This document shows, one piece after another, positions 1 to 64,000 of a stretch of DNA of 64,000 bases. The stretch covers positions 1 through 64,000 of the forward strand of contig NZ_FWXS01000010.1 of assembly GCF_900176425.1 (NCBI RefSeq), in the 5' to 3' direction. Position 1 is the first letter of the stretch. Every line of letters begins with the position of its first letter. The translations under genes and the position numbers were made by a program. The notes beneath the pieces are model-generated. The model was not told the DNA's origin. It was given only the letters and a program-made list of their open reading frames with translations, and made no database searches. Origin of the DNA: Moheibacter sediminis (lineage in GTDB: Bacteria; Bacteroidota; Bacteroidia; Flavobacteriales; Weeksellaceae).

Positions 1-3000
1 TGTTCCAGAAATACAAAGTGGAAACACTGCCGTTTGCAGACATAAATAACTCAGAATCAATGTTAGATGGATAAGGGTTACCTACAGAGGTGTATTTAGT
101 AGGATAAACAGGTAAAGTTACATTTCCATTGAATGGAACTCCTACGAATTCTCCTGCATAAGGTGCCGGTGTTGTCCCCCAAGTATTTGGTGCGCGGAAT
201 AAATATCCTTTACCGTTTTCAAAGTCATCAGTGACACTTGGTACCACTACATATCCTCCGTTTGTTGCTTCAGTTGCACCTGTTGTTTCGTAAGTGTAGA
301 TGCGGTTTGGCAATGTCTGTGGAGAGAAATCCTGTAATTGCTGTCCTGTAACAGGTGATGACCACAAAGTATAATCTAAACGAACAATGTCTTGACTCTC
401 ACGTTGAACTGTGATGTCGCCCACATTATCATTAGCTGTATAAGTTTCGTCCTGAATTAAGTTTGCTCCGCTCGCTACTATAAAGTTTTCAGCACCTGCT
501 TCATTCGTGATTTTACCATTAACAGTAACAAAATGACCAGATTCAATTAAAATTGAACCATTCTGAGTGATTGTTAATTCACCTGTTTCTAAAGTTGCCA
601 TATCGGCTTCAGCTGAATTTCCAATTATTAAATCACCATCTACAAAGATGGGGTCAGTTGTTGATGGTCCTGTTCCGTTTGACCAAGCAGTACCTGTCCA
701 TGTGATAGGGGGTTCTTCGTAACAAGTCCAGCTCAAATCGTCAATTGAAGGTCTTTTGGTTGTCGAAGTATTTCTAAGTTCTATTACAACATCTCCAGAT
801 ATGTTTATGTCGTTAATTGTTTGAGTCTGTAGGCTTGTAGAAACATTTAAAGTTCCTTTTAGTACATTATTTACATAAACATTAATTGTTCCCGTACCAT
901 CACCTGTAGCAGCACTATATCTAGTAGTCACTGTAAGAGAGCCAATACCGTTGTTAGATGTAGGTGAAGTTAGAATACCATTTCTAATAGTTATTGCTTT
1001 ACCTGTAATGGTCTGGTCAACTCTTGCATCAGTAGCAGTCCAGGTTCCTCCATTATCACCTGTCCAAGTTCGGGTTTCGTACCCAGATCCACTACCTGGA
1101 ATGTTGGTAAATGATTCACTTATACAAGGACCATCAATTGTAGATGCACTTCCAGTAAGAGGTGTGGTAATATTGTAGAGAGGCCCACCTAAACATTCGC
1201 TATTATATGCAAAAACATGAATGTAATATGTAGTCGTTGGTGTCAAACTTAGTGCTGTGAATGTAGTTAAGTTTGAAGATTGAATAACTGTACCATTACC
1301 AATAACTTGACCAGCTGTATATGTAGTTTCATTAGTTGGATTCGCTCCTAAGTTTGAACTTGGACTTATAACTACTAAATATCCATCTGCAGTAGTACTT
1401 GTGAAGCTTCCTGCTATACTTGTAGAAGATATAGTTCCAAATGTCAAATTAGTAGCTTGGTTAGCCGGCGCAATACATGGATCAGGAAGTTTTAAATGAA
1501 TATTGTCTATTGCAGCAGGTGGTTGATTTCCATCTGAACTATCATTAACCCATTCAAATACTAAACGCATAGTCTGGCCAGCAAAAGAACTAACATTGAC
1601 AGATGAATTTGTATATGTTGTAAATGTACTGTTTTGATTAAAATATCCACCAACTTGTATTCTTCCGCTTCCATTTGTAATTGTTGAAGATGCAGAAGGG
1701 ATGTATGAAGTTGGCACTAACCATACTCTAAAATAGTCATAATTATTACCTGATAACATTTCACCATTTGAAATCCAATCAAAGCTTAATGTAATATTTG
1801 CAGTACCAGTAGGAATTAAAATATCTCTATAAGCATGTACTGTTGAGGCATTTCCTGTAGCATAATTATGAGTAGTTCCCGAAGCATTATTTGAGATATA
1901 TAATGATTTGGTGCTATTATTAGATACTGCAGAACCTACAAACCATTTGTTTGTTTGAGTCCCATTTGCAACAACCCAATTGTTGGTTCCTTCAAAATCT
2001 TCATTGAAAGGAAAGTTCGCAGCAACTTGAGATGTAGTAAAAGTATAATTAGTCCCATATACAGTAGTTCCACTACTACTAGTTACATATGCACGATAAT
2101 TATAGGTTGTATTTGGAGAGAGATCTGTAATAGAACTTGTGTAAGTATCTGTTCCTGTGCCATCATTTGTAATTCCCAAATGAGATTCAATTGTTGGATT
2201 TACTGTAGCTGCCCATACAACACCTTTAGCACTGATTGTACCACAAGAATTGCTCAATGCTGAACCACCTGATACTGCGCTTTCAGAGCCTATCGAAGAA
2301 GCGGTAACAGTTGTTACAGCTATAGTTCCATTAGTCCCAGACCCTGTTACAGAGCGATTTACGCTAGGTGCTCCTGCTCCAGAGACTGCAATGTTTCCAT
2401 TGTAAGAAACTGCAGTTGTCGGTAGGAATTTTACATAAATCGTTTTATTAGTCAAAATACCTCCTGCATGAGCAAAAGTTAAAGTAGATGTATAGTTTTC
2501 ATTATCAGCTGTTTCACTATAAGTGAAACCATTCAATGCTGCTAAACTAATATTTCCAGATTTTAAAACAGTTGAACTTGAGATTGTAAATGTCTGATAA
2601 GCGGAAAGTTGATTCAAACATTGATTTCCAAATCCAGCAGACATATTTCCAAGAACTAATGCTTCATTTACAGCAGTTATTGTGATGTTATTTGAATTCA
2701 AAGCATTTGTTGATGTGGTTAATTCACCAGATGCAACTGTTATGCTAAAATTAGTGACGTTTGCATCAAAATCAGTCCCGTCATAAACTAAAGTAACTGT
2801 GGCTGAAGTTTCATTGATATAATCAACTGTTCCAATGCTAACACCAACGGGCGCATTATTCAAAGAAAAGTTGGATAAATCAAATACATTGTCTGCAAAA
2901 GTTTCATTTGCTAAAGCCAAAGAAACAACTCCATTATTCAAAGTCGTATTTTCTGAAAGTGTTCCTGAAATTGTAAGATTAGGACTGGTAGGATTTTGTA

Positions 3001-3703
3001 ATGTTGCTGTTAGAGAAACATTATCTAATGCAATTGCAGGTGAGTTTGTGTTAGAGGAATGTGTAACCAACCATTTTAAATAGAATTCACCATCATTGGC
3101 AATATTCACATTTGTCAATGTAACTGATCTAGATGTAACTGTTCCTCCTGTCCAAGTATAAGAATTACTTCCAGCAGGAAAAACCGTTGTATCTATGTTT
3201 CCAGAAGATCTTTCAGTCCAATCTGTTCCATTTGTTGAAGTGTAAAAGGTAACAGCAACAGTATTTGAATTTATTCTATATCTTTCAAAATCAAATGAAA
3301 TAGATAAATCTGAAATGTTTATACCTGAAGTATTCTTGTAATAAGCAAAAATTGCATTAGGAGTTGCATACCCTGAAGAAGTCATAAATCCAATGGCGCG
3401 GTCAGATGTATCTGCACCATTCCCAAAATTGTATCTAGCACCAGTAGCCGGTGATCCACTGCTTGCTCCTTGAGTTACAGCTGTTACATTCGTAGCTGTA
3501 GACCAGTTTGCTGAAGTACCTTGACCTGCAGCAGACATTTTCCAATTGGAGGGTAATGAGGCAGTACCACTAGTTCCCATAGAATTGAAATTTTCCATTA
3601 CCGGATTGTTGTTACTTATACTTATTTGTCCCCACAAACTTGTGAGACCAAAACAAAATAGTAAAACCATCAGGGATGATTTAAAATAGTTGGTTTTTCT
3701 CAT
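1..3703 (-). CDS. Giant secreted T9SS-type surface protein, N-terminal 1234 codons (partial)
   Basis: The minus strand is open from an ATG at 3703 to the left edge with no stop, so the C-terminus lies outside the window. Residues 1-26 form a signal peptide ending LTSLWGQ. Next come a choice-of-anchor-like beta-sandwich module, a stretch resembling the common flavobacterial GNMSAGFGNQC module (about residues 350-470), a fibronectin-III-like segment (about 485-555), a choice-of-anchor J domain opening FPFNEDFEG (about 560-735), another FnIII-like segment (about 745-837) and a further sandwich ending DDLSWTC near 995. The last visible part (WSSPVTGQQL) resembles the region that precedes T9SS sorting domains. 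Composition is rich in Thr, Ser, Asn and Gly with few Cys. Secretion by T9SS is inferred from architecture because the sorting domain is not visible. It may be an adhesin, but no ligand or enzyme motif is seen. Confidence 0.85.
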   Translation of the reverse strand, partial: MRKTNYFKSSLMVLLFCFGLTSLWGQISISNNNPVMENFNSMGTSGTASLPSNWKMSAAGQGTSANWSTATNVTAVTQGASSGSPATGARYNFGNGADTSDRAIGFMTSSGYATPNAIFAYYKNTSGINISDLSISFDFERYRINSNTVAVTFYTSTNGTDWTERSSGNIDTTVFPAGSNSYTWTGGTVTSRSVTLTNVNIANDGEFYLKWLVTHSSNTNSPAIALDNVSLTATLQNPTSPNLTISGTLSENTTLNNGVVSLALANETFADNVFDLSNFSLNNAPVGVSIGTVDYINETSATVTLVYDGTDFDANVTNFSITVASGELTTSTNALNSNNITITAVNEALVLGNMSAGFGNQCLNQLSAYQTFTISSSTVLKSGNISLAALNGFTYSETADNENYTSTLTFAHAGGILTNKTIYVKFLPTTAVSYNGNIAVSGAGAPSVNRSVTGSGTNGTIAVTTVTASSIGSESAVSGGSALSNSCGTISAKGVVWAATVNPTIESHLGITNDGTGTDTYTSSITDLSPNTTYNYRAYVTSSSGTTVYGTNYTFTTSQVAANFPFNEDFEGTNNWVVANGTQTNKWFVGSAVSNNSTKSLYISNNASGTTHNYATGNASTVHAYRDILIPTGTANITLSFDWISNGEMLSGNNYDYFRVWLVPTSYIPSASSTITNGSGRIQVGGYFNQNSTFTTYTNSSVNVSSFAGQTMRLVFEWVNDSSDGNQPPAAIDNIHLKLPDPCIAPANQATNLTFGTISSTSIAGSFTSTTADGYLVVISPSSNLGANPTNETTYTAGQVIGNGTVIQSSNLTTFTALSLTPTTTYYIHVFAYNSECLGGPLYNITTPLTGSASTIDGPCISESFTNIPGSGSGYETRTWTGDNGGTWTATDARVDQTITGKAITIRNGILTSPTSNNGIGSLTVTTRYSAATGDGTGTINVYVNNVLKGTLNVSTSLQTQTINDINISGDVVIELRNTSTTKRPSIDDLSWTCYEEPPITWTGTAWSNGTGPSTTDPIFVDGDLIIGNSAEADMATLETGELTITQNGSILIESGHFVTVNGKITNEAGAENFIVASGANLIQDETYTANDNVGDITVQRESQDIVRLDYTLWSSPVTGQQLQDFSPQTLPNRIYTYETTGATEATNGGYVVVPSVTDDFENGKGYLFRAPNTWGTTPAPYAGEFVGVPFNGNVTLPVYPTKYTSVGNPYPSNIDSELFMSANGSVSTLYFWN

Positions 3704-3745
3704 ATTTTAGTTGTTTTAAAAATTTAGTGTTAAAAATTAAGAGCG

Positions 3746-3753
3746 CAAATGTA
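3746..3753 (-). promoter_or_regulatory. Candidate -7 promoter box for the giant surface protein
   Basis: TACATTTG on the minus strand matches the Bacteroidota -7 consensus TAnnTTTG and lies 43 nt before the start codon. No TTG is seen at the expected -33 distance, so this is a half-supported promoter. Confidence 0.45.
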
Positions 3754-3852
3754 ATTGATTTAATGATAAGATAATTAAAAAGTTACCATTTTTTTAACAA
3801 CAAATTTAAACGTAAATTAATTGTAAAATTAAATTATTTTTTAAGTTAATAA

Positions 3853-4449
3853 TTATTGTTGTCCGCTGAAAATTCTTTGCTTTTTTGTCCACTTCCATAG
3901 CCTATAAATTCCGAATAACACAATTAATACAAATATAAAAGCAATCGGTGCCCAAATGAGGGAAGTCAAACTCAAGACTGACGCAGCTGCAGTTTCTCCT
4001 GTATTAACTACGAAATTTCCGGTACCACCTGTTGTGCTTGTCGATACGGCTCTTGCGGCGGCAGTTGTTCCGCTTACGGCTGCGGCTGTTCCTCCACCGG
4101 CTATGATTGCCAATGCCCAAGTAGTCACTTCGCTCATATCTAAAAGGGTAGAGCCCATCAAAACCGTTCCGGCAACGGCAGCTAGCGGAATGGCTATAGT
4201 ATCCAGAAAGTTATCAATTATAGGTATGTAATATGCAATGATTTCGACAATAGTGGCTACGCCAAGTGCTATCATTGCAGGCCAGCTCCCCACCCATTGC
4301 CAGGCTTCATTTAATTCCAATAAATCTTGTCCGAAATGTGCACCGATGCTCAGCACAAATAAGGGAAGGAAAACACGGAATCCGGCTGAAGCAGCCAGTC
4401 CAATTCCTAAGAAAAATGACATAATCGTGTTGGAGTCGAAAATATCCAT
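3853..4449 (-). CDS. DUF4126 family membrane protein
   Basis: 198 residues with several hydrophobic segments: near residues 8-35 (SFFLGIGLAASAGFRVFLPLF), around 55-75, about 80-120, and a C-terminal helix near 165-185 followed by a basic tail. The N-terminal pattern GLAASAGFRVFLPLF is characteristic of DUF4126, an uncharacterised bacterial membrane family, and the Gly/Ala-rich middle agrees. The protein is predicted to sit in the inner membrane; no catalytic or transport motif is recognised. It is transcribed in the same direction as the downstream polyprenyl synthase but separated by about 65 nt to the polyprenyl stop side, so co-transcription is uncertain. The family assignment is from memory of the family pattern and no biochemical role is claimed. 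Confidence 0.75.
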   Translation of the reverse strand: MDIFDSNTIMSFFLGIGLAASAGFRVFLPLFVLSIGAHFGQDLLELNEAWQWVGSWPAMIALGVATIVEIIAYYIPIIDNFLDTIAIPLAAVAGTVLMGSTLLDMSEVTTWALAIIAGGGTAAAVSGTTAAARAVSTSTTGGTGNFVVNTGETAAASVLSLTSLIWAPIAFIFVLIVLFGIYRLWKWTKKQRIFSGQQ

Positions 4450-4518
4450 AGATGTAAGTTGTTGAAATTAAACCGAAAGGTAATGATTTTCAGGATTTAA
4501 GAATGTTAAAAGAAAAAA

Positions 4519-5496
4519 TTATTTCTCACGTTCCATCACGTAACCAACCATCGTAAGAAGAGATTCTTTGTATTCACTATCCGGGAATTCATTTAAAATA
4601 GCAAGCGCATCATCACTGTATTGTTTCATGATGGTTTGCGTGTATTCAATCCCACCATTGTCTTTTACAAATTGAATGACTTGCTGTACGCGTTTTTGGT
4701 TTTTGTTGTGGCGTTTTACTGAGTTGATTAACCAATCACGGTCTTTTTTAGAAACTTTATTCAAAACATGGATCAAAGGCAAAGTCATTTTTTGTTCTTT
4801 GATATCGATTCCAACCGGTTTTCCAATGATATTTGAACTGGTATAATCAAACAAATCATCTTTGATCTGAAATGCAATTCCAACCAAATTTCCAAAACGG
4901 TGCATTTTTTTGCAAATTTCTTCCGAGGCACCAACTGAACGAGCACCGGCTTCACAACAAGCCGCAATCAAAGTAGCGGTTTTCTGTCTGATAATTTCAA
5001 AATAAACTTCTTCGGTAATGTCCAGTTTTCTGGCTTTTTCAATTTGGAGTAATTCTCCTTCGGACATTTCTTTAATCGCTACAGAAACAACTTTCAATAA
5101 ATCAAAATCTTCATTTTCTGTAGAGAGAATCAAAGTTTTAGAAAGCAGATAATCTCCAACCAAAACCGCAATTTTATTCTTCCAAAGAGCATTCAATGAG
5201 AAAAATCCACGTCGCATATCGCTGTCATCCACCACATCATCATGAACTAAAGTTGCAGTATGTATAAGTTCTATCAAAGCCGCTGCTCTGTACGTTCTTT
5301 CATTGAAATCTCCGGTCAATTTCGCAGTTAAAAAAACAAACATCGGACGCATTTGTTTCCCTTTTCTGCGGACGATATAATGGGTAATCCTGTCCAACAA
5401 AGGCACGTTGCTCTTCATGGATTGATAAAACTTCGTTTCGAAAAGTTTCATTTCCTCGGCAATCGGCGCTTTTATTTTTTCTACAGTTTTACTCAT
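4519..5496 (-). CDS. Polyprenyl diphosphate synthase (long-chain trans-prenyltransferase)
   Basis: 325 residues, normal for this family. It condenses isopentenyl diphosphate onto an allylic diphosphate to build the polyprenyl tail, in Bacteroidota most likely the menaquinone side chain. The first Asp-rich motif is DDVVDDSDMRR at residues 86-96 and the second is KDDLFDY near residue 215. The N-terminal KGKQMRPMFVFL segment supplies the IPP-binding Lys/Arg. The start has three bases of separation from the upstream stop at 5500, so it probably forms a two-gene unit with the secreted beta-propeller-like protein. Chain length cannot be read with certainty from sequence. It could be called ispB, but I leave the symbol empty because product length is unknown. 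Confidence 0.93.
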   Translation of the reverse strand: MSKTVEKIKAPIAEEMKLFETKFYQSMKSNVPLLDRITHYIVRRKGKQMRPMFVFLTAKLTGDFNERTYRAAALIELIHTATLVHDDVVDDSDMRRGFFSLNALWKNKIAVLVGDYLLSKTLILSTENEDFDLLKVVSVAIKEMSEGELLQIEKARKLDITEEVYFEIIRQKTATLIAACCEAGARSVGASEEICKKMHRFGNLVGIAFQIKDDLFDYTSSNIIGKPVGIDIKEQKMTLPLIHVLNKVSKKDRDWLINSVKRHNKNQKRVQQVIQFVKDNGGIEYTQTIMKQYSDDALAILNEFPDSEYKESLLTMVGYVMEREK

Positions 5497-5499
5497 CTT

Positions 5500-6432
5500 T
5501 TATTGAGCCAGCGAATATATGCATTGTACAGATTGTTCCACATGAAAAGTTTTAAATTTAAAATCTTCATTGCTGTAACAAATCACGCTTGGTTTTTCCG
5601 GTTTGGTAGAAATTCCCTCAACCTGACCTACTTGTGGCGTAAAACCTAATGGCAGGCTGAATTTATTGTTTTTTTCTTCAAAGAATTTTTCCGAACCTTT
5701 TTTCGGCGCGTCAAATCCTGAGATAAATGCAAATCCGTCTTTGGTGTAACCGATGAAATAAAATCCGTTGGTATTTGAAATCGGACTGGCGTCTATGTGT
5801 GCTCCCGTAACCATATAATTGGTTTTGAAAGTTTCAATCTTTTTGGCTTGCTGCTTGCCTGGTTTTATTTCCAAAGTATAATGTGTCGTTGCGTAATTAG
5901 TCCATTCTTTGGTAAATAAATGCAATTTCCCATTGTAATAAAACATGGCCTCACAATCAAAATTGGTGGCTTGATTTCCGGGATTGAAATTGGTTTGTTC
6001 AGGATAAGTAAATTCAATTTTCTGAGAAGTTACACTTAATTTGCTTTCATTTCCGATTTCATTTCTTTTGATGTAATAAATCGTCAAATCAGTGCGGTTC
6101 CCATTGTTATTTCCAAAATCTCCTATGAAAATATAGTCATCATTTATCGTCATTTCTTCCCAATCGCGGTTGATTGCATTTGAAATGGAAACTGTTTGAG
6201 CAATTTTTCCCGTTTCTGAATTGAATTTATAAATTTCCGCTTCGCCGCCACTGTCATTTAATCCCCAAAAGAATCCATCGTCGTATTCCAAGGCAGAAAT
6301 TTCTTTTAGTTTTTCCTGAAGCTTTACAGTTTTGATTTGGTAATTTTCGATGCTTAAAGTGTCAATTCTGTTTTGAGCCGAAATAATTTGCCCCAAAATC
6401 ATAAATAAAGTAAAAAAGAAAAATCTCATCAT
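5500..6432 (-). CDS. Secreted SdiA-regulated/esterase-like beta-propeller protein
   Basis: About 310 residues. I start it at the ATG at 6432 (MMRFFFFTLFMILGQIISAQ) rather than a longer in-frame start at 6477, because the shorter form begins directly with a signal peptide and a TACCTTTG promoter box lies at 6463-6456, which would put the longer start upstream of the transcript. After the signal peptide, short repeated strands such as ISALEYDDGFFWGLNDSGG and EMTINDDYIFIGDFGNNNG suggest a calcium- or sugar-type beta-propeller of the esterase-like or SdiA-regulated kind. No catalytic residues can be assigned. It ends 3 bases before the polyprenyl synthase start, suggesting co-transcription without an obvious functional link. 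Confidence 0.75.
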   Translation of the reverse strand: MMRFFFFTLFMILGQIISAQNRIDTLSIENYQIKTVKLQEKLKEISALEYDDGFFWGLNDSGGEAEIYKFNSETGKIAQTVSISNAINRDWEEMTINDDYIFIGDFGNNNGNRTDLTIYYIKRNEIGNESKLSVTSQKIEFTYPEQTNFNPGNQATNFDCEAMFYYNGKLHLFTKEWTNYATTHYTLEIKPGKQQAKKIETFKTNYMVTGAHIDASPISNTNGFYFIGYTKDGFAFISGFDAPKKGSEKFFEEKNNKFSLPLGFTPQVGQVEGISTKPEKPSVICYSNEDFKFKTFHVEQSVQCIYSLAQ

Positions 6433-6455
6433 TGACCAAAATTGCTTTTGTTGTC

Positions 6456-6463
6456 CAAAGGTA
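6456..6463 (-). promoter_or_regulatory. Candidate -7 promoter box (TACCTTTG)
   Basis: TACCTTTG on the minus strand matches TAnnTTTG and lies 23 nt upstream of the ATG at 6432. It decides between two in-frame starts for the downstream secreted protein. A -33 TTG is not evident. Confidence 0.45.
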
Positions 6464-6490
6464 TTAAAAAATAGCATTTACACAGCAGAT

Positions 6491-7672
6491 TTAAGGCATG
6501 AGATTGCGCACGCGTTTTGCCAATAAAATGTGTTTTCCGGAATTGCTTTGTGTAAAAATCAAAGTTTGTTCAATTCCTTCTTTAATTTTGTATTTTTTTC
6601 GGACGGCTTCGGTGTTAAGAGGATAATTTTTGACCAACAAATGAAAAGCTTGTTTTTCGATTTCTTTTTTAGGATTTTTTAATTCTTCTATAACTTCAAA
6701 AATCTTTCCTGGAAAAGATTTTATTAATTCATTTGATGTATAAAGATGTGAATTGACGTGTATTTTTTTCAGGTTGAATTTTTCTCCGATCAATTTAAAA
6801 GCACCCGATTTTAAAATCGAAGCGCTTGGTTCATAAATGAATTTCTGTGGTTCAGAAAATGTTGAATTTGTTGCAGATTCTTCATTCCAATTGAATTCAA
6901 AATCAGGTTGGTTGGATTCCAGATTTACCGCTTTGATTTTTGGATTAGAATTCAAATCTTTCTTACAAATTATTAATAATTCCTTGACTTCATTTTTTAC
7001 AGCAATGATGTATATTTCCTGAATCTGTGGGATTTTTTCAATGGTCGATTTCAAATCTAACAAAGGCGAAAGTTTGATCAAAACCGTTTCTGAACGCAGA
7101 AGAAATTCATCTATCCAATCCAAAATATTCGGTTCCAAATCTTCCAAAATCACTTTTCGCTGCGATTCAATTCTACGCGAAGGATCCAAATAAATTACAT
7201 CCCATTTCAATTTTGGATTTTCGCTGAAATATTTTTCAAATTCTGAATTGATGTAATTTAAATTGTTTTGATTTAATATTTTATAATTGTGTTTTGAAAT
7301 TTCAACCAATTCCGGATTTCTTTCCAAAGCAGTAACATCATTAATTTTTTGCGCAAACCCAAATGAGTCAATTCCCATTCCGGCAGTCAAATCGATTAGA
7401 GATTTCCCTTTGACGATTTCAGATTTGTATTGGGAAGTTGCCCAAGATGAAGCTTGTTCCAAATTAATGGATGGCGGAAAATAAATTCCTTCAGGTTCAT
7501 TTAAAAAGGGGAATTTGAATTTAGAAATTTGTAAACCTTTGATTTGATGTGCTAATTCTGACGAAGAAACTCCCGAAAAAGGAGATTTTTGTAAAGAAAT
7601 TTTCCGAAAATTCTGGTTTTGGTTTTCTCGGAGATATTCTTGAATTTCGGGTTGTAATAAATTTTGATTCAT
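6491..7672 (-). CDS. THUMP-like domain class I SAM-dependent methyltransferase
   Basis: 393 residues. The central Rossmann methyltransferase core has motif I DLTAGMGIDSF near residue 95 and the acidic strand-2 end ALERNPELVEISKHN, followed by a motif-IV region YLDPSRR near 165. The DPSRR form resembles enzymes that act on RNA or exocyclic amines, so an RNA substrate is plausible but unproven. The C-terminal third (KKIHVNSHLYTSNELIKSFPGK onward) corresponds to the THUMP-like domain found fused to these methyltransferases in Bacteroidota. It starts 51 nt from the plus-strand toxin-antitoxin operon and is divergent from it. No methyl acceptor is known to me for this family. Confidence 0.85.
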   Translation of the reverse strand: MNQNLLQPEIQEYLRENQNQNFRKISLQKSPFSGVSSSELAHQIKGLQISKFKFPFLNEPEGIYFPPSINLEQASSWATSQYKSEIVKGKSLIDLTAGMGIDSFGFAQKINDVTALERNPELVEISKHNYKILNQNNLNYINSEFEKYFSENPKLKWDVIYLDPSRRIESQRKVILEDLEPNILDWIDEFLLRSETVLIKLSPLLDLKSTIEKIPQIQEIYIIAVKNEVKELLIICKKDLNSNPKIKAVNLESNQPDFEFNWNEESATNSTFSEPQKFIYEPSASILKSGAFKLIGEKFNLKKIHVNSHLYTSNELIKSFPGKIFEVIEELKNPKKEIEKQAFHLLVKNYPLNTEAVRKKYKIKEGIEQTLIFTQSNSGKHILLAKRVRNLMP

Positions 7673-7723
7673 TTCTAAGCAAATTTAGTGAAGTAAAATT
7701 TGTACGAAATAAAATACAAAATT

Positions 7724-7978
7724 ATGTTGATTACAAGCGTTTCAGATTTCAGAAAAGATATTAAAATGTATTTGGACAAAGTTTCTAAAAATTTTGAAAC
7801 CCTGATCATCAATCGTGGAAAAGAACCTGGAATTGTAGTAATGTCTTTGGATGAATACAATTCTCTGATGGCTACGAATTACGAATTATCTTCCCGAAAA
7901 AATGAAATGCGATTGGATTTCGCCATCGAAAAATTAAAAAGCGGAAATTCATTTTCTAAAGATTTAAGTGAAGATTGA
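7724..7978 (+). CDS. YefM/Phd-type antitoxin
   Basis: 84 residues from the ATG at 7724, which I prefer to the upstream start at 7700 because MLITSVSDFRKDIKMYLDKV lines up with the start of YefM proteins. The N-terminal half is the Phd/YefM DNA-binding fold with the conserved pattern INRGKEPGIVVMSLDEYNSL. The C-terminal half (residues ~50-84) is charged, as expected for the toxin-wrapping tail. It is predicted to neutralise the YoeB-like toxin encoded immediately downstream and to repress the operon together with it. The stop TGA (7976-7978) is separated from the toxin ATG by one base, which implies translational coupling. Confidence 0.9.
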   Translation: MLITSVSDFRKDIKMYLDKVSKNFETLIINRGKEPGIVVMSLDEYNSLMATNYELSSRKNEMRLDFAIEKLKSGNSFSKDLSED

Positions 7979-7979
7979 G

Positions 7980-8237
7980 ATGAAATACATTTTCGTGGAC
8001 GAATCTTGGGAAGATTATCTGTATTGGCAAAAAACGGACAACAAAAAAGTCAAAAAAATCAACGATTTACTCAAAGATATTACTAGGAATCCGTTTGACG
8101 GATTAGGAAAGCCCGAGCCTCTCAAACATAAATATTCTGGTTTTTGGTCAAGGAGAATTGACCACGAACACCGATTAGTCTATAAATACGAAGATGATGC
8201 GATTTTGATTGCAAAATGTAGATTTCAATACGATTAA
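7980..8237 (+). CDS. yoeB: YoeB-like ribosome-dependent mRNA interferase toxin, His83 replaced by Gln
   Basis: 85 residues from the ATG at 7980; an in-frame GTG at 7968 would overlap the antitoxin and add four residues not seen in YoeB. The protein aligns without gaps to E. coli YoeB as I remember it: ESWEDYLYWQ (8-17), KKINDLLKD, GKPEPLKH (43-50, containing Glu46), SGFWSRRI (53-60) and EHRLVY (63-68, containing Arg65). YoeB cleaves mRNA in the ribosomal A site. E. coli YoeB ends CRYHY with His83 and Tyr84 important for cleavage. Here the end is CRFQYD, so Gln (CAA, 8225-8230 region) replaces His83 while Tyr84 is kept. The toxin may be weakened, inactive, or use another base. The gene ends 1 bp from the convergent AI-2E transporter gene. 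Confidence 0.92.
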   Translation: MKYIFVDESWEDYLYWQKTDNKKVKKINDLLKDITRNPFDGLGKPEPLKHKYSGFWSRRIDHEHRLVYKYEDDAILIAKCRFQYD

Positions 8238-8238
8238 A

Positions 8239-9336
8239 TTACAAATTCCTCGTAATGCTTTGCACGATTTTATATTCAGAAAAGAATTCTTTCAAGACAA
8301 CTCGAAGCACCGTATAAGCCGGAACTGCAACGGCAACGCCAATCACACCAAACAAAAGTCCGCCAATTAAAATCACCAAGAAAATTTCAAGTGGATTGGA
8401 TTTTACACTTCGCGAATAAATCAAAGGCTGGTTCACAAAATTGTCCCAAACGTGCGTCAAAATGTACCAGAACATAATCCACAAAACTGTCGGGATGATT
8501 TCGCTCTTGAAATCCAGTCCCAATCCATGCAAATCACTCATCGATAAACTTGCCATAATTACACCGCCCAAAAGCGGCCCGATGTACGGGAGTGGATTCA
8601 ATAATGCACATATTAATGCAATTACCGCAGCATAATTAATTCCAAATGAGAGTAATATGATGAAATAAAACGTAAACATAATCAAAACCTGCAACGTCAA
8701 TCCGATGAAATACCTGGAAAGCAAATCTTTAGTAGAATCCAAAACGGCTTCAAAACGAAATTCTTCACCTTTAGGTGCAACTGCAACGATCATTTTATTG
8801 ATTAAATCTCTGTCTTTCAGGAAGAAAAAGGTGATGAAAACTACTGAGAAAGCATCAATCATCAGCATTCCTACAGTTGTAAGCGAATTCCCAAAAATGC
8901 CTGAAATACTTTTTGCATCTACGTTTTGCATTGCATCGTTCAGGTAATTTTTCAGAAAAGGAATGTCCAGGAATCCAAGTGAGTCGGAGAGAAGCTGCAA
9001 TTGCTGCGCAACGGCTTCTTCAAATCGGTCGAGGTACATGAAATTTCCAATGAATCGGAAAGGCTCGTTGAGTACGAGCGAAATGAACAAACTGATAAAT
9101 CCTATCAATAAAAATAAAAATAAACTGATGGTAAAAATAGCCGCCACGCTGTTCGGGATACGGAGTTTGTTGTGCATCAAATTCATCAAAGGACGACCGA
9201 TCATCGCCAATACAAACGCAATCGCAAGGTAAGCAAATACCGAACGGATCAACCACAAGAAATACAGTGCCAAACAAATCAGCGCGGCGATTCCCAAAGC
9301 TCTTAAAATCCCATATGAAAGCTGTTTGTAGGTCAT
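8239..9336 (-). CDS. AI-2E family (PerM-like) membrane transporter
   Basis: 365 residues with about seven to eight hydrophobic segments: two near residues 10-50, one at 60-85, a central soluble stretch (about 95-145) and a dense block from 205 to 345. Features typical of the AI-2E exporter/PerM family are the ALLNPLPYIGPLLGG motif and the C-terminal LIGGLLFGVIGVAVAVPAY segment. Members export small molecules or ions, or act as antiporters; the substrate here is not known. Its start overlaps the stop of the methylmalonyl-CoA mutase small-subunit gene by 4 nt, so it is the last gene of the rmuC-to-AI-2E overlapping run. There is no luxS or autoinducer gene near, so quorum signalling should not be inferred from the family name. 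Confidence 0.9.
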   Translation of the reverse strand: MTYKQLSYGILRALGIAALICLALYFLWLIRSVFAYLAIAFVLAMIGRPLMNLMHNKLRIPNSVAAIFTISLFLFLLIGFISLFISLVLNEPFRFIGNFMYLDRFEEAVAQQLQLLSDSLGFLDIPFLKNYLNDAMQNVDAKSISGIFGNSLTTVGMLMIDAFSVVFITFFFLKDRDLINKMIVAVAPKGEEFRFEAVLDSTKDLLSRYFIGLTLQVLIMFTFYFIILLSFGINYAAVIALICALLNPLPYIGPLLGGVIMASLSMSDLHGLGLDFKSEIIPTVLWIMFWYILTHVWDNFVNQPLIYSRSVKSNPLEIFLVILIGGLLFGVIGVAVAVPAYTVLRVVLKEFFSEYKIVQSITRNL

Positions 9337-10619
9337 ACAGGCGTTTTTTCTATTTTGGTTGAAAGTCTTTTTGGGAATATCGGTTGAATGAAAGTTCGCA
9401 CGTTATTGGGAACTTCTTCCGGCAAGAATTCTACATTTTCTGTTTTGTTTCTGAATTTATTGACGCCGATTAAAATTAATTTTCCTTCGTCAAATGCAAT
9501 CTGTTCTTTTTCTGCAGATTTGGAAATCATTTTTTGGATAGAGCCTTCAAATAACCCTTTAAAAAAGCCACCTTCAGCTTCTATTTTCTTAAATAATTCC
9601 AAAGCGTTTTTACAGAATAATTCTGTCAGATTTTCTACGAAAAATGAACCCGAAACCGGATCGTGGAATTTATCGTAATAAGATTCTCTTTGCAATAATA
9701 ATTGTTGTTTTGAAGCCAATTCTTCACTGAAAGAAGTTGAGTTTTTCAAACTATCATAAGACGAAATCGAAACGACATCTGCTTTTCCTAAAACGGCAGA
9801 AGAAGCTTCCAATCCGCTTCGAATGATGTTGTTATGGATGTCAAGGATGGATTTGTTTCGCAAAGAAGTTTCGGCATAAATGAATGTTTCCGCGTCAGAA
9901 TTGTATTCCTCCAAAATCAAATTCCACAATTTTCTGATGGCCTTCAACTTAGCAATTTCAAAGAAATAATTGCTTCCAACTGCAGTTTTAAAATAGATTT
10001 TATTTGCGAATTCTGTACCTAATTTTTGTAAGTATTCATTTCCATGTGCGATTGCCAAAGCAATTTGCTGGACATGATTTGCGCCTGCATTTTGATAAAG
10101 TGAAGCATCGACTAAAATTGATTTTTCAAACGAATTTTCATTTAAAATTTGTTCAGCCAATTCAAAATCTTCTTTTTCAGATTGATACCAATTTCCGGTT
10201 CGGGCAAAATTCCCCAAAACATCCAAACCTAAATATTTTAAGTTGGGAATTTTTGAAAAATTATTTTTCTTAATTAATTTAAATGGATTTTCACAAGACA
10301 AAAACAAATCGAGATATTCCGGAATTGTTGAAGTTTTTTCGATGAATTCATCCTTTAAATTAAATCCATATAAATAAGAAAAATCTTGTTTAGGATCATC
10401 TAAATAATTTCCGATGATTTTCCAATCTTTATTTGTGATTTCAGGATTTAAATATTGATGTTCAGTATCTTCTTTCGTGTAAACCGGCTTTACCTGAATG
10501 CCTTCAAAAGTATCCCACACCAAAACTTCATTATAGTCCAGTCCAGCTAATTCAGCCTGAACTTTCAGTTTCCACTCTTGTGGCGTTATGGTAGAGAAAT
10601 CATTATTTTGGCTGCTCAT
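9333..10619 (-). CDS. Methylmalonyl-CoA mutase small (beta) subunit-like protein
   Basis: 428 residues. The opening TPQEWKLKVQAELAGLDYNEVLVWDTFEGIQVKPVYT matches the start of methylmalonyl-CoA mutase subunits, and later segments (NAGANHVQQIALAIAHGNEYL, FHDPVSGSFFVENLTE) belong to the substrate-binding TIM barrel. There is no C-terminal B12-binding domain (no DxHxxG), as expected for the non-catalytic subunit that partners MutB in succinyl-CoA/methylmalonyl-CoA isomerisation. In many Bacteroidota the large subunit gene follows directly; here an AI-2E transporter gene follows instead. It overlaps ftsB by 17 nt upstream and the transporter by 4 nt downstream. The catalytic partner must be elsewhere if the enzyme is functional. 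Confidence 0.85.
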   Translation of the reverse strand: MSSQNNDFSTITPQEWKLKVQAELAGLDYNEVLVWDTFEGIQVKPVYTKEDTEHQYLNPEITNKDWKIIGNYLDDPKQDFSYLYGFNLKDEFIEKTSTIPEYLDLFLSCENPFKLIKKNNFSKIPNLKYLGLDVLGNFARTGNWYQSEKEDFELAEQILNENSFEKSILVDASLYQNAGANHVQQIALAIAHGNEYLQKLGTEFANKIYFKTAVGSNYFFEIAKLKAIRKLWNLILEEYNSDAETFIYAETSLRNKSILDIHNNIIRSGLEASSAVLGKADVVSISSYDSLKNSTSFSEELASKQQLLLQRESYYDKFHDPVSGSFFVENLTELFCKNALELFKKIEAEGGFFKGLFEGSIQKMISKSAEKEQIAFDEGKLILIGVNKFRNKTENVEFLPEEVPNNVRTFIQPIFPKRLSTKIEKTPV

Positions 10620-10965
10620 TGGTTGCTTGATTTTTTATTTTTTGTTCTTCCACGATGAAAACATCTTCGTTTTCCTTTTTGAGGTAATGTTTCTCTCTCG
10701 CAATTCTTTCTATTTCATTGGAATCGCGTTTCATTCGATTGATTTGAATCGTTTCCTTTTTCAATTTTTCCTGATAATAATTTTTATCATGGCTTAATTT
10801 CTGAATGTCCTTGTCCAATTCTTTGTGGATGAAATAAGAATTTTGGTCAAAAAAAACCATCCAAACCACAAAAAATGCACCCACAATCAAGTATTTATTG
10901 AGAAATATCTTGTACCATCGAGACGATTTTCCGGGTTCTTGTATGGGATCTTCTAAAGGATTCAT
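10603..10965 (-). CDS. FtsB/DivIC-like septum formation initiator
   Basis: 120 residues. A short cytoplasmic N-terminus is followed by one membrane helix (about residues 23-40, KYLIVGAFFVVWMVFF) and then a coiled coil rich in Lys/Glu (about 55-95), the topology of FtsB/DivIC. The segment IERIAREKHYLKKENEDVFIVEE corresponds to the conserved end of the family (ExxAR-xxxxxxxxGE-like). It is predicted to work in the divisome as part of an FtsQ-FtsL-FtsB type complex in the inner membrane. Its ATG overlaps the udk stop by 4 nt and it overlaps the mutase gene by 17 nt, so it lies inside a single transcript. Confidence 0.85.
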   Translation of the reverse strand: MNPLEDPIQEPGKSSRWYKIFLNKYLIVGAFFVVWMVFFDQNSYFIHKELDKDIQKLSHDKNYYQEKLKKETIQINRMKRDSNEIERIAREKHYLKKENEDVFIVEEQKIKNQATNEQPK

Positions 10966-11591
10966 TTTGTAACGGCAGTTGAAATTAGTTTGTCTTTGAT
11001 TAAAGTGGAAAGCAATTTGATGGCGACTTCATTTTTCTTTTTCATATTCGGAACGATGATATCTGCATGGCTTTTTGAAGGCTCGATGAATTGTTCATGC
11101 ATCGGTTTCAAAGTTTTCTGGTAACGCGTCAAAACTTCGTCCAAATCTCTTCCTCTTTCCTGGATGTCACGTCGAATTCTTCGAATCAATCTTTCATCAG
11201 AATCAGCATGAACAAATATTTTCACATCAAATAAGTCTCTCAATTCAGGATTGGTCAAAACTAAAATTCCTTCTACGATGATTACATTTTTTGGATGCGT
11301 GATGATGGTTTCGTCTTTTCGGCTGTGTGTAATGAAAGAGTAAACCGGTTGTTCTATCATTTCACCTTCTTTCAATTGTTTTACATGCTCGGTCAATAAA
11401 TCAAAATCGATGGAACGCGGATGGTCAAAATTTATTTTTTCTCTTTCTTCAAATGAAAGTTCGTTGTGGTCTTTGTAATAATTATCTTGTGAAATCACCA
11501 ATACATCTTCTGCATTGAGACTCCTCAAAATGTTCGTTACAACCGTTGTTTTACCTGATCCTGTTCCCCCCGCGATTCCGATAATGAGCAT
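10962..11591 (-). CDS. udk: Uridine kinase
   Basis: 209 residues, the usual length. The enzyme phosphorylates uridine and cytidine to UMP and CMP in pyrimidine salvage. The Walker A loop is GIAGGTGSGKTTVV (residues 5-18). The family stretch ISQDNYYKDH follows near 34, and FDHPRSIDFDLL near 55 is the nucleoside-binding segment. IIVEGILVL near 106 is the Walker B-like strand and RLIRRIRRDIQERGRD near 148 is the lid. It begins two bases after the sanA stop and overlaps ftsB by 4 nt. No purine or pyrimidine regulation is visible in front of it, since it lies within an overlapping gene run. Confidence 0.96.
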   Translation of the reverse strand: MLIIGIAGGTGSGKTTVVTNILRSLNAEDVLVISQDNYYKDHNELSFEEREKINFDHPRSIDFDLLTEHVKQLKEGEMIEQPVYSFITHSRKDETIITHPKNVIIVEGILVLTNPELRDLFDVKIFVHADSDERLIRRIRRDIQERGRDLDEVLTRYQKTLKPMHEQFIEPSKSHADIIVPNMKKKNEVAIKLLSTLIKDKLISTAVTK

Positions 11592-11593
11592 AG

Positions 11594-12247
11594 TTATTCT
11601 TTTGGAAAAAATTCTTTTTGTTTATAATATTTTGGCATCGAATGAAAAACGTAGATGTCTAAAATTGCTTTGACACGGGCAAAATACTCGCGTGAAATAG
11701 TGAAAGTGCCGTAACTTTTAGATACATTTTTTGCATTAAATCCTAGGGCGTAAATATCGTGATTTTTGGCAATAAAAATAGCGCGTTCGTTATGAAAATC
11801 TTGCGAGATGATTGTGATGGAATCCTGCCCGAAAACTTCTTTGGCTCTGATGACAGAATCAAGCGTGCTGAATCCTGCGAAATCCTCGACAATACAATCC
11901 TCGGGAATGCCAAGTTCTACCAAGTATTTTTTCATGTCACGGGTTTCGTTGTAATAAAAATCTGAATTGTCGCCACTCACAAGTATGAAATTGATTTTTC
12001 CGTTTTTATACAAATCATAAGTCGCGTCCATGCGGTTTTTGAAAAATTGATTAATTCCGCCGCCACGCTGTCTTTTGCTCGTTCCTAAAACCAAACCTGT
12101 AGCATTGTATCTGATGCTGTCAACATTACTGTAAGTCAGACCTTCTGCCGCTTTTTTGACATGATGACTCGACAGCAAAACTGTTGCAGTAATCAAAATC
12201 ATTATTGCCAAGCACAATTTCCAGAAACGTCTAATCAAGGTTTTCAT
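11594..12247 (-). CDS. sanA: SanA-like DUF218 membrane-anchored envelope protein
   Basis: 217 residues. One N-terminal membrane helix (about residues 10-28, LCLAIMILITATVLLSS) anchors a periplasmic DUF218 domain. The pattern ATGLVLGTSKRQRGGGINQFFKNRMDAT, then ILVSGDNSDFYYNETRDMKKYLVELGIP and ISQDFHNERAIFIAKNH, matches SanA, the envelope barrier protein tied to vancomycin exclusion in enterobacteria. DUF218 proteins are thought to act on cell-envelope intermediates. It overlaps rmuC by 17 nt and is followed two bases later by udk. The name is by family resemblance; function in this organism is inferred. Confidence 0.85.
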   Translation of the reverse strand: MKTLIRRFWKLCLAIMILITATVLLSSHHVKKAAEGLTYSNVDSIRYNATGLVLGTSKRQRGGGINQFFKNRMDATYDLYKNGKINFILVSGDNSDFYYNETRDMKKYLVELGIPEDCIVEDFAGFSTLDSVIRAKEVFGQDSITIISQDFHNERAIFIAKNHDIYALGFNAKNVSKSYGTFTISREYFARVKAILDIYVFHSMPKYYKQKEFFPKE

Positions 12248-13562
12248 CTGCTCTTTCTATTAATCTTTCTGATAATGATTTTGAAGTTTTTGCTCCCATT
12301 TTTTTAAGGTCTTCTACTTTTTTTATCAAATTTCCTTTGCCCGTTAATTTCTTCATCGAAGAATCATAACTGTTGTTTACGGTTTTTATTTGATTGCCTA
12401 ATTTAATTAAATCATCAGTCAAATTTACAAATTGATCATACAAATCTCCACTTTTTCGCGCAATTTCTAAAGCATTTCTGTTCTGATGTTCAAATTTCCA
12501 AATGCTTGAAATCGTACGCAAAGTTGCCAAAAGTGTTGAGGGTGAAACGATGACGATATTTCGTTCAAAAGCATCATTGAAAATTTCAGAATCGGACTGC
12601 GTGGTTGCGCTGAATGCACTTTCAATCGGAATAAACAACAATACAAAATCTAATGTCTTGATGTCATAAATGTTCTGATATTGTTTGTCAGAAAGAGATT
12701 TTATATGGGCGCGAACGGAGTTTATGTGCTCTTTCAGGTGGCGTGGTTTTTGGGTCTCATCTTCTTCATTGAAATACCTTTCAAATGCGACCAAAGAAAC
12801 CTTGGAATCAATGATGATGGATTTGTTTTCGGGTAAATTAACCACAACGTCCGGCTGAATTCTTCGTTTATCTTCCGTCGAATAACTTTTTTGGATGAAA
12901 TATTCTCTGTCGCGTTCGAGCCCGCTTCGTTCAAGAATTCTTTCCAAAATCACTTCGCCCCAATTTCCCTGCATTTTTTGGTCGCCTTTCAATGCTCTTG
13001 TTAGATTATGAGCTTCCTGGTTGATGCGTTCGTTGAGTTTAGATAAATCTTCGATTTGCTGTTTGAGCGAAGCATTTTTTTCCAAAGAATCTTTGTGACT
13101 GGCTTCTACTTTGGTTTCAAAATCTTTGATTTTTTCTTTAAGCGGATTCAGAACTATTTCGAGATTCAATTTATTTTGCTGGGTAAATTTTTCTGATTTT
13201 TCTTCTAAAATTTTCTGAGCAAGATTTTCAAATTCTTTCTGAAATTTCTGGTTCAATTGTTCAATTTCAGCTTTGTGTTCATCTAGCCTATATATTAAAG
13301 AAGCATTTTCAGTTTTTTGCTGAGCCAATTCTACCACATATTTTTCCTTTTCGACTTCAACAGAATTTAATTTGAATTCTAATTTTTCTAAGGTTTTTTC
13401 AGATTCCGATTTTAATTCAACCAAAGAATTTTGCGAAGATTTTTCTCTTTCCAAAACAGAATTTAAGGCAGCTTTACTTTTGAGAGAAGAAATATAATTT
13501 CCCAAAAAGAAAAATCCGGCAGATAAAGCCAATAGAAATAAAGCCCAATACAAAGTTTCCAT
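12231..13562 (-). CDS. rmuC: DNA recombination protein RmuC
   Basis: 443 residues. A short N-terminal hydrophobic helix (residues 4-25) is followed by a long coiled coil (about 30-180, rich in Glu, Lys, Leu) and a RmuC nuclease-like domain (about 190-400). Family patterns seen include GNWGEVILERILERSGL, RIQPDVVVNLPENKSIIIDSKVSL (PD-(D/E)xK-like core with D and DSK) and LLFIPIESAF. RmuC was found as a factor limiting inversions at short inverted repeats in E. coli. It is the first gene of the overlapping run and its stop overlaps sanA by 17 nt. No clear TAnnTTTG box was found in the 72 nt in front of it. Confidence 0.93.
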   Translation of the reverse strand: METLYWALFLLALSAGFFFLGNYISSLKSKAALNSVLEREKSSQNSLVELKSESEKTLEKLEFKLNSVEVEKEKYVVELAQQKTENASLIYRLDEHKAEIEQLNQKFQKEFENLAQKILEEKSEKFTQQNKLNLEIVLNPLKEKIKDFETKVEASHKDSLEKNASLKQQIEDLSKLNERINQEAHNLTRALKGDQKMQGNWGEVILERILERSGLERDREYFIQKSYSTEDKRRIQPDVVVNLPENKSIIIDSKVSLVAFERYFNEEDETQKPRHLKEHINSVRAHIKSLSDKQYQNIYDIKTLDFVLLFIPIESAFSATTQSDSEIFNDAFERNIVIVSPSTLLATLRTISSIWKFEHQNRNALEIARKSGDLYDQFVNLTDDLIKLGNQIKTVNNSYDSSMKKLTGKGNLIKKVEDLKKMGAKTSKSLSERLIERADENLD

Positions 13563-13634
13563 TTTGTAAAATTAGGAATTCGATAATGAAAATTTGCTAT
13601 TTTTCAATATTCTCATTATTAATTATAATCTAAA

Positions 13635-14321
13635 TTACTTCTTGATAAATTTTAATACAGCATCATCTAATTTTAGAATGTAAACACCTGAAGGCACTCG
13701 GTTGATTGTAATTTTATTTGAAACATTTAAATTTCCTTCGGAAACAATTTTACCTGATAAATTGTAAATTTTATACATCGAATTAGGTTTTACATTTTTT
13801 AAATGGATGTAATCAAAAGCAGGATTGGGATAGATTTCAATTTGAGAAAGAGAGTTTTCAACTGTATTCATTTCCCCTGCAGTAAATCTGTAGGTATGAA
13901 ACATTTCGCCAATTAAAAGTTCTAATTCCTGAGTTTGAGGATTGGTAGCAATAAGCCATTCTCTAGTTTCAGATAATATAATTTCAAAATCATTTTGAAT
14001 TATATTAAAAATTTCATTTTCACAATATATTTCGGGTAAATTGAGGTTTTGAAATGTTATATTCCCATAGTTATCTCCATTTGTTGTGATAATCTCTGCA
14101 TTTCCATTAAATTCAGTACAGGCAGCAAATCCTTCAAAGCTGTGGTCTTCGTAAAACAGAATATAAGGATTAATATCTGGTTCAATTTCAGAAATTATTA
14201 TTTCACCCCCAAAATCATATTCAATACTTTTTAAATGCCAGATGCGATAAAGTTCGGGACTCTGTGCAGAAGCGAATAAATTGATATTTAATAAAACGAT
14301 AAATAAGTAGAGTTTTTTCAT
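13635..14321 (-). CDS. Secreted META/HslJ-like protein with T9SS C-terminal sorting domain
   Basis: 228 residues. Residues 1-19 are a signal peptide ending ASAQ. The middle (YRIWHLKSIEYDFGGEIIIS to about residue 140) has the look of a META/HslJ-type small beta domain: an opening W-L pattern, then HSFEGFAACTEFNGNAEI resembling the F-G-x-x-x-C-N-x-F-x-G core. The final ~75 residues (IEYPNPA-like IYPNPAFDYIHLKN, then YKIYNLSGKIVSEG and SGVYILKLDD, ending KFIKK) are a type A T9SS sorting domain, so the protein should be exported through the outer membrane and possibly anchored to the surface. The binding partner is unknown. It is flanked by 72 nt to rmuC and 51 nt to holA, likely a separate transcript. 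Confidence 0.82.
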   Translation of the reverse strand: MKKLYLFIVLLNINLFASAQSPELYRIWHLKSIEYDFGGEIIISEIEPDINPYILFYEDHSFEGFAACTEFNGNAEIITTNGDNYGNITFQNLNLPEIYCENEIFNIIQNDFEIILSETREWLIATNPQTQELELLIGEMFHTYRFTAGEMNTVENSLSQIEIYPNPAFDYIHLKNVKPNSMYKIYNLSGKIVSEGNLNVSNKITINRVPSGVYILKLDDAVLKFIKK

Positions 14322-14372
14322 GATAAGTAATTTATATTCATAAAGTTAAATATAAATTACAGATTATTTGCT

Positions 14373-15374
14373 CTAAGTATTGAAAATCTTAAAAATCAGT
14401 TCTTTGAGCAAATCATTGTCAGTAACATTTCCTGATGCGCCGACACCTTTGCTTTTTACATCGGCTTCACGAAGAAGTGAAATGATTCTGGTTGCTTTTT
14501 TTAGCGGATAATTATGCGCTGCGCCTGCGGTATCTTTCACAAAAAACGGATGAATTCTCAGTTCTTTGGCGACATTAGATTGAGATTTATCGGTCAAAGT
14601 ATGGTAAACAATGATACCGGAAAATAACTGAAAGAAAATGCTCAAGGTCATTACCAGCGGATTGTCTTTTGGATTTTGTCCGAAATAATGAACGATGCGA
14701 AAAGCCTTTTCAGCATTGCGCGTTTCGATTGCATTTCTCAGCTCGAAATTGTTGTAATCTTTGCTGATTCCGATATTTCTTTCGATAATTTCAGGCGTGA
14801 TTTTTCCGTCTTCGACAATCAATTTCAGCTTTTCTAATTCATTTTCAATTCTAGACAAATCGTTTCCAATGAATTCAGCCAAGAGAAATTTAGCTTTGGG
14901 TTCGATTGAAAATCCAAAAGATTTTGCTTTGTTTTCGATCCAATCCGGAATTTGATTTTCGTATAATTTTTTGGATTCAAAAAGAATTCCGCTTTTCTGA
15001 ATTTCTTTGTAAAGCTTTTTCCTTTTGTCTAAAGTTTTTCCTTTGTAATTAAAAACCAAAACAGTTGTTGGTTGTGGCTGAGCAGCGTATGATTCTAATT
15101 GATCCATTGTTCTGGACAAATGCTGCGCTTCTTTCACAATCAAAACCGAACGTTCAGCACCCATCGGATATTGTTTTGCCAAACCTATGATTCCCGCCAT
15201 ATCCGTTTCGTTTCCGTAAATGACAGTTTGGTTAAAACCTTTTTCGTCTTCGGTCAATACTTCACTTTCAATCGTTTTGGAAATCTGGTCTATGAAATAA
15301 GATTCATCGCCCATCAGAAAGTAAATCGGGGCGATTTTTTTGTTTTTAATATCTTTGATGATATTTTCTGCCAT
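14373..15374 (-). CDS. holA: DNA polymerase III subunit delta
   Basis: 333 residues, typical of HolA. It opens the beta sliding clamp within the clamp-loader complex. The N-terminal segment IAPIYFLMGDESYFIDQISKTIE (residues 13-35) and ERSVLIVKEAQHLSRTMDQLESY (about 75-97) match the AAA+-like domain I, which lacks a working Walker A as usual for delta. FIGNDLSRIENELEKLKL (about 168-185) is the conserved family helix and the helical C-terminal clamp-loader collar follows. The start codon is only four bases from the divergent GTG of the HsdR_N-like gene, an arrangement I know as common in Bacteroidota. Confidence 0.92.
   Translation of the reverse strand: MAENIIKDIKNKKIAPIYFLMGDESYFIDQISKTIESEVLTEDEKGFNQTVIYGNETDMAGIIGLAKQYPMGAERSVLIVKEAQHLSRTMDQLESYAAQPQPTTVLVFNYKGKTLDKRKKLYKEIQKSGILFESKKLYENQIPDWIENKAKSFGFSIEPKAKFLLAEFIGNDLSRIENELEKLKLIVEDGKITPEIIERNIGISKDYNNFELRNAIETRNAEKAFRIVHYFGQNPKDNPLVMTLSIFFQLFSGIIVYHTLTDKSQSNVAKELRIHPFFVKDTAGAAHNYPLKKATRIISLLREADVKSKGVGASGNVTDNDLLKELIFKIFNT
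15350..15357 (+). promoter_or_regulatory. Candidate -7 box for the HsdR_N-like gene
   Basis: TATCTTTG matches TAnnTTTG and lies inside the 5' end of holA (opposite strand). It is 22 nt before the GTG at 15379 and downstream of the alternative ATG at 15340, so it supports the GTG start. Confidence 0.4.
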
Positions 15375-15378
15375 TGCT

Positions 15379-15828
15379 GTGAAACTCGCTTCGTTAAATT
15401 TTCCCGAAAATTACCAATTTCGTTTGAAACAAACCGACGAAATTCCGTTTATATTTTGCAGCATCCGAAAAAAATGGCTTTTGTTAACGCCTGAAGAATG
15501 GGTAAGACAGCACATTGTTCAATATTTAGTAGAAGAGAAACATTATTCCAAATCTGCCATCAACACCGAAGTTATTGTCCAAATCAACGGAATGAAAAAA
15601 CGTGCAGATGTAATTGTCTTTAAAAAAGAAAAACCTTTCATCATTGTAGAATGTAAAGCGCCTTCCATTCAAATTACACAAGAAACCTTTGATCAGATTG
15701 CACGTTATAATTTAGAATTAAATGCTGATTTTCTAATGGTAACAAATGGATTGAATCATTATTACTGTCAGATGGATTTCAAAAATCAACGCTATAATTT
15801 TTTGCAGGAATTGCCTGATAATTCTTAG
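15379..15828 (+). CDS. Orphan HsdR N-terminal-type nuclease domain protein
   Basis: 149 residues from the GTG at 15379. I prefer this to the ATG at 15340 because the latter reaches 35 nt into holA and adds residues (MFLISLMIFSAIA) that fit no family, while from GTG the protein opens with the usual short lead to FRLKQTDEIPFIFCSIRKKWLLLTPEEWVRQH. A PD-(D/E)xK-like core is visible: D in MKKRADVIVF and E-x-K in FIIVECKAP. This is the fold of the N-terminal nuclease of type I restriction subunit R, but no helicase, HsdM or HsdS is present in the window. Function outside restriction is unknown. The pairing with holA is a recurrent Bacteroidota arrangement. Confidence 0.82.
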   Translation: MKLASLNFPENYQFRLKQTDEIPFIFCSIRKKWLLLTPEEWVRQHIVQYLVEEKHYSKSAINTEVIVQINGMKKRADVIVFKKEKPFIIVECKAPSIQITQETFDQIARYNLELNADFLMVTNGLNHYYCQMDFKNQRYNFLQELPDNS

Positions 15829-15851
15829 TTTTATGTAAAATTCTTTGCTAA

Positions 15852-16130
15852 ATGAAATATGTTGCCGTGTTAGCTTTGTTAATTTTTATGAGTTCTTGCG
15901 CTTCTCTGTGGAATTCAAAAAATTATGAAAAATGTAAAGATAAATGTTACCAACAATACCAACTGGCTGTAAAACCGTGTCAAAATTCTCTCTATGGTGA
16001 AGAATGTAAAGAATTGCCTGAGCAAATCTATAAAGATTGTATGGAGCAGTGCAAAATAAAATACAATAATGCCGAGAGGGGAAGAAAGGAGCAGAATTCT
16101 GAAAATTTGAGAGAATATTTCGGAGACTAA
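15852..16130 (+). CDS. Small lipoprotein with symmetric six-cysteine pattern
   Basis: 92 residues. A lipoprotein signal ends at the lipobox MSSC (Cys16), so the mature protein is probably lipid-anchored. The mature part has six further Cys, spaced C-x3-C-x10-C-x8-C-x10-C-x3-C between about residues 27 and 68. The spacing is a mirror image about its centre, suggesting a disulfide-linked helical hairpin like twin CX3C proteins, but the resemblance is by spacing only. The C-terminal ~25 residues are polar and charged. It follows the HsdR_N-like gene by 23 nt on the same strand and is separated from the MarR gene by 99 nt containing the operator. I do not recognise a named family. Confidence 0.75.
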   Translation: MKYVAVLALLIFMSSCASLWNSKNYEKCKDKCYQQYQLAVKPCQNSLYGEECKELPEQIYKDCMEQCKIKYNNAERGRKEQNSENLREYFGD

Positions 16131-16175
16131 AATTTGAATTAAGTAATTATTACTTCGGATTAATTTTTTTTATCA

Positions 16176-16197
16176 TTTATTATGCGTGCATAATAAA
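16176..16197 (+). promoter_or_regulatory. Perfect inverted repeat, probable MarR operator of the fad operon
   Basis: Arms TTTATTATGC (16176-16185) and GCATAATAAA (16188-16197) are exact reverse complements separated by GT. The repeat ends 6 nt before the TATATTTG -7 box at 16204 and covers the place where the -33 element would lie, so a bound dimer would block RNA polymerase. The downstream gene is a MarR-family regulator, which points to autoregulation and control of the whole operon. Confidence 0.75.
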
Positions 16198-16203
16198 ATT
16201 TTG

Positions 16204-16211
16204 TATATTTG
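16204..16211 (+). promoter_or_regulatory. -7 promoter box of the marR-fad operon
   Basis: TATATTTG matches TAnnTTTG, 18 nt before the marR ATG, implying a very short leader. It is adjacent to the perfect inverted repeat. Confidence 0.6.
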
Positions 16212-16229
16212 TTTGAATCACAATAAAAA

Positions 16230-16691
16230 ATGAAGTCAAACGAATTTACAATTGATTACCATTTGCGCTCCACTTGGTTAGCTGTACAAAAGATGTTCAA
16301 CGAACAAGCGGCCCAGTTCAATTCTACAATGGTCATGGGTTTTACATTGCTTTCCATCGATCCGAAAAGCGGAACACCTAGTACTTCGCTAGGTCCCAAA
16401 ATGGGAATAGAGCCCACCAGTTTGTCGCGCACTTTGAAAAATTTGGAAGAACGCGGACTCATTGCCCGAAAACCAAACCCTGAAGACGGACGAAGCGTTT
16501 TGATCATACTGACCGATGAAGGTTTGAAGATGCGTGACGTTTCTAAGCAAGTCGTTTTGAAATTCAACGAAGCCATCAATGAAAAAATTACTGCGGAAGA
16601 AATGAGCATATTTCTCAAAGTAATTCAAAAAGTGAATTCCATTACCTCAGATAAAAAATTATTTAATAAAAATAAAGAACCACAATTCTAA
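16230..16691 (+). CDS. MarR family transcriptional regulator of the fatty-acid operon
   Basis: 153 residues. A winged helix-turn-helix is visible: MGIEPTSLSRTLKNLEERGLIAR (about residues 68-90, recognition helix) followed by the wing KPNPEDGRSVLIILTDEGLKM (about 91-112). The N- and C-terminal helices would form the dimer interface, as in other MarR proteins. It starts the operon: the next gene begins 4 nt after its stop, and the beta-oxidation genes follow. A 10-bp-arm inverted repeat just upstream is its likely operator. Acyl-CoA or a fatty acid is the natural candidate ligand by genomic context, but this is inference. Confidence 0.93.
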   Translation: MKSNEFTIDYHLRSTWLAVQKMFNEQAAQFNSTMVMGFTLLSIDPKSGTPSTSLGPKMGIEPTSLSRTLKNLEERGLIARKPNPEDGRSVLIILTDEGLKMRDVSKQVVLKFNEAINEKITAEEMSIFLKVIQKVNSITSDKKLFNKNKEPQF

Positions 16692-16695
16692 AACA

Positions 16696-19053
16696 ATGAA
16701 CAGACACGTAAAACATGTAACAGTATTAGGTTCCGGAGTCATGGGCTCGGGGATTGCCTGTCACTTTGCCGGAATCGGTGTCGAAGTATTGCTGCTCGAT
16801 ATGCCTGCAGAAGGTGCCGACAGAAGTAAAACAGCAAGAGACCATTTGGCAAATGCCATCAAATCCAATCCCTCGCCGATTTATGACAAAGCATTTGCTT
16901 CGCGAATTAAAGTTGGGAATTTTGAAGATGATTTGGAGAAAATTAAAAATTCAGATTGGGTAATTGAAGTAATTATCGAAAGATTGGACATCAAAAGGTC
17001 CATGTTCGAAAAAGTAGATCAATTCCGAAAGGAAGGAACTTTGATAACTTCCAATACTTCCGGAATTCCGATTCAATTGATGTCGGAAGGTCGTTCAGAA
17101 GATTTTCAAAAACATTTCTGCGGAACGCACTTTTTCAATCCGCCACGTTATTTAAAATTATTTGAAATCATTCCCGGACCAAAAACAGATCAATCCGTAA
17201 TTGATTTCTTTACTATTTATGGAGAGAAATTTTTAGGAAAAACACCCGTTCATGCAAAAGATACTCCTGGATTTATCGGAAACCGCATCGGTGTTTATTC
17301 GATGGCGAAAGTGATGGAATTAGCACAGGAAATTGGTTTGACTGTTGAACAAGCTGATAATCTGACCGGTTCAATTTTGGGTCGTCCTAAAACCGGAACT
17401 TTCAAATTGGCGGATTTGGTTGGTTTGGATACAGCTGCTAACGTAACCAAAGGTTTAAAAGAAAATTCCCCCAACGATTCATTCATCCAAGATTTGAAGG
17501 AATCTAAAACTTTAAATTTCTTATTGGAAAATAAATTTTTAGGCGATAAAACCGGAAAAGGATTTTATTATAAAGAATTAGACAAATCAACGGGCGAAAC
17601 TAAACGTTTTGCTTTGGATTTGGAAAAATTGGAATACCGCCCGCTCGAAAGAGACAAGGATCCTGCCATCGAAGCTGCGAAACAAGCCGGAAGCACCAAA
17701 AATAAATTAGGTTCATTAATTAAAGACAAATCAAAATCAGGAGAATTGATCCGCAAACATTTCGCGAGTTTATTTGCTTATGTTTCTCAGCGCGTGCCTG
17801 AAATTTCTGACACTTTATATAGCATCGACGATGCGATGAAAACAGGTTATGCCTGGAAATATGGTCCGTTTGAAACTTGGGATTTAGTGGGGTTGAAATC
17901 TGGTTTAGAATTAATTGAATCAGAAGGTTATGAAGTTTCTGATTGGGCAAAAGAATTAATTAATTCAGGAAAAGAAAGTTTCTACCAAATCAAAGACGGA
18001 AAGAAATATTTCTACAGCATTAATTCGAAAGAATATGAAATCGTTCCCGGACAAGATGCTTTTATTATTTTAGATAACATCCGGAAATCCAATGAAATCT
18101 GGAGCAATCCGGAAGCGAGCATTCAGGATTTGGGCGACGGAATCATCAATTTAGAATTCCGTTCTAAAATGAATTCAATCGGCGGCGGTGTTATTACCGG
18201 AATCAATAAAGCTATAGAATTAGCAGAAAAAGAACACCGTGGTCTAGTAATCGGAAATCAAGCAGATAATTTCTCTGTTGGAGCCAATCTGGCGATGATT
18301 ATGATGATGGCTGCAGAACAAGATTGGTGGGAATTGAACATGGCCATCAAAACTTTCCAGGACACGATGATGAAAGTCCGCTACAGTGCTACTCCGGTTG
18401 TGGTTGCACCGCACGGAATGAGTTTGGGTGGAGGTTGTGAAATTTCGCTTCATGCTGATAAAATTGTTGCAGCTGCTGAAACGTATATGGGATTGGTCGA
18501 AGTAGGAGTAGGAGTAATTCCGGGCGGTGGTGGAACCAAAGAAATGACGTTGCGTGCAGCTCAAAATCAAATCCATGACGACATCAAAACCAATCATTTG
18601 CGTGAAGCGTATATGAATATTGCGATGGCAAAAGTAGCGACTTCCGCGTATGAAGCAAAGAATCTCGGTTATTTGAGAGAGCAGGACATTATTGTTGTCA
18701 ATAAAGACCGTCAGATTGCAGAAGCTAAAAAACACGCGATCATCATGGCGGAAGCAGGCTACACAAGACCAATCCAACAAAAAGTAAAAGTTTTGGGTAA
18801 AGAAGCGATGGGTATGTTTTATGTCGGTTCAGACCAGATGGTTGCAGGGAAATATATTTCAGACCATGACAGATTGATTGCCAATAAATTGGGTTATGTC
18901 ATGACAGGAGGAAATCTTTCAGAACCGACCGAAGTTTCACAACAATACTTATTGGATTTGGAAAGAGAAGCGTTCTTGTCACTTTGCGGCGAAAGAAAAA
19001 CGTTGGAGAGAATTCAGCACATGCTCAAAACCGGAAAACCTTTGAGAAATTAA
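16696..19053 (+). CDS. Fused 3-hydroxyacyl-CoA dehydrogenase / enoyl-CoA hydratase (FadN-like)
   Basis: 785 residues. Catalyses hydration of enoyl-CoA and oxidation of 3-hydroxyacyl-CoA, the middle two steps of beta-oxidation. The N-terminal Rossmann domain has GSGVMGSGIACHFAG (GxGxxG at residues 12-17) with an Asp after strand 2. FCGTHFFNPPRYLKLFEII near residue 140 carries the dehydrogenase His, and DTPGFIGNRIG near 195 is the family signature. The C-terminal crotonase part has the oxyanion-hole segment SLGGGCEISLHAD and GLVEVGVGVIPGGGGTKE near 600-615. The order dehydrogenase-then-hydratase, the length and the following fadA and 598-residue acyl-CoA dehydrogenase match the Bacillus fadN-fadA-fadE set rather than enterobacterial fadBA. 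Confidence 0.94.
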   Translation: MNRHVKHVTVLGSGVMGSGIACHFAGIGVEVLLLDMPAEGADRSKTARDHLANAIKSNPSPIYDKAFASRIKVGNFEDDLEKIKNSDWVIEVIIERLDIKRSMFEKVDQFRKEGTLITSNTSGIPIQLMSEGRSEDFQKHFCGTHFFNPPRYLKLFEIIPGPKTDQSVIDFFTIYGEKFLGKTPVHAKDTPGFIGNRIGVYSMAKVMELAQEIGLTVEQADNLTGSILGRPKTGTFKLADLVGLDTAANVTKGLKENSPNDSFIQDLKESKTLNFLLENKFLGDKTGKGFYYKELDKSTGETKRFALDLEKLEYRPLERDKDPAIEAAKQAGSTKNKLGSLIKDKSKSGELIRKHFASLFAYVSQRVPEISDTLYSIDDAMKTGYAWKYGPFETWDLVGLKSGLELIESEGYEVSDWAKELINSGKESFYQIKDGKKYFYSINSKEYEIVPGQDAFIILDNIRKSNEIWSNPEASIQDLGDGIINLEFRSKMNSIGGGVITGINKAIELAEKEHRGLVIGNQADNFSVGANLAMIMMMAAEQDWWELNMAIKTFQDTMMKVRYSATPVVVAPHGMSLGGGCEISLHADKIVAAAETYMGLVEVGVGVIPGGGGTKEMTLRAAQNQIHDDIKTNHLREAYMNIAMAKVATSAYEAKNLGYLREQDIIVVNKDRQIAEAKKHAIIMAEAGYTRPIQQKVKVLGKEAMGMFYVGSDQMVAGKYISDHDRLIANKLGYVMTGGNLSEPTEVSQQYLLDLEREAFLSLCGERKTLERIQHMLKTGKPLRN

Positions 19054-19122
19054 AAATTAAGAATATTGAATTTTAAATGAAAACATAATCCATTTAAAAT
19101 TTATAATTAAAAATTTAAAATA

Positions 19123-20301
19123 ATGAAAGACGCATATATAGTAACAGGATACAGAAGTGCAGTGGGGAAAGCGCCTCGCGGAACTTTACGATTCACCCGC
19201 CCCGACGAATTGGCGGCGAAAGTAATCGAAAGATTGATGCAGGACGTTCCGAATTTAGATCAAAACCGCATCGACGACGTCATCGTGGGCTGCGCCATGC
19301 CTGAAGCCGAACAAGGTTTGAACATGGCGAGATTGATTTCTCTGATGGGATTGAATACGGACAAAGTGCCAGGCGTGACCGTGAATCGTTATTGTGCTTC
19401 GGGTTCGGAGGCGATTGCGATTGCTTCGGCGAAAATCCGAACGGGAATGGCAGATTGTATCATTGCGGGTGGCGCGGAAAGCATGTCATACATCCCCATG
19501 GGAGGATATAAACCGATTCCCGACACCGATGTCGCAAAAAATAATGCAGATTATTATTGGGGAATGGGACTTACTGCGGAAGCGGTTGCCAATGAATTTA
19601 ACGTTTCCCGGGAAGACCAGGATTTATTTGCATATAATTCCCATCAGAAGGCAGTCAACGCCCTTCAGACCGGAAGATTTCAGAATCAAATTGTTCCGAT
19701 TGATGTGGAAATGAATACGCTCGATGAAAAAGAAAAAATTCAAACTAAAAAAATAACTTTCCAACAAGATGAAGGTCCGCGTGCAGATACTTCATTGGAA
19801 GTTTTGGCGAAATTAAAACCTGTTTTCGCAAATGGTGGAAGCGTTACGGCAGGAAATTCTTCACAGATGTCAGACGGAGCCGCATTTGTTTTGGTAATGT
19901 CAGAAGAAATGGTGAAAGAATTAAATCTGGAACCAGTTGCAAGATTAGTTTCCTATGCTACGGTCGGCGTTCCGCCAAGAATCATGGGAATCGGACCTTT
20001 GTACGCGATTCCAAAAGCTTTGGAACAAGCTGGCTTGAAACAATCTGATATTGATTTGATTGAATTGAATGAAGCGTTTGCTTCGCAATCTTTAGCAATT
20101 CTCAGAGGTTTAGAATTAAATCCTGAAATCGTCAATGTGAATGGTGGGGCGATTGCGCTGGGGCATCCGCTCGGTTGTACCGGAACAAAACTCACAGTTC
20201 AACTTTTAGATGAAATGAAACAAAGGAAAAGCAAATACGGAATCGTTTCTATGTGTGTCGGAACTGGGCAGGGAGCGGCTTCTGTGTTTGAATTACTATA
20301 A
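19123..20301 (+). CDS. fadA: Acetyl-CoA C-acyltransferase (3-ketoacyl-CoA thiolase)
   Basis: 392 residues, normal length. Cleaves 3-ketoacyl-CoA with CoA to acetyl-CoA and a shortened acyl-CoA. The nucleophilic Cys is residue 91 in NRYCASGSEA; the His is in GGAIALGHPLG near residue 348; the second Cys is in SMCVGTGQGAA near 379. NEAFASQ near residue 318 is the thiolase signature. It lies 69 nt after fadN; that gap is AT-rich with no terminator. Part of the inferred MarR-controlled operon. The spacer after it contains the TTCGAA-rich palindrome at 20307-20328. Confidence 0.95.
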   Translation: MKDAYIVTGYRSAVGKAPRGTLRFTRPDELAAKVIERLMQDVPNLDQNRIDDVIVGCAMPEAEQGLNMARLISLMGLNTDKVPGVTVNRYCASGSEAIAIASAKIRTGMADCIIAGGAESMSYIPMGGYKPIPDTDVAKNNADYYWGMGLTAEAVANEFNVSREDQDLFAYNSHQKAVNALQTGRFQNQIVPIDVEMNTLDEKEKIQTKKITFQQDEGPRADTSLEVLAKLKPVFANGGSVTAGNSSQMSDGAAFVLVMSEEMVKELNLEPVARLVSYATVGVPPRIMGIGPLYAIPKALEQAGLKQSDIDLIELNEAFASQSLAILRGLELNPEIVNVNGGAIALGHPLGCTGTKLTVQLLDEMKQRKSKYGIVSMCVGTGQGAASVFELL

Positions 20302-20306
20302 CCTAG

Positions 20307-20328
20307 ACTCGAAGTTCGAAATTCGAGT
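20307..20328. repeat. TTCGAA-rich palindromic repeat between fadA and fadE
   Basis: A 22-nt imperfect palindrome opening ACTCGAAGTTCGAA and closing TTCGAGT; only two positions fail to pair symmetrically. Very similar TTCGAA-type strings occur at 40752-40785 and 43420-43451 inside purL. It has no T-run and is not a likely terminator. Confidence 0.7.
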
Positions 20329-20363
20329 TTTGCAAAGAAATTAATTTAAAATAACAATATACA

Positions 20364-22160
20364 ATGAGCAATAATAGATTAATCGGTGGAGAATTTTTAG
20401 TCAAAGATTTGACTTGGGATAACATCTTCACGCCAGAAGATTTTAGTGAAGAGCAAAAAATGATGCTCGAATCTGCAAAAGAATTTATAGACAGAGAAGT
20501 TTGGCCGAAAAAACACCAGATTGAAAAGAAGGATTATGCTTTGATTGAAGATTTGATGAAAAAGTTAGGCGAACTTGGATTTTTAGGAATTTCGGTTCCT
20601 GAAGAATATGGCGGATTGGGAATGGGATTCGTTACCACGATGTTGGTTTGTGATTATATTTCAGGAGCGACAGGCTCTCTAGCGACGGCTTACGGTGCAC
20701 ATACCGGAATAGGAACTATGCCGATTACACTTTATGGAACGGAAGAACAAAAAAAGAAATACCTGCCAAAATTAGCGACGGGCGAATGGTTTGCATCTTA
20801 TGCACTGACAGAGCCGGATGCCGGTTCTGATGCGAATTCCGGAAAGGCAAAAGCCAAATTGTCAGATGATGGGAAGTTCTATCACCTGACAGGTCAGAAA
20901 ATGTGGATTACGAATGCCGGTTTTGCAGAATTGTTCATAGTTTTTGCAAGAATTGACGAAGATGAAAACATCACAGCTTTCCTTGTTGAGAAATCTCAGG
21001 CTGGTGAAGGTTTCTCTTTGGGTGAAGAAGAAGATAAATTAGGAATTGTTTCTTCATCGACGCGTCAAGTGTTTTTTAATGATGTGAAAGTACCGGTTGA
21101 AAATCTTTTGGGTGAAAGAAACAAAGGTTTTAAAATTGCGATGAATGCTTTGAATGTTGGTAGGATTAAATTAGGTGCAGCCTGTCTGGATGCGCAAAGA
21201 AGAATTACTTCTAATGCCATTAATTATGCCAACGAAAGAAAACAATTTGGTGTTTCGATTTCGAGTTTTGGTGCAGTTCAGCAAAAAATAGCTGAAATGG
21301 CGACCAAAACTTTTGCTTCAGAATCAGGTTCTTATCGTCCTGCCAAAAACATCGAAGATGCAATTGCTGACAACATTGCCAAAGGTATGTCACATAATGA
21401 AGCAGAATTGAAAGGAATTGAAGAATATGCAATCGAAGCTTCGATTGTCAAAGTGTTTGCATCCGAAGCTGCACAATTTACTTCAGACGAAGGAATTCAA
21501 ATCTACGGCGGAATGGGCTATTCGAAAGAAATGCCTATGGAAGCGGCTTGGAGAGATGCACGCATTTCGAGGATTTATGAAGGGACGAACGAAATCAACC
21601 GTCTTTTGTCAGTAAGTATGTTGGTGAAAAGGGCGTTTCAAGGAAAAATCGATTTGATGTCACCTGCTATGAAAGTGGGTGAGGAGTTGATGAGCATTCC
21701 TTCGTGTGATGTGCCGGATTATTCTGAAACATTGGCGCAGGAAAAAGAAATACTGACAAACCTGAAAAAAGCATTTTTCATGGTGGCAGGTTCAGCGTTG
21801 CAGAAATTCGGAGCGGACTTGGAAAAACATCAGCAATTAATTATCAGTGCCGCTGAAATATTGATTGAAGTTTACATGACAGAAAGCACCGTATTGAGAG
21901 CGGAAAAGTTGAGCAAAGAGAATCCCGGAGCTTCCTCTGAGTTGGCAATTAAACTCGCACAATTACAATTATTTGATTCGGTAGAAAAAATCAAAAACAA
22001 AGGTTTGTCAGGTATCGTGTCATTTACAGAAGGTGATGAACAGCGAATGATGTTGTCAGGTTTAAGAAGATTTACACGCTACAATGAATACCCAAATGTG
22101 GTAAAATTAAAGACTGAAGTGGCAGAATTCCTCATTAAGGAAAATAAATATGTACTTTAA
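20364..22160 (+). CDS. Long acyl-CoA dehydrogenase (FadE-like)
   Basis: 598 residues, about 200 longer than a classic acyl-CoA dehydrogenase and like the B. subtilis FadE type. It introduces the first double bond of beta-oxidation with FAD. N-terminal helical domain; then YALTEPDAGSDANSGKAKA near residue 152 (FAD/substrate signature) and MWITNAGFAELFIVFARI near 177. IQIYGGMGYSKEMPMEAAWRDARISRIYEGTNEI spans about 375-405 and contains the flavin-binding GGxGY and the Glu of YEGTNE, the expected catalytic base in this class. The remaining ~180 residues are helical and probably extend the dimer or bind the chain. It is the last gene before a strong terminator. Confidence 0.94.
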   Translation: MSNNRLIGGEFLVKDLTWDNIFTPEDFSEEQKMMLESAKEFIDREVWPKKHQIEKKDYALIEDLMKKLGELGFLGISVPEEYGGLGMGFVTTMLVCDYISGATGSLATAYGAHTGIGTMPITLYGTEEQKKKYLPKLATGEWFASYALTEPDAGSDANSGKAKAKLSDDGKFYHLTGQKMWITNAGFAELFIVFARIDEDENITAFLVEKSQAGEGFSLGEEEDKLGIVSSSTRQVFFNDVKVPVENLLGERNKGFKIAMNALNVGRIKLGAACLDAQRRITSNAINYANERKQFGVSISSFGAVQQKIAEMATKTFASESGSYRPAKNIEDAIADNIAKGMSHNEAELKGIEEYAIEASIVKVFASEAAQFTSDEGIQIYGGMGYSKEMPMEAAWRDARISRIYEGTNEINRLLSVSMLVKRAFQGKIDLMSPAMKVGEELMSIPSCDVPDYSETLAQEKEILTNLKKAFFMVAGSALQKFGADLEKHQQLIISAAEILIEVYMTESTVLRAEKLSKENPGASSELAIKLAQLQLFDSVEKIKNKGLSGIVSFTEGDEQRMMLSGLRRFTRYNEYPNVVKLKTEVAEFLIKENKYVL

Positions 22161-22287
22161 CATAACGTTAAGAACGAAAAGTATGACGCCCTATTTTTTT
22201 GGCACAGACTTTGTAAATAATAAAGTAAGTACTATTCTTTTCATAAGGTAGTTGAGTTTTCATGGTACTTAAGTTTTAGTAGAGAGG

Positions 22288-22316
22288 ATCCCGTCAGCAA
22301 TGACGGGATTTTTTTA
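22288..22316 (+). terminator. Intrinsic terminator of the fad operon
   Basis: Nine-base perfect stem ATCCCGTCA/TGACGGGAT with a GCAA tetraloop, followed by a run of T. It lies 128 nt after the acyl-CoA dehydrogenase stop and just before the TonB-receptor promoter. Confidence 0.9.
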
Positions 22317-22357
22317 TTTAATAAGAAAAAAGATATTTCTCATTCCTTCCTTAGTTT

Positions 22358-22365
22358 TATATTTG
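22358..22365 (+). promoter_or_regulatory. Candidate -7 box for the TonB-dependent receptor
   Basis: TATATTTG matches TAnnTTTG, 22 nt before the ATG at 22387, supporting that start rather than the ATG at 22300 that lies inside the terminator hairpin. Confidence 0.5.
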
Positions 22366-22386
22366 TCAGCCAAACTATTAACCGAA

Positions 22387-24189
22387 ATGAGAAATATAAT
22401 CTATTTTTTATACATATTATGGAACATTGGAAATGCTCAATCAGAGCAATATCCACTTCCGGAAATAATTATTAGCGATAACAGAATTTCCGTTCCTTTG
22501 TCACAAACTGACAGAAGTGTTGTTATAATAACACAGAAAGATATCCAAAAATCACCTGTCAATTCTATAGAAGAACTTTTGGCACATCAAGCAGGAATAG
22601 ATGTCCGCCATAGAGGTATAAATGGAGTACAGGCAGATGTTTCATTGCGGGGAGGTTCTTTTGAACAAGTTTTAATTCTGGTAAATGGAACCCGCATGAG
22701 TGATGTACAAACAGGTCATCATTCAATGAATATTCCGGTCAATTTAAATTCGGTAGAAAGAATTGAAATTATAAAGGGGCCATCTGCAAGAAGATTCGGA
22801 CAAAATGCTTTTACCGGAGTAATTAATATTATAACCCGGCTGAATAGTGATTCATCTTTGAATTTAGGAATGACCAGCGGAGAATATGGTTCTTTTGGTG
22901 TTAATACAAATATTCAAAGTGGAGGCTCGAATTTTAAACAATCTATTCAAAGTAATTATTTCCAAACTGATGGCTATCGGCACAATACGGATAGTAAGAA
23001 GACAGATTTTTGGTATCAGAATGAACTTAGAATCGGCAAACATTCTCTGAGTTTACAAGCCGGTTTTCTGGAGAAAAAATTTGGAGCAAATGGTTTTTAC
23101 GCTACACCGGCCGCAACGGAACAATATGAGGAAATACAAAGTTCACTCGTCAACTTACAGGCGAATTTAAGTTTTGACCAATTGGAAATTAAACCAGGCA
23201 TTTATTGGAGAAGGCATGAGGATATGTATGTTTTTGTACGGAGAGATCCATCTATTTACCGAAATATGCATATTGGAAATACTTTAGGAGGTGCTTTGAA
23301 TGCTACTTATAAGAGTAGGGTAGGTGTCACCGGTATAGGGATGGAATTAAGAGAGGAATATTTGAGCAGCAATAACTTGGGTGATTGGAGCAGAAATTCT
23401 TTATCGGTATTTTTGGAACACCGTTTCGAGTTGTTCGGTCAAAGATTAAGCATCACTCCGGGAGCCATGTTGGCTGATTATAATGATTTCGGTTCATTTT
23501 TTTATCCAGGAATTGATATAGGATATTCAATTAATTCATTTAACCGGATTTATGCAAATTCAGGAAAAACATACAGAACACCGACCTACACAGATCTTTA
23601 TTATGAAGATCCAGCAAATAAAGGAAATCCTTATCTGAAACCGGAAGAAGCCCTTTCTTATGAAATAGGATATAAGTTTACGCGTAAAAATATTTCATTT
23701 GATTTGAATTTTTTCAGAAGAGAAAATAAAAATTTAATTGATTGGATAAAACAAAATGAAGAAGATAAATGGAAGCCGGTTAATGTTGCTGAGGTTAAAA
23801 CTAACGGCTTAGAAGTATTTGCAGACTATCGCTTTTTTAATAGTTTTTTAAATCATTTGTCATTCGGTTATACTTACCTTGACAATGAGTTTAAGGATAC
23901 TGAAGGACTTATCTCCCGCTATGTTTTAGATAATTTGAAACATCAGTTTACCGCTAAGCTTAATCATAATCTTATCAAAAACATCTCATTGGAATGGGCT
24001 TACAGGTATAATTATCGTGTGTCATTGGATGACTATCATTTACTGGATGCGAAGCTGAAATGGAGCAACAATCGCTGGGATGTATTTTTACAGTCAAATA
24101 ATCTTTTGAATACCAATTATACGGAAACCAACCTGATTCCTATGCCCGGGCGTTGGTTTAGCGGGGGAATAAATTGTACGATTTTATAG
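22387..24189 (+). CDS. TonB-dependent outer membrane receptor
   Basis: 600 residues from the ATG at 22387, where a signal peptide ending GNAQ begins. The plug domain (about residues 30-145) has the expected run ITQKDIQKSPVNSIEELL, DVSLRGGSFEQVLILVNG and SVERIEIIKGPSARRFGQNAFTGVINIIT. The remaining ~450 residues alternate aromatic-ended strands typical of a 22-stranded barrel, with the conserved YRTPTYTDLYYEDPANKGNPYLKPEEALSYE-type segment around residue 400 and a terminal aromatic strand ending CTIL. It is shorter than SusC-type receptors and lacks a carboxypeptidase-like N-domain, so it resembles the BtuB/siderophore group. No SusD or substrate-processing gene is adjacent and the ligand is unknown. 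Confidence 0.93.
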   Translation: MRNIIYFLYILWNIGNAQSEQYPLPEIIISDNRISVPLSQTDRSVVIITQKDIQKSPVNSIEELLAHQAGIDVRHRGINGVQADVSLRGGSFEQVLILVNGTRMSDVQTGHHSMNIPVNLNSVERIEIIKGPSARRFGQNAFTGVINIITRLNSDSSLNLGMTSGEYGSFGVNTNIQSGGSNFKQSIQSNYFQTDGYRHNTDSKKTDFWYQNELRIGKHSLSLQAGFLEKKFGANGFYATPAATEQYEEIQSSLVNLQANLSFDQLEIKPGIYWRRHEDMYVFVRRDPSIYRNMHIGNTLGGALNATYKSRVGVTGIGMELREEYLSSNNLGDWSRNSLSVFLEHRFELFGQRLSITPGAMLADYNDFGSFFYPGIDIGYSINSFNRIYANSGKTYRTPTYTDLYYEDPANKGNPYLKPEEALSYEIGYKFTRKNISFDLNFFRRENKNLIDWIKQNEEDKWKPVNVAEVKTNGLEVFADYRFFNSFLNHLSFGYTYLDNEFKDTEGLISRYVLDNLKHQFTAKLNHNLIKNISLEWAYRYNYRVSLDDYHLLDAKLKWSNNRWDVFLQSNNLLNTNYTETNLIPMPGRWFSGGINCTIL

Positions 24190-24210
24190 GGAATGAAAAG
24201 CAGCAGATTC

Positions 24211-24378
24211 TTATTTAGCTTTTTTAAAAGTATCCGTCTTTTTATCATAACCATAAGGGCAATGGCGGCAACCACTTTTGCAGCAGTAACCACGACGTAG
24301 ATGATATTGTTCCGTGAAAACAATATAGCCTTCCGGGGTTTTGTAAAAATCTCCTTCCTGTAGTTTTTGGATATTCAT
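24211..24378 (-). CDS. DUF5522 small cysteine-rich protein
   Basis: 55 residues; easily missed because it is short. The protein starts MNIQKLQEGDFYKTPEGYIV and carries the family core YHLRRGYCCKSGCRHCPYGY near residues 25-44, with four Cys (CC-x3-C-x2-C) that could bind a metal or an iron-sulfur centre. This pattern matches what I know as DUF5522 in Bacteroidota. Its ATG overlaps the phoH stop TGA by one base (TGATG), which implies coupled translation with phoH. It is convergent with the TonB receptor gene, 21 nt away. Function is unknown; metal binding is inferred from the Cys pattern. Confidence 0.85.
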   Translation of the reverse strand: MNIQKLQEGDFYKTPEGYIVFTEQYHLRRGYCCKSGCRHCPYGYDKKTDTFKKAK

Positions 24379-25325
24379 CACAGACTATCCAACTTCTTAT
24401 AGGCATGTAAAATTCTTCCTACCAATTTATGTCTAACCACATCTTTTTCCGTTAAAATCACCATTCCGATTCCTTCCACATCATCTAAAATGGACATTGC
24501 TTCTTTCAATCCGGATTTTTGTTTTGGTGGTAAATCGATTTGGTCGGGGTCACCTGTGATGATGAATTTGGCATGTTTTCCCATCCTTGTCAGGAACATT
24601 TTCATTTGCGAATGTGTCGTATTCTGCGCTTCATCCAAAATAACAAAAGCTTCATCCAGCGTTCGTCCGCGCATGAATGCCAATGGTGCAACTTCTATGA
24701 TTCCCTTTTCTAGATAAGATTCCAATTTTTCAAAATGAATCATATCCTTTAGCGCATCATAAAGCGGTTGTAAGTATGGATCTAACTTTTCCTTCAAATC
24801 GCCCGGTAAAAAACCTAAACTTTCTCCGGCTTCAACTGCAGGTCGTGTCAGGATAATTCTGCGGACTTCTTTATTTTTCAAAGCCTGAACTGCCAATGCG
24901 ACTCCAGTGTAAGTTTTTCCCGTTCCGGCTGGTCCTACAGCGAAAACCATATCATTTTTGCGGACAGTATCTACCAGTTTTTGTTGTCCGGCAGTCATTG
25001 CTTTTACCAGCTTTCCATTAACGCCATGCACCAAAACTTCGTTGGAATGTATCCTTGCTTGTTGATTTGAATTTTCAGATTCCAAAATGGTTTCCATTTC
25101 TTTTTCATTCAATTTATTGTAATGTTGAATATGGTTGATAATTTGAGAAATTTTGGTCGAAAATTCTTTCAGTAAATCTTCATTTCCCACAGCTGAAACC
25201 TGTTTTCCGCGTCCCACGATTTTTAGTTTGGGAAAATGGGTTTTGAGTAGTTTGAAGTTTTCATTGTTGGCTCCGTAAAATTCCTGAACGTTTACGTCGG
25301 CGAGTTCTAAATTTAATTCTGTCAA
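24378..25325 (-). CDS. phoH: PhoH family ATPase
   Basis: 315 residues. Walker A is FAVGPAGTGKTYTGVALAV near residue 135 and Walker B is FVILDEAQNTTHSQMKMFLTRMG near 229-250; FIITGDPDQIDLP follows as the sensor-like strand. The N-terminal ~100 residues (VQEFYGANNENFKLLKTHFPKLKIVGRG) resemble the KH-like RNA-binding part found in PhoH proteins. PhoH-type proteins are linked to RNA metabolism and phosphate starvation in other bacteria. Its stop overlaps the start of the DUF5522 gene. The start is 69 nt from the divergent DUF62 gene, with facing promoter boxes between. Confidence 0.93.
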   Translation of the reverse strand: MTELNLELADVNVQEFYGANNENFKLLKTHFPKLKIVGRGKQVSAVGNEDLLKEFSTKISQIINHIQHYNKLNEKEMETILESENSNQQARIHSNEVLVHGVNGKLVKAMTAGQQKLVDTVRKNDMVFAVGPAGTGKTYTGVALAVQALKNKEVRRIILTRPAVEAGESLGFLPGDLKEKLDPYLQPLYDALKDMIHFEKLESYLEKGIIEVAPLAFMRGRTLDEAFVILDEAQNTTHSQMKMFLTRMGKHAKFIITGDPDQIDLPPKQKSGLKEAMSILDDVEGIGMVILTEKDVVRHKLVGRILHAYKKLDSL

Positions 25326-25352
25326 ATGTCTTGTGTTTAAATTCGATTCCTA

Positions 25353-25373
25353 CAAAAATACGCAATATATTTG
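25353..25373. promoter_or_regulatory. Facing -7 boxes of the divergent phoH and DUF62 promoters
   Basis: The minus strand has TATTTTTG at 25360-25353, 27 nt before the phoH start. The plus strand has TATATTTG at 25366-25373, 20 nt before the DUF62 ATG at 25394. Both match TAnnTTTG, are only five bases apart, and would share DNA, so the two promoters may compete. Confidence 0.5.
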
Positions 25374-25393
25374 TTTGCTGGAATCCAAAAATA

Positions 25394-26218
25394 ATGCCTA
25401 TCATAACTTTAACTACAGATTTTGGAATTAAAGATCCGTTGGTAGCTGCTGTAAAAGGAAGAATTTACAGTGAGTTGTCCGATGCTGTAGTAGTAGATTT
25501 ATCACATGAAGTCAGCCCTTTTGACATCGCAGAAGCCGCATTCATCCTCAAAAGTGCTTACAAAGATTTCCCTAAAGAAACCATTCACATCGTAGGTGTT
25601 GATACGCTCATCAATCCGCTCAAAAAACCGATTGCAGCTTACATCGATGAGCATTATTTCATTGGGTCTGACAATGGCATTTTGTCACTCATTTGTGCAG
25701 ATGTCGCTCCCAGGGAATTGGTGGAAATTACAATTCCGCAAGCGCAGGCAGAGACGGTATTCCCGACGCGTGACATTTTCGTTCCGGTGGCATGTCATTT
25801 GGCGCGGGGTGGCAAATTGTCAGTCGTAGGACAGCGTTTGAAACAATTCAAAGAATTATCATTGTTGAAACCGGTCATCAAAGAAAACAAAACAATCAAC
25901 GGAACGGTCATTTACATCGACAATTATGGAAATGTCATTACCAATATTTCCGAGAAGATTTTTGACCAAATCGGCAAAAAAAGAAATGCGCGCGTGTGGT
26001 TCCGCAACCAGGAATTCACTGAAATTTACACGAATTACAACCAAATCGTAAAGGATTTTGAGCGTGAAGAAGAAAATTATGGCAAAGGTTTGGCACTGTT
26101 TGGTTCATCGGGATTTTTGGAAATCGCTATCTACAAAAGCAATCCGCAAACTGTGGGAGCTGCCAGCACGCTTTATGGTTTGAAAAAGGGCGACTTGGTC
26201 AATGTTGAGTTCGATTAA
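25394..26218 (+). CDS. SAM hydroxide adenosyltransferase (DUF62 family)
   Basis: 274 residues from the ATG at 25394; an upstream start at 25331 would add 21 residues unlike the family and lies before the promoter box. The protein opens MPIITLTTDFGIKDPLVAAVKG, the DUF62 start, followed by VVDLSHEVSPFDIAEAAFILKSAY and HIVGVDTLINP, then YFIGSDNGILSLI. The C-terminal beta-barrel begins near INGTVIYIDNYGNVITNIS. Members hydrolyse S-adenosylmethionine to adenosine and methionine; related enzymes chlorinate or fluorinate. Nothing here suggests a halogenase rather than the common hydrolase. Confidence 0.9.
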   Translation: MPIITLTTDFGIKDPLVAAVKGRIYSELSDAVVVDLSHEVSPFDIAEAAFILKSAYKDFPKETIHIVGVDTLINPLKKPIAAYIDEHYFIGSDNGILSLICADVAPRELVEITIPQAQAETVFPTRDIFVPVACHLARGGKLSVVGQRLKQFKELSLLKPVIKENKTINGTVIYIDNYGNVITNISEKIFDQIGKKRNARVWFRNQEFTEIYTNYNQIVKDFEREEENYGKGLALFGSSGFLEIAIYKSNPQTVGAASTLYGLKKGDLVNVEFD

Positions 26219-26219
26219 A

Positions 26220-26744
26220 TTACCTAAACGGCTTGTCAATTACATACCAGAAATTCCTGCGGATGCCTTCGCCGTAATAGGCAACGTCGATTTCTCCTTT
26301 TTTAATTGCTCCTAATCTTTCCATCGCTTTCTGCGAGCGGATGTTTTCTGCACCTACGTGGAAATTTACCTTATCCACGAATTGAAAAATGTAATCTAAC
26401 ATCAATTTTTTTACTTGAGGATTGATTTTGCTTCCCCAAAATTTAGTTCCATAAAAAGTATAACCTATAAAAATGCTGTTGTCCTGAGCATTGAAATCAT
26501 AAAAACGCGTACTTCCTGCAATTTCATTGGAAGATTTATCCAAAATCAAAAAAGCACCCTTGCTTTCCAGCGCACCTTGGAAGAAATTTTTAAAAACTTC
26601 TCTTTGGTAGCGGTCTTTGTTGGGATGCTGTTCCCAGATTTTCGGGTCAGACGCAGTTTCATACAAACGTTCAAAATCATTTTCCCAAAGCGGAATGAGT
26701 TTTACGTTTTCGTTTTCCAGAATGGTTTGAACAGAAAAATTCAT
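26220..26744 (-). CDS. GNAT family acetyltransferase (RimJ/RimL-like)
   Basis: 174 residues. The opening LENENVKLIPLWENDFERLYETASDPKIWEQHP is the RimJ/RimL-type start. KGAFLILDKSSNEIAGSTRFYDF is the beta-strand region and FIGYTFYGTKFWGSKINPQVKKLMLDYIF with VNFHVGAENIRSQKAMERLGAIKKGE the acetyl-CoA-binding V-loop and helix. It probably N-acetylates a protein terminus or a small amine. The stop lies 1 nt from the convergent DUF62 gene, and its start is 12 nt after the stop of the small membrane protein, so the two may be co-transcribed. Confidence 0.88.
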   Translation of the reverse strand: MNFSVQTILENENVKLIPLWENDFERLYETASDPKIWEQHPNKDRYQREVFKNFFQGALESKGAFLILDKSSNEIAGSTRFYDFNAQDNSIFIGYTFYGTKFWGSKINPQVKKLMLDYIFQFVDKVNFHVGAENIRSQKAMERLGAIKKGEIDVAYYGEGIRRNFWYVIDKPFR

Positions 26745-26756
26745 ATAGATTTTTTG

Positions 26757-26948
26757 TTAATTTTTAGAGCGGTTTTTATAATCTCTTACTAGTAATGAAA
26801 TCGAAACTGCAAATGTGATAAAGTAAATGGCTGCCAATGCAGGTTTTTCAAATCTTAAGTTTTCAAAGTCAAATTGCTTCCACAATGCTGCTCCTAAAAT
26901 GATAGCAATGATGATGAAAACAAATGAAAGTGCTTTTTTATTTTCCAT
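26757..26948 (-). CDS. Small two-helix membrane protein
   Basis: 63 residues with two hydrophobic stretches, about 6-24 (LSFVFIIIAIILGAALW) and 36-54 (PALAAIYFITFAVSISLLV), joined by a polar loop containing Phe-Glu repeats, and a basic C-terminus. It looks like a real small inner-membrane protein because of the codon pattern and the tight 12-nt link to the downstream acetyltransferase. I recognise no family. Confidence 0.6.
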   Translation of the reverse strand: MENKKALSFVFIIIAIILGAALWKQFDFENLRFEKPALAAIYFITFAVSISLLVRDYKNRSKN

Positions 26949-27068
26949 TTTTTTTGATGAATTTTCTTGTGTTTTAATGATAATATTGGCGAAGGTAAAA
27001 TTTAAGTTTAATTAACTCAATTTAAAATGTAACAAGATTAATTTGTACTTACCAAAATTATATAAATT

Positions 27069-27398
27069 ATGTACAGAGAAGAGTTGAGAGTGGTGCAGTA
27101 CACCATTACCAAAAAGGTAGAAAAAAAGAAATCTAAAAAGAAAGAAACCAAAAAGTTCAAGAAATTAGGATTGTTTCACCTTTGGGGCAGAGAAGAAGAC
27201 AAAAAAGGAAAAGAGGTTTTCTTTGCTTTGGTTGAAGATTTGGAAAAAGGCGACATCATCGAAGTTGCTGCTAAAAGCATCCGTTTCTTGAGCGACGACG
27301 AAATTGTTGCCATCACGGACGAAGAAGGAAATGTTTCTGAAGAATTGGAAACGGAAGTTGAAGAAACAGAAGAAACATCAGAGGAAAAAGAAGATTAA
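27069..27398 (+). CDS. Hypothetical charged cytoplasmic protein
   Basis: 109 residues. The N-terminal third is very basic (residues 14-32 are mostly Lys), the middle LGLFHLWGREEDKKGKEVFFALVEDLEKGDIIEVAAKSIRFL forms a plausible small beta-domain, and the last ~25 residues are almost all Glu/Thr/Asp. The strong charge split suggests a nucleic-acid or protein binder, but this is speculation. The composition and a terminator right after it support a real gene. Bacteroidota carry similar small proteins of unknown role. Confidence 0.6.
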   Translation: MYREELRVVQYTITKKVEKKKSKKKETKKFKKLGLFHLWGREEDKKGKEVFFALVEDLEKGDIIEVAAKSIRFLSDDEIVAITDEEGNVSEELETEVEETEETSEEKED

Positions 27399-27430
27399 AT
27401 TGATATTTAGTTGATTTTGATTTTGCAATG

Positions 27431-27468
27431 AAACCTGTCAGGCGATAAAAAGTTTGACAGGTTTTATA
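27431..27468 (+). terminator. Probable intrinsic terminator after the charged protein gene
   Basis: Ten-base stem AAACCTGTCA/TGACAGGTTT with a 14-nt loop, followed by T-rich sequence. Confidence 0.65.
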
Positions 27469-27495
27469 TTTTCAAAAATAATTAAGGAAGGATTG

Positions 27496-27503
27496 TATTT
27501 TTG
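27496..27503 (+). promoter_or_regulatory. Candidate -7 box (TATTTTTG)
   Basis: TATTTTTG matches TAnnTTTG and is 26 nt before the ATG at 27529; likely start of the small-protein/hemJ/gldF transcript. Confidence 0.45.
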
Positions 27504-27528
27504 TGTTGAATAAATTTCGAGATTTCAA

Positions 27529-27762
27529 ATGGGGGAAGTTTTAACCGAATTATTTACGGGATTTATTTTAGAAGGTTCATTAGGAAGAAATATAAGATTT
27601 ATATTCTTTAAATTATTCGGAAAAAATTATATTAAGGAAGAGCTTTCAAATGAATATGGAAAAAAACAGAAAATTTTTAATGGTCTAATTGTTTTATTAT
27701 TTTTGATAACTATTTGTTTTATTATTTTCATGTTTTTTTATTTAATCTTTGGCAATCATTAA
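27529..27762 (+). CDS. Small membrane protein upstream of hemJ
   Basis: 77 residues with one strong hydrophobic helix at the C-terminus (about 50-73, NGLIVLLFLITICFIIFMFFYLIF) and a shorter amphipathic N-terminal part. It starts just after a promoter box and ends 9 nt before the hemJ start on the same strand, which supports a real gene. No family recognised; a helper to the downstream membrane proteins is possible but unproven. Confidence 0.5.
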   Translation: MGEVLTELFTGFILEGSLGRNIRFIFFKLFGKNYIKEELSNEYGKKQKIFNGLIVLLFLITICFIIFMFFYLIFGNH

Positions 27763-27771
27763 CTTCGCGCT

Positions 27772-28308
27772 ATGGAATTTTACCCCATCATCAAAGCGAT
27801 TCACGTAATTTTTGTGGTCAGTTATTTTGCCGGAATTTTTTACATCATCCGTCTATTTATCTACCATACGGAAACAGAAGAAAAACCCGAATGGGAAAAA
27901 GTGACGCTTCGCAAACAATTCAAATTCATGGAAGAACGTTTGTGGAACATCATCACCGTTCCTGCCGGAATTTTCGTGTTGATTACCGGAATTACCATGT
28001 TGGTGATGAATTCCACTTTGATGTCCCAACCTTGGATGCACGTTAAGCTCACAGCGGTTTTCCTATTGATTGGTTACCACATATGGAGTTGGAAAACTTT
28101 GAAGGAAATCCAAAAAGACATTTACAAAATGAAATCTGTCCGATTGCGAATGATGAACGAAGTTGCGACGCTTTTGCTATTTATAATTGTCTTTGCCGTG
28201 ATACTAAAAGGTGCATTTATGACTTATTGGTATTGGATTTTGATTAGTTTTGTAGGGGTTGGCGTACTAATCATGCTCACGGTACGTTTAGTGAACAGAA
28301 AGAAATGA
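27772..28308 (+). CDS. hemJ: HemJ-like protoporphyrinogen IX oxidase (CopD family)
   Basis: 178 residues with four to five membrane helices. The family opening IIKAIHVIFVVSYFAGIFYIIRLFIYH contains the His at residue 11 and the LFIYH His at about 32 seen in HemJ, the oxygen-independent-type protoporphyrinogen oxidase of late haem synthesis. The rest (GIFVLITGITML, MHVKLTAVFLLIGYHIW, RMMNEVATLLLFIIVF) follows the family pattern. The annotation CopD/hypothetical is often given to such proteins; HemJ is preferred here by the N-terminal motif. It overlaps gldF by 4 nt, so they are probably translated together. Confidence 0.8.
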   Translation: MEFYPIIKAIHVIFVVSYFAGIFYIIRLFIYHTETEEKPEWEKVTLRKQFKFMEERLWNIITVPAGIFVLITGITMLVMNSTLMSQPWMHVKLTAVFLLIGYHIWSWKTLKEIQKDIYKMKSVRLRMMNEVATLLLFIIVFAVILKGAFMTYWYWILISFVGVGVLIMLTVRLVNRKK

Positions 28309-29033
28309 TAAAAATTTTAAAAAAAGAACTCGCAAATTATTTCACAGGCTATATGGCTTATGTTTGTGCGTCTGCATTTGCGCTGATTTGTACTTTGTTT
28401 TTGTGGTTTTTTGACAACGAATTCAACATATTCAACATCGGAACGGCAACGCTCAGCAGTTTCTTTTTCGTAGCACCCTGGATTTTACTTTTCCTGATTC
28501 CGGCATTGACGATGCGTTCGATTGCGGAAGAAGAAAGCACCGGAACTTTGCAGTGGCTTTTCACACAACCTGTCAAAATCTGCGGTATCGTTTGGGGTAA
28601 ATACCTTTCGGTTATTTTTGTTTTACTTTTTTGTTTGCTGCCAACGCTTTTGTTTATTTATACTTTGGAACAATTCATCGCAGAAACTCAGATTTTAGAT
28701 TATGGAACATTTTTTAGTGGATATTTAGGATTATTTTTATTGGGAAGCAGTTATGCTGCGATAGGGATTTTCACTTCTTCCATTACCAAAAACCAAGTTG
28801 TAGCTTATGTTTCAGCAGTTTTTGTATGTTTCCTTTTTTTCTATGCGTTTGAAAGTATGGCGTCTTATAATTTATTGGGTGGAGCAGATTATTACATTCA
28901 AAAATTAGGAATGTACGTGCATTATAATCAATTTCTGAAAGGAATTATCGACACACGTGATTTGATTTATTTCGGAATTATCATAGCATTGTTTTTGAGT
29001 CTGACAAATTACAATTTAGAAAAGAAAAAATAA
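28305..29033 (+). CDS. gldF: Gliding motility ABC transporter permease GldF
   Basis: 242 residues with about six membrane helices. The start MIKILKKELANYFTGYMAYVCAS and the family segments IPALTMRSIAEEESTGTLQWLFTQPV and GKYLSVIFVLLFCLLPTLLF match GldF, the membrane component of the GldA-GldF-GldG ABC transporter associated with gliding in flavobacteria. GldG follows, but the two are separated by 527 nt holding a broken GxxExxY gene and repeats, instead of being adjacent as usual. The 4-nt overlap with hemJ puts both on one transcript. GldF alone does not prove that this organism glides. Confidence 0.93.
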   Translation: MIKILKKELANYFTGYMAYVCASAFALICTLFLWFFDNEFNIFNIGTATLSSFFFVAPWILLFLIPALTMRSIAEEESTGTLQWLFTQPVKICGIVWGKYLSVIFVLLFCLLPTLLFIYTLEQFIAETQILDYGTFFSGYLGLFLLGSSYAAIGIFTSSITKNQVVAYVSAVFVCFLFFYAFESMASYNLLGGADYYIQKLGMYVHYNQFLKGIIDTRDLIYFGIIIALFLSLTNYNLEKKK

Positions 29034-29039
29034 TTTCCC

Positions 29040-29073
29040 TAACCACAAGGAACACAAAGAAAATTCACTAAGA
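29040..29073. repeat. Left inverted repeat of the GxxExxY unit
   Basis: Contains TAACCACAA, CACAAAG and TTCACTAAGA; matches the right repeat at 29502-29544 in inverse orientation over three blocks. Confidence 0.65.
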
Positions 29074-29103
29074 CCACGATTGAATTTTTATAAACTTAAA
29101 CCT

Positions 29104-29491
29104 ATGAATGAAAATGAACTGGCAAAAATTGTCTTTGAATGTGGATTAAAGGTTCACAAAGTATTGGGAGCAGGATTGTTGGAAAGCTCTTATGAAGAAT
29201 GTTTATTTTATGAATTGACAAATTGCGGTTTAAAAATAGAAAAGCAAAAAGCACTTCCTTTAATTTATGAAGAAGTGAAATTTAGATATAGGATATAGAG
29301 TAGATTTGTTGGTAGAGAATAAATTAATAGTTGAAATTAAATCTGTAGAAGCAATCAATGAAGTTCATGTCGCACAAATTCTGACTTATTTAAAATTATC
29401 AAAGTGTAAATTAGGATTGTTGATTAATTTCAATACAGTTTTATTTAAGAATGGAGTGAAAAGATTGATTAACGGCAATTTAGAATATTAA
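29104..29491 (+). pseudogene. GxxExxY protein gene, frameshifted
   Basis: The first part, from the ATG at 29104, reads MNENELAKIVFECGLKVHKV then GAGLLESSYEECLFYEL, with the family motif GxxExxY (GLLESSY). It hits a TAG at 29296. A second part in the next frame carries on VDLLVENKLIVEIKSVEAINEVHVAQ, the PDDEXK-like nuclease core with E-x-K. Removing the A at 29290 restores RYGYRVDLLVENK, so one inserted base broke the gene. GxxExxY proteins are small suspected nucleases of unknown role common in Bacteroidota and other phyla. The break is either a real lesion or a sequencing error. Confidence 0.85.
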
Positions 29492-29501
29492 TTTTATTAA
29501 A

Positions 29502-29544
29502 TCTTAGTGAACTTTGTGTGAAAACTTTGAGCCCTTTGTGGTTA
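29502..29544. repeat. Right inverted repeat of the GxxExxY unit
   Basis: TCTTAGTGAACTTTGTG then AAAACTTTGAGCCC and TTGTGGTTA; inverted copy of the left repeat with an extra internal segment. It ends 16 nt before the gldG start. Confidence 0.65.
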
Positions 29545-29560
29545 AAATTTATAAGTAATA

Positions 29561-31489
29561 ATGAAAAAAAATACAAGAAATATAATTGGTTTAATTATTC
29601 TTTTAGTTGGAATTTTCTTTCTTTCTGAATGGGTATTTCAGCGTTTTGATATGACCAAAGACAAACGCTATACCCTCACTCCAACGACTAAAAATATTCT
29701 GGAGAAAATTGATAAACCTATCAAGATAAACGTTTTGCTTGGCGGACAACTTTCCGGTGATTACAGAACTTTGAAAAATGAAATTTCTTTCCTTTTGGAT
29801 GAATTCAGAAACATCAATCCAAAAATAACCTATCAATTCCTCAATCCGACCAAAGATTTTACCTCAGGTGAATTATCAGACAACGGACTTGCTCCTGCTC
29901 CCGTAAAAACGGATGAAGGAATTTTAAATATCTATCCTTATGCTCGGGTTGACTATGACGGTAAACAGTTATGGATGGAGACTTTGGTCAATGATCCTGC
30001 TTTGAAATTTGAAGAATTGGCTTCCGCTTCCACCGAAAAGTTGGAATATCTTTTCATGGACGATATCAGAAGAATTACGCAAGTGGATCGTAAAAATGTT
30101 GGCTTTTTGGTGCACCATGACGAATTATCCCAAATTTATATGGATGGACTCGGGCGTGCTTTGGCAGACAATTACAATGTAGATGTGTATTTGCAGCCAA
30201 TTCAGGATTCATCTTATACATTGAAGCCATCTGATGTGGAAGCATTGAAACATTTTGATGCATTAATTATTGCAAAACCAACATTGCCTTTTTCTGATAT
30301 GGACAAATTAGTCATCGATCAATACATTATGAACGGCGGTAAAACCATGTGGCTTACAGAAGGTGTGGACGCTGAAATGGACAGTATTTTCCGAAGCGGG
30401 AAAATCGTTGCGTTTCCGCGTGATTTAAAAATAAATGAATTCCTTTTCAATTACGGAGTGCGCATCATTCCTGCAATTATAAAAGATTTGGAAGCAACAA
30501 AAATCGTGCTCGCAGATGGTGAAACTACCAGCGGAAATGTGAGTTACAACACTTATACCTGGCCTTATTTTATTCGTGGGTTTAAGGCAGATTCTACTGC
30601 GATCACTTCTTCTATAAATTCAGTTCGGTTTGAATTTGCCAATCCGATTGAAGTTTTGGACAATCCAAATATCAAATCTACGGTTCTTTTGGCAACTTCG
30701 CCTTACAGCACTTTACAACCTTCGATGAGTTTGATTGAATTGGGCGAAGTAGCAGAAGTTAATTCGGAAGAATACCAAATGGGCAGAATTCCATTGGCAG
30801 TTTTGCAGGAAGGAAATTTTCAGTCGGCTTATGCCGCGCGTTACGAAAGAAATGAATTTGCTAATTTCAAAGCGAATTCAACCAATGGGAAAATGATTGT
30901 CATTTCTGACGGTGATGTGGCGAAAAACCATGTGCTGCTCGGTCGTCCTATGCGTTTGGGAGAAGATAAATATTCCATGCGCCCTGATAACCGAAACCAG
31001 CGCCCGGTTTCTTATGATAACCAGAATTTCTTGTTAAATTGTGTGGATTACCTTTTGGGTGAAACAGATTTTTTAAATTTAAAGAACAGAAAATTGGAGA
31101 TTCCAACTTTGAATGAAACCAAAGTTCAACTGGATAAATCATCTTGGAGAATGACGAATTTATTGGTTCCATTCTTAGGAATTTGGATCATCGGTGTAGG
31201 ATTTATTTTCTGGAGAAAAAAGAAATATTCGAACATAGAAATAAATTCTGAGGTTTATAAAGAAAGGAAAACAGATACATTTGCAGTTATTGCTTTTGCT
31301 TGTGGACTTGGAGGTTTTGTGATTCTCCCAATGTTCTTTATACCTATTGGATATATTGCAGCATTAGTTTCATATTTTAGACTCAAAGAAAATCCACATC
31401 TGAAAGGAAAATATTTAAGAATTATTGGAGCTATATTGACTTCAATAAATATTATTTGGTTGATTTATCAATATAAAATATTTTCATAG
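29561..31489 (+). CDS. gldG: Gliding motility protein GldG with C-terminal DUF4190-like extension
   Basis: 642 residues. GldG usually has about 560. The core up to residue ~558 has the N-terminal helix (8-27), the NVLLGGQLSGDYRTLKNEISFLLDEF region, DNYNVDVYLQPIQDSSYTL, DQYIMNGGKTMWLTEGVDA and a C-terminal membrane helix LLVPFLGIWIIGVGFIFWRKKK. This is the periplasmic-facing partner of GldF in the GldAFG transporter. The extra ~84 residues contain two hydrophobic stretches with the pattern VIAFACGLGGFVILPMFFIPIGY...LKENPHLKGKYLRIIGAIL, resembling a DUF4190 domain. The fusion may have arisen by loss of a stop codon before a separate gene, or be lineage-specific. Confidence 0.9.
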   Translation: MKKNTRNIIGLIILLVGIFFLSEWVFQRFDMTKDKRYTLTPTTKNILEKIDKPIKINVLLGGQLSGDYRTLKNEISFLLDEFRNINPKITYQFLNPTKDFTSGELSDNGLAPAPVKTDEGILNIYPYARVDYDGKQLWMETLVNDPALKFEELASASTEKLEYLFMDDIRRITQVDRKNVGFLVHHDELSQIYMDGLGRALADNYNVDVYLQPIQDSSYTLKPSDVEALKHFDALIIAKPTLPFSDMDKLVIDQYIMNGGKTMWLTEGVDAEMDSIFRSGKIVAFPRDLKINEFLFNYGVRIIPAIIKDLEATKIVLADGETTSGNVSYNTYTWPYFIRGFKADSTAITSSINSVRFEFANPIEVLDNPNIKSTVLLATSPYSTLQPSMSLIELGEVAEVNSEEYQMGRIPLAVLQEGNFQSAYAARYERNEFANFKANSTNGKMIVISDGDVAKNHVLLGRPMRLGEDKYSMRPDNRNQRPVSYDNQNFLLNCVDYLLGETDFLNLKNRKLEIPTLNETKVQLDKSSWRMTNLLVPFLGIWIIGVGFIFWRKKKYSNIEINSEVYKERKTDTFAVIAFACGLGGFVILPMFFIPIGYIAALVSYFRLKENPHLKGKYLRIIGAILTSINIIWLIYQYKIFS

Positions 31490-31531
31490 AATTTTTTATA
31501 GCTTGAAATAAAATTACAATTTGAAATAATT

Positions 31532-31565
31532 AAAACCTGAAGGTGAAAGCTTTCGGGTTTTTTAT
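31532..31565 (+). terminator. Probable terminator after gldG
   Basis: AACCTGAA pairs with TTCGGGTT (one G-T wobble) around a 10-nt loop, followed by a T-run, 43 nt after the gldG stop. Confidence 0.65.
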
Positions 31566-31600
31566 TTTAACTAACTTTACAGACAGTAAGCAGATTTAGA

Positions 31601-32887
31601 TTGAAATCAATTTCTTTCACGTTTTTATTTTTATTAAGCATATTCATTCAGGCACAAAATAGCAGTGATACAGATTCGCTTTTCAGTAAATCTGAAGATT
31701 TGCTTTACCAAAAACCTTCTGAATCAGCCAAAATAGCACAATTTCTTTTTGAAAACAGTACTCAGGAAAATGATAAAATAAAATCATTGCTCATCTTGAC
31801 TGAAAGTAATTTGATAAGAGGTGATTACAGTACTGCGATTGAAAAACTATTTCAAGCATGGGAACTGTCCAGTTACTCTAAAAATTCGAAAAATAAGACT
31901 AAAATCAATTCATTAATCAACAGAATTTGCAGCAAATTAGGAATTGACCAGCGGCAACTTTATTTAATTTCTGATAATCTTGGAAAAAATGATTCGGCAG
32001 AATCTTATACCCAAAAGGTTAAAGATATTGAACCTTATTCTTCTTTTCTAAAATCTAAAAATCTTTTCTCGGAAGGAAATTTCAATCAATCCATTGAAGC
32101 TTTAAATAATCTAAAACCATTTAATAAAATTCAGGATGTTCAGCTGAGAGAAGAAATTTACATTTTAAATGCCCGGAATTACAAAGAAATCAAAGATTGG
32201 AAACAATATCAGATTCATTACAATCTTCAAAATGCATTACATGATTCCGTTAGTATTTTGAAAGAAAATGCAAGAATTCTTTTTATCACCAAAATCAATC
32301 AGAAACAAGATGCAATTTTAGAAATGAAATCTGAAAACCAAACCAGAATCATGTATGTTGTTGTGGGTATAATTTTTATAGTATTCACAATCGGTTATTT
32401 ATGGAATCGAAAACTCAATTTTCGAAAAAATAATTTTGAAAGATTAATCAAAGAAAAAGAGGAAAAAATAAAACTTGAAGCCGAAAATAAAGTTCAGGAA
32501 GGAGCTGGGAAGATTGTAATTCCGGATAAAACCATTCATGCTTTATTGAGTAAATTAGAAGAATTTGAACAAAATGAAGATTACCTCGACCCATCTATGT
32601 CGCTCAACGTTTTGTCAGAAAATCTAAATACCAATACAAAATATCTATCGGAAATCATCAATACACACAAAAACAAAAATTTCCACAGTTATATCAATGA
32701 ATTGAGGGTCAATTATATAATTGGTAAACTCAGAAACAATCCTGTTTACCTGAAATACAAAGTCAGCCATTTGGCAGAAGAAGCAGGGTTTTCATCACAC
32801 AGTTTGTTTTCTACTGTTTTTAAGCAAGTTACAGGGTTGTCGCCTGCGGCTTACACCAAGTTAATTACAAAAGACGAATCAAAATGA
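31601..32887 (+). CDS. Membrane TPR protein with C-terminal AraC-type DNA-binding domain
   Basis: 428 residues beginning at a TTG codon; the translation from it is a clean signal peptide (KSISFTFLFLLSIFIQAQ), and no ATG gives a better one. Residues ~20-235 are helical TPR-like repeats (a sensor placed outside the membrane by the signal), ~245-265 a membrane helix (IMYVVVGIIFIVFTIGYLW), then a short linker, and ~325-428 two helix-turn-helices of AraC type (LSENLNTNTKYLSEIINTHKN and VSHLAEEAGFSSHSLFSTVFKQVTGLSPAAY). It is predicted to bind DNA from the membrane. The downstream TPR gene overlaps by 4 nt, and a secreted ELWxxDGT protein follows. The ligand is unknown. Confidence 0.85.
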   Translation: MKSISFTFLFLLSIFIQAQNSSDTDSLFSKSEDLLYQKPSESAKIAQFLFENSTQENDKIKSLLILTESNLIRGDYSTAIEKLFQAWELSSYSKNSKNKTKINSLINRICSKLGIDQRQLYLISDNLGKNDSAESYTQKVKDIEPYSSFLKSKNLFSEGNFNQSIEALNNLKPFNKIQDVQLREEIYILNARNYKEIKDWKQYQIHYNLQNALHDSVSILKENARILFITKINQKQDAILEMKSENQTRIMYVVVGIIFIVFTIGYLWNRKLNFRKNNFERLIKEKEEKIKLEAENKVQEGAGKIVIPDKTIHALLSKLEEFEQNEDYLDPSMSLNVLSENLNTNTKYLSEIINTHKNKNFHSYINELRVNYIIGKLRNNPVYLKYKVSHLAEEAGFSSHSLFSTVFKQVTGLSPAAYTKLITKDESK

Positions 32888-34002
32888 GGAATTTAAAATT
32901 TGTAATTATATTGATTTTTAGTGTTTTGTGTCAATTGTCATTGGCTCAAAACAACAAAGAAATTGACAGTTTGATTGCGGAGGCTAATTCATTTATTTTT
33001 AAAAATCCACAAAAAACCATTCAGATAGGCGAAGAAATCTTGGAAAGAAAAAACATTTCAAATTCCTATAAAATCTCATCTTATATTTTAATTGCCAATG
33101 GCTATGCTGCTTTGAACGAATATGAAAAATCAATTGATTTCGCCATCAAAGCCAACAATTTATCAGCCGAAACAAAAGACCATGCAAATCAGATCAGAAC
33201 TTTGGGTTTTATTGGTAACCAATACATACGCATCGAAATGCGCGACGAAGCATGGTATTATCTTGACAAAGCAGACAAACTTTCTCAGACTGCATCTTTG
33301 CCTGATTCGATGAAATACCTGATAGGGAACATTAATCTTTTGAAAGGATTTCTTTACAAAAGAAGCCTCGATTGTGAGTATGCCATCAAACATTTCAATA
33401 AGGCAATTATCGAATTCCGGAAAGATGAAGGCAATGGATTTGCGGTTGCAAATCTAGGTCAGGCATACAACCAGAAAGGATTTTGTTATATGTCGATTGA
33501 CAAAGATTCTGCGGAACTCAGTTTCTGGAAAGGATTGGCTGATGCACGCAAAAATGGCGCAAAATCTTTGGAATGCAATGCATTGATTGGTTTGGCGGAA
33601 ATTCAGAATTTTAGAAAAGATTTTAAAGGCTCGACTGAAATGTTGTCTGAAGCGCTGATGCTTTCAAAAGAAGTTCAACAAATTGAAATGGAAAATCGTA
33701 TTTACAAACTTTTGGCAGATAATTACCTTGCGACAGATGATTTTGAGAATCATTTACTTTATAAAAATTTGTTTGAATCTACGCAGTCAAAAGTTCTTGC
33801 AGATAACACCAAATCTGTCAATGAGCTCATCAAAAAAAGAAACGAAGAAAAAAGAGAAATTTATGATTCCAACGAAAATAAATTCATTCTTGTTTTGTCA
33901 ACTCTTATCTTCATTTTCATAAGTTCAATATTATTTCTTGGATATTTTCTTTGGAAAAAATCTCAGAAAATCAGAAAAATGAAACCTGTTACCGATTTAT
34001 GA
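32884..34002 (+). CDS. TPR membrane protein, apparent output-less partner of the upstream regulator
   Basis: 372 residues. A signal peptide (1-22, ending SLAQ), a TPR-like helical region to about 315, then a membrane helix (about 332-355, FILVLSTLIFIFISSILFLGYFLW) and a short basic tail. The layout copies the upstream AraC/TPR protein but there is no helix-turn-helix after the membrane helix. It overlaps that gene by 4 nt. It may form a heteromer that passes a periplasmic signal to the regulator, but this is inference from layout. Confidence 0.72.
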   Translation: MRNLKFVIILIFSVLCQLSLAQNNKEIDSLIAEANSFIFKNPQKTIQIGEEILERKNISNSYKISSYILIANGYAALNEYEKSIDFAIKANNLSAETKDHANQIRTLGFIGNQYIRIEMRDEAWYYLDKADKLSQTASLPDSMKYLIGNINLLKGFLYKRSLDCEYAIKHFNKAIIEFRKDEGNGFAVANLGQAYNQKGFCYMSIDKDSAELSFWKGLADARKNGAKSLECNALIGLAEIQNFRKDFKGSTEMLSEALMLSKEVQQIEMENRIYKLLADNYLATDDFENHLLYKNLFESTQSKVLADNTKSVNELIKKRNEEKREIYDSNENKFILVLSTLIFIFISSILFLGYFLWKKSQKIRKMKPVTDL

Positions 34003-34150
34003 AATAAAATCGAGTTAATTTTTAATTGATACACATTCAGTTAATTATGTTTTTAAAGTTTTCGTTTTCTTGAAATTTTCGTGAATCTCAAAGCCTACAA
34101 TTCTACATTCCGGAATTAACGTTCTACTTTTAGCCCTACAAATTATACAC

Positions 34151-35803
34151 ATGAAAAAAACATTTATTTTAGCCTCTTTACTATTTTCATTTCTTGAGTT
34201 AAATGCCCAGACACCGGTTTTTGAAATGCTAAAGGATATCAATCCTTCGGGCGATTCTATGCCGACCGATTTGATTTCATTCGATGAAAAATTATTCTTC
34301 GTCGCTGAAGATGGAGAAAGCGGAAGAGAGTTATGGGTGACAGATAGTAATGATACTTATCTTTTTAAAGATATAAATCCGGGAGCAAATGGTTCGGATA
34401 TTTCTAATTTCAGAATTTTTGACGGTAAGCTATTTTTTACAGCCACAGATGATGCCAACGGAAATGAAATTTGGATTTCAGACGGTACGGTTGAAGGAAC
34501 ACAGATATTAAAAGATATTTTCCCGGGAACAAGTGGATCATATGCTTTTGAGTTTTTTGAATTCAATAACGGACTTTATTTCAGAGCAGAAGACGGTGTA
34601 CACGGAACGGAACTCTGGAAAACAGACGGAACCGAAGGGGGAACTGTGATGGTTGCAGATCTGCGCATCGGAGAATTTGGTTCAAATCCTTCAAACTTTG
34701 CAATTTTAAATAATAAAATATATTTCAACGCCAATGATGGTTTCGATTATGAAAACGGTCAACATGGTTTCGAACTTTGGGTTTCTGATGGGACTGCAGC
34801 GGGAACCGAAATTGTAGCGGATATCAATACAGCAGAAAGTTCAAATCCTTCTGGAATGGTGACGTTTGGTGATAAAATTTATTTCAGTGCGGATAATGGG
34901 ATTAATGGTATCGAACTTTGGGCATCAGATGGAACCCAAGCCGGAACTTATATGGTAAAAGATATCAGGACTGAAGGAAATGGCAATTCATTGCCTGGAC
35001 ATTTCATCGTGTTTAATGATAAATTATTCTTCTCAGCCTATACAGAACAAACAGGAAGAGAAATGTGGGTAACAGATGGTACCGAGCAAGGAACACAGTT
35101 TTTGAAAGATGCAAATCCGGGAACTTCTGACGGTGTCATTCCACAATTTAGACATTTCATTTATGGCGAAAAATTATTACTTACTTTGAATGACGGAGTT
35201 CATGGTCCTGAGATTTGGTCAACAGACGGTACATCAGAAGGCACACAATTATATCTGGATATTTTCCCTGGCGCAGAAGGATCTATGGGAGCCACTCAGG
35301 CTCCAATTGTTTTCTATGAATTTGACGGAATGCTTTATTTCAGAGCATTCGACGATTTTGAAGAATATTTCCAGTTATGGCAGTCAGACGGAACGATTGA
35401 AGGAACTCAAAAACTGATGCCCAATCCAGAAAATCCTTTTAATGGAGCTTTAGCATATAGTCCTTTTTTCACTTCTCTGGGGAACTCTTTGTATTTCACA
35501 GCCAAGTACGATGAAAATGGATATGAATTATGGAAATTGACTTTTGAAGATATGGCAGTTTCTGATTTTACTCAAAACCAATTCAGCATTTATCCAAATC
35601 CTGTAACTGATATCATAAATATTTCGGGGAAATCTAGCATTTCTTCAGTTCAGATTTATGATTTGGCGGGTAAAATTTTGAGTAATCAGTCATTCAATTC
35701 ACAAGAAGCAAAGCTGAATATATCTTCTTTACCCAAAGGAATTTACATCATCAAATTGGTATCAGAAGGAAAAACGAATTCTTACAAAATAATCAAAAAG
35801 TAA
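34151..35803 (+). CDS. Secreted ELWxxDGT-repeat beta-propeller protein with T9SS sorting domain
   Basis: 550 residues. Signal peptide 1-19 (ending LNAQ). About nine short repeats of the form ELWxxDGT are visible: GRELWVTDS, GNEIWISDGT, GTELWKTDGT, GFELWVSDGT, GIELWASDGT, GREMWVTDGT, GPEIWSTDGT, YFQLWQSDGT and GYELWKLT, each followed by GT and an aromatic strand. The last ~75 residues (FSIYPNPVTDIINIS...KIIKK) are a type A T9SS sorting domain. A seven- or eight-bladed propeller is likely. It follows the two TPR genes by 148 nt and is ended by a good terminator. Confidence 0.9.
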   Translation: MKKTFILASLLFSFLELNAQTPVFEMLKDINPSGDSMPTDLISFDEKLFFVAEDGESGRELWVTDSNDTYLFKDINPGANGSDISNFRIFDGKLFFTATDDANGNEIWISDGTVEGTQILKDIFPGTSGSYAFEFFEFNNGLYFRAEDGVHGTELWKTDGTEGGTVMVADLRIGEFGSNPSNFAILNNKIYFNANDGFDYENGQHGFELWVSDGTAAGTEIVADINTAESSNPSGMVTFGDKIYFSADNGINGIELWASDGTQAGTYMVKDIRTEGNGNSLPGHFIVFNDKLFFSAYTEQTGREMWVTDGTEQGTQFLKDANPGTSDGVIPQFRHFIYGEKLLLTLNDGVHGPEIWSTDGTSEGTQLYLDIFPGAEGSMGATQAPIVFYEFDGMLYFRAFDDFEEYFQLWQSDGTIEGTQKLMPNPENPFNGALAYSPFFTSLGNSLYFTAKYDENGYELWKLTFEDMAVSDFTQNQFSIYPNPVTDIINISGKSSISSVQIYDLAGKILSNQSFNSQEAKLNISSLPKGIYIIKLVSEGKTNSYKIIKK

Positions 35804-35826
35804 ATTTTCTCATTTGTAATTTTTAG

Positions 35827-35853
35827 CCCGGAAACGAAAGATTCCGGGTTTAT
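35827..35853 (+). terminator. Terminator after the ELWxxDGT gene
   Basis: Seven-base stem CCCGGAA/TTCCGGG with an 8-nt loop, followed by TTTATTTA, 23 nt after the stop. Confidence 0.75.
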
Positions 35854-35923
35854 TTATGATAAAATTTTAACAATTTCAGTAATCAAATATCCAATTGATG
35901 CACATATTGGATATCGCGCTTCT

Positions 35924-36067
35924 CTATTCCAAACTTTTCAAGAATCCAGCACTGCCTTCATCCAGTGATTCAAAAGTGAGAGACTCATCATATTCTACCT
36001 CACCTGCATCACTTTTCTTTTTTCCATAAATGACCAAATCTTCCAGTTGTTTTAAATAATGCTCCAT
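35924..36067 (-). CDS. Small acidic protein downstream of the broken DinB gene
   Basis: 47 residues from the ATG at 36067 (MEHYLKQLEDLVIYGKKKSD, then GEVEYDESLTFESLDEGSAG). A longer reading to 36205 would enter the DinB gene. The mixed helical start and acidic C-terminus, and a 59-nt distance to the DinB stop on the same strand, leave it plausible but not certain. I recognise no family. Confidence 0.4.
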   Translation of the reverse strand: MEHYLKQLEDLVIYGKKKSDAGEVEYDESLTFESLDEGSAGFLKSLE

Positions 36068-36126
36068 AATTTGATTTGAATTAATTTTTACAAAAAAGAG
36101 AAACAAATGATTCCGTCTCTTGCATT

Positions 36127-36687
36127 TTATTTTTTCGGAAGTCTTTTCCTTATGAGCGCAATCTGCCCCATATGATTGGCCTGATGTTCCATGACATGGT
36201 ACCATGCCCAGTGGTTATTCATCAGACTATCATTCTCAATCTTTGAATTGAGCCATTTGTCATCTTTGGTTTTGAGCAATGCTAAAGTTTCATTTCTGAC
36301 ATCATCCCAGATTTTCAAATAATAATCGATAGGGTTTCCTTTGAACTCATTTCTTGCTGGCTCACCTAATTCCAAAGCAGGCATCCATTTTTTTGCTTCA
36401 TCTGCATTAAACTCCCGATTTTCAAATGTATAAACCTGATAATACTTTTCAGTTGCCGCCAAATGGAGAATGATAGCACCCATTCGGTTCGATTCTGCAT
36501 CCATCAAAAAATCCGTTTCTTCCTGATTCAGTTTCTGCACATTGTTCGTAACTCGTTTCTTCAAATCACCTAACATAGAGACCAAAACACCAATTTGTGG
36601 CGTTTAGCCTTCTATCGGCTCGATGGTATATTGAGCTTGTGAAGCAAATCCAACAAGGATAAATAAAATGGCAATGGTGTTTTTCAT
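36127..36687 (-). pseudogene. Exported DinB-family protein, interrupted by an in-frame stop
   Basis: The frame opens at an ATG at 36687 with a signal peptide and a lead MKNTIAILFILVGFASQAQ, then TIEPIEG and a TAA stop at codon 28 (36606-36604), followed in the same frame by TPQIGVLVSMLGDLKKRVTNNV and the DinB-like four-helix domain. The His of LHLAATEKYYQ and HVMEHQANHMGQI near the end are candidates for metal binding. As I remember, homologues read a Tyr or Phe where the stop sits, so one base change would make the gene whole. Without the signal peptide a TTG at 36585 or a Met at 36576 could restart translation inside the cytoplasm. Confidence 0.75.
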
Positions 36688-37018
36688 AATTTATTGATTT
36701 AATGGACTTTAAAGGTAAAAGAAATATTGAAAATTATTTCATAATTAAAAAATTTCAGTAAAATTCAAATATAAAAAACTATACTCTCCCCAAAATTAAA
36801 ATACCATCCTCAAATTAAACCATGTATATTTTGTTGACCTCTCAGTGAATTTCTTTTTAGCAGTCTCTACAGAAGCTTTAGCTTACGCTTAATCATCCTA
36901 AACAACTCACAAAATCCGCTCCCAATCTACTTCGTAATTAAAGTTAACAAAAAAAGACGGAATCACTTCCGCCTTTCTATAATTTTAAGATTGATCATTA
37001 AACCCTAATCATTAAAAA
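36688..37018. other. Intergenic region between the broken DinB gene and purF
   Basis: 331 bases. It holds the purF terminator near its right end and AT-rich sequence elsewhere. I see no open reading frame or RNA structure in the rest. Confidence 0.6.
36948..36977 (-). terminator. Terminator of the purL-purF operon
   Basis: On the minus strand AGGCGGAA pairs with TTCCGTCT around GTGA (one G-T), followed by a T-run. It lies 42-71 nt after the purF stop. Confidence 0.85.
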
Positions 37019-38506
37019 TCAATACTCAATCTTCGACTGATAAAATTCTTCTCTTGGCAATTCTTTCTCGACCGGATAATCTTCCGTAAAGCATCCGAAA
37101 CAATGATTTTTAGAACCCAATATTTCAATCAAATTCGGAACCGATAAAAAATCAAGCGAATCAACCCCAAGATAAACCGCCAATTCCTTATTATTCATAT
37201 TTGCAGAGATCAAATCTTTTTTCGTCGGCATGTCAATCCCCAAAAAACAAGGCGCAATGATAGGCGGCGAAGCACTTCTGAAATGAATTTCTTTCGCTCC
37301 TGCTTCTTTCAATATTTTAATCAATAATTTACTAGTCGTTCCACGCACAATAGAATCATCCAAAATCACCAATCGTTTACCTTTGATTTTGCTTACGATA
37401 GGATTCAACTTAAGATTCACCACACGTTCGCGCATTTCCTGCGAAGGAACGATGAACGAACGGCTCATGTATCGGTTCTTTACCAAAATCGGCTCAAACG
37501 GAATACCCGAAGCATTCGAAAATCCAATCGCAGAAGGAACTCCTGAATCCGGAACACCAATTACAACATCAGCATCCACAGGCGATTGTTCAAACAATTT
37601 GCGGCCACTTTCGACACGCAAGTCATAAATTTCCCGACCCTGGATATTGGAATCAGGACGCGCAAAATAAATATATTCGAAAGCACAAATCCTTTGTCTC
37701 GACGGTTGTTCAAGCGAATAAGAATGCAACCCATCTTTATCCGCAACTACAATTTCTCCGGGTTCTACATCACGCAGAAATTCTGCGCCAACTGCATCCA
37801 AAGCACAGCTTTCCGAACTGAAAACATACGTATCGTCATCCATTTTACCGATACATAAAGGACGAATTCCGTTCGGATCACGAAATGCAGCCAATGAATT
37901 TTTAGTCAATAATAAAACCGAATAAGCACCTCGAATTTCTTTCAATCCCAATTGAATTGCTTCCTGCACCGTCAAATGCGAATGCCTTTGAATCGAGCGC
38001 AAAATAACTTCTGTATCAGAAGTCGCAAGAAAAGGAAGTCCCTCTTTTGCCAATTCTTGCTTGAGTCCTTCGATATCGATTACATTTCCGTTGTGTGCAA
38101 TCGAAAAGTGTGGTTTACCATAATAATTCACAGCATATAATGGCTGAATATTTTTTGAGCTTCCACCACCCGCAGTCGTGTAACGTGTATGTCCGATGGC
38201 AGCATTGCCCTGAAATTCTTCAATTTCTTCGATATTTTTAAAAACATCCAACACCAAACCTGCGGATTTATAGGTTTTGATATTTCCATCTTTGAGGACT
38301 GAAACGCCGGCAGCTTCCTGCCCACGGTGCTGCAATGCAAACATACCAAACTGCGTAAGAGAAAATGTGTCGATGTTTCGCGGGGAGTAAATTCCGAAAA
38401 CACCGCATTCTTCTTCCATGCTGTCCAAAGTATCTTTGAAAGCGGTTTTAAGAAAGTTTCTTTGGTAAAACTGAGAACTTTTCGATTTGTTTTTACAAGT
38501 GTTCAT
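37019..38506 (-). CDS. purF: Amidophosphoribosyltransferase
   Basis: 495 residues. Catalyses the first step of purine synthesis, PRPP plus glutamine to phosphoribosylamine. The nucleophilic Cys34 is in EEECGVFGIYS, so the ATG at 38506 implies a 33-residue propeptide; an ATG at 38419 would leave only four residues. QHRGQEAAGV, IGHTRYTT, and the PRPP loop VILDDSIVRGTTS are present. Four Cys suited to a [4Fe-4S] cluster, as in Bacillus PurF, are seen: RICAFEYIYF, APCFLGID and CFGCFTEDYP. It is the last gene of the operon, 29 nt after purC, and is followed by a terminator. Confidence 0.95.
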   Translation of the reverse strand: MNTCKNKSKSSQFYQRNFLKTAFKDTLDSMEEECGVFGIYSPRNIDTFSLTQFGMFALQHRGQEAAGVSVLKDGNIKTYKSAGLVLDVFKNIEEIEEFQGNAAIGHTRYTTAGGGSSKNIQPLYAVNYYGKPHFSIAHNGNVIDIEGLKQELAKEGLPFLATSDTEVILRSIQRHSHLTVQEAIQLGLKEIRGAYSVLLLTKNSLAAFRDPNGIRPLCIGKMDDDTYVFSSESCALDAVGAEFLRDVEPGEIVVADKDGLHSYSLEQPSRQRICAFEYIYFARPDSNIQGREIYDLRVESGRKLFEQSPVDADVVIGVPDSGVPSAIGFSNASGIPFEPILVKNRYMSRSFIVPSQEMRERVVNLKLNPIVSKIKGKRLVILDDSIVRGTTSKLLIKILKEAGAKEIHFRSASPPIIAPCFLGIDMPTKKDLISANMNNKELAVYLGVDSLDFLSVPNLIEILGSKNHCFGCFTEDYPVEKELPREEFYQSKIEY

Positions 38507-38535
38507 TGTTTGTCTTGCTGACTTCTTTTCTTGAT

Positions 38536-39261
38536 TTATTTTTTTAATGCTTGCTGAAGTCTATTGTAAACTTCATGGTAAGCTTCGGAAACTTCTCCCA
38601 AATCTCTTCTGAAACGGTCTTTGTCCAGTTTCTTCAAAGTATCTTTGTCCCAAAGGCGGCAAGTATCCGGACTGATTTCGTCTGCCAATATGATGTTTCC
38701 TTCAGAATCCTTGCCAAATTCAATTTTGAAATCGATTAAAATCAAATTCGCTTTCATGAACAAATCAATCAAAGCTGCATTGATTTTATCGGTCATTGCA
38801 TACATCAATTTCAATTCGTCATAAGTTGCTGCGCCCAGTAAAACTGCGTGGTGGTCATTGATCAATGGATCTCCCAATTCATCTTTTTTGTAACAAATAT
38901 CAAAAATGGTTACCGGAGATTTTGCTCCTTCTTCCAATCCTAAACGCTGTGCCATGCTTCCTGCAACGTAGTTTCTGACAACCATTTCAATCGGGATGAT
39001 GTCCACTTTTTTAACCAATTGTTCGCGTTCATTCAAAGTTTCGATGTAATGTGTCTGAATTCCTTTTTCAATCAGATAATTGAAAATCAAAGTTGAAATT
39101 TTGTTGTTCATTTCTCCTTTGTCGGCAACCGTTCCGCGTTTTTGCGCATTGAATGCTGTTGCATCATCTTTGTAATATACGATGACCAAATTAGGGTCTT
39201 CCGTAGTGTAAACCTGTTTGGCTTTGCCTTCGTATATGAAATCTTTTTTTGTGTAGCTCAT
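38536..39261 (-). CDS. purC: SAICAR synthase
   Basis: 241 residues, typical. Joins aspartate to CAIR with ATP in step 8 of purine synthesis. It opens KKDFIYEGKAKQVYTTEDP (the ATP-grasp-like glycine loop EGKAK) and contains PIEMVVRNYVAGSMAQRLG, LADEISPDTCRLWD and DKDRFRRDLG near the end, the SAICAR synthetase signatures. It lies 5 nt after the stop of a lipoprotein gene and 29 nt before purF. Control is presumably from the purL riboswitch. Confidence 0.97.
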   Translation of the reverse strand: MSYTKKDFIYEGKAKQVYTTEDPNLVIVYYKDDATAFNAQKRGTVADKGEMNNKISTLIFNYLIEKGIQTHYIETLNEREQLVKKVDIIPIEMVVRNYVAGSMAQRLGLEEGAKSPVTIFDICYKKDELGDPLINDHHAVLLGAATYDELKLMYAMTDKINAALIDLFMKANLILIDFKIEFGKDSEGNIILADEISPDTCRLWDKDTLKKLDKDRFRRDLGEVSEAYHEVYNRLQQALKK

Positions 39262-39266
39262 TGTGT

Positions 39267-39956
39267 TTATTTTGCTATTCGTTTAATTTTTCCAGTTTTA
39301 TCATTAACTATAATGCTATCTACAAATTCATTATGATTACCATAAATAGTATTATCTGCAATAAAAATAACGTCATTATCATTAAAAATGATGGAATCAC
39401 ATTGGTTGAATTTTATTTCATCACTATACAATTCTTCATTCTTCCATAAATATTTGCCATTATCTAAATCAACCTTTCCGACAAAACCCAAAGTTGAAAT
39501 ATACACTGCATTATTCTCAATCACAGGTTGCCCTAAGTTAAAAGCATAGGCATATAATTTCCAATTATTTATTTGAGTTTTACGGTTAATTGATTCAACA
39601 AAACTTGCAGCATCTCCAGCAGCATTTTCTGTGTAATAAACAATCAAATTATCTTTATAAAACTGTAAATATGCTTTTTCAATAGTAAGTTCAGATTGTA
39701 GTTTATATTTGGCAATTAATTTCGATTTCTCTTTTTGATCAATTTCTCCCGTTGGATAAACAATAAACTCATAATTGTTCAATGTTGCATATAGTGTATC
39801 TTCTTCTACCTGATACTCTTTTTTACTTTTCGTACTTACAGGATATGTTAAGGCTTTTTCACTAATAGGCAATTTTATTTCCGTGCCTTTGTTTTCCTTA
39901 GTTTTACATGAATATAGTAGTAGAACACAAATGGATATTATTATCAATTCTTTCAT
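39267..39956 (-). CDS. Hypothetical lipoprotein between purL and purC
   Basis: 229 residues. A lipoprotein signal ends at LLYSC (Cys16). The mature part has no enzymatic motif; short repeated strands such as GQPVIENNAVYISTLGFVGKVDLDNGKYLWKNEELY resemble a PQQ-type beta-propeller blade, and NDNDVIFIADNTIYGNHN follows. It sits tightly in the purine operon: its start is 6 nt from the purL stop and its stop 5 nt from the purC start, so it is surely cotranscribed. Nothing links it chemically to purine synthesis. It may be a recent insertion into the operon or a lineage-specific envelope protein. Confidence 0.8.
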   Translation of the reverse strand: MKELIIISICVLLLYSCKTKENKGTEIKLPISEKALTYPVSTKSKKEYQVEEDTLYATLNNYEFIVYPTGEIDQKEKSKLIAKYKLQSELTIEKAYLQFYKDNLIVYYTENAAGDAASFVESINRKTQINNWKLYAYAFNLGQPVIENNAVYISTLGFVGKVDLDNGKYLWKNEELYSDEIKFNQCDSIIFNDNDVIFIADNTIYGNHNEFVDSIIVNDKTGKIKRIAK

Positions 39957-39962
39957 ATTTAA

Positions 39963-42900
39963 TTATAAAAAATATTCTACTCCATTCTTAAATATATTCA
40001 TCACTTCGATGCCCGGAATGTTCTGGAACAGTCCTTCTTCAAATCTTTCCGGATGCCCCATTCGTCCGAAAATCTTTCCGCAAGGACTTACAATTCCTTC
40101 TATTCCTAAAACCGAACCATTTGGATTGTGAGGCATTTCAGAAGCGATTTTCCCTTCTAAATCTATGAATTGCGTTGCAATTTGATTTTGCTCAAATAAA
40201 ATTTCTAGATTCTTTTCGTCTGCCATGAATCTTCCTTCACCGTGCGAAAACGGAATCCAATATTCCTGTCCAGCCATCCCTTTCAACCAAGGCGAATGGG
40301 AATCATTTACTCTTACTTTTGCCAATTGCGTAATGTGTCTTCCGATTTGGTTGAAAGTCAAAGTTGGTGTGTCTTCATCCAATTCTCTGATTTCGCCGTA
40401 AGGCAACAATCCTGATTTGATCAATCCCTGAAAGCCATTACAAATTCCCAAAACCAATCCGTCGCGTTCCAATAATTTATGGACGCTTTCTTTGATTCTC
40501 TCGTTTCGCAAAACGGTCGCAATAAATTTTCCTGAACCGTCCGGCTCGTCTGCAGCGGAAAATCCACCCGGAAGAAACAAAATTTGAGAATTGTCAATCG
40601 CTTTTGAATAAGCAACCACCGTTTCTTCAATATCTTTTTCTGAAAGGTTTTTGAAAACAATTATTTCTGTTTCGGCGCCTTCTTTTCGGAATGCTTTCGC
40701 ACTGTCGTATTCAGAATTCGTTCCCGGAAATGATGGGATGAATACCTTTGGTTTCGAATTTCGAAATTCGAGGTTCGAAATTCGTTTTTCAGATTTTGAA
40801 TTATTTATTAATTCTTTGCCAGCTTCGAGCTTCGAGCTTTGAGCTTCGTATGGGAATAATTCAGCAAAGGTACTTTTCCAGGCGGATTTTGTTTCTTCCA
40901 TTGAAATTTGAATTCCATTGAAATTAAATTCTTTCGATGAATTTGTATTTCCTAATAAATAGTAATTGGACTGAATTTCAGTTGGAATATTTAATTCTTC
41001 TGAATGTTCAACAACAATTGCAGCCGGATAATATTTCATCAAATCCAAATTAGAATTGACTTCAAATCCGATTTCATTTCCAAAAGCCATTAACGCTAAA
41101 GTTTCTGCAATTCCTCCTGATTTCACCGTCATGGCAGAATTGATGATGGAATTATTTGAATGAATGGTTTCAAAAATTTGTTTCAGATTTAATTCATCAA
41201 ACAAATAATCATCCTTTAATTCAGGAATGAAAACCGAAATTTTTGAATTTGTTTTCTGGAAAGTTGATGAATTAATTCTATCAGATTTATTCGGAGCGAC
41301 CGCGAAAGAAATCAAAGTCGGTGGAACGTCAATTTCTTGATAGCTTCCACTCATGCTGTCTTTTCCTCCAATTGCAGGGATGCTCAATTGTTTTTGAGCT
41401 TCAATCGAACCGAGCAAAGCAGCAAAAGGTTTTCCCCAGCGCTCTGCTTCGTCGCGTAGTTTTTCAAAATATTCTTGCAAAGTCAATCGGATTTCTTTGA
41501 AATCTCCGCCTCCTGCAACAATTTTCGCAACGCTATCCATCACCGCGAAATAAGCGCCATGATAAGGCGACCAATAACTTAATTGTGGATTGAATCCAAA
41601 GCTCGCCATCGAAACAGCATTTGTAAATCCGTCCGTTGGGAATTTCTGAACGCTGATGTCTTCAGGTGTACTTTGTGTTTTTCCGCCAAAAGCATTCAAA
41701 ACCGTGCTTCTTCCTACATTGTTGTCGAACATTTCCACCATTCCTTTTTGGGAAGTGTGATTTAATTCTTTCAATAATTGAATGAAATTTTCTTTTGAAA
41801 ATTCTTTGGACTCAAACGGATTTAATTTTTCTCCATTTTGAATTGTGGCTTGCGCTTGTTTGCGAACGCCATTTGTATCAAGAAATTTTCTGTCCAACTC
41901 GACAATTTTATTTCCTTTCCACCACATGATCATGGTTTCGTCATCGGTTACATTAGCAACAATAGTTGCTTCTAAGTTTTCAATTGCTGCAAACTCAATG
42001 AATTTTTCCGCATCTTTTGATTCTACCACGACTGCCATTCTTTCCTGAGATTCAGAGAGAGCGAGTTCCGTACCGTTGAGACCGGTATATTTGAGTGGTA
42101 GTGTGTCCAAGTTAATATTTACGCCTCTTGCAATTTCCCCAATGGCTACCGAAACTCCCCCTGCACCGAAATCATTGCACTTTTTGATGAGTGCCAAAAC
42201 TTCTTTATTTCTAAACAATCGCTGAATTTTTCGTTCCACGATTGCATTTCCTTTTTGTACTTCTGAACTTAATTCTTCCAGTTTTTGTCCATCATGTGTT
42301 TTAGACGAACCCGTTGCACCACCGACTCCGTCGCGTCCTGTGCGACCGCCTAAAACGATTACTTTGTCGCCGCCGGTGGGTTCTTCACGGCGTACCCAAT
42401 CTTTTTTCACAGCTCCTGCAACGAAACCGACTTCCATGCGTTTGGCTTTGTAGCCCTCGTCGTAAATTTCTTTGACGTAAGTTGTAGCCAAACCGATTTG
42501 GTTTCCGTAAGAACTGTATCCGTTTGCAGCTTCTTTGGTAATTTTTCGCTGGGGTAATTTTCCCGGAAGTGTATCTTCGATTTTTTCCAAAGGATTTGCC
42601 GAACCTGTCACGCGCATCGCTTGGAAAACATAAGCACGACCGGACAAAGGATCACGAATCGCACCACCCACACAAGTCGAAGCACCTCCAAATGGTTCCA
42701 CTTCGGTTGGGTGGTTGTGTGTTTCGTTTTTGAATTGTAGAAGCCATTCTTCTTCAACCCCATCCACATCAATCGGGACAACTATGGAACACGCATTGAT
42801 TTCTTCAGAAATGTCAATGTTGTTTACTTTCCCGGTTTTGCTTAAATATTTTCCCATGATGGTCGCGAGATCCATCATTCGGATTGGTTTTGTGATGTTT

Positions 42901-43670
42901 AATTCTTCTCTTAATTTTAAATAATAATTAAAAGTATTTTGTAAAGTTTCTTTGAATTGATTTTCGAATTTGATGTGGGTGATTTCCGTTTCGAAAGTGG
43001 TGTGGCGACAATGGTCAGACCAATAAGTGTCTAAAACTTTCAATTCAGTTTCGGTTGGGTTTCGTTGGATGGATTGAAAATGATTTTGAATGAATTCTAA
43101 ATCGTCCATTCCCATCGAGAATCCGAATTCTTTATGTAAATTTTCTAATTGGTTTGAATCAAAATTTAAAAATCCATCAATCGTTTTAACAGGTTTAATT
43201 TCAGTTGATTCGCTTAAAATTAATTCATTCAAATTTTTCTCACGCGCTTCAATCGGGTTGATGAGATATTTTTTTACTTTATCTAAATCCGATTCTGAAA
43301 TTCCTTCGAAAACATACAAATATCCTGATTTTACCTTTGCTTCACGCACGCCAACTAATTGCAAACATTGGTCAGCAGAATCTGCACGTTGGTCGTATTG
43401 ACCGGGAAGAGGCTCAGTTGCGAAGTTCGAAGTTCGAGTTTCGAAGTTCGCTAAAATTTCTTCGAAATTTTGGTGAACAATATCCGTTACAGGGTCTGCA
43501 AAAACCTGAAAAAGAGTTTCTTCTAATTGATTTTCAGTGATTTCAAAAAGGTCGTAAATGACAAAAACCTTGCACGAAATTCCGCTGACAAGGTTTTGTA
43601 ATTCTTTCGTGACTTTCTGGGAGTGAATGTCAAATTGAGATTTTTTTTGAATAAAAATTCGTTTATTCAT
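39963..43670 (-). CDS. purL: Phosphoribosylformylglycinamidine synthase
   Basis: 1235 residues from the ATG at 43670; a TTG six codons upstream (43688) is less likely. One large enzyme joins glutamine amide to FGAR with ATP. QYDQRADSADQCLQL near residue 97, ETHNHPTEVEPFGGASTCVGG, FGAGGVSVAIGEIARG and the C-terminal glutaminase FLPGGFSAADEPDGSGK...LGICNGFQGLIKSG...PFSHGEGR are all present. The first linker and the join before the glutaminase domain carry TTCGAA-type repeat patches in frame. It heads the operon, downstream of the riboswitch and promoter. Confidence 0.97.
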   Translation of the reverse strand: MNKRIFIQKKSQFDIHSQKVTKELQNLVSGISCKVFVIYDLFEITENQLEETLFQVFADPVTDIVHQNFEEILANFETRTSNFATEPLPGQYDQRADSADQCLQLVGVREAKVKSGYLYVFEGISESDLDKVKKYLINPIEAREKNLNELILSESTEIKPVKTIDGFLNFDSNQLENLHKEFGFSMGMDDLEFIQNHFQSIQRNPTETELKVLDTYWSDHCRHTTFETEITHIKFENQFKETLQNTFNYYLKLREELNITKPIRMMDLATIMGKYLSKTGKVNNIDISEEINACSIVVPIDVDGVEEEWLLQFKNETHNHPTEVEPFGGASTCVGGAIRDPLSGRAYVFQAMRVTGSANPLEKIEDTLPGKLPQRKITKEAANGYSSYGNQIGLATTYVKEIYDEGYKAKRMEVGFVAGAVKKDWVRREEPTGGDKVIVLGGRTGRDGVGGATGSSKTHDGQKLEELSSEVQKGNAIVERKIQRLFRNKEVLALIKKCNDFGAGGVSVAIGEIARGVNINLDTLPLKYTGLNGTELALSESQERMAVVVESKDAEKFIEFAAIENLEATIVANVTDDETMIMWWKGNKIVELDRKFLDTNGVRKQAQATIQNGEKLNPFESKEFSKENFIQLLKELNHTSQKGMVEMFDNNVGRSTVLNAFGGKTQSTPEDISVQKFPTDGFTNAVSMASFGFNPQLSYWSPYHGAYFAVMDSVAKIVAGGGDFKEIRLTLQEYFEKLRDEAERWGKPFAALLGSIEAQKQLSIPAIGGKDSMSGSYQEIDVPPTLISFAVAPNKSDRINSSTFQKTNSKISVFIPELKDDYLFDELNLKQIFETIHSNNSIINSAMTVKSGGIAETLALMAFGNEIGFEVNSNLDLMKYYPAAIVVEHSEELNIPTEIQSNYYLLGNTNSSKEFNFNGIQISMEETKSAWKSTFAELFPYEAQSSKLEAGKELINNSKSEKRISNLEFRNSKPKVFIPSFPGTNSEYDSAKAFRKEGAETEIIVFKNLSEKDIEETVVAYSKAIDNSQILFLPGGFSAADEPDGSGKFIATVLRNERIKESVHKLLERDGLVLGICNGFQGLIKSGLLPYGEIRELDEDTPTLTFNQIGRHITQLAKVRVNDSHSPWLKGMAGQEYWIPFSHGEGRFMADEKNLEILFEQNQIATQFIDLEGKIASEMPHNPNGSVLGIEGIVSPCGKIFGRMGHPERFEEGLFQNIPGIEVMNIFKNGVEYFL
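40752..40785. repeat. TTCGAA-rich repeat inside purL (before the glutaminase domain)
   Basis: A patch of TTCGAA and TTCGAAATTCGAGGTTCG-type strings on the plus strand. On purL's strand it codes for part of SEKRISNLEFRNSKPK in the linker ahead of the glutaminase domain. Similar to 20307-20328 and 43420-43451. Confidence 0.7.
40822..40848. repeat. AGCTTCGAG repeat inside purL
   Basis: Three tandem AGCTTCGAG-type units (one with TTTGAG), encoding AQSSKLEAGK in the linker 36 nt from the previous patch. A variant of the same repeat family, or an unrelated short duplication. Confidence 0.5.
43420..43451. repeat. TTCGAA-rich repeat inside purL (before the QYDQRADSA segment)
   Basis: GCGAAGTTCGAAGTTCGAG followed by TTTCGAAGTTCGC: an imperfect palindrome. 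On purL's strand it codes for ANFETRTSNFAT just before the conserved PGQYDQRADS segment, so it lies in a variable loop. Confidence 0.7.
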
Positions 43671-43731
43671 ATATAATTTATAGTTCAAAGTTAACTACGA
43701 ATGAAGCAAACGAAATAAATTCCGAATACTT

Positions 43732-43798
43732 CACTTGTAGAGGAAAATTAACGGTTTTCCGTAGAAACGCCCGGCCATATTCCGGGTTTATACAAATG
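43732..43798 (-). promoter_or_regulatory. Purine riboswitch aptamer, guanine class, in the purL leader
   Basis: Reading the minus strand 5'-3': P1 CATTTGTA (43798-43791) pairs with TACAAGTG (43739-43732), with one G-U. P2 CCCGG/CCGGG encloses L2 AATATGG; J2/3 contains GTTTCTAC; P3 GGAAAA/TTTTCC encloses L3 CCGTTAA. The L2-L3 kissing pairs (GG in L2 with CC in L3) and the binding-pocket bases corresponding to U22, U47, U51 and position 74 are present; position 74 is C (43740), the guanine/hypoxanthine type. Position 73 is U where A is usual. It lies 62 nt upstream of the purL ATG. A downstream GCTTCATT (43707-43700) could pair with AGTGAAG (43735-43729), giving a switch that does not use a T-run. 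Confidence 0.9.
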
Positions 43799-43825
43799 AA
43801 ATAATTGGTTTAACACAATAAGTGG

Positions 43826-43856
43826 CAAATTTACGATTATTAATTATTTTTTTCAA
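43826..43856 (-). promoter_or_regulatory. Textbook Bacteroidota promoter of the purL operon
   Basis: On the minus strand TTG (43856-43854), 20 nt, then TAAATTTG (43833-43826), matching -33 TTG and -7 TAnnTTTG with normal spacing. It is 28 nt upstream of the riboswitch aptamer, so the aptamer lies near the 5' end of the leader. Confidence 0.85.
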
Positions 43857-44019
43857 TGGTTTTATCTTAATTATTTGATAATCTTTTTGTCATGTGAAAA
43901 TCATATGTCAAATCAGGAAAATAAATATAAAAATGACTCATAAATAGGTCTCAAATCTTCCGTTAAGTCTTTTGTAAGTTAGATTATTGCTTCATTTGCT
44001 TCAAATTAAAATTATTTAA

Positions 44020-45705
44020 ATGAAAAAAATATTCTATGTTCTTTTAATGTTTTCAGGTTTTTTAAATGCTCAGAATTTTGTCTGGGCGGAAAGGATTGGC
44101 GGAGAAGGTGAAGACGTCACGAGATCGATGTCGGTTGATGGTGAAGGCAATACTTACGTCACCGGATATTTTACTGATACTTCTTATTTTGGTTCGGGAT
44201 CTCATGAAGCTGAAGTTATTTCTAATGGTTCGTTCGATGTTTTTGTCTCCAAAACATCGCCTGATGGAGAATTACTTTGGGTCAAAACTTTTGGTTCAGA
44301 TCTAGAGGATTATGGAACAGGAATTAATGCTGATGCAGAGGGTGTTTATGTAACAGGAGTTTATCAGAATACGGTTGATTTTAACCCTGAAGGAGAATCT
44401 TCAGCGCTTACATCTACAGGGTATTTGGATATCTTCATGTTAAAATTAGACGTTGATGGGAATTTTCAATGGGTAAAAAGTATCGGTAACACAGGATATG
44501 AGGAATCTACTGCTATAGATGTTGATGCCGATGGTAATGTTTATGTTGGAGGATATTTTTATGGTATTATGGATTTTGATCCCTCAGAAGCCGAATTTGA
44601 AATGGAGCCAGTTAGTATCGGAGATGGATTTATTTTAAAATTAAATAATGAAGGAAATTTTCAGTGGGCAAAACAAATAGCCGGAGGGTTTTCACTTCTT
44701 TTAGCAATGGAAGTTTTGGATGACGGACAAATTTATGCCGTAGGAAATTTCCAGCAGAGCTGTGATTTTGATCCTAATCCCGAATCGGAACATATCGTAA
44801 CTGCAGGTCAGGGAAGCATGGATATATTTGTTTTGCGCCTCGATAATATGGGGGATTTTATCAATGTAGCCACAACAAAAGGAGATAACGGAATCTCGAC
44901 AACCGTTGATGTGGCAGTTGACAATGAGGGAAATGCATATGTAACTGGCTATTTTGGCGGAATCATAGACTTTGCTCCCAACATGGAACACGGAGGAGAA
45001 CACACATATTCTACCAACGAATTTCTAAATTGCTACGTATTTAAAACCACACAAAATGGAGAATTTGGATGGGTAAAACACATCACAGCCATAGATGCAG
45101 AAGGTACTTCGAATGGATATGGAGTTGCAGTTAATTCATCAGGAGAAAGTTTCCTTTCAGGCTATTTTTCTAATACAGTTAGTTTTGGAGATACAGCATT
45201 GTCACAACAAAGTAATGAAGCAATGGATGCATTCATAGCAAAATTGGATTCTGCAGGAAATTTTGTTTACGCACGAGCGATAGGAGGAGCTAATTTTGTA
45301 GAAGAACATGGTGTGAGATTAGACAATTCAGGAAATATTTATATCGTTGGAACTTTTGAAAATACAGTAGATGTAGACCCAAACCCAAATCAAACGCATG
45401 AATTTGTATCAAGAGGCTTCCGCGATACTTATATTTTGAAATATGCTGATAGTGAATTGGGTTTGAATGAAATGATTGCTCAAAACGAAATCCAGATTTA
45501 CCCAAATCCTTCCAACGGAACATTTTTCATCAACAGTAAAAATGCTCTAAATGGAAAACAATTTAAAATTTATGACCTGACAGGGAAATTAATTTCTTCA
45601 GGTTTAATTAATCAAAAGCAAGAATTAAATTTAAGTAATTTGAATCAGGGAATTTATATCTTGAAAATAGATAACAAATTCAGTTTCAAAATCATCAAAA
45701 AATAA
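44020..45705 (+). CDS. Secreted SBBP-repeat protein with T9SS sorting domain (copy 1)
   Basis: 561 residues. Signal peptide 1-18 (ending LNAQ). Repeats of the kind WAERIGGEGEDVTRSMSVDGEGNTYVTGYF occur about every 50-60 residues with GN-x-YVTG or GN-x-Y-V-G cores, the SBBP (seven-bladed propeller) pattern. The last ~80 residues (IQIYPNPSNGTFFIN...KIIKK) are a type A sorting domain. The gene has a 24-nt gap to the next, which is its close paralogue in layout. Function is unknown; presumed surface or secreted propeller. Confidence 0.9.
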   Translation: MKKIFYVLLMFSGFLNAQNFVWAERIGGEGEDVTRSMSVDGEGNTYVTGYFTDTSYFGSGSHEAEVISNGSFDVFVSKTSPDGELLWVKTFGSDLEDYGTGINADAEGVYVTGVYQNTVDFNPEGESSALTSTGYLDIFMLKLDVDGNFQWVKSIGNTGYEESTAIDVDADGNVYVGGYFYGIMDFDPSEAEFEMEPVSIGDGFILKLNNEGNFQWAKQIAGGFSLLLAMEVLDDGQIYAVGNFQQSCDFDPNPESEHIVTAGQGSMDIFVLRLDNMGDFINVATTKGDNGISTTVDVAVDNEGNAYVTGYFGGIIDFAPNMEHGGEHTYSTNEFLNCYVFKTTQNGEFGWVKHITAIDAEGTSNGYGVAVNSSGESFLSGYFSNTVSFGDTALSQQSNEAMDAFIAKLDSAGNFVYARAIGGANFVEEHGVRLDNSGNIYIVGTFENTVDVDPNPNQTHEFVSRGFRDTYILKYADSELGLNEMIAQNEIQIYPNPSNGTFFINSKNALNGKQFKIYDLTGKLISSGLINQKQELNLSNLNQGIYILKIDNKFSFKIIKK

Positions 45706-45729
45706 TTTCAATCAAATTTTAATTCAAAC

Positions 45730-47424
45730 ATGAAAAAATATTTTATTTTTCCAATCTTTTGGATTTTTTCGTATTACGCTTCTGCCCAAACTTTTGAATG
45801 GGGTAAAACATTTGGAGGCGAAAGCGATGATGTTGTCAGAAATATGATTGCAGATGATGCTGGTAATAGTTTCACCACAGGATATTTCTCTCACACAGCA
45901 CATTTTGGAGAAGGCTCAAATCAGGTTTCTGTATCTTCCAATGGACTTTCTGATATATTTTTATCAAAAATAAATCCTCAGGGAGAAGTTGTATGGGTAA
46001 AAAGTTTTGGCGGGCTTGATAATGATTATGCAAATGGTATTTCTTTAGATAATGATGGCAACATTTATCTTACAGGAGCATTTCAACAAACGGTTAATTT
46101 CAATCCTGGCGGAAATGGAGGCTTACTTGTTTCCAATGGATTTCATGATATGTTTATTCTGAAATTGGATCCTGAAGGGAATTTTATTTGGGTGAAATCT
46201 ATAGGAAGCCCTGATTATGAAGAATCAATTTCAATCTCAGCAGATATTTCAGGAAATGTTTACTTGACTGGATATTATTTTTCAGCAATTGATTTTGATC
46301 CTTCGGACGGTGAATTTATAATGAATTCGTCCGGGAATGGAGACGCTTTTATTTTGAAATTAAATCCAAACGGTGAATTTCAATGGGCGAAAAAAATCGG
46401 AGGAGAAGGTTCTGCTTATGGAAAATCTGTAAAAACACTTGAAAATGGAAATATTTTGGCGTTGGGTGAATTTTCAGGAAACTGTGACTTGAATCCAAAT
46501 GCTGAAGAATTAATTATAAACTCAGCTGGAAAAGATATTTATCTTGTTCAATTAGACGAATCCGGAAATTTTCTTGACGCTTATCACTCATCTTCTTCAT
46601 TGCCTGAAGAACCCGGCAATGCTGAAACTACAAGACTCGATATTGATTCTGATGGGAATATCTATGTCATAGGAAGTATTTTCGGAAAAGTTAATTTTGA
46701 TCCGGAAAATAATCAGGAGCTGTTTACGATTTCTCCAGAGAGCTTTTTCTACAATGGTTTTGTTCTCAAATTAAGCAGTGAGGGAATTCCACAATGGGTA
46801 AAAAAAGTAGGTGGAAGCAGCATGGTCTTTATATACGATGTAGCAGTTTTCGAAGACAAGACCTATTTTACAGGGTATTTCAATGCAGATGCAATTTTTG
46901 ACGGAATCTCCATCAATCAGCAGAGTGACAATTTCATGGATGCATTTGTGGCTGAAATTGATTCAGATGGTCAGTTTATTTCAGCATATCCTTTCGGAGG
47001 CTCGGGTGGTCCTGATGGGCATGACGTTGAAGTTGATGCTCTAGGAAATATTTACTTAGCTTCTTCATTTCACCAGACAGTTGACATCGATCCACTTGAA
47101 GGTGAATTCAATGTTACAGTTTTAGGAGAAGATGGTTACCGCGATATTTATATCATAAAATTAAATCCTGAAAACTTAAGTGTAAATGAATTAGAAACTG
47201 GAGATAAATTAATTATCTATCCTAATCCTGCTGCTGATGTTATTTATTTGAAAGGAAATAACAATATTATAAATAAAGGATATACAATATACAATTTGGC
47301 CGGACAGAAATTGAAAAATGGTACAGTAGAATCTTCTGAAAAAATAGATTTAACTAATTTAAATTCAGGTATGTATATTTTAAAATTAAATAACGGGCAA
47401 TCCTTTAAAATCATAAAAAAATAA
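45730..47424 (+). CDS. Secreted SBBP-repeat protein with T9SS sorting domain (copy 2)
   Basis: 564 residues. Signal peptide (ending YASAQ), then repeats parallel to copy 1: WGKTFGGESDDVVRNMIADDAGNSFTTGYF opens in the same place, DPSDGEF and VDIDPLEGEFNVTV match its later blades, and the tail LIIYPNPAADVIYLKG...KIIKK is a sorting domain. Clearly a tandem duplicate of copy 1 that has since diverged. It lies 17 nt before the start of an AraC-type regulator on the same strand, so the three may form an operon. Confidence 0.9.
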   Translation: MKKYFIFPIFWIFSYYASAQTFEWGKTFGGESDDVVRNMIADDAGNSFTTGYFSHTAHFGEGSNQVSVSSNGLSDIFLSKINPQGEVVWVKSFGGLDNDYANGISLDNDGNIYLTGAFQQTVNFNPGGNGGLLVSNGFHDMFILKLDPEGNFIWVKSIGSPDYEESISISADISGNVYLTGYYFSAIDFDPSDGEFIMNSSGNGDAFILKLNPNGEFQWAKKIGGEGSAYGKSVKTLENGNILALGEFSGNCDLNPNAEELIINSAGKDIYLVQLDESGNFLDAYHSSSSLPEEPGNAETTRLDIDSDGNIYVIGSIFGKVNFDPENNQELFTISPESFFYNGFVLKLSSEGIPQWVKKVGGSSMVFIYDVAVFEDKTYFTGYFNADAIFDGISINQQSDNFMDAFVAEIDSDGQFISAYPFGGSGGPDGHDVEVDALGNIYLASSFHQTVDIDPLEGEFNVTVLGEDGYRDIYIIKLNPENLSVNELETGDKLIIYPNPAADVIYLKGNNNIINKGYTIYNLAGQKLKNGTVESSEKIDLTNLNSGMYILKLNNGQSFKIIKK

Positions 47425-47441
47425 CTGTTTCCTACATTCCG

Positions 47442-48689
47442 GTGATTAAAACTTGTGAGAAATCATTTTCCTTCCTAATTTTCGATGTGGAAAATTGGAA
47501 AATATTTATCGACTTCGTTTTGATTGCCGGAATGTCTTTGTTAGGGCTATTTGTCGTTTTTTTGATCAAATCAAAAATCAATTTTTCTCAGAAATTACTC
47601 ATTATATTTTTTGCCAATGCATTCTTTTTTCTTCTTTATTATTACGCATTTCTTCATAAAATAAGTTTTTTAGCGGGTGTAGCGATTTTGTTTGGCCACG
47701 GGATGGGTTTTTTGTTAGGACCTGTTTTATATTACCAACTCAAATCTTTGGTTCTACCAAAATCTCAAATAGTAAAACCACTTTTGCTGAGTCTCATTCC
47801 ATTTTTTTTATTGAAATTATTTATTTCGTTTCCATTGTCTATAGCCGTTGCATGGAATACTTTCGAGACATTTCACAATTACTATGTTGAAGCAGACATC
47901 TATATCAATCAAACAGAAAATCTCTATTTCATCATTTACTTAGTGATGAGTTTGAATTTTCTAAAGAAATTCAACAAATTATTTGAAGAATCTTATTCAA
48001 CCATCGGTCAAAATAATCTCAATTGGTACAAATACCTGATTTATGGATTTATTTTTATAATTATCATAGATGTACTTTGTACCGTTTACGAACTGTTTTA
48101 CCCGATGATTCCCTGGAACATAGGGACTTTGGTTGCTTTTGGTTTGATAGGAATGTTTGTTTATTTGGGATACAAGGGAATGTTTCAGTCAAAAATATTA
48201 ATGCCAGAATTTTTATTGGAAAAATTATCAGATTCCTCTGTTTCTCCTCATTCAAGCGAAATTGTGGAACAGCAGATAGATTCGTCAGATTTTAAATCTA
48301 ATAAACCAACTGATAGTTTCTCTCCTGAAGAAGTAGATGAATTAAAAATGAAACTCAAAGAATTGCTGGAAGACCAAAAACTTTATCGGGACGAATCATT
48401 GAACTTGACAGAATTAGCAGACAAAATGGGCATATCCAATAAAAGGCTTTCCGAACTTTTAAATCAATATTTGAATATTAGTTTTTATAATTTGATCAAT
48501 GATTACCGCATTGAAGAAGTAAAGGAAAGAATCAAATCAGAAGAAGCCGAAAAATATACGCTCCTGTCAATTGCATTCGACAGCGGATTTCAATCCAAAG
48601 CAAGCTTCAACAGAATATTCAAGCAAAAAACAGGATTTTCTCCTTCCGAATACAGAAAGAGAAATGAATCCTCAAAAGTTTTATATTAA
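47442..48689 (+). CDS. Membrane-anchored AraC-type transcriptional regulator
   Basis: 415 residues as read from a GTG at 47442; a GTG at 47487 or an ATG at 47529 are alternatives, so the N-terminus is uncertain. The first ~240 residues hold about seven hydrophobic helices (FVVFLIKSKINF, IIFFANAFFFLLYYYAF, LLSLIPFFLLKLF, YLIYGFIFIIIIDVLC, GTLVAFGLIGMFVYLG). A polar linker leads to two AraC helix-turn-helices: LTELADKMGISNKRLSELLNQ and LSIAFDSGFQSKASFNRIFKQKTGFSPSEYRKR. Target genes are not known; the adjacent SBBP genes are the natural candidates. The stop overlaps the purB stop of the opposite strand by four bases. Confidence 0.85.
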   Translation: MIKTCEKSFSFLIFDVENWKIFIDFVLIAGMSLLGLFVVFLIKSKINFSQKLLIIFFANAFFFLLYYYAFLHKISFLAGVAILFGHGMGFLLGPVLYYQLKSLVLPKSQIVKPLLLSLIPFFLLKLFISFPLSIAVAWNTFETFHNYYVEADIYINQTENLYFIIYLVMSLNFLKKFNKLFEESYSTIGQNNLNWYKYLIYGFIFIIIIDVLCTVYELFYPMIPWNIGTLVAFGLIGMFVYLGYKGMFQSKILMPEFLLEKLSDSSVSPHSSEIVEQQIDSSDFKSNKPTDSFSPEEVDELKMKLKELLEDQKLYRDESLNLTELADKMGISNKRLSELLNQYLNISFYNLINDYRIEEVKERIKSEEAEKYTLLSIAFDSGFQSKASFNRIFKQKTGFSPSEYRKRNESSKVLY

Positions 48690-50116
48690 ACTTTCAAATC
48701 CGTTTCCAAACCAATTAAATCTTTGTTTTCATCTAAAATCGGCTGCACATGTTCTGCTAAAAATTCTTCAGTCTGAATCGGTGCAAATCCGATGAAATTT
48801 TTCGGGTCTAAAACCTGTTGCAGTTTTTCTTTGTCTATGTTAAATCTTTCATCCGCCAAAATTCTTTCTACCAAATCATTTGACAAACCTTCCATTTTTA
48901 CTTGTCGCGCCGCTTCCATGCTGTGTTCACGAATCAATTCATGCAATTCCTGACGGTCACCCCCATTTTTCACACCTTCCATGATGATATATTCCGTTGC
49001 CATGAACGGCAATTCTTCATTGATTCTTTTTTCGATGATTTTGGGATAAACCACCAACCCGTCTAAAACATTATTCCAAATAATCAAAATCGCATCAATC
49101 GCCAAAAATGCCTGAGGAACACTCAATCTTTTGTTGGCAGAATCGTCCAAAGTTCGTTCGAACCATTGTGTAGAAGCTACCATCGCCGGACTGCTCGCCA
49201 AAGAAATAACGAATTTCGCCAAAGCAGCAATACGTTCACTTCGCATCGGATTTCTTTTGTAAGCCATGGCAGAAGAGCCGATTTGAGATTTTTCAAAAGG
49301 TTCTTCGATTTCTTTTAAATTCTGAAGCAAACGGATATCGTTCGTAAATTTATGTGCTGATTGAGCGATGTTGGACAAAGTTGCCAAAACTTCTGCATCT
49401 ACTTTTCTATCGTAAGTTTGACCTGTAACACCAAATACTTTTTTGAATCCGAATTCTTCTGACAATCTTTTGTCTAAGGCTTTCACTTTTTCATAATCGC
49501 CGTCAAACAATTCTTTGAAACTCGCTGCAGTTCCCGTCGTTCCTTTCACACCACGAAAACGCAAAGTTTCAATTCTGAATTCTAATTCTTCCAGATCCAA
49601 CAAAACCGATTGCAACCACAAAGTTGCTCTTTTCCCAACGGTTGTCAATTGTGCTGGCTGGAAATGTGTAAAACCTAAAGTTGGTAAGTCTTTGTATTCC
49701 AACGCGAAATCATTCAAACCTTTGATTACATTGACTAATTTTTTCTTGACAATTAACAATCCTTCACGGATTTGTATCAAGTCTGTATTGTCACCGACAA
49801 AAGCTGAAGTTGCACCCAAATGAATGATTGCTTTTGCTTTCGGAGCCACATCGCCTAATGTATGTACATGTGCCATCACATCATGACGAAATTGTTTTTC
49901 ATATTTCGCCGCTACTTCATAATCAATGTTGTAAATATTGTCACGGATTTCCTGCAATTGTTCTTCAGAGATGTCCAGCCCCAAATCCTTTTCGATTTCA
50001 GCGAGAGAAAGCCAAAGTTTTCTCCAGGTTGAAAATTTCATGTCAGGAGAAAAATTGTATAACATTTCGTCGCTGCTGTATCTTGATTCGAGCGGATTCT
50101 GGTATTTGTTGTTCAT
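48686..50116 (-). CDS. purB: Adenylosuccinate lyase
   Basis: 476 residues from the ATG at 50116 (MNNKYQNPLESRYSSDEMLYN); a longer in-frame start at 50152 lies upstream of the -7 box. Cleaves SAICAR and adenylosuccinate, releasing fumarate. The fumarase/aspartase signature GSSAMAYKRNPMRSE is present near residue 285, with HLGATSAFVGDNTDL and GVKGTTGTAASF also matching. It has its own promoter box rather than the purL riboswitch, and no riboswitch is visible before it. Its 3' end overlaps the AraC-type gene by 4 nt, tail to tail. Confidence 0.97.
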   Translation of the reverse strand: MNNKYQNPLESRYSSDEMLYNFSPDMKFSTWRKLWLSLAEIEKDLGLDISEEQLQEIRDNIYNIDYEVAAKYEKQFRHDVMAHVHTLGDVAPKAKAIIHLGATSAFVGDNTDLIQIREGLLIVKKKLVNVIKGLNDFALEYKDLPTLGFTHFQPAQLTTVGKRATLWLQSVLLDLEELEFRIETLRFRGVKGTTGTAASFKELFDGDYEKVKALDKRLSEEFGFKKVFGVTGQTYDRKVDAEVLATLSNIAQSAHKFTNDIRLLQNLKEIEEPFEKSQIGSSAMAYKRNPMRSERIAALAKFVISLASSPAMVASTQWFERTLDDSANKRLSVPQAFLAIDAILIIWNNVLDGLVVYPKIIEKRINEELPFMATEYIIMEGVKNGGDRQELHELIREHSMEAARQVKMEGLSNDLVERILADERFNIDKEKLQQVLDPKNFIGFAPIQTEEFLAEHVQPILDENKDLIGLETDLKV

Positions 50117-50140
50117 CTTATTGTGTGTTGAATTGAGAGG

Positions 50141-50148
50141 CAAAAATA
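50141..50148 (-). promoter_or_regulatory. Candidate -7 box for purB
   Basis: TATTTTTG on the minus strand, 24 nt before the ATG at 50116. No TTG lies at the usual -33 distance. Confidence 0.45.
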
Positions 50149-50270
50149 GCACTTAAATTCAATTTATAAATGATTTAGAATGCTTTAAAATTGAAACATT
50201 TAAACAAGTTATCTGAAATTTTGGCACTAATTATGAAGTTATAAAACCGAACAAATTAAATACTAAAATC

Positions 50271-50588
50271 ATGAAACAGAGAAAACAATATCATTACGCA
50301 ACCACAGAAAGAGCTTTGGAAGAGCTCAAAGAAAAAGGTTTTGAAAAAGATTTTAATGCAGATAGGGAAATGATTGTAAATGAGCCGGATGCATTTCAGA
50401 TTACACACATTTACCGATATGAAGGAATGAGCAATCCTGATGATGAATCAACGGTTTACGGAATTGAGCATATCAGCGGTGAGAAAGGCGTTTTCGTAGC
50501 AGGGAATTTGAGTTTTGACGAAGATGATGCTGCGCGCGTTCTTTTGGATTTAGAAATTAAAGGTAGGAAGGAGGAATTAGAGGATTAG
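50271..50588 (+). CDS. Hypothetical small protein (Bacteroidota family)
   Basis: 105 residues. The pattern [27 protein letters not shown], then [31 protein letters not shown], has a helical N-terminus and a beta-rich middle and matches a small soluble Bacteroidota family; some databases call it a PRPP synthetase, which I consider doubtful as no PRPP loop is present. No signal peptide or Cys. It is on its own between purB (divergent) and purA (convergent), with a bidirectional terminator at its end. Function is unknown. Confidence 0.7.
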
Positions 50589-50614
50589 GATTCTACTAAA
50601 TATAAAGAATAAAA

Positions 50615-50647
50615 AAGTCTCGGAATTACATTAATTCCGAGACTTTC
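50615..50647. terminator. Bidirectional terminator between the small gene and purA
   Basis: A perfect 14-base stem, left arm AAAGTCTCGGAATT, loop ACATT, right arm complementary. A-run on one side and T-rich on the other allow it to serve both convergent genes. Confidence 0.88.
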
Positions 50648-50668
50648 ATTTTATGTTTGATTATTTTT

Positions 50669-51955
50669 TTAAAACAATTCCTTTCTGATAATATTCTGCG
50701 ACCTGTCCGGACCAACTGAAACCAAATAAACTTCGATGCCTAAATATTCTTCGATGAAATGGATGTAATCCTGCGCTTTTTGCGGCAATTCATTGAATAA
50801 ATTGATTCCACAGATGTCTTCATTCCATCCGTCCAATTCTTCGTAAACAGGTTTGTATTGTTCCAATTTCGTAGTAGAAGCAGTGAAATTCTTTTTGATT
50901 TCGCCGTCTTCGGTTTGATAAGCAGTACAAACTTTAATTTTTTCAAATCCACTCAAAACATCCAATTTGGTAATAACCAAATGCGTAATCCCGTTGATGC
51001 GGCAAGCATGACGAAGCGCAACTAAATCAATCCATCCGCATCTTCTCGGACGACCTGTGGAAGCACCAAATTCATGACCGATTTTACGGATGTGTTCACC
51101 GATTTCATTGTCCAGTTCCGTTGGGAAGGGTCCGTTTCCGACACGTGTACAATAAGCCTTTGAAACCCCAATCAAATTCTGCAATTTAGTTGGCGCAACA
51201 CCCGCACCCACACAAACGCCTCCGGTTGATGGAGATGAAGAGGTCACATAAGGATAAGTTCCGTAGTCGATATCAAGCATCAAAGCCTGAGCTCCTTCAA
51301 ATAAAACTGTTTTGTTGGCATCGATGGCATCGTTTACTTCCACAACTGCGTCGATTATTCTGTGTTTGATCTGTTCGCCGTAGGCTAAATATTGCGTATA
51401 AATTTCTTCAAAATCCAATGCCGGTTTGTCAAATAATTTTTCAAACAAAGTATTTTTGATCTTGAGATTGATTTCTAATTTTTCTTTTAAAACTTCAGGA
51501 TTTAACAAATCAATCGCACGAATCCCAACGCGTGCCACTTTGTCTTCGTAACAAGGACCGATTCCTCTCTTGGTAGTGCCGATAGAATCCTTTCCGGCAG
51601 CTTCTTCGCGATAGGTATCCAGCAAAACATGGTAAGGCATGATGATGTGTGCACGGCGGTCGATGAAAATATGCTCAGTCGTGATGCCGCGGCTTTCCAG
51701 CGAAGCTACTTCATCTAAAAAACTTTGTGGATAAACTACTACGCCACTGCCGATGATACATTTCCCTTGTGATTGTAAAACCCCGGAAGGCAATAAATGC
51801 AGTACAAATTTATCTTCGCCCACATAAACGGTGTGACCGGCATTATGACCGCCTTGGTAGCGGACTACGTAATCGGATTTAGCTGATAAAACATCGGTGA
51901 TTTTTCCTTTTCCTTCGTCTCCAAATTGAAGACCTACTACCACGTACGTTGACAT
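50669..51955 (-). CDS. purA: Adenylosuccinate synthase
   Basis: 428 residues, normal length. Uses GTP and aspartate to turn IMP into adenylosuccinate. The start VVGLQFGDEGKGKITDVLS contains the GDEGKGK P-loop and catalytic Asp, and HNAGHTV follows near residue 38. RGIGPCYEDK near 130, GAQALMLDIDYGTYPYVTSSSP near 225 and GRPRRCGWIDLVALRHA near 300 are standard. It has an independent promoter; purA is convergent with the small gene before it. Together with purB it completes the IMP-to-AMP branch, while purL-purC-purF handle de novo steps. Confidence 0.97.
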   Translation of the reverse strand: MSTYVVVGLQFGDEGKGKITDVLSAKSDYVVRYQGGHNAGHTVYVGEDKFVLHLLPSGVLQSQGKCIIGSGVVVYPQSFLDEVASLESRGITTEHIFIDRRAHIIMPYHVLLDTYREEAAGKDSIGTTKRGIGPCYEDKVARVGIRAIDLLNPEVLKEKLEINLKIKNTLFEKLFDKPALDFEEIYTQYLAYGEQIKHRIIDAVVEVNDAIDANKTVLFEGAQALMLDIDYGTYPYVTSSSPSTGGVCVGAGVAPTKLQNLIGVSKAYCTRVGNGPFPTELDNEIGEHIRKIGHEFGASTGRPRRCGWIDLVALRHACRINGITHLVITKLDVLSGFEKIKVCTAYQTEDGEIKKNFTASTTKLEQYKPVYEELDGWNEDICGINLFNELPQKAQDYIHFIEEYLGIEVYLVSVGPDRSQNIIRKELF

Positions 51956-51981
51956 TGAATTGTGTTTTTTTGAAGTTCAGG

Positions 51982-52013
51982 CAAATTTAATAGAATGAAC
52001 CCGTTGTGACAAA
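51982..52013 (-). promoter_or_regulatory. Textbook Bacteroidota promoter of purA
   Basis: On the minus strand TTTG (52013-52010), 20 nt, then TAAATTTG (51989-51982), 26 nt before the start codon. No purine riboswitch is visible in the short leader. Confidence 0.8.
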
Positions 52014-52134
52014 TAAAGAAGTCAACAATTCAAAGAAGTTATTAAAATTAATCAGTTTTAGTCTCAATCTAAATTAAACCTGATGATTGTCAGTTTTTAA
52101 ATCTATCCTTAACTTTCATCAAAATCCAAAAAAT

Positions 52135-52458
52135 ATGTCAGAAATTCTTAAAACATTCGGTTTCATTTTGGTAGTATTATTTATAGTAAGTTGTGCCACC
52201 AAAGTAGCCAATACCATCGCACACACAGACCCTGTTCCGAGTAAATCAGAAGTGCTTGATGCTTTTTCATCCGAGCAGTTGGCGCAAGGTCAAGCTTATT
52301 TTGAAGAAAGTTGTACAAGATGTCATAAATTGTTTGAGCCGTCATCCCGTGATGCTGAAAAATGGAACAATGTCCTCAAAAGAATGTTACCAAAAACAGA
52401 ATTGACGCAGGAAGAAAGCCGATTGGTTCGCGCTTATCTGATAGCAAATTCTAAATAA
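52135..52458 (+). CDS. Monohaem c-type cytochrome lipoprotein
   Basis: 107 residues from the ATG at 52135; an earlier in-frame start at 52087 would put 16 extra residues before the lipoprotein signal. The signal ends at LFIVSC (Cys20), a lipobox. A single haem-binding motif CTRCH lies near residue 61, preceded by AQGQAYFEESC, and a Met (KRMLPKTELT) near 81 may be the sixth ligand. It is a small periplasm-facing or outer-membrane electron carrier; its redox partner is not adjacent. It is separated from pbpC by 115 nt. Confidence 0.85.
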   Translation: MSEILKTFGFILVVLFIVSCATKVANTIAHTDPVPSKSEVLDAFSSEQLAQGQAYFEESCTRCHKLFEPSSRDAEKWNNVLKRMLPKTELTQEESRLVRAYLIANSK

Positions 52459-52573
52459 TTTTCCATTGTCATTCCGAGGTATGATGAATTTAATGTGCAT
52501 GCAGCTTCTTCTTTTGTCAGAATAACACTTCTTTCTTCAAATTTGAATTAAATTCGAAGAAAATTATTGCTTC

Positions 52574-54901
52574 GTGTTTCGCAGACTGAAAAGTTTTATC
52601 AAAAAATACAAAATACCAATTGGAATTATCTTCGTGATATTTCTCATTTGGTATTTATTTTTTTCATTGCCTCGACCACTTTTTAAGCAAGATACTTCCA
52701 CGATTTTATACAGTGAAGACAACCGGCTTTTGGGTGCAACGATTTCCAAGGATGAGCAATGGCGTTTTCCGGTCAGCGATTCGGTTCCGAAACGATTTGA
52801 AGTTTGCATTACACAGTTTGAAGATGCTTATTTCCGTAAACACCCTGGCGTAAATCCTGTTTCTCTTTTTCGTGCTTTTAGGCAGAATTCTTCTTCAGGC
52901 TCGGTAAAAAGTGGCGGGAGTACGATTACGATGCAGACCATTCGCCTTGCTAAACAAAACCCCAAACGAACTTATTGGCAGAAATTTGTGGAAATCATTC
53001 AGGCAACAAGATTGGAACTGACTTATTCCAAAAATGAAATCCTAAATTATTACGCTTCTTATGCGCCATTTGGCGGAAATGTTGTCGGTCTTGATGCGGC
53101 GGCTTGGCGTTATTATGCGAAACCTGCACACCAGCTTTCTTGGGGTGAATGTGCAACCTTGGCAGTTTTACCCAATGCACCTTCGTTGATTTTTCCGGGA
53201 AAAAACCATGAATTGTTATTGAGCAAAAGAAACAGATTGCTAAAGAAATTATTGGAAGAAAAAATACTTTCAGAGGACGATTATATGCTTGCGCTTTCCG
53301 AGCCTTTACCGTTAAAGCCTAATTCACTACCTGAAATCGCTCCTCATCTTTTGCATACTTCTTCGAAAATTCACAAAGGAAAAAGATTGCATTCCACCAT
53401 TGATTCCAATTTGCAGGAGCAAGTGAATCTAATCGTAGAAAATCACAAACGAAATTTGTCTGCCAGCGAAATTCACAACATTGCAGTTTTGGTTGTAGAA
53501 GTGGAAACCGGAAATGTGAAAGCCTATGTCGGAAACACCAAAGATGAAAATTACAGTTATTCCAATCAGGTCGATATCATTCAATCCAAACGAAGTTCAG
53601 GCAGTATTTTGAAACCGTTTTTATATGCTTCGATGTTGCAGGACGGACAGCTTTTGCCCAAAATGTTGTTGAACGATACGCCGATTGACATCACCGAAAA
53701 TTATGATAAAAACTATTCAGGCGCGGTTCCCGCAGATGAAGCTTTGGCAAAATCGCTCAACATTCCTGCGGTGCATATGCTTGAAAAATATTCAGTAGCT
53801 AAATTCCATCATCGTCTCAAGCAATTTGGATTTACAACATTTAATAAAACACCCAAGCATTATGGTTTGTCTTTGATTGTCGGGGGCGGCGAAGTGAAAG
53901 TTTGGGAACTTGCGGAAGCCTATCGAAACATGGCTTATGCATTGGTGCATGATGATGGGAAATCATTTTCACAAGAAATTCAGTTCATGCAAAATGAAAA
54001 TCCAAAAAAACAAAAATATCCAATAAGTCCGCAAGCAGCCTTTCTTACTTTAGACGCATTGCAAAATGTGGTTCGACCTGATTCCGAAGCAGGCTGGCAG
54101 GTTTATTCGTCCAAAAGAATCGCTTGGAAAACAGGAACCAGTCATGGATTCAAAGATGCTTGGTCGGTCGGCGTAACGCCTGAATATGCAGTTGCGATTT
54201 GGGTTGGGAATGCAGATGGAGAAGGGCGTCCCGGAATCATCGGCGTAAAAGCGGCCGCGCCTGTTATGTTTGATGTGTTCCATAGATTGGATTTGAAAAA
54301 ACGTTTTCGTCAGCCGAAAGATGGCTGGACAGAAGTAAAAACTTGCAAGGAAAGTGGCTATTTGCTCAGTCCGAATTGTTCGCATTATATCAAACAAATC
54401 GTTCCAAAATCGGGGAACAATGCTGAAGTTTGTCCGTATCATAAAAAAATTAATTTAGACAAAACCGGAAATTTCAGGGTCGATAACGAATGTTATCCTG
54501 TTGATGAAATGCTGAGTAAAAGTTGGTTTGTGCTGCCAGCGATTCAGGAATATTATTACGCCAAAGGACATCCTTATTATCAATCCTTACCACCTTATCT
54601 CTCTAATTGCAATGCGGCTTTGAATGAAAAACCTTTTGATTTCATCTATCCGAAAAACTTTATCCGAATATTTTTACCGGTAGATTTTTCGGGTGAACAG
54701 CAAGCCGTTGTTTTTGAAATCGCCCATTCCAAACCCGAGAGCAAGCTATTTTGGCATTTGGATGGGAAATTCATCGGCACCACACAATCCATCCATAAAA
54801 TGCCGTTGCTGCCCGAACCCGGAAAACACAAAATAGTCGTCAGTGATGAACTAGGAAACAGGATCGAGAAAGGGTTTACGATTGTGGAAGGGAAGGAGTA
54901 A
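52574..54901 (+). CDS. pbpC: Penicillin-binding protein 1C
   Basis: 775 residues starting at GTG. A short basic N-terminus and one helix (about 15-33, IPIGIIFVIFLIWYLFF) anchor it in the inner membrane. The glycosyltransferase 51 domain covers about 60-225: ITQFEDAYFRKHPGVNP (catalytic Glu), SGGSTITMQTIRL, and FGGNVVGLDAAAWRYYAKPAHQLSWGECATLA. The transpeptidase covers about 285-560 with the active-site Ser in SSGSILKPFLYASM (SxxK) and KTGTSHGFKDAWSVG. A C-terminal BiPBP_C-like beta domain (about 690-770) completes it. PbpC often neighbours an alpha-2-macroglobulin gene; none is here. Confidence 0.94.
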   Translation: MFRRLKSFIKKYKIPIGIIFVIFLIWYLFFSLPRPLFKQDTSTILYSEDNRLLGATISKDEQWRFPVSDSVPKRFEVCITQFEDAYFRKHPGVNPVSLFRAFRQNSSSGSVKSGGSTITMQTIRLAKQNPKRTYWQKFVEIIQATRLELTYSKNEILNYYASYAPFGGNVVGLDAAAWRYYAKPAHQLSWGECATLAVLPNAPSLIFPGKNHELLLSKRNRLLKKLLEEKILSEDDYMLALSEPLPLKPNSLPEIAPHLLHTSSKIHKGKRLHSTIDSNLQEQVNLIVENHKRNLSASEIHNIAVLVVEVETGNVKAYVGNTKDENYSYSNQVDIIQSKRSSGSILKPFLYASMLQDGQLLPKMLLNDTPIDITENYDKNYSGAVPADEALAKSLNIPAVHMLEKYSVAKFHHRLKQFGFTTFNKTPKHYGLSLIVGGGEVKVWELAEAYRNMAYALVHDDGKSFSQEIQFMQNENPKKQKYPISPQAAFLTLDALQNVVRPDSEAGWQVYSSKRIAWKTGTSHGFKDAWSVGVTPEYAVAIWVGNADGEGRPGIIGVKAAAPVMFDVFHRLDLKKRFRQPKDGWTEVKTCKESGYLLSPNCSHYIKQIVPKSGNNAEVCPYHKKINLDKTGNFRVDNECYPVDEMLSKSWFVLPAIQEYYYAKGHPYYQSLPPYLSNCNAALNEKPFDFIYPKNFIRIFLPVDFSGEQQAVVFEIAHSKPESKLFWHLDGKFIGTTQSIHKMPLLPEPGKHKIVVSDELGNRIEKGFTIVEGKE

Positions 54902-54925
54902 ATTAATAATTATAAGAAATAAATG

Positions 54926-55243
54926 ATGAATGTAGAAATTGAAATTTTTAATTATAAAGGAGAGGAAGATAGATATGATGAAAACTTAGATGTTTTTGTT
55001 ACTTATCAAAATAAAAAATATGTCGGTTCTTTTTTTACTTATAAGAATATTGAATCCTTAATTGCTAAAAATAAAGAGTGGGGAGAGCTTTTAAATGGAA
55101 GATATTTTTGGGCAAGCGATATGATTTTAGTTGAAGAAATCACACCTGAGTTAATACGTAAAGTTATAGTGGAAATGATTAATGATGAAAGTTTTTTCAA
55201 AGCATTTTCCTATATTCCAGATGATGAATTATTGGATGATTGA
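54926..55243 (+). CDS. Hypothetical acidic protein
   Basis: 105 residues from the second Met (a Met directly before it is the alternative). No signal peptide. A compact mixed fold is likely (VEIEIFNYKGEEDRYDENLDVFVTYQNKKYVGSFFTYKNIE), with many Asp/Glu at both ends. The size and charge resemble immunity-type proteins, but no toxin gene is adjacent, so this is only a suggestion. Convergent with the next gene by 3 nt. Confidence 0.6.
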   Translation: MNVEIEIFNYKGEEDRYDENLDVFVTYQNKKYVGSFFTYKNIESLIAKNKEWGELLNGRYFWASDMILVEEITPELIRKVIVEMINDESFFKAFSYIPDDELLDD

Positions 55244-55246
55244 GAA

Positions 55247-55708
55247 TTACATTTTTCTACGCTCCTCAATTCTTTCTTTGAAAACTGTATTGTTTTCGAT
55301 GGCTTCGATAAATTTTTCATCTGAACTCGATATTGTCAAAAACTCAAAATCGCAGAAATAAGTATGCTTTAAACCATTTCGAAGTAAAATTTGTTCAAGT
55401 TTATTTGGAGGTAAATATTCAAGAGAAAGCTTGTCAGGAACAACTTTGTCAAACTGATAAATTCTTAAATGATAAGAATTGAACACCAGAATTTTCTCCA
55501 AACCATTTAAATCCGTCAAAATATCAAATTCCATATTTCTGACATTTAGATTTTCATAAAATTCCCCATTCTTCATTTTAACGTCCGTTTTCCACCACGC
55601 AATGGCTTCATTGGGCATAAATTTATGAATGAATATATGATCGAATTTTTTATCAATCAATGACCAAATTTCCTCGTGCGAGTTTATATCAAAAACAATT
55701 TGTTTCAT
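55247..55708 (-). CDS. Hypothetical protein
   Basis: 153 residues from the ATG at 55708 (MKQIVFDINSHEEIWSLIDKKFDHIFIHKF); 20 further residues to an earlier start at 55768 are unlike a protein start. A TATATTTG box lies at 55756-55749, upstream of the chosen start. The protein is mixed alpha/beta with no signal peptide, and a Lys/Arg/Glu-rich C-terminus (NTVFKERIEERRKM). I recognise no family. Confidence 0.6.
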   Translation of the reverse strand: MKQIVFDINSHEEIWSLIDKKFDHIFIHKFMPNEAIAWWKTDVKMKNGEFYENLNVRNMEFDILTDLNGLEKILVFNSYHLRIYQFDKVVPDKLSLEYLPPNKLEQILLRNGLKHTYFCDFEFLTISSSDEKFIEAIENNTVFKERIEERRKM

Positions 55709-55748
55709 TTTGTTTTTTGTGGGGTATTCAGTTTTGAATTGTCTTTCA

Positions 55749-55756
55749 CAAATATA
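55749..55756 (-). promoter_or_regulatory. Candidate -7 box for the hypothetical gene at 55247
   Basis: TATATTTG on the minus strand, 40 nt upstream of the ATG at 55708. Confidence 0.35.
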
Positions 55757-55821
55757 GCCCAAACTCATAACTTAAACCCAACAAATACCCAACACAAAAA
55801 CACTGTTTGTAACGAAACCAT

Positions 55822-55829
55822 TATATTTG
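55822..55829 (+). promoter_or_regulatory. Candidate -7 box for the S8 protease
   Basis: TATATTTG, 51 nt before the ATG at 55881. Confidence 0.4.
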
Positions 55830-55880
55830 TCACCAATCATTAAATAAATAATATTCTTCAGATTTAAATTGATATAAAAA

Positions 55881-57515
55881 ATGAAAAAAATAATCCTTAG
55901 CCTTTCGCTGGCTTTTACTTTCGCGACAGCATTTGCACAAGACAAAGCTGAATTAGAAAAACAAAATTGGTTTCATCAAGATTTTCAACAAACAGGTGTT
56001 TACGGTATTGGTACTGATGCTGCCATTGAATTTCTGAAATCTAAAAACCTAAAACCAACGACTGTTGTGGTAGGTGTTTTGGATAGTGGAATCGAAATAG
56101 ATCATGAAGATTTGAAAGCCAATATTTGGGTAAACTCTAAAGAAAAAGCCGGAAATGGAAAAGATGACGACAAAAACGGATTCATCGACGATATAAACGG
56201 TTGGGATTTTTGTGCTGATGACAAAGGAGTGGATTACAATGAGGATTCTTATGAAGCAACGCGTGTTGTGGTGAAATACACACCGTTATTTAATTCAGGA
56301 AATAAAAAAGCGGATTCTGCCAACATGGTAAAAATGCCGAATGAATACCAGACCTATTTGAAAGCAAGAAAAGTTTGGTCTGAAAAATACTATGCTGCAA
56401 AAAATAGTGTGGGACAAGTAGAGCAGGAGCGTACCCAGGTTTTAGCATTTTTGAATGAATTACAAGCTTACGCAAAAGAAACAAAACTGACTGCTGAAAA
56501 TGTTGCTAAATTATCCACTGCAACAGATGCTGATAAAGAAGCCAATGAAAAAATCAATTTCATCATCGCCAACAATCCTGAATTTGTAGGATTGAGCCTG
56601 ACAGAGATCATCACAAAAGCAAATGAAGAATTTGATGAAAGCATCAAAAAATTTGACGGTGATGCAAAATATGCTTACAACATTTCTTATGATCCGACGA
56701 ACGGAAGAACAAGTTCTGCAAAAATCGGTTACGGAAACAATGAAGTAGAAGGACCTGATGCATTTCACGGTTCTCACGTTGGCGGGATCATCGGTGCTGT
56801 GAGAAACAACGGAAAAGGAATGAACGGTGTTGCCGGAGATGTGGTGAAATTGATGTCGGTACGCATGGTGCCGGACGGAGATGAGCGCGATATGGACGTT
56901 GCAAACGGAATCAGATATGCAGTTGATAATGGAGCGAAAGTTTTGAATATGAGCTTTGGAAAAGCATTTTCTCCTGAAAAAGAATTGGTTTATGAAGCCA
57001 TCAGATATGCGGACAGCAAAGGTGTTTTGATGTTCCATGCAGCAGGAAATGATAACAAAGATTTGGATTACAACACCAATTATCCAAGTAATTTCAAAGA
57101 CAACGAAATGACTTCAATTGCTAAAAACTGGATTACAGTTGGGGCAAGTACACGTTACAACGAAACTTTGAAGGCATCTTTTTCAAATTTCGGAACGGTA
57201 AAAGTTGATATTTTCGCACCGGGAACTGAAATTTATTCGACCATTCCTGATCAAAAATACAGATATGCGCAGGGAACTTCCATGGCTTCGCCGGTTGCGG
57301 CTGGAGCAGCGGCGTTGATTTGGGCTTATTTTCCGCACATGACTTCGCAACAAGTAAAAGAAGTTTTGTTTGAAACTGTAAACAAATCAGATGCAATTGT
57401 GAAAACAGGAAGCGAAGGCGACGAACGTAAATTCAGCGACCTTTCGGTTACAGGTGGCGTAATTGACGTAAACAAAGCGGTTCGTTTGGCTTACGAGCGT
57501 TATGGTAAAAAATAA
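55881..57515 (+). CDS. Secreted S8 family (subtilisin-like) serine protease
   Basis: 544 residues. Signal peptide ends AFAQ (residue 20). The catalytic triad is Asp68 in VLDSGIEIDHEDL, His near residue 299 in FHGSHVGGIIGA and Ser near 467 in GTSMASPVAAGAAAL. Asp and His are about 230 residues apart, far more than in classical subtilisins (~30-40). The insert has a long helical region (KYTPLFNSGNKKADSANMVKMPNEYQTYLKARKVWSEKYY...). No T9SS tail is visible; it ends KAVRLAYERYGKK. It is likely periplasmic or secreted by another route. A terminator follows immediately. Confidence 0.93.
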   Translation: MKKIILSLSLAFTFATAFAQDKAELEKQNWFHQDFQQTGVYGIGTDAAIEFLKSKNLKPTTVVVGVLDSGIEIDHEDLKANIWVNSKEKAGNGKDDDKNGFIDDINGWDFCADDKGVDYNEDSYEATRVVVKYTPLFNSGNKKADSANMVKMPNEYQTYLKARKVWSEKYYAAKNSVGQVEQERTQVLAFLNELQAYAKETKLTAENVAKLSTATDADKEANEKINFIIANNPEFVGLSLTEIITKANEEFDESIKKFDGDAKYAYNISYDPTNGRTSSAKIGYGNNEVEGPDAFHGSHVGGIIGAVRNNGKGMNGVAGDVVKLMSVRMVPDGDERDMDVANGIRYAVDNGAKVLNMSFGKAFSPEKELVYEAIRYADSKGVLMFHAAGNDNKDLDYNTNYPSNFKDNEMTSIAKNWITVGASTRYNETLKASFSNFGTVKVDIFAPGTEIYSTIPDQKYRYAQGTSMASPVAAGAAALIWAYFPHMTSQQVKEVLFETVNKSDAIVKTGSEGDERKFSDLSVTGGVIDVNKAVRLAYERYGKK

Positions 57516-57537
57516 TTAAATTTCAAGTAAATAATAA

Positions 57538-57570
57538 AATCCTCGAAGTTTTGCTTCGGGGATTTTTTAT
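57538..57570 (+). terminator. Terminator after the S8 protease
   Basis: Eleven-base stem AATCCTCGAAG/CTTCGGGGATT (one G-T) with loop TTTTG, followed by a T-run, 22 nt after the stop. Confidence 0.85.
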
Positions 57571-57598
57571 TTTCGCACTCATAAAATAAAAACCAATC

Positions 57599-58519
57599 GT
57601 GAAAATAAAATCATTTTTCTTATTACTATTAGGGTTTAACTTTCTCAATGCGCAATTAACGCTGAATGTTGGAAAAAACGCTTATTACAAAACATTAATT
57701 GAACTCGAAGACGGCACGGTCAGAGAAGGTTTTGTATTGAGTTTTGATGACAAATCTGCCTTTTATTATGATACTTCTGAGATTAAATTACTTTTTGGAT
57801 CACCTGAAAATAATATGAATTTAGCCAGAGAATATTATACTTTTAAGAAAGATAAAGACAGTAAAGATGAAAAAATATCCATTGCTCAAATAAAAAGAAT
57901 CACAGTAGATGAACCGGAATTTTATTCAAATGAAGTAAAATCTGTAACTTATGAAAAAGTAAAAATCACAAAACCCAATAACGATTTAAAAATGGATTTT
58001 AAAGAAAATCCCGTTTTATTACCCGTTTATTTCAGCAATTCAAAATTGTCCATTTACAATTTTACTGAGTTAGTATGTAGCGGAAAATCTGCTAGCTCTT
58101 GTAATGTCAAAGGGTATAACTATTATTTTTTACCAAAAGGAACCGAATATGCAGTAAAACCATTTGAGATTACTTTAGGATCAATTTTTTCTTTAAAAAA
58201 GATTGGACCCAAAATTTATACTGCTTTAGAATACATGGGTAAAAACTGTCCGCTTTACCTAAGTCATTTAGCAGAAAGGAAATCAAAATATGATGAAAGT
58301 TTTGTAAGTATTGCTAACAAAGAATTTACCAATAGCTTCAAAGTAAAACAAGAAGAGTATAAGCAAGATTTGAAAAAAGCTAAGAAGTCTATGTCAAAAG
58401 AAGATTTTAAGAAATATGAAATTGATAAGAAATCCCAGCAAAATAATGAGCAAAATGATATGTTTTACAATGGAATTTTCAACGAAGAAGTAATTGATTA
58501 CATCAACTCCTGCGAATAA
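57599..58519 (+). CDS. Hypothetical secreted protein
   Basis: 306 residues starting with GTG; the translation from it is a clear signal peptide (KIKSFFLLLLGFNFLNAQ). The mature part begins LTLNVGKNAYYKTLIELEDGTVREGFVLSFDDKSAFYY, a beta-rich start, and ends in a long charged helical tail (KQEEYKQDLKKAKKSMSKEDFKKYEIDKKSQQ). Two Cys near residues 161-168 (LVCSGKSASSCN) and two later could pair. I recognise no family. It is terminated by a short hairpin. Confidence 0.75.
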   Translation: MKIKSFFLLLLGFNFLNAQLTLNVGKNAYYKTLIELEDGTVREGFVLSFDDKSAFYYDTSEIKLLFGSPENNMNLAREYYTFKKDKDSKDEKISIAQIKRITVDEPEFYSNEVKSVTYEKVKITKPNNDLKMDFKENPVLLPVYFSNSKLSIYNFTELVCSGKSASSCNVKGYNYYFLPKGTEYAVKPFEITLGSIFSLKKIGPKIYTALEYMGKNCPLYLSHLAERKSKYDESFVSIANKEFTNSFKVKQEEYKQDLKKAKKSMSKEDFKKYEIDKKSQQNNEQNDMFYNGIFNEEVIDYINSCE

Positions 58520-58520
58520 G

Positions 58521-58552
58521 AAATCCCGAGCTTTGACCCGGGATTTTCATTT
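58521..58552. terminator. Terminator between the hypothetical secreted gene and fumC
   Basis: Eight-base stem AAATCCCG/CGGGATTT around a 10-nt loop, followed by a T-rich stretch; convergent genes could share it. Confidence 0.65.
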
Positions 58553-58573
58553 TTATATAATCTTCAAATTAGA

Positions 58574-59959
58574 TTAAACCATATCCTCAGGTCTTACCCA
58601 AGCATCAAAATCTTCCGGAGAAACATACCCCAAACGAACAGCTTCGTCCTTCAAAGTCGTTCCATTTCTATGAGCCGTTTGTGCAATTTCAGCCGCTTTG
58701 TAGTATCCGATTTTTGTGTTCAAAGCCGTAACCAACATTAGGGAACTGTCCACCAATTCTTTGATTCTTCTATAATTTGGTTCGATTCCTTTCGCGCAAT
58801 GTTCATCAAAAGAAACACAAGCATCACCGATCAATTCCGCACTTTGCAGGAAATTATAAGCCAACAAAGGTTTAAACACGTTCAATTCATAATGACCTTG
58901 CGTACCACCAATTGTGATCGCAACATCGTTCCCCATTACTTGAGCAGCCACCATCGTCAAAGCTTCGCATTGAGTCGGATTTACTTTTCCCGGCATGATA
59001 GAAGAACCCGGTTCGTTTTCAGGAATTAAAATTTCACCGATTCCCGAACGAGGCCCCGAAGCCATCATTCTGATGTCATTTGCAATTTTATTTAATGAAA
59101 CCGACAATTGCTTCAAAGCTCCGTGGCTTTCTACAATTGCATCGTGTGCAGCCAAAGCTTCAAACTTATTTTCTGCAGTTATGAAAGGTAATCCCGTAAA
59201 TTCCGCGATGTATTTCGCAACCAAAACGTCATAACCTTTCGGAGCATTCAATCCTGTGCCAACTGCAGTTCCTCCTAATGCCAATTCAGAAAGATGTTCC
59301 AACGTATTTCTCAAAGCTTTTAATCCATGATTTAACTGAGAAACATATCCAGAAAATTCTTGTCCCAAAGTCAATGGCGTCGCATCCATCAAGTGTGTAC
59401 GCCCGATTTTAACAACATCTTTGAATGCTTCAGATTTTGTCTGCAAAGTATCACGCAATTTCTCAACACCCGGAATTGTCTTTTCCATAACAGATTTGTA
59501 GCAGGCGATGTGCATTCCGGTCGGATAAGTATCGTTCGAAGATTGTGATTTGTTCACATCATCATTCGCTTTTAAAACCGGTTCGCCTTCACCGATTTTT
59601 CCACCCGCCAAAACTTGTGCGCGGTTAGCGATTACTTCATTTACATTCATGTTAGATTGCGTTCCTGAACCGGTTTGCCAGATTACCAATGGAAATTCAG
59701 CATCCAGCTTTCCTTCCAAAATTTCATCACAAACCTGTGCGATGGCATTTCTTTTTTCTTCAGGTAAAACACCTAATTCACAATTTGCATAAGCCGCAGC
59801 TTTTTTCAGATAAGCAAATCCGTAAACCACTTCTTTGGGCATCGAACCCGCGGGTCCGATTTTGAAATTATTGCGAGAACGCTCCGTTTGCGCTCCCCAG
59901 TATTTATCAGCAGGGACTTTTACTTCGCCCATCGTGTCTTTTTCAATTCTATAATCCAT
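58574..59959 (-). CDS. fumC: Fumarate hydratase, class II
   Basis: 461 residues. Hydrates fumarate to malate in the TCA cycle. It starts [32 protein letters not shown], with [17 protein letters not shown] near 100, [14 protein letters not shown] near 136, [19 protein letters not shown] near 185 and the superfamily signature [15 protein letters not shown] near 316. The enzyme also consumes the fumarate released by PurB, though this is a general link and not one shown by operon structure. A -7 box lies about 60 nt upstream of the start. It is convergent with the hypothetical secreted gene and monocistronic. Confidence 0.97.
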
Positions 59960-60017
59960 CGTGTTGTTTTTTATTATGAATTTAAATTATAATGTATCTA
60001 TTTGATTTTAAAAGGTT

Positions 60018-60025
60018 CAAATTTA
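60018..60025 (-). promoter_or_regulatory. Candidate -7 box for fumC
   Basis: TAAATTTG on the minus strand, 58 nt upstream of the fumC ATG. A -33 TTG is not obvious. Confidence 0.4.
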
Positions 60026-60095
60026 ATAAACCTGAATTGATAATCATTAATAACTGATAATTTTCAGTTTGGTTTTGGAATTGGATTAAATTTTT

Positions 60096-60103
60096 TACTT
60101 TTG
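60096..60103 (+). promoter_or_regulatory. Candidate -7 box for the small membrane protein
   Basis: TACTTTTG with a TTG at 60075-60077 (spacing 18), 22 nt before the ATG at 60126. Confidence 0.5.
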
Positions 60104-60125
60104 TGCAGATAATAAAGTTACGATT

Positions 60126-60332
60126 ATGATACAGTTTGTAGGATTTGTGTTTTTCTTATTTATGGCTTGTTGTGGATTTTGGGGGATTATTTTCTTCGCA
60201 TCTATGATTCCTTACTGGTTGACAGGATGGTTCAGCATGAAAGCAAAAGAAAGAAAAGGTCCTTTACATTTAGAAGTTCGTCCGACTTTGCCTGAGCAGG
60301 AAGGTGTAACGGTTTTGTATCAAAAAGCTTAA
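60126..60332 (+). CDS. Small membrane protein
   Basis: 68 residues. The first ~38 are strongly hydrophobic (FVGFVFFLFMACCGFWGIIFFASMIPYWLTGW) with two Cys, then a basic SMKAKERKG and a polar tail. It has its own promoter box and a perfect terminator, so it is probably a real gene. I recognise no family. Confidence 0.6.
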   Translation: MIQFVGFVFFLFMACCGFWGIIFFASMIPYWLTGWFSMKAKERKGPLHLEVRPTLPEQEGVTVLYQKA

Positions 60333-60358
60333 TCAGAAATTCATTTTGATAAAATATA

Positions 60359-60391
60359 AAAGGCGAATCTCATGATTCGCCTTTGTTTTTT
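60359..60391. terminator. Bidirectional terminator before the OmpA gene
   Basis: Perfect eleven-base stem AAAGGCGAATC/GATTCGCCTTT with loop TCAT and a T-run; lies between two convergent genes. Confidence 0.88.
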
Positions 60392-60404
60392 GAATTAATT
60401 CAGA

Positions 60405-61064
60405 TTATTTCTTCGTAATTCTTATATCAACTCTTCGATTCTGTGCCTGACATTCTTTCGTGTCATTTGCCGGACAAACGAAATGTTGTGCGCCATAACC
60501 TTCACTTTCCAAACGAGAAGCCTCAATTCCTTCAGCGATGATTTGATCAGCAACCGTTTTCGCTCTTTCGCCCGAAACTTTCATATTCACGTCACTACCT
60601 CCCGTATTATCAGTGTAGCCGCCAACTTTGATAGTTGCAGTCGGGAAAGCTTTTAAAATTTTTACGATATTTTTAATTTGTTCATCAGAACTTCCGGTCA
60701 AATCTGATTTTCCTGAAGCAAAATAAACACGGTCAAGCGTGATCCAACCTTGCGTTTTATCCGAACTCACCGAAAAGGTAGAATCCCCCAGTTGTTTGAA
60801 AAATTTATTTTCAGAACTGTTTTCGCCGACATTTAATTTCGTTCCGTTCGGAAGGCTCAAATCAAATAAATTTCCGATTTCATAGATATAATTTCCATCC
60901 ACATCGATCTTAGAGATTTCAGTTTCAGTTTCCACATCCATGGAATCATTGTCAGATTCTACCGGAATCGGATTGTTGTAAGTAGTTCCTTTGTCACATT
61001 TACAAGACACGATGAAAAGCGAAGAAGCAAATGCAATGGAAAGGATTTTAAAGTTTAAGCTCAT
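60405..61064 (-). CDS. OmpA-family outer membrane lipoprotein
   Basis: 219 residues. The lipoprotein signal ends at FIVSC (Cys21). The C-terminal OmpA/peptidoglycan-binding domain covers about 105-219: DRVYFASGKSDLTGSSDEQIKNIVKIL, TIKVGGYTDNTGGSDVNMKVSGERAKTVADQII and ESEGYGAQHFVCPANDTKECQAQNRRVDIRI, where the Asp and Arg bind peptidoglycan. The middle 80 residues are polar and acidic. Likely an OmpA-like or Pal-like link between outer membrane and cell wall. It has TAAATTTG at 61095-61088 (24 nt before the start). Confidence 0.9.
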   Translation of the reverse strand: MSLNFKILSIAFASSLFIVSCKCDKGTTYNNPIPVESDNDSMDVETETEISKIDVDGNYIYEIGNLFDLSLPNGTKLNVGENSSENKFFKQLGDSTFSVSSDKTQGWITLDRVYFASGKSDLTGSSDEQIKNIVKILKAFPTATIKVGGYTDNTGGSDVNMKVSGERAKTVADQIIAEGIEASRLESEGYGAQHFVCPANDTKECQAQNRRVDIRITKK

Positions 61065-61087
61065 AATTGTTTGTTTTTATTTCGAAT

Positions 61088-61095
61088 CAAATTTA
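61088..61095 (-). promoter_or_regulatory. -7 box for the OmpA lipoprotein gene
   Basis: TAAATTTG on the minus strand matches TAnnTTTG, 24 nt before the start at 61064. Confidence 0.5.
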
Positions 61096-61173
61096 AAGAT
61101 TTTTTAATATATGATTTAATCAAATTCAAATCTGAGAGAATCTTTATTCGATTTAATTCATTTCAAAAAATAA

Positions 61174-61181
61174 TATATTTG
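61174..61181 (+). promoter_or_regulatory. -7 box for the LpxD-type gene
   Basis: TATATTTG, 17 nt before the ATG at 61199. Confidence 0.5.
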
Positions 61182-61198
61182 CTCTAAATTCTTATCAA

Positions 61199-62131
61199 AT
61201 GAAATTCCCCAGAATATATAACCTCAAAGAAATCGCCCAAATCATCGGCTCAAAATACGTTGGAGATGGAAATTTCCCTGTCGAAGGGCTCAATGAAATC
61301 CACCGTGTGGAAAGTGGAGATATCGTTTTCGTAGATCATCCAAAATATTACGATAAAGCCCTGCAAAGTGCTGCTACAATTGTTTTGATCAACAAAGAAG
61401 TCGAATGTCCTGAAGGAAAAGCATTGTTAATTTCCGACGATCCTTTCCGAGATTTTGTGAAACTCGGACAATATTTCAATTCATTTCAGGGAGCGAACCA
61501 TGCAATTTCAGATACCGCTTTAGTTGGTAAGGGAACACATTTGCAACCGAATGTTTTTGTAGGAAATAATGTAGTTATTGGAAAGAATTGTTTGATTCAT
61601 GCCAACGTTTCCATTGGGGACAATTCTATCATTGGTGACAATGTCATCATCCACTCAGGAACAGTATTAGGTGGTGACGGATTTTATTACAAAAAGCGCG
61701 AAACAGGATTTGATAAATTAAAATCAGTCGGAAATGTGGTCATCGAAGACGATGTAGAAATCGGCGCTAACTGCACGATTGATCGCGGTGTGACAGCTTC
61801 GACTATCATCGGTGCCGGAACCAAAATGGACAACCTTATCCAAATAGGACATGACACCATCATCGGTAAGAAATGTTTGTTCGCTTCACAAGTTGGTGTT
61901 GCCGGTTGTGTGATTATTGGTGACGAGGTAACGCTTTGGGGACAAGTCGGCGTCAAAAGCGGAATTCACATCGGGAATAAAGTCGTTGTGATGGCAAAAT
62001 CCGGTGTTGGAAATGATTTGGAAGAAGGGAAATCTTATTTCGGTTCGCCCGCGGAAGAGGCAAGATCTATGTATAAGAAAATGGCTGCTAATCAGATTTT
62101 AGTCAAAGAATATCTGAATAGAAAAAAATAA
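61199..62131 (+). CDS. LpxD-type UDP-3-O-acylglucosamine N-acyltransferase paralogue
   Basis: 310 residues. Left-handed beta-helix: hexapeptide repeats run from about residue 100 to 270 (VGKGTHLQPNVFVGNNVVIGKNCLIHANVSIGDNS and onward). The opening YNLKEIAQIIGSKYVGDGNFPVEGLNEIHRVESGDIVFVDHPKYYDKAL is the LpxD uridine-binding domain. GHDTIIGKKCLFASQVGVAGC carries the His expected to be the catalytic base. It is about 30 residues shorter than classical LpxD, and flavobacteria that I know have a second such gene outside the lpx operon. It stands alone here, so a lipid A role is likely but a modified substrate is possible. Confidence 0.85.
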   Translation: MKFPRIYNLKEIAQIIGSKYVGDGNFPVEGLNEIHRVESGDIVFVDHPKYYDKALQSAATIVLINKEVECPEGKALLISDDPFRDFVKLGQYFNSFQGANHAISDTALVGKGTHLQPNVFVGNNVVIGKNCLIHANVSIGDNSIIGDNVIIHSGTVLGGDGFYYKKRETGFDKLKSVGNVVIEDDVEIGANCTIDRGVTASTIIGAGTKMDNLIQIGHDTIIGKKCLFASQVGVAGCVIIGDEVTLWGQVGVKSGIHIGNKVVVMAKSGVGNDLEEGKSYFGSPAEEARSMYKKMAANQILVKEYLNRKK

Positions 62132-62156
62132 AAGGCTTTCATTCCGAAAGCCTTTT
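62130..62156. terminator. Bidirectional terminator after the LpxD-type gene
   Basis: Perfect eleven-base stem AAAAGGCTTTC/GAAAGCCTTTT with loop ATTCC, ending in TTTTATTTAAA; serves the convergent Omp28 gene too. Confidence 0.88.
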
Positions 62157-62181
62157 ATTTAAATATTGTTAAATGGTAAGT

Positions 62182-63237
62182 TTATAAAAATTCAAAACCT
62201 TTAACAGTATTTGCCGGAGCAACCTGTACATTTAAAACTTTTCCATTTGCATCCATTATAAACACTACAATCTCTAATTTGTTTACGTCTAAAGAGGTAT
62301 AATTACTTGTAGCTAAATTAGGCAGTTCTATAATGTTTCCATACATAGATTGTCCCGATGGTAAAGCTTTACCAGCAATATTAGGGGTAGCATACCCGCG
62401 AAGCGTGTGATTATGAACAAAATTTACGAGGGGATTTGTACCTCCGAATAATCCATTACTACCAGTGTAATAATTTACCTGATTTTCAACTAATCCGTTT
62501 TCTAAGATATAAATACCATATTTTAAAGATTGATTGTAGTTAGCTCCAAAAGCAAAACGAACACTTACAGTACCATTATTTTCATCTAATTGAGAAGAAA
62601 TAGAAATACCGATGGTTGAATTGGCATTGATTTTACTGGTTACCTCTTCGAGATTTTCATTTTCATTTATTGACCATACTGCTGACCTGTTGATAAACGC
62701 TGTCGGATAACCTCCAAAATTAGGAACCAGGTTCTCTAATTGTGCATATTCTGGTATCTGGAATGAGTCACCACTATGAACACCAATAGGAACTACTTTA
62801 TTAGTAATCTCGCTTAATTTTACAAAAGCATCCATTACACGAGGACAGTATCCGCACCATGTTCCGGTAAAGTCTTCTACCATAACTTTATGAGTAAATT
62901 TGTTTTTTTCAGAAACTGCCAAAGAAATAGTATTACTCGTGGAATTGTCCTTTTGAGCGTACACTTCATAAGTTCCCGGTTCTGTTGGTGAAAATTCATT
63001 TCCTATAATAGGTGTGTCATTTACATAAATAGTGCTGGAAGAAGTTATATCCTCGTTTTGACTATTTTCCACAGTAAATTCAAATTTTCCCTCACCAAAA
63101 GGTATTGATGTTTCAGAGAGATTTGATGTAAGTTCAATAGTATTATTTGAACCACTTCCTTCATCGTCGCTACACGAATAAACAGCAAAAGTGAAAAGTA
63201 ATACCATTACAAATCGGATAGATTTTTTGTAATTCAT
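62182..63237 (-). CDS. Omp28-related outer membrane lipoprotein with thioredoxin-like CxxC
   Basis: 351 residues. The lipoprotein signal ends at VYSC (Cys22). Residues ~30-110 form an Ig-like beta segment (FEFTVENSQNEDITSSSTIYVND). From ~115, KVMVEDFTGTWCGYCPRVMDAFVKL is a thioredoxin-like active site (CGYC), the hallmark of the Omp28 family of Bacteroidota. GYPTAFINRSAVW is the thioredoxin cis-Pro segment. The remaining ~150 residues are a beta-sandwich ending in NVQVAPANTVKGFEFL. Predicted to be surface or periplasmic and to handle thiols, but no substrate is known. Convergent with the LpxD-type gene. Confidence 0.88.
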   Translation of the reverse strand: MNYKKSIRFVMVLLFTFAVYSCSDDEGSGSNNTIELTSNLSETSIPFGEGKFEFTVENSQNEDITSSSTIYVNDTPIIGNEFSPTEPGTYEVYAQKDNSTSNTISLAVSEKNKFTHKVMVEDFTGTWCGYCPRVMDAFVKLSEITNKVVPIGVHSGDSFQIPEYAQLENLVPNFGGYPTAFINRSAVWSINENENLEEVTSKINANSTIGISISSQLDENNGTVSVRFAFGANYNQSLKYGIYILENGLVENQVNYYTGSNGLFGGTNPLVNFVHNHTLRGYATPNIAGKALPSGQSMYGNIIELPNLATSNYTSLDVNKLEIVVFIMDANGKVLNVQVAPANTVKGFEFL

Positions 63238-63317
63238 AGAGTTTATTTTAATTGGTTAATTAATTCTTAACGTAACTTCTTTATAAATATTGTGTTAATA
63301 ATTTAATGAAGAATCAT

Positions 63318-63325
63318 TAAGTTTG
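63318..63325 (+). promoter_or_regulatory. Candidate -7 box for lat
   Basis: TAAGTTTG matches TAnnTTTG, 32 nt before the ATG at 63358. Confidence 0.45.
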
Positions 63326-63357
63326 CAACGCGCAAAAATCAAGCAATACAATAATAT

Positions 63358-64000
63358 ATGGAAGTAGCAACACAAACCGTACATGACCGATTGGGTAAAC
63401 ACATCTTGGCAGATGGTTATCCGATGGTAATGGACATAGAAAAATCACACGGTTCTTATATCGTAGATCAAAACGGAGACGAATACCTGGACATGTTCAG
63501 CATGTTTGCTTCCGCTTCAATTGGTTACAACCATCCGCATTTGGTTAGAAATATTGAGTTTTTAGGAAAAATGGCAATCAACAAACCAACCGTTTCTGAT
63601 GTTTATACAGAAGAATATGCAGAATTTGTAGATACATTCAGCCGTGTGGCGATCCCTGCTGAATTGCAATATGCATTCTTTGTAGAAGGCGGAGCCTTAG
63701 CTGTTGAAAATGCTTTGAAAGCTGCTTTTGACTGGAAAACAAGATTGAACAAATCAAAAGGAATAGACAAAGAAGCCGGTGGCGTAATTCATTTTCAGCA
63801 GGCATTTCACGGACGTTCAGGTTATACTTTGACATTGACCAATACAAAAGACCCGAGAAAACACATGTTTTTCCCGAAGTTCAATTGGCCAAGAATAATT
63901 AATCCGAAAATGTACTTTCCGGAAACGCAAGAAGGTTTAGAAAAAACTATTGAACAAGAAAAATTGGCGGTTGAACAAATCATAAATGCTTTGACTGAAA
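63358..64000 (+). CDS. lat: L-lysine 6-aminotransferase, N-terminal part (cut by the window edge)
   Basis: Open from the ATG at 63358 to the right edge (214 codons seen; the full enzyme is about 440). The start TVHDRLGKHILADGYPMVMDIEKSHGSYIVDQNGDEYLDMFSMFASASIGYNHPHL matches lysine 6-aminotransferase, a class III PLP enzyme that makes allysine (2-aminoadipate semialdehyde) from lysine and 2-oxoglutarate. FFVEGGALAVENALKAAFDWK is the PLP-phosphate region and FHGRSGYTLTLTNT follows. The PLP lysine lies beyond the window. It is the first step of lysine catabolism in these bacteria. Confidence 0.93.
   Translation, partial: MEVATQTVHDRLGKHILADGYPMVMDIEKSHGSYIVDQNGDEYLDMFSMFASASIGYNHPHLVRNIEFLGKMAINKPTVSDVYTEEYAEFVDTFSRVAIPAELQYAFFVEGGALAVENALKAAFDWKTRLNKSKGIDKEAGGVIHFQQAFHGRSGYTLTLTNTKDPRKHMFFPKFNWPRIINPKMYFPETQEGLEKTIEQEKLAVEQIINALTE

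Follow-up and report, generated by a model that had tools for sequence, protein, structure and literature searches.

The leader of the purL-lipoprotein-purC-purF operon of Moheibacter sediminis carries a purine riboswitch aptamer which, judged from its sequence, is by class an ordinary guanine-I element in an uncommon host group. Guanine riboswitches are best known from Bacillus-like bacteria. The aptamer class itself is the standard, known guanine-I type; the new elements are a predicted platform acting on the start codon in the genus of the window (the window being the whole 64,000-nucleotide, or 64-kb, stretch analyzed here) and its apparent replacement by a different platform in sister genera. 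The aptamer, its conservation before purL, two complementarities in the leader and the mutually exclusive folds that they allow were all recovered computationally. The reading that we favor, and regard as reasonably probable on these models, is a guanine-I riboswitch that mediates guanine-dependent repression of purL translation.

A cmscan of the window against Rfam 15 recovered a single RNA family above its gathering score: the purine riboswitch RF00167, at 70.3 bits (gathering cut-off 37 bits; E 2.4e-10), in a match that spans model positions 1-102 of 102 and is not truncated (Table 1). A search of the same genome returned no second RF00167 match. The preliminary description had proposed a guanine-class purine aptamer from its three stems, J2/3 junction, kissing-loop and pocket bases and specificity C, and had suggested a run of Infernal with RF00167: the full-length match bears this proposal out, and every one of these elements is seen in the sequence. 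Positions 43732-43798, on which that description centered, are the exact P1-to-P1 core of the aptamer. The arms of P1 (43798-43791 with 43739-43732) are extended to 13 bp in the folding model; those of P2 are 43786-43782 with 43774-43770 (5 bp), and those of P3 43760-43755 with 43747-43742. The pocket bases U22, U47, U51 and C74 are all present, as are the kissing-loop doublets, GG in L2 and CC in L3. A passage of PMC9295807 names U22, U51 and C74 as pocket bases, and position 73 is not among the ligand contacts that it names. The element had further been called a divergent member of its class: the U73 (43741, minus strand) and the 5-bp P2 on which this was based are both real, but U73 is not an oddity. 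It departs from A73, which in RF00167 is a consensus letter and not a defining contact, in 10 of 31 aptamers, the window's included, and is thus no sign of an odd copy.

Table 1. Features of the purL leader and operon in the window, with the basis of each assignment.
Feature	Positions	Strand	Basis
Whole RF00167 aptamer, purine (guanine-type)	43718..43815	-	cmscan
P1 5' strand, CAUUUGUA	43791..43798	-	cmscan, sequence
P1 3' strand, UACAAGUG	43732..43739	-	cmscan, sequence
P2, CCCGG/CCGGG, with loop L2 AAUAUGG	43770..43786	-	cmscan, sequence, pair counts
J2/3, GUUUCUAC, carrying pocket bases U47 and U51	43761..43768	-	cmscan, sequence, alignment
P3, GGAAAA/UUUUCC, with loop L3 CCGUUAA	43742..43760	-	cmscan, sequence, pair counts
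C74, specificity base, guanine type	43740	-	cmscan; C in 31/31 aptamers including the window
Candidate anti-P1 strand, CUUCAUUCGUAG; copies the P1 5' side, complements the P1 3' side (43729-43740)	43695..43706	-	duplex test
Candidate anti-start segment, UUCGUUUGCUUCAU	43701..43714	-	duplex test (p 0.003), folding
-7 box of flavobacterial sigma-A promoter, TAAATTTG	43826..43833	-	sequence; consensus TAnnTTTG
TTG, possible -33 element, 20 bases upstream of the -7 box	43854..43856	-	sequence
purL, phosphoribosylformylglycinamidine synthase, start ATG 43670	39963..43670	-	TIGR01857, 1664.7 bits
Lipoprotein-like protein, 229 aa, between purL and purC	39267..39956	-	N-terminal sequence by eye
purC	38536..39261	-	TIGR00081
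purF	37019..38506	-	TIGR01134

As the preliminary description had supposed, the aptamer lies between a promoter and the purL operon. The three purine genes match NCBIfam equivalogs above their cut-offs, and the 229-aa protein matches no Pfam or NCBIfam family. The purL start is the ATG at 43670; the TTG at 43688 of the open reading frame list is a mechanical call. By the -33 consensus, the TTG upstream of the -7 box is a possible -33 element. A flavobacterial -7 box (consensus TAnnTTTG in a passage of PMC9723704) precedes 10 of the 11 aptamers of the window's genus and Apibacter, the exception being locus L005, and transcription is predicted to start at about 43821 (minus strand), which would be some 18 bases before the extended P1.

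The aptamer is kept upstream of purL in four genera or genus groups, an expectation of the preliminary description that thus held: it stands before purL at 5 loci of the window's genus (g1) and, under their probable genus names, at 6 of Apibacter (g16), 14 of the group Empedobacter/Faecalibacter/Algoriella/Chishuiella (g21; hereafter Empedobacter) and 3 of Weeksella/Vaginella (g28). In an alignment of 29 of the 31 aptamers (A1; without L019 and L026; 25 distinct), no copy varies at U22, U47, U51 or C74, nor in the L2 GG and L3 CC doublets. Pairing holds in 92.0% of the alignment cells (34.8-48.8% in slid registers); among 500 shuffles, none reaches the observed value for four of the five measures and 54 do for the fifth. 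Covariation of the stems had been suggested as a check, and paired changes are indeed found: two-sided changes occur in 11 of 20 pairs, 10 of them in P2 and P3. Since P1 hardly varies (5 of its 8 pairs never do, and one shows a two-sided change), the pairing support comes mainly from P2 and P3.

Counting the window's own genome each time, RF00167 matches are present in 9/59 genomes of a sample of relatives; in 30/320 Weeksellaceae genomes from 5 of 33 genera, including two genomes of a further genus (g11) with a U74 aptamer; in 3/395 genomes of an order-wide sample; and in 5/395 genomes of a phylum-wide sample, one of these being the window's genome and the other four holding loci L032-L036. 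The larger searches ran with stricter filters, under which weak matches can be lost. The three order-sample genomes all belong to the Weeksellaceae, so the element is not a general flavobacterial regulator; the preliminary description did not know it as a standard regulator of purine genes there. Scanning named genomes for the pattern yielded 20 stretches from Bacteroidota, 10 from Clostridia and 3 from Vibrio, 33 in all. We also built a covariance model from the 29 aptamers (g1, g16, g21, g28) and ran it on 43 purL loci and on L039. Thirteen of the 43 purL loci score 85-95 bits, and nothing above 14.2 bits is found at the other 30. The purL start itself is missing from one of these 30, L088; the other 29 include no fewer than 298 bases upstream of it. 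L039, which comes from g11 and is no purL locus, reaches 47.8 bits. At four positive loci the aptamer also casts a weak shadow match on the opposite strand (27.6-34 bits).

In a quick PurL tree with 38 rows, two state changes account for where the aptamer is present, so that it is stably inherited, gain and loss being indistinguishable on this tree. The only genome of the window's genus without an aptamer match (G003) has a purL match from residue 509 only, and in three Apibacter genomes (G062, G064, G068) aptamer and purL matches are both absent. The PurL of G038 (locus L108), which belongs to a different family within the order, is 64% identical and groups with the PurLs of g1, g21 and g28, apart from the full-length PurLs of Weeksellaceae lacking the switch (49-57%); the aptamer is absent there, and the sequences make a transfer of purL between families possible. 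The Weeksellaceae copies are likely already in the Rfam full alignment, and may already be listed in the surveys of Singh and Sengupta 2012 and McCown 2017. Our literature search for purine riboswitches in flavobacteria or Bacteroidota found no paper; for guanine riboswitches in Bacteroidetes it led to PMC9788692 and to PMC8872408, the latter of which, in the part bearing on this, concerns 2'-dG-II. A passage of PMC2211319 on metagenomes reports a single purine riboswitch, before an unrecognized gene.

The preliminary description had seen no T-run after the aptamer and had left room for control at translation. Indeed no run of at least 6 U occurs within 14 nt after P1 in the window's leader, and a U-run terminator directly after P1 was rejected as a candidate; control at translation gains support, for the window's genus and from modeling, from a leader able to sequester the start codon. 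This candidate expression platform is an addition of the present analysis. It consists of two overlapping complementarities sharing the motif CUUCAU: the anti-P1 strand, and the anti-start segment, which complements AUGAA (43670-43666) and AAACGAA (43664-43658) at the start of purL. The distance from P1 to the ATG is 58-62 nt in the leaders of the genus and 61 nt in the window. We compared each of the 28 purL leaders with 300 dinucleotide shuffles in duplex tests, both members of the identical pairs L018/L019 and L025/L026 being kept. In the window the anti-P1 pairing has a z of -4.2, with 0/300 shuffles as good. Pairing of the P1 3' strand with the downstream leader gives p 0.000, 0.000, 0.000, 0.007 and 0.003 in the window's genus (5/5 at or below 0.007) and 0.003, 0.000, 0.030, 0.073, 0.033 and 0.000 in Apibacter. 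Pairing of the leader with the purL start gives p 0.003, 0.047, 0.043, 0.017 and 0.163 in the genus, below 0.05 in 4/5 leaders and not significant in L007 (the last value); in Apibacter it gives 0.010, 0.003, 0.257, 0.367, 0.120 and 0.053, with 4/6 not below 0.05.

Constrained folding predicts mutually exclusive anti-P1 and start-sequestering helices in 5/5 leaders of the window's genus. Accessibility was computed for unconstrained and constrained folds of 26/28 leaders (without L019 and L026), and folds with P1 forced were compared with shuffles in 21/28 (without L019, L023, L025, L026, L028, L030 and L038b); the folding model is without kissing loops and ligand energy. In the genus the predicted unpaired fraction of the region from -5 to +15 is 0.14-0.38 with P1 enforced and 0.54-0.61 with P1 blocked. 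The drop in this accessibility on forcing P1 is 0.24-0.44 (shuffle means 0.02-0.06) and is reached by 0, 0, 0, 2 and 0 of 60 shuffles, so that the region closes in all five leaders. The same region closes with P1 in 5/6 Apibacter leaders (at most 3/60 shuffles), L004 being closed in both P1 states; the Apibacter AUG triplet itself is predicted to behave off-pattern, moving in the opposite direction in L012. In the window the modeled accessibility of the start codon is 0.17 in the free fold, 0.02 in the bound state and 0.35 with P1 blocked. Because the unconstrained fold already favors P1 and a closed start, a switch would need co-transcriptional kinetics, which weighs against a purely thermodynamic one, and even when open the start is predicted to sit in a weak hairpin in this genus.

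Comparison among sequences adds less to the anti-P1 helix: over 5 sequences 90.8% of its cells are complementary, with no two-sided change, and it is not distinct from shuffles of its own 3' letters. In the first 12 purL codons (43635-43670, minus strand; L078-L081, from four genomes of the genus) 8/9 conserved codons are identical, versus 29% over the gene, with 4/799 windows as high; synonymous identity at the gene start is likewise raised in two of three sets without the switch (22/847 and 17/853 windows; 233/852 in the third).

The sister genera appear to use a different platform. A run of at least 6 U lies within 14 nt of P1 in 14/14 Empedobacter and 6/6 Weeksella/Vaginella aptamers, versus 0/5 in the window's genus and 0/6 in Apibacter, which suggests termination-type control in the first two groups. 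The Empedobacter and Weeksella leaders give p below 0.05 for start pairing in 1/17 and for anti-P1 pairing in 2/17, which leaves them outside the start-sequestration model. By constrained folding of 10 of their leaders the region closes at no more than 3/60 shuffles in L017 only, and the AUG alone closes in L010, L037b, L018 and L031. Between aptamer and purL, an alignment of 12/14 Empedobacter-group leaders (A3) contains a conserved block near TTTGTTTGTTGATGTAG, with a possible hairpin bearing a TTGAACC-like loop. Weeksella/Vaginella carry two aptamers (L040:8475-8789, minus strand; L037:1546-1645 and 5989-6087; L038:1530-1629 and 6722-6820): in Vaginella both stand before purL at a distance of 217 nt from each other, and both have a -7 box of their own; in two Weeksella genomes they are separated by 4-5 kb of opposite-strand open reading frames (by eye, a histidine kinase and a response regulator), one aptamer being left behind mpl and not directly followed by any co-oriented gene.

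From the aptamer and the two complementarities we infer ligand binding, its repressive direction, translation as the controlled step and an effect on the downstream genes, along the following lines. In the absence of guanine or hypoxanthine, the downstream copy (43695-43706) of the P1 5' side would take up the P1 3' strand (43729-43740) in a hairpin, and the region around the purL start would be more open. Ligand would keep P1 paired with its own 5' strand and free the copy; the copy and the preceding UUCGUUU could then pair with AUGAAUAAACGAA at the purL start, upon which purL translation would stop and expression of the downstream genes would fall along with it. A passage of PMC6847099 describes Flavobacterium johnsoniae mRNAs without Shine-Dalgarno sequences, whose start-region structure tunes initiation, and members of the Bacteroidetes that lack such sequences. 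Given this, pairing of the start codon itself would be a sensible design. A wider proposal we advance tentatively: that the platform is one for ribosomes independent of the Shine-Dalgarno sequence, with the purL start codon and first codons held in a helix until P1 opens and the leader matched by complementarity to the very codons found there (CGA in the window's genus, AGA in Apibacter), and that, with U-runs in the sister genera, one aptamer serves translation and transcription within one family.

The same riboswitch might instead act on transcription, through Rho-dependent or structure-induced termination in the leader. Translational repression can expose mRNA to Rho, and a U-run directly follows P1 in 20/20 Empedobacter and Weeksella/Vaginella aptamers; its presence in 0/11 aptamers of the window's genus and Apibacter, together with a leader of only 61 nt between P1 and the ATG that is complementary to the start codon, makes this route unlikely for the window, though it deserves serious consideration. 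It is rather improbable that the aptamer is an ON switch raising purL, or that its ligand is a different purine compound: a passage of PMC9295807 records close variants of this architecture that bind adenine, 2'-deoxyguanosine and xanthine, but the window keeps U22, U51 and C74 with a junction free of insertions, purL is biosynthetic, so that repression by guanine is to be expected, and in the folding models the start closes once P1 forms. Least credible of all, and very improbable, is a degenerate or recently acquired aptamer without function. Its patchy occurrence (5/33 genera of the Weeksellaceae) would fit this; the high score, the paired changes in P2 and P3, the pocket invariant in 29 aligned copies, the mere two state changes on the PurL tree and the joint absence of aptamer and purL in 3 Apibacter genomes all speak against it.

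The aptamers conserved before purL in Weeksellaceae suggest a way in which this family controls purine synthesis. They also offer a natural test of riboswitch action on ribosomes that are independent of Shine-Dalgarno pairing, and add a second population on the guanine scaffold to the phylum of the 2'-dG-II riboswitches.

Among the variants of this scaffold, the xanthine-II type is described in a passage of PMC9295807 as having U51G and insertions in J2/3 and J3/1; this identity was rejected for the window, which keeps U51 and has no insertion in either junction. The adenine riboswitch has the same fold and is marked by U74; C74 excludes it for the window. A purine aptamer with U74 is found in g11 (G015 and G059; loci including L009, L027 and L039): at L039:3381-3478 (minus strand) the gene that follows at 150 nt is not purL but one for an EamA-family transporter, and at L027 the contig ends too early after the aptamer to show a gene. 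The g11 element may be a Bacteroidota adenine riboswitch that goes with a purine exporter. The 2'-dG-II riboswitches of Bacteroidota share with the window both the three-stem scaffold and the phylum, but the window keeps the guanine junctions: 2'-dG-II identity was rejected because its J2/3 is GUUUCUAC, not altered as in L032-L036 (GCCUCCAC and similar). These five RF00167 matches, from four genomes of another Bacteroidota family, have altered, 2'-dG-II-like junctions; of their downstream proteins two were scanned, those of L032 and L036, and both have Endonuclease I domains. A passage of PMC8872408 reports endonuclease I among the genes associated with 2'-dG-II riboswitches in Bacteroidetes, and junctions and domain together fit assignment of L032-L036 to that class. 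The closest known counterpart is the guanine-I riboswitch of the Bacillus subtilis xpt-pbuX and pur operons, the latter having it before purE (PMC10912719, in a passage on that operon). With it the window shares the three-way junction, J2/3 GUUUCUAC, the kissing-loop bases, C74 and, in the case of pur, a purine biosynthesis operon; it differs in its Bacteroidota host, in U73, in having no U-run after P1, in its predicted start-codon pairing and in an operon that opens with purL.
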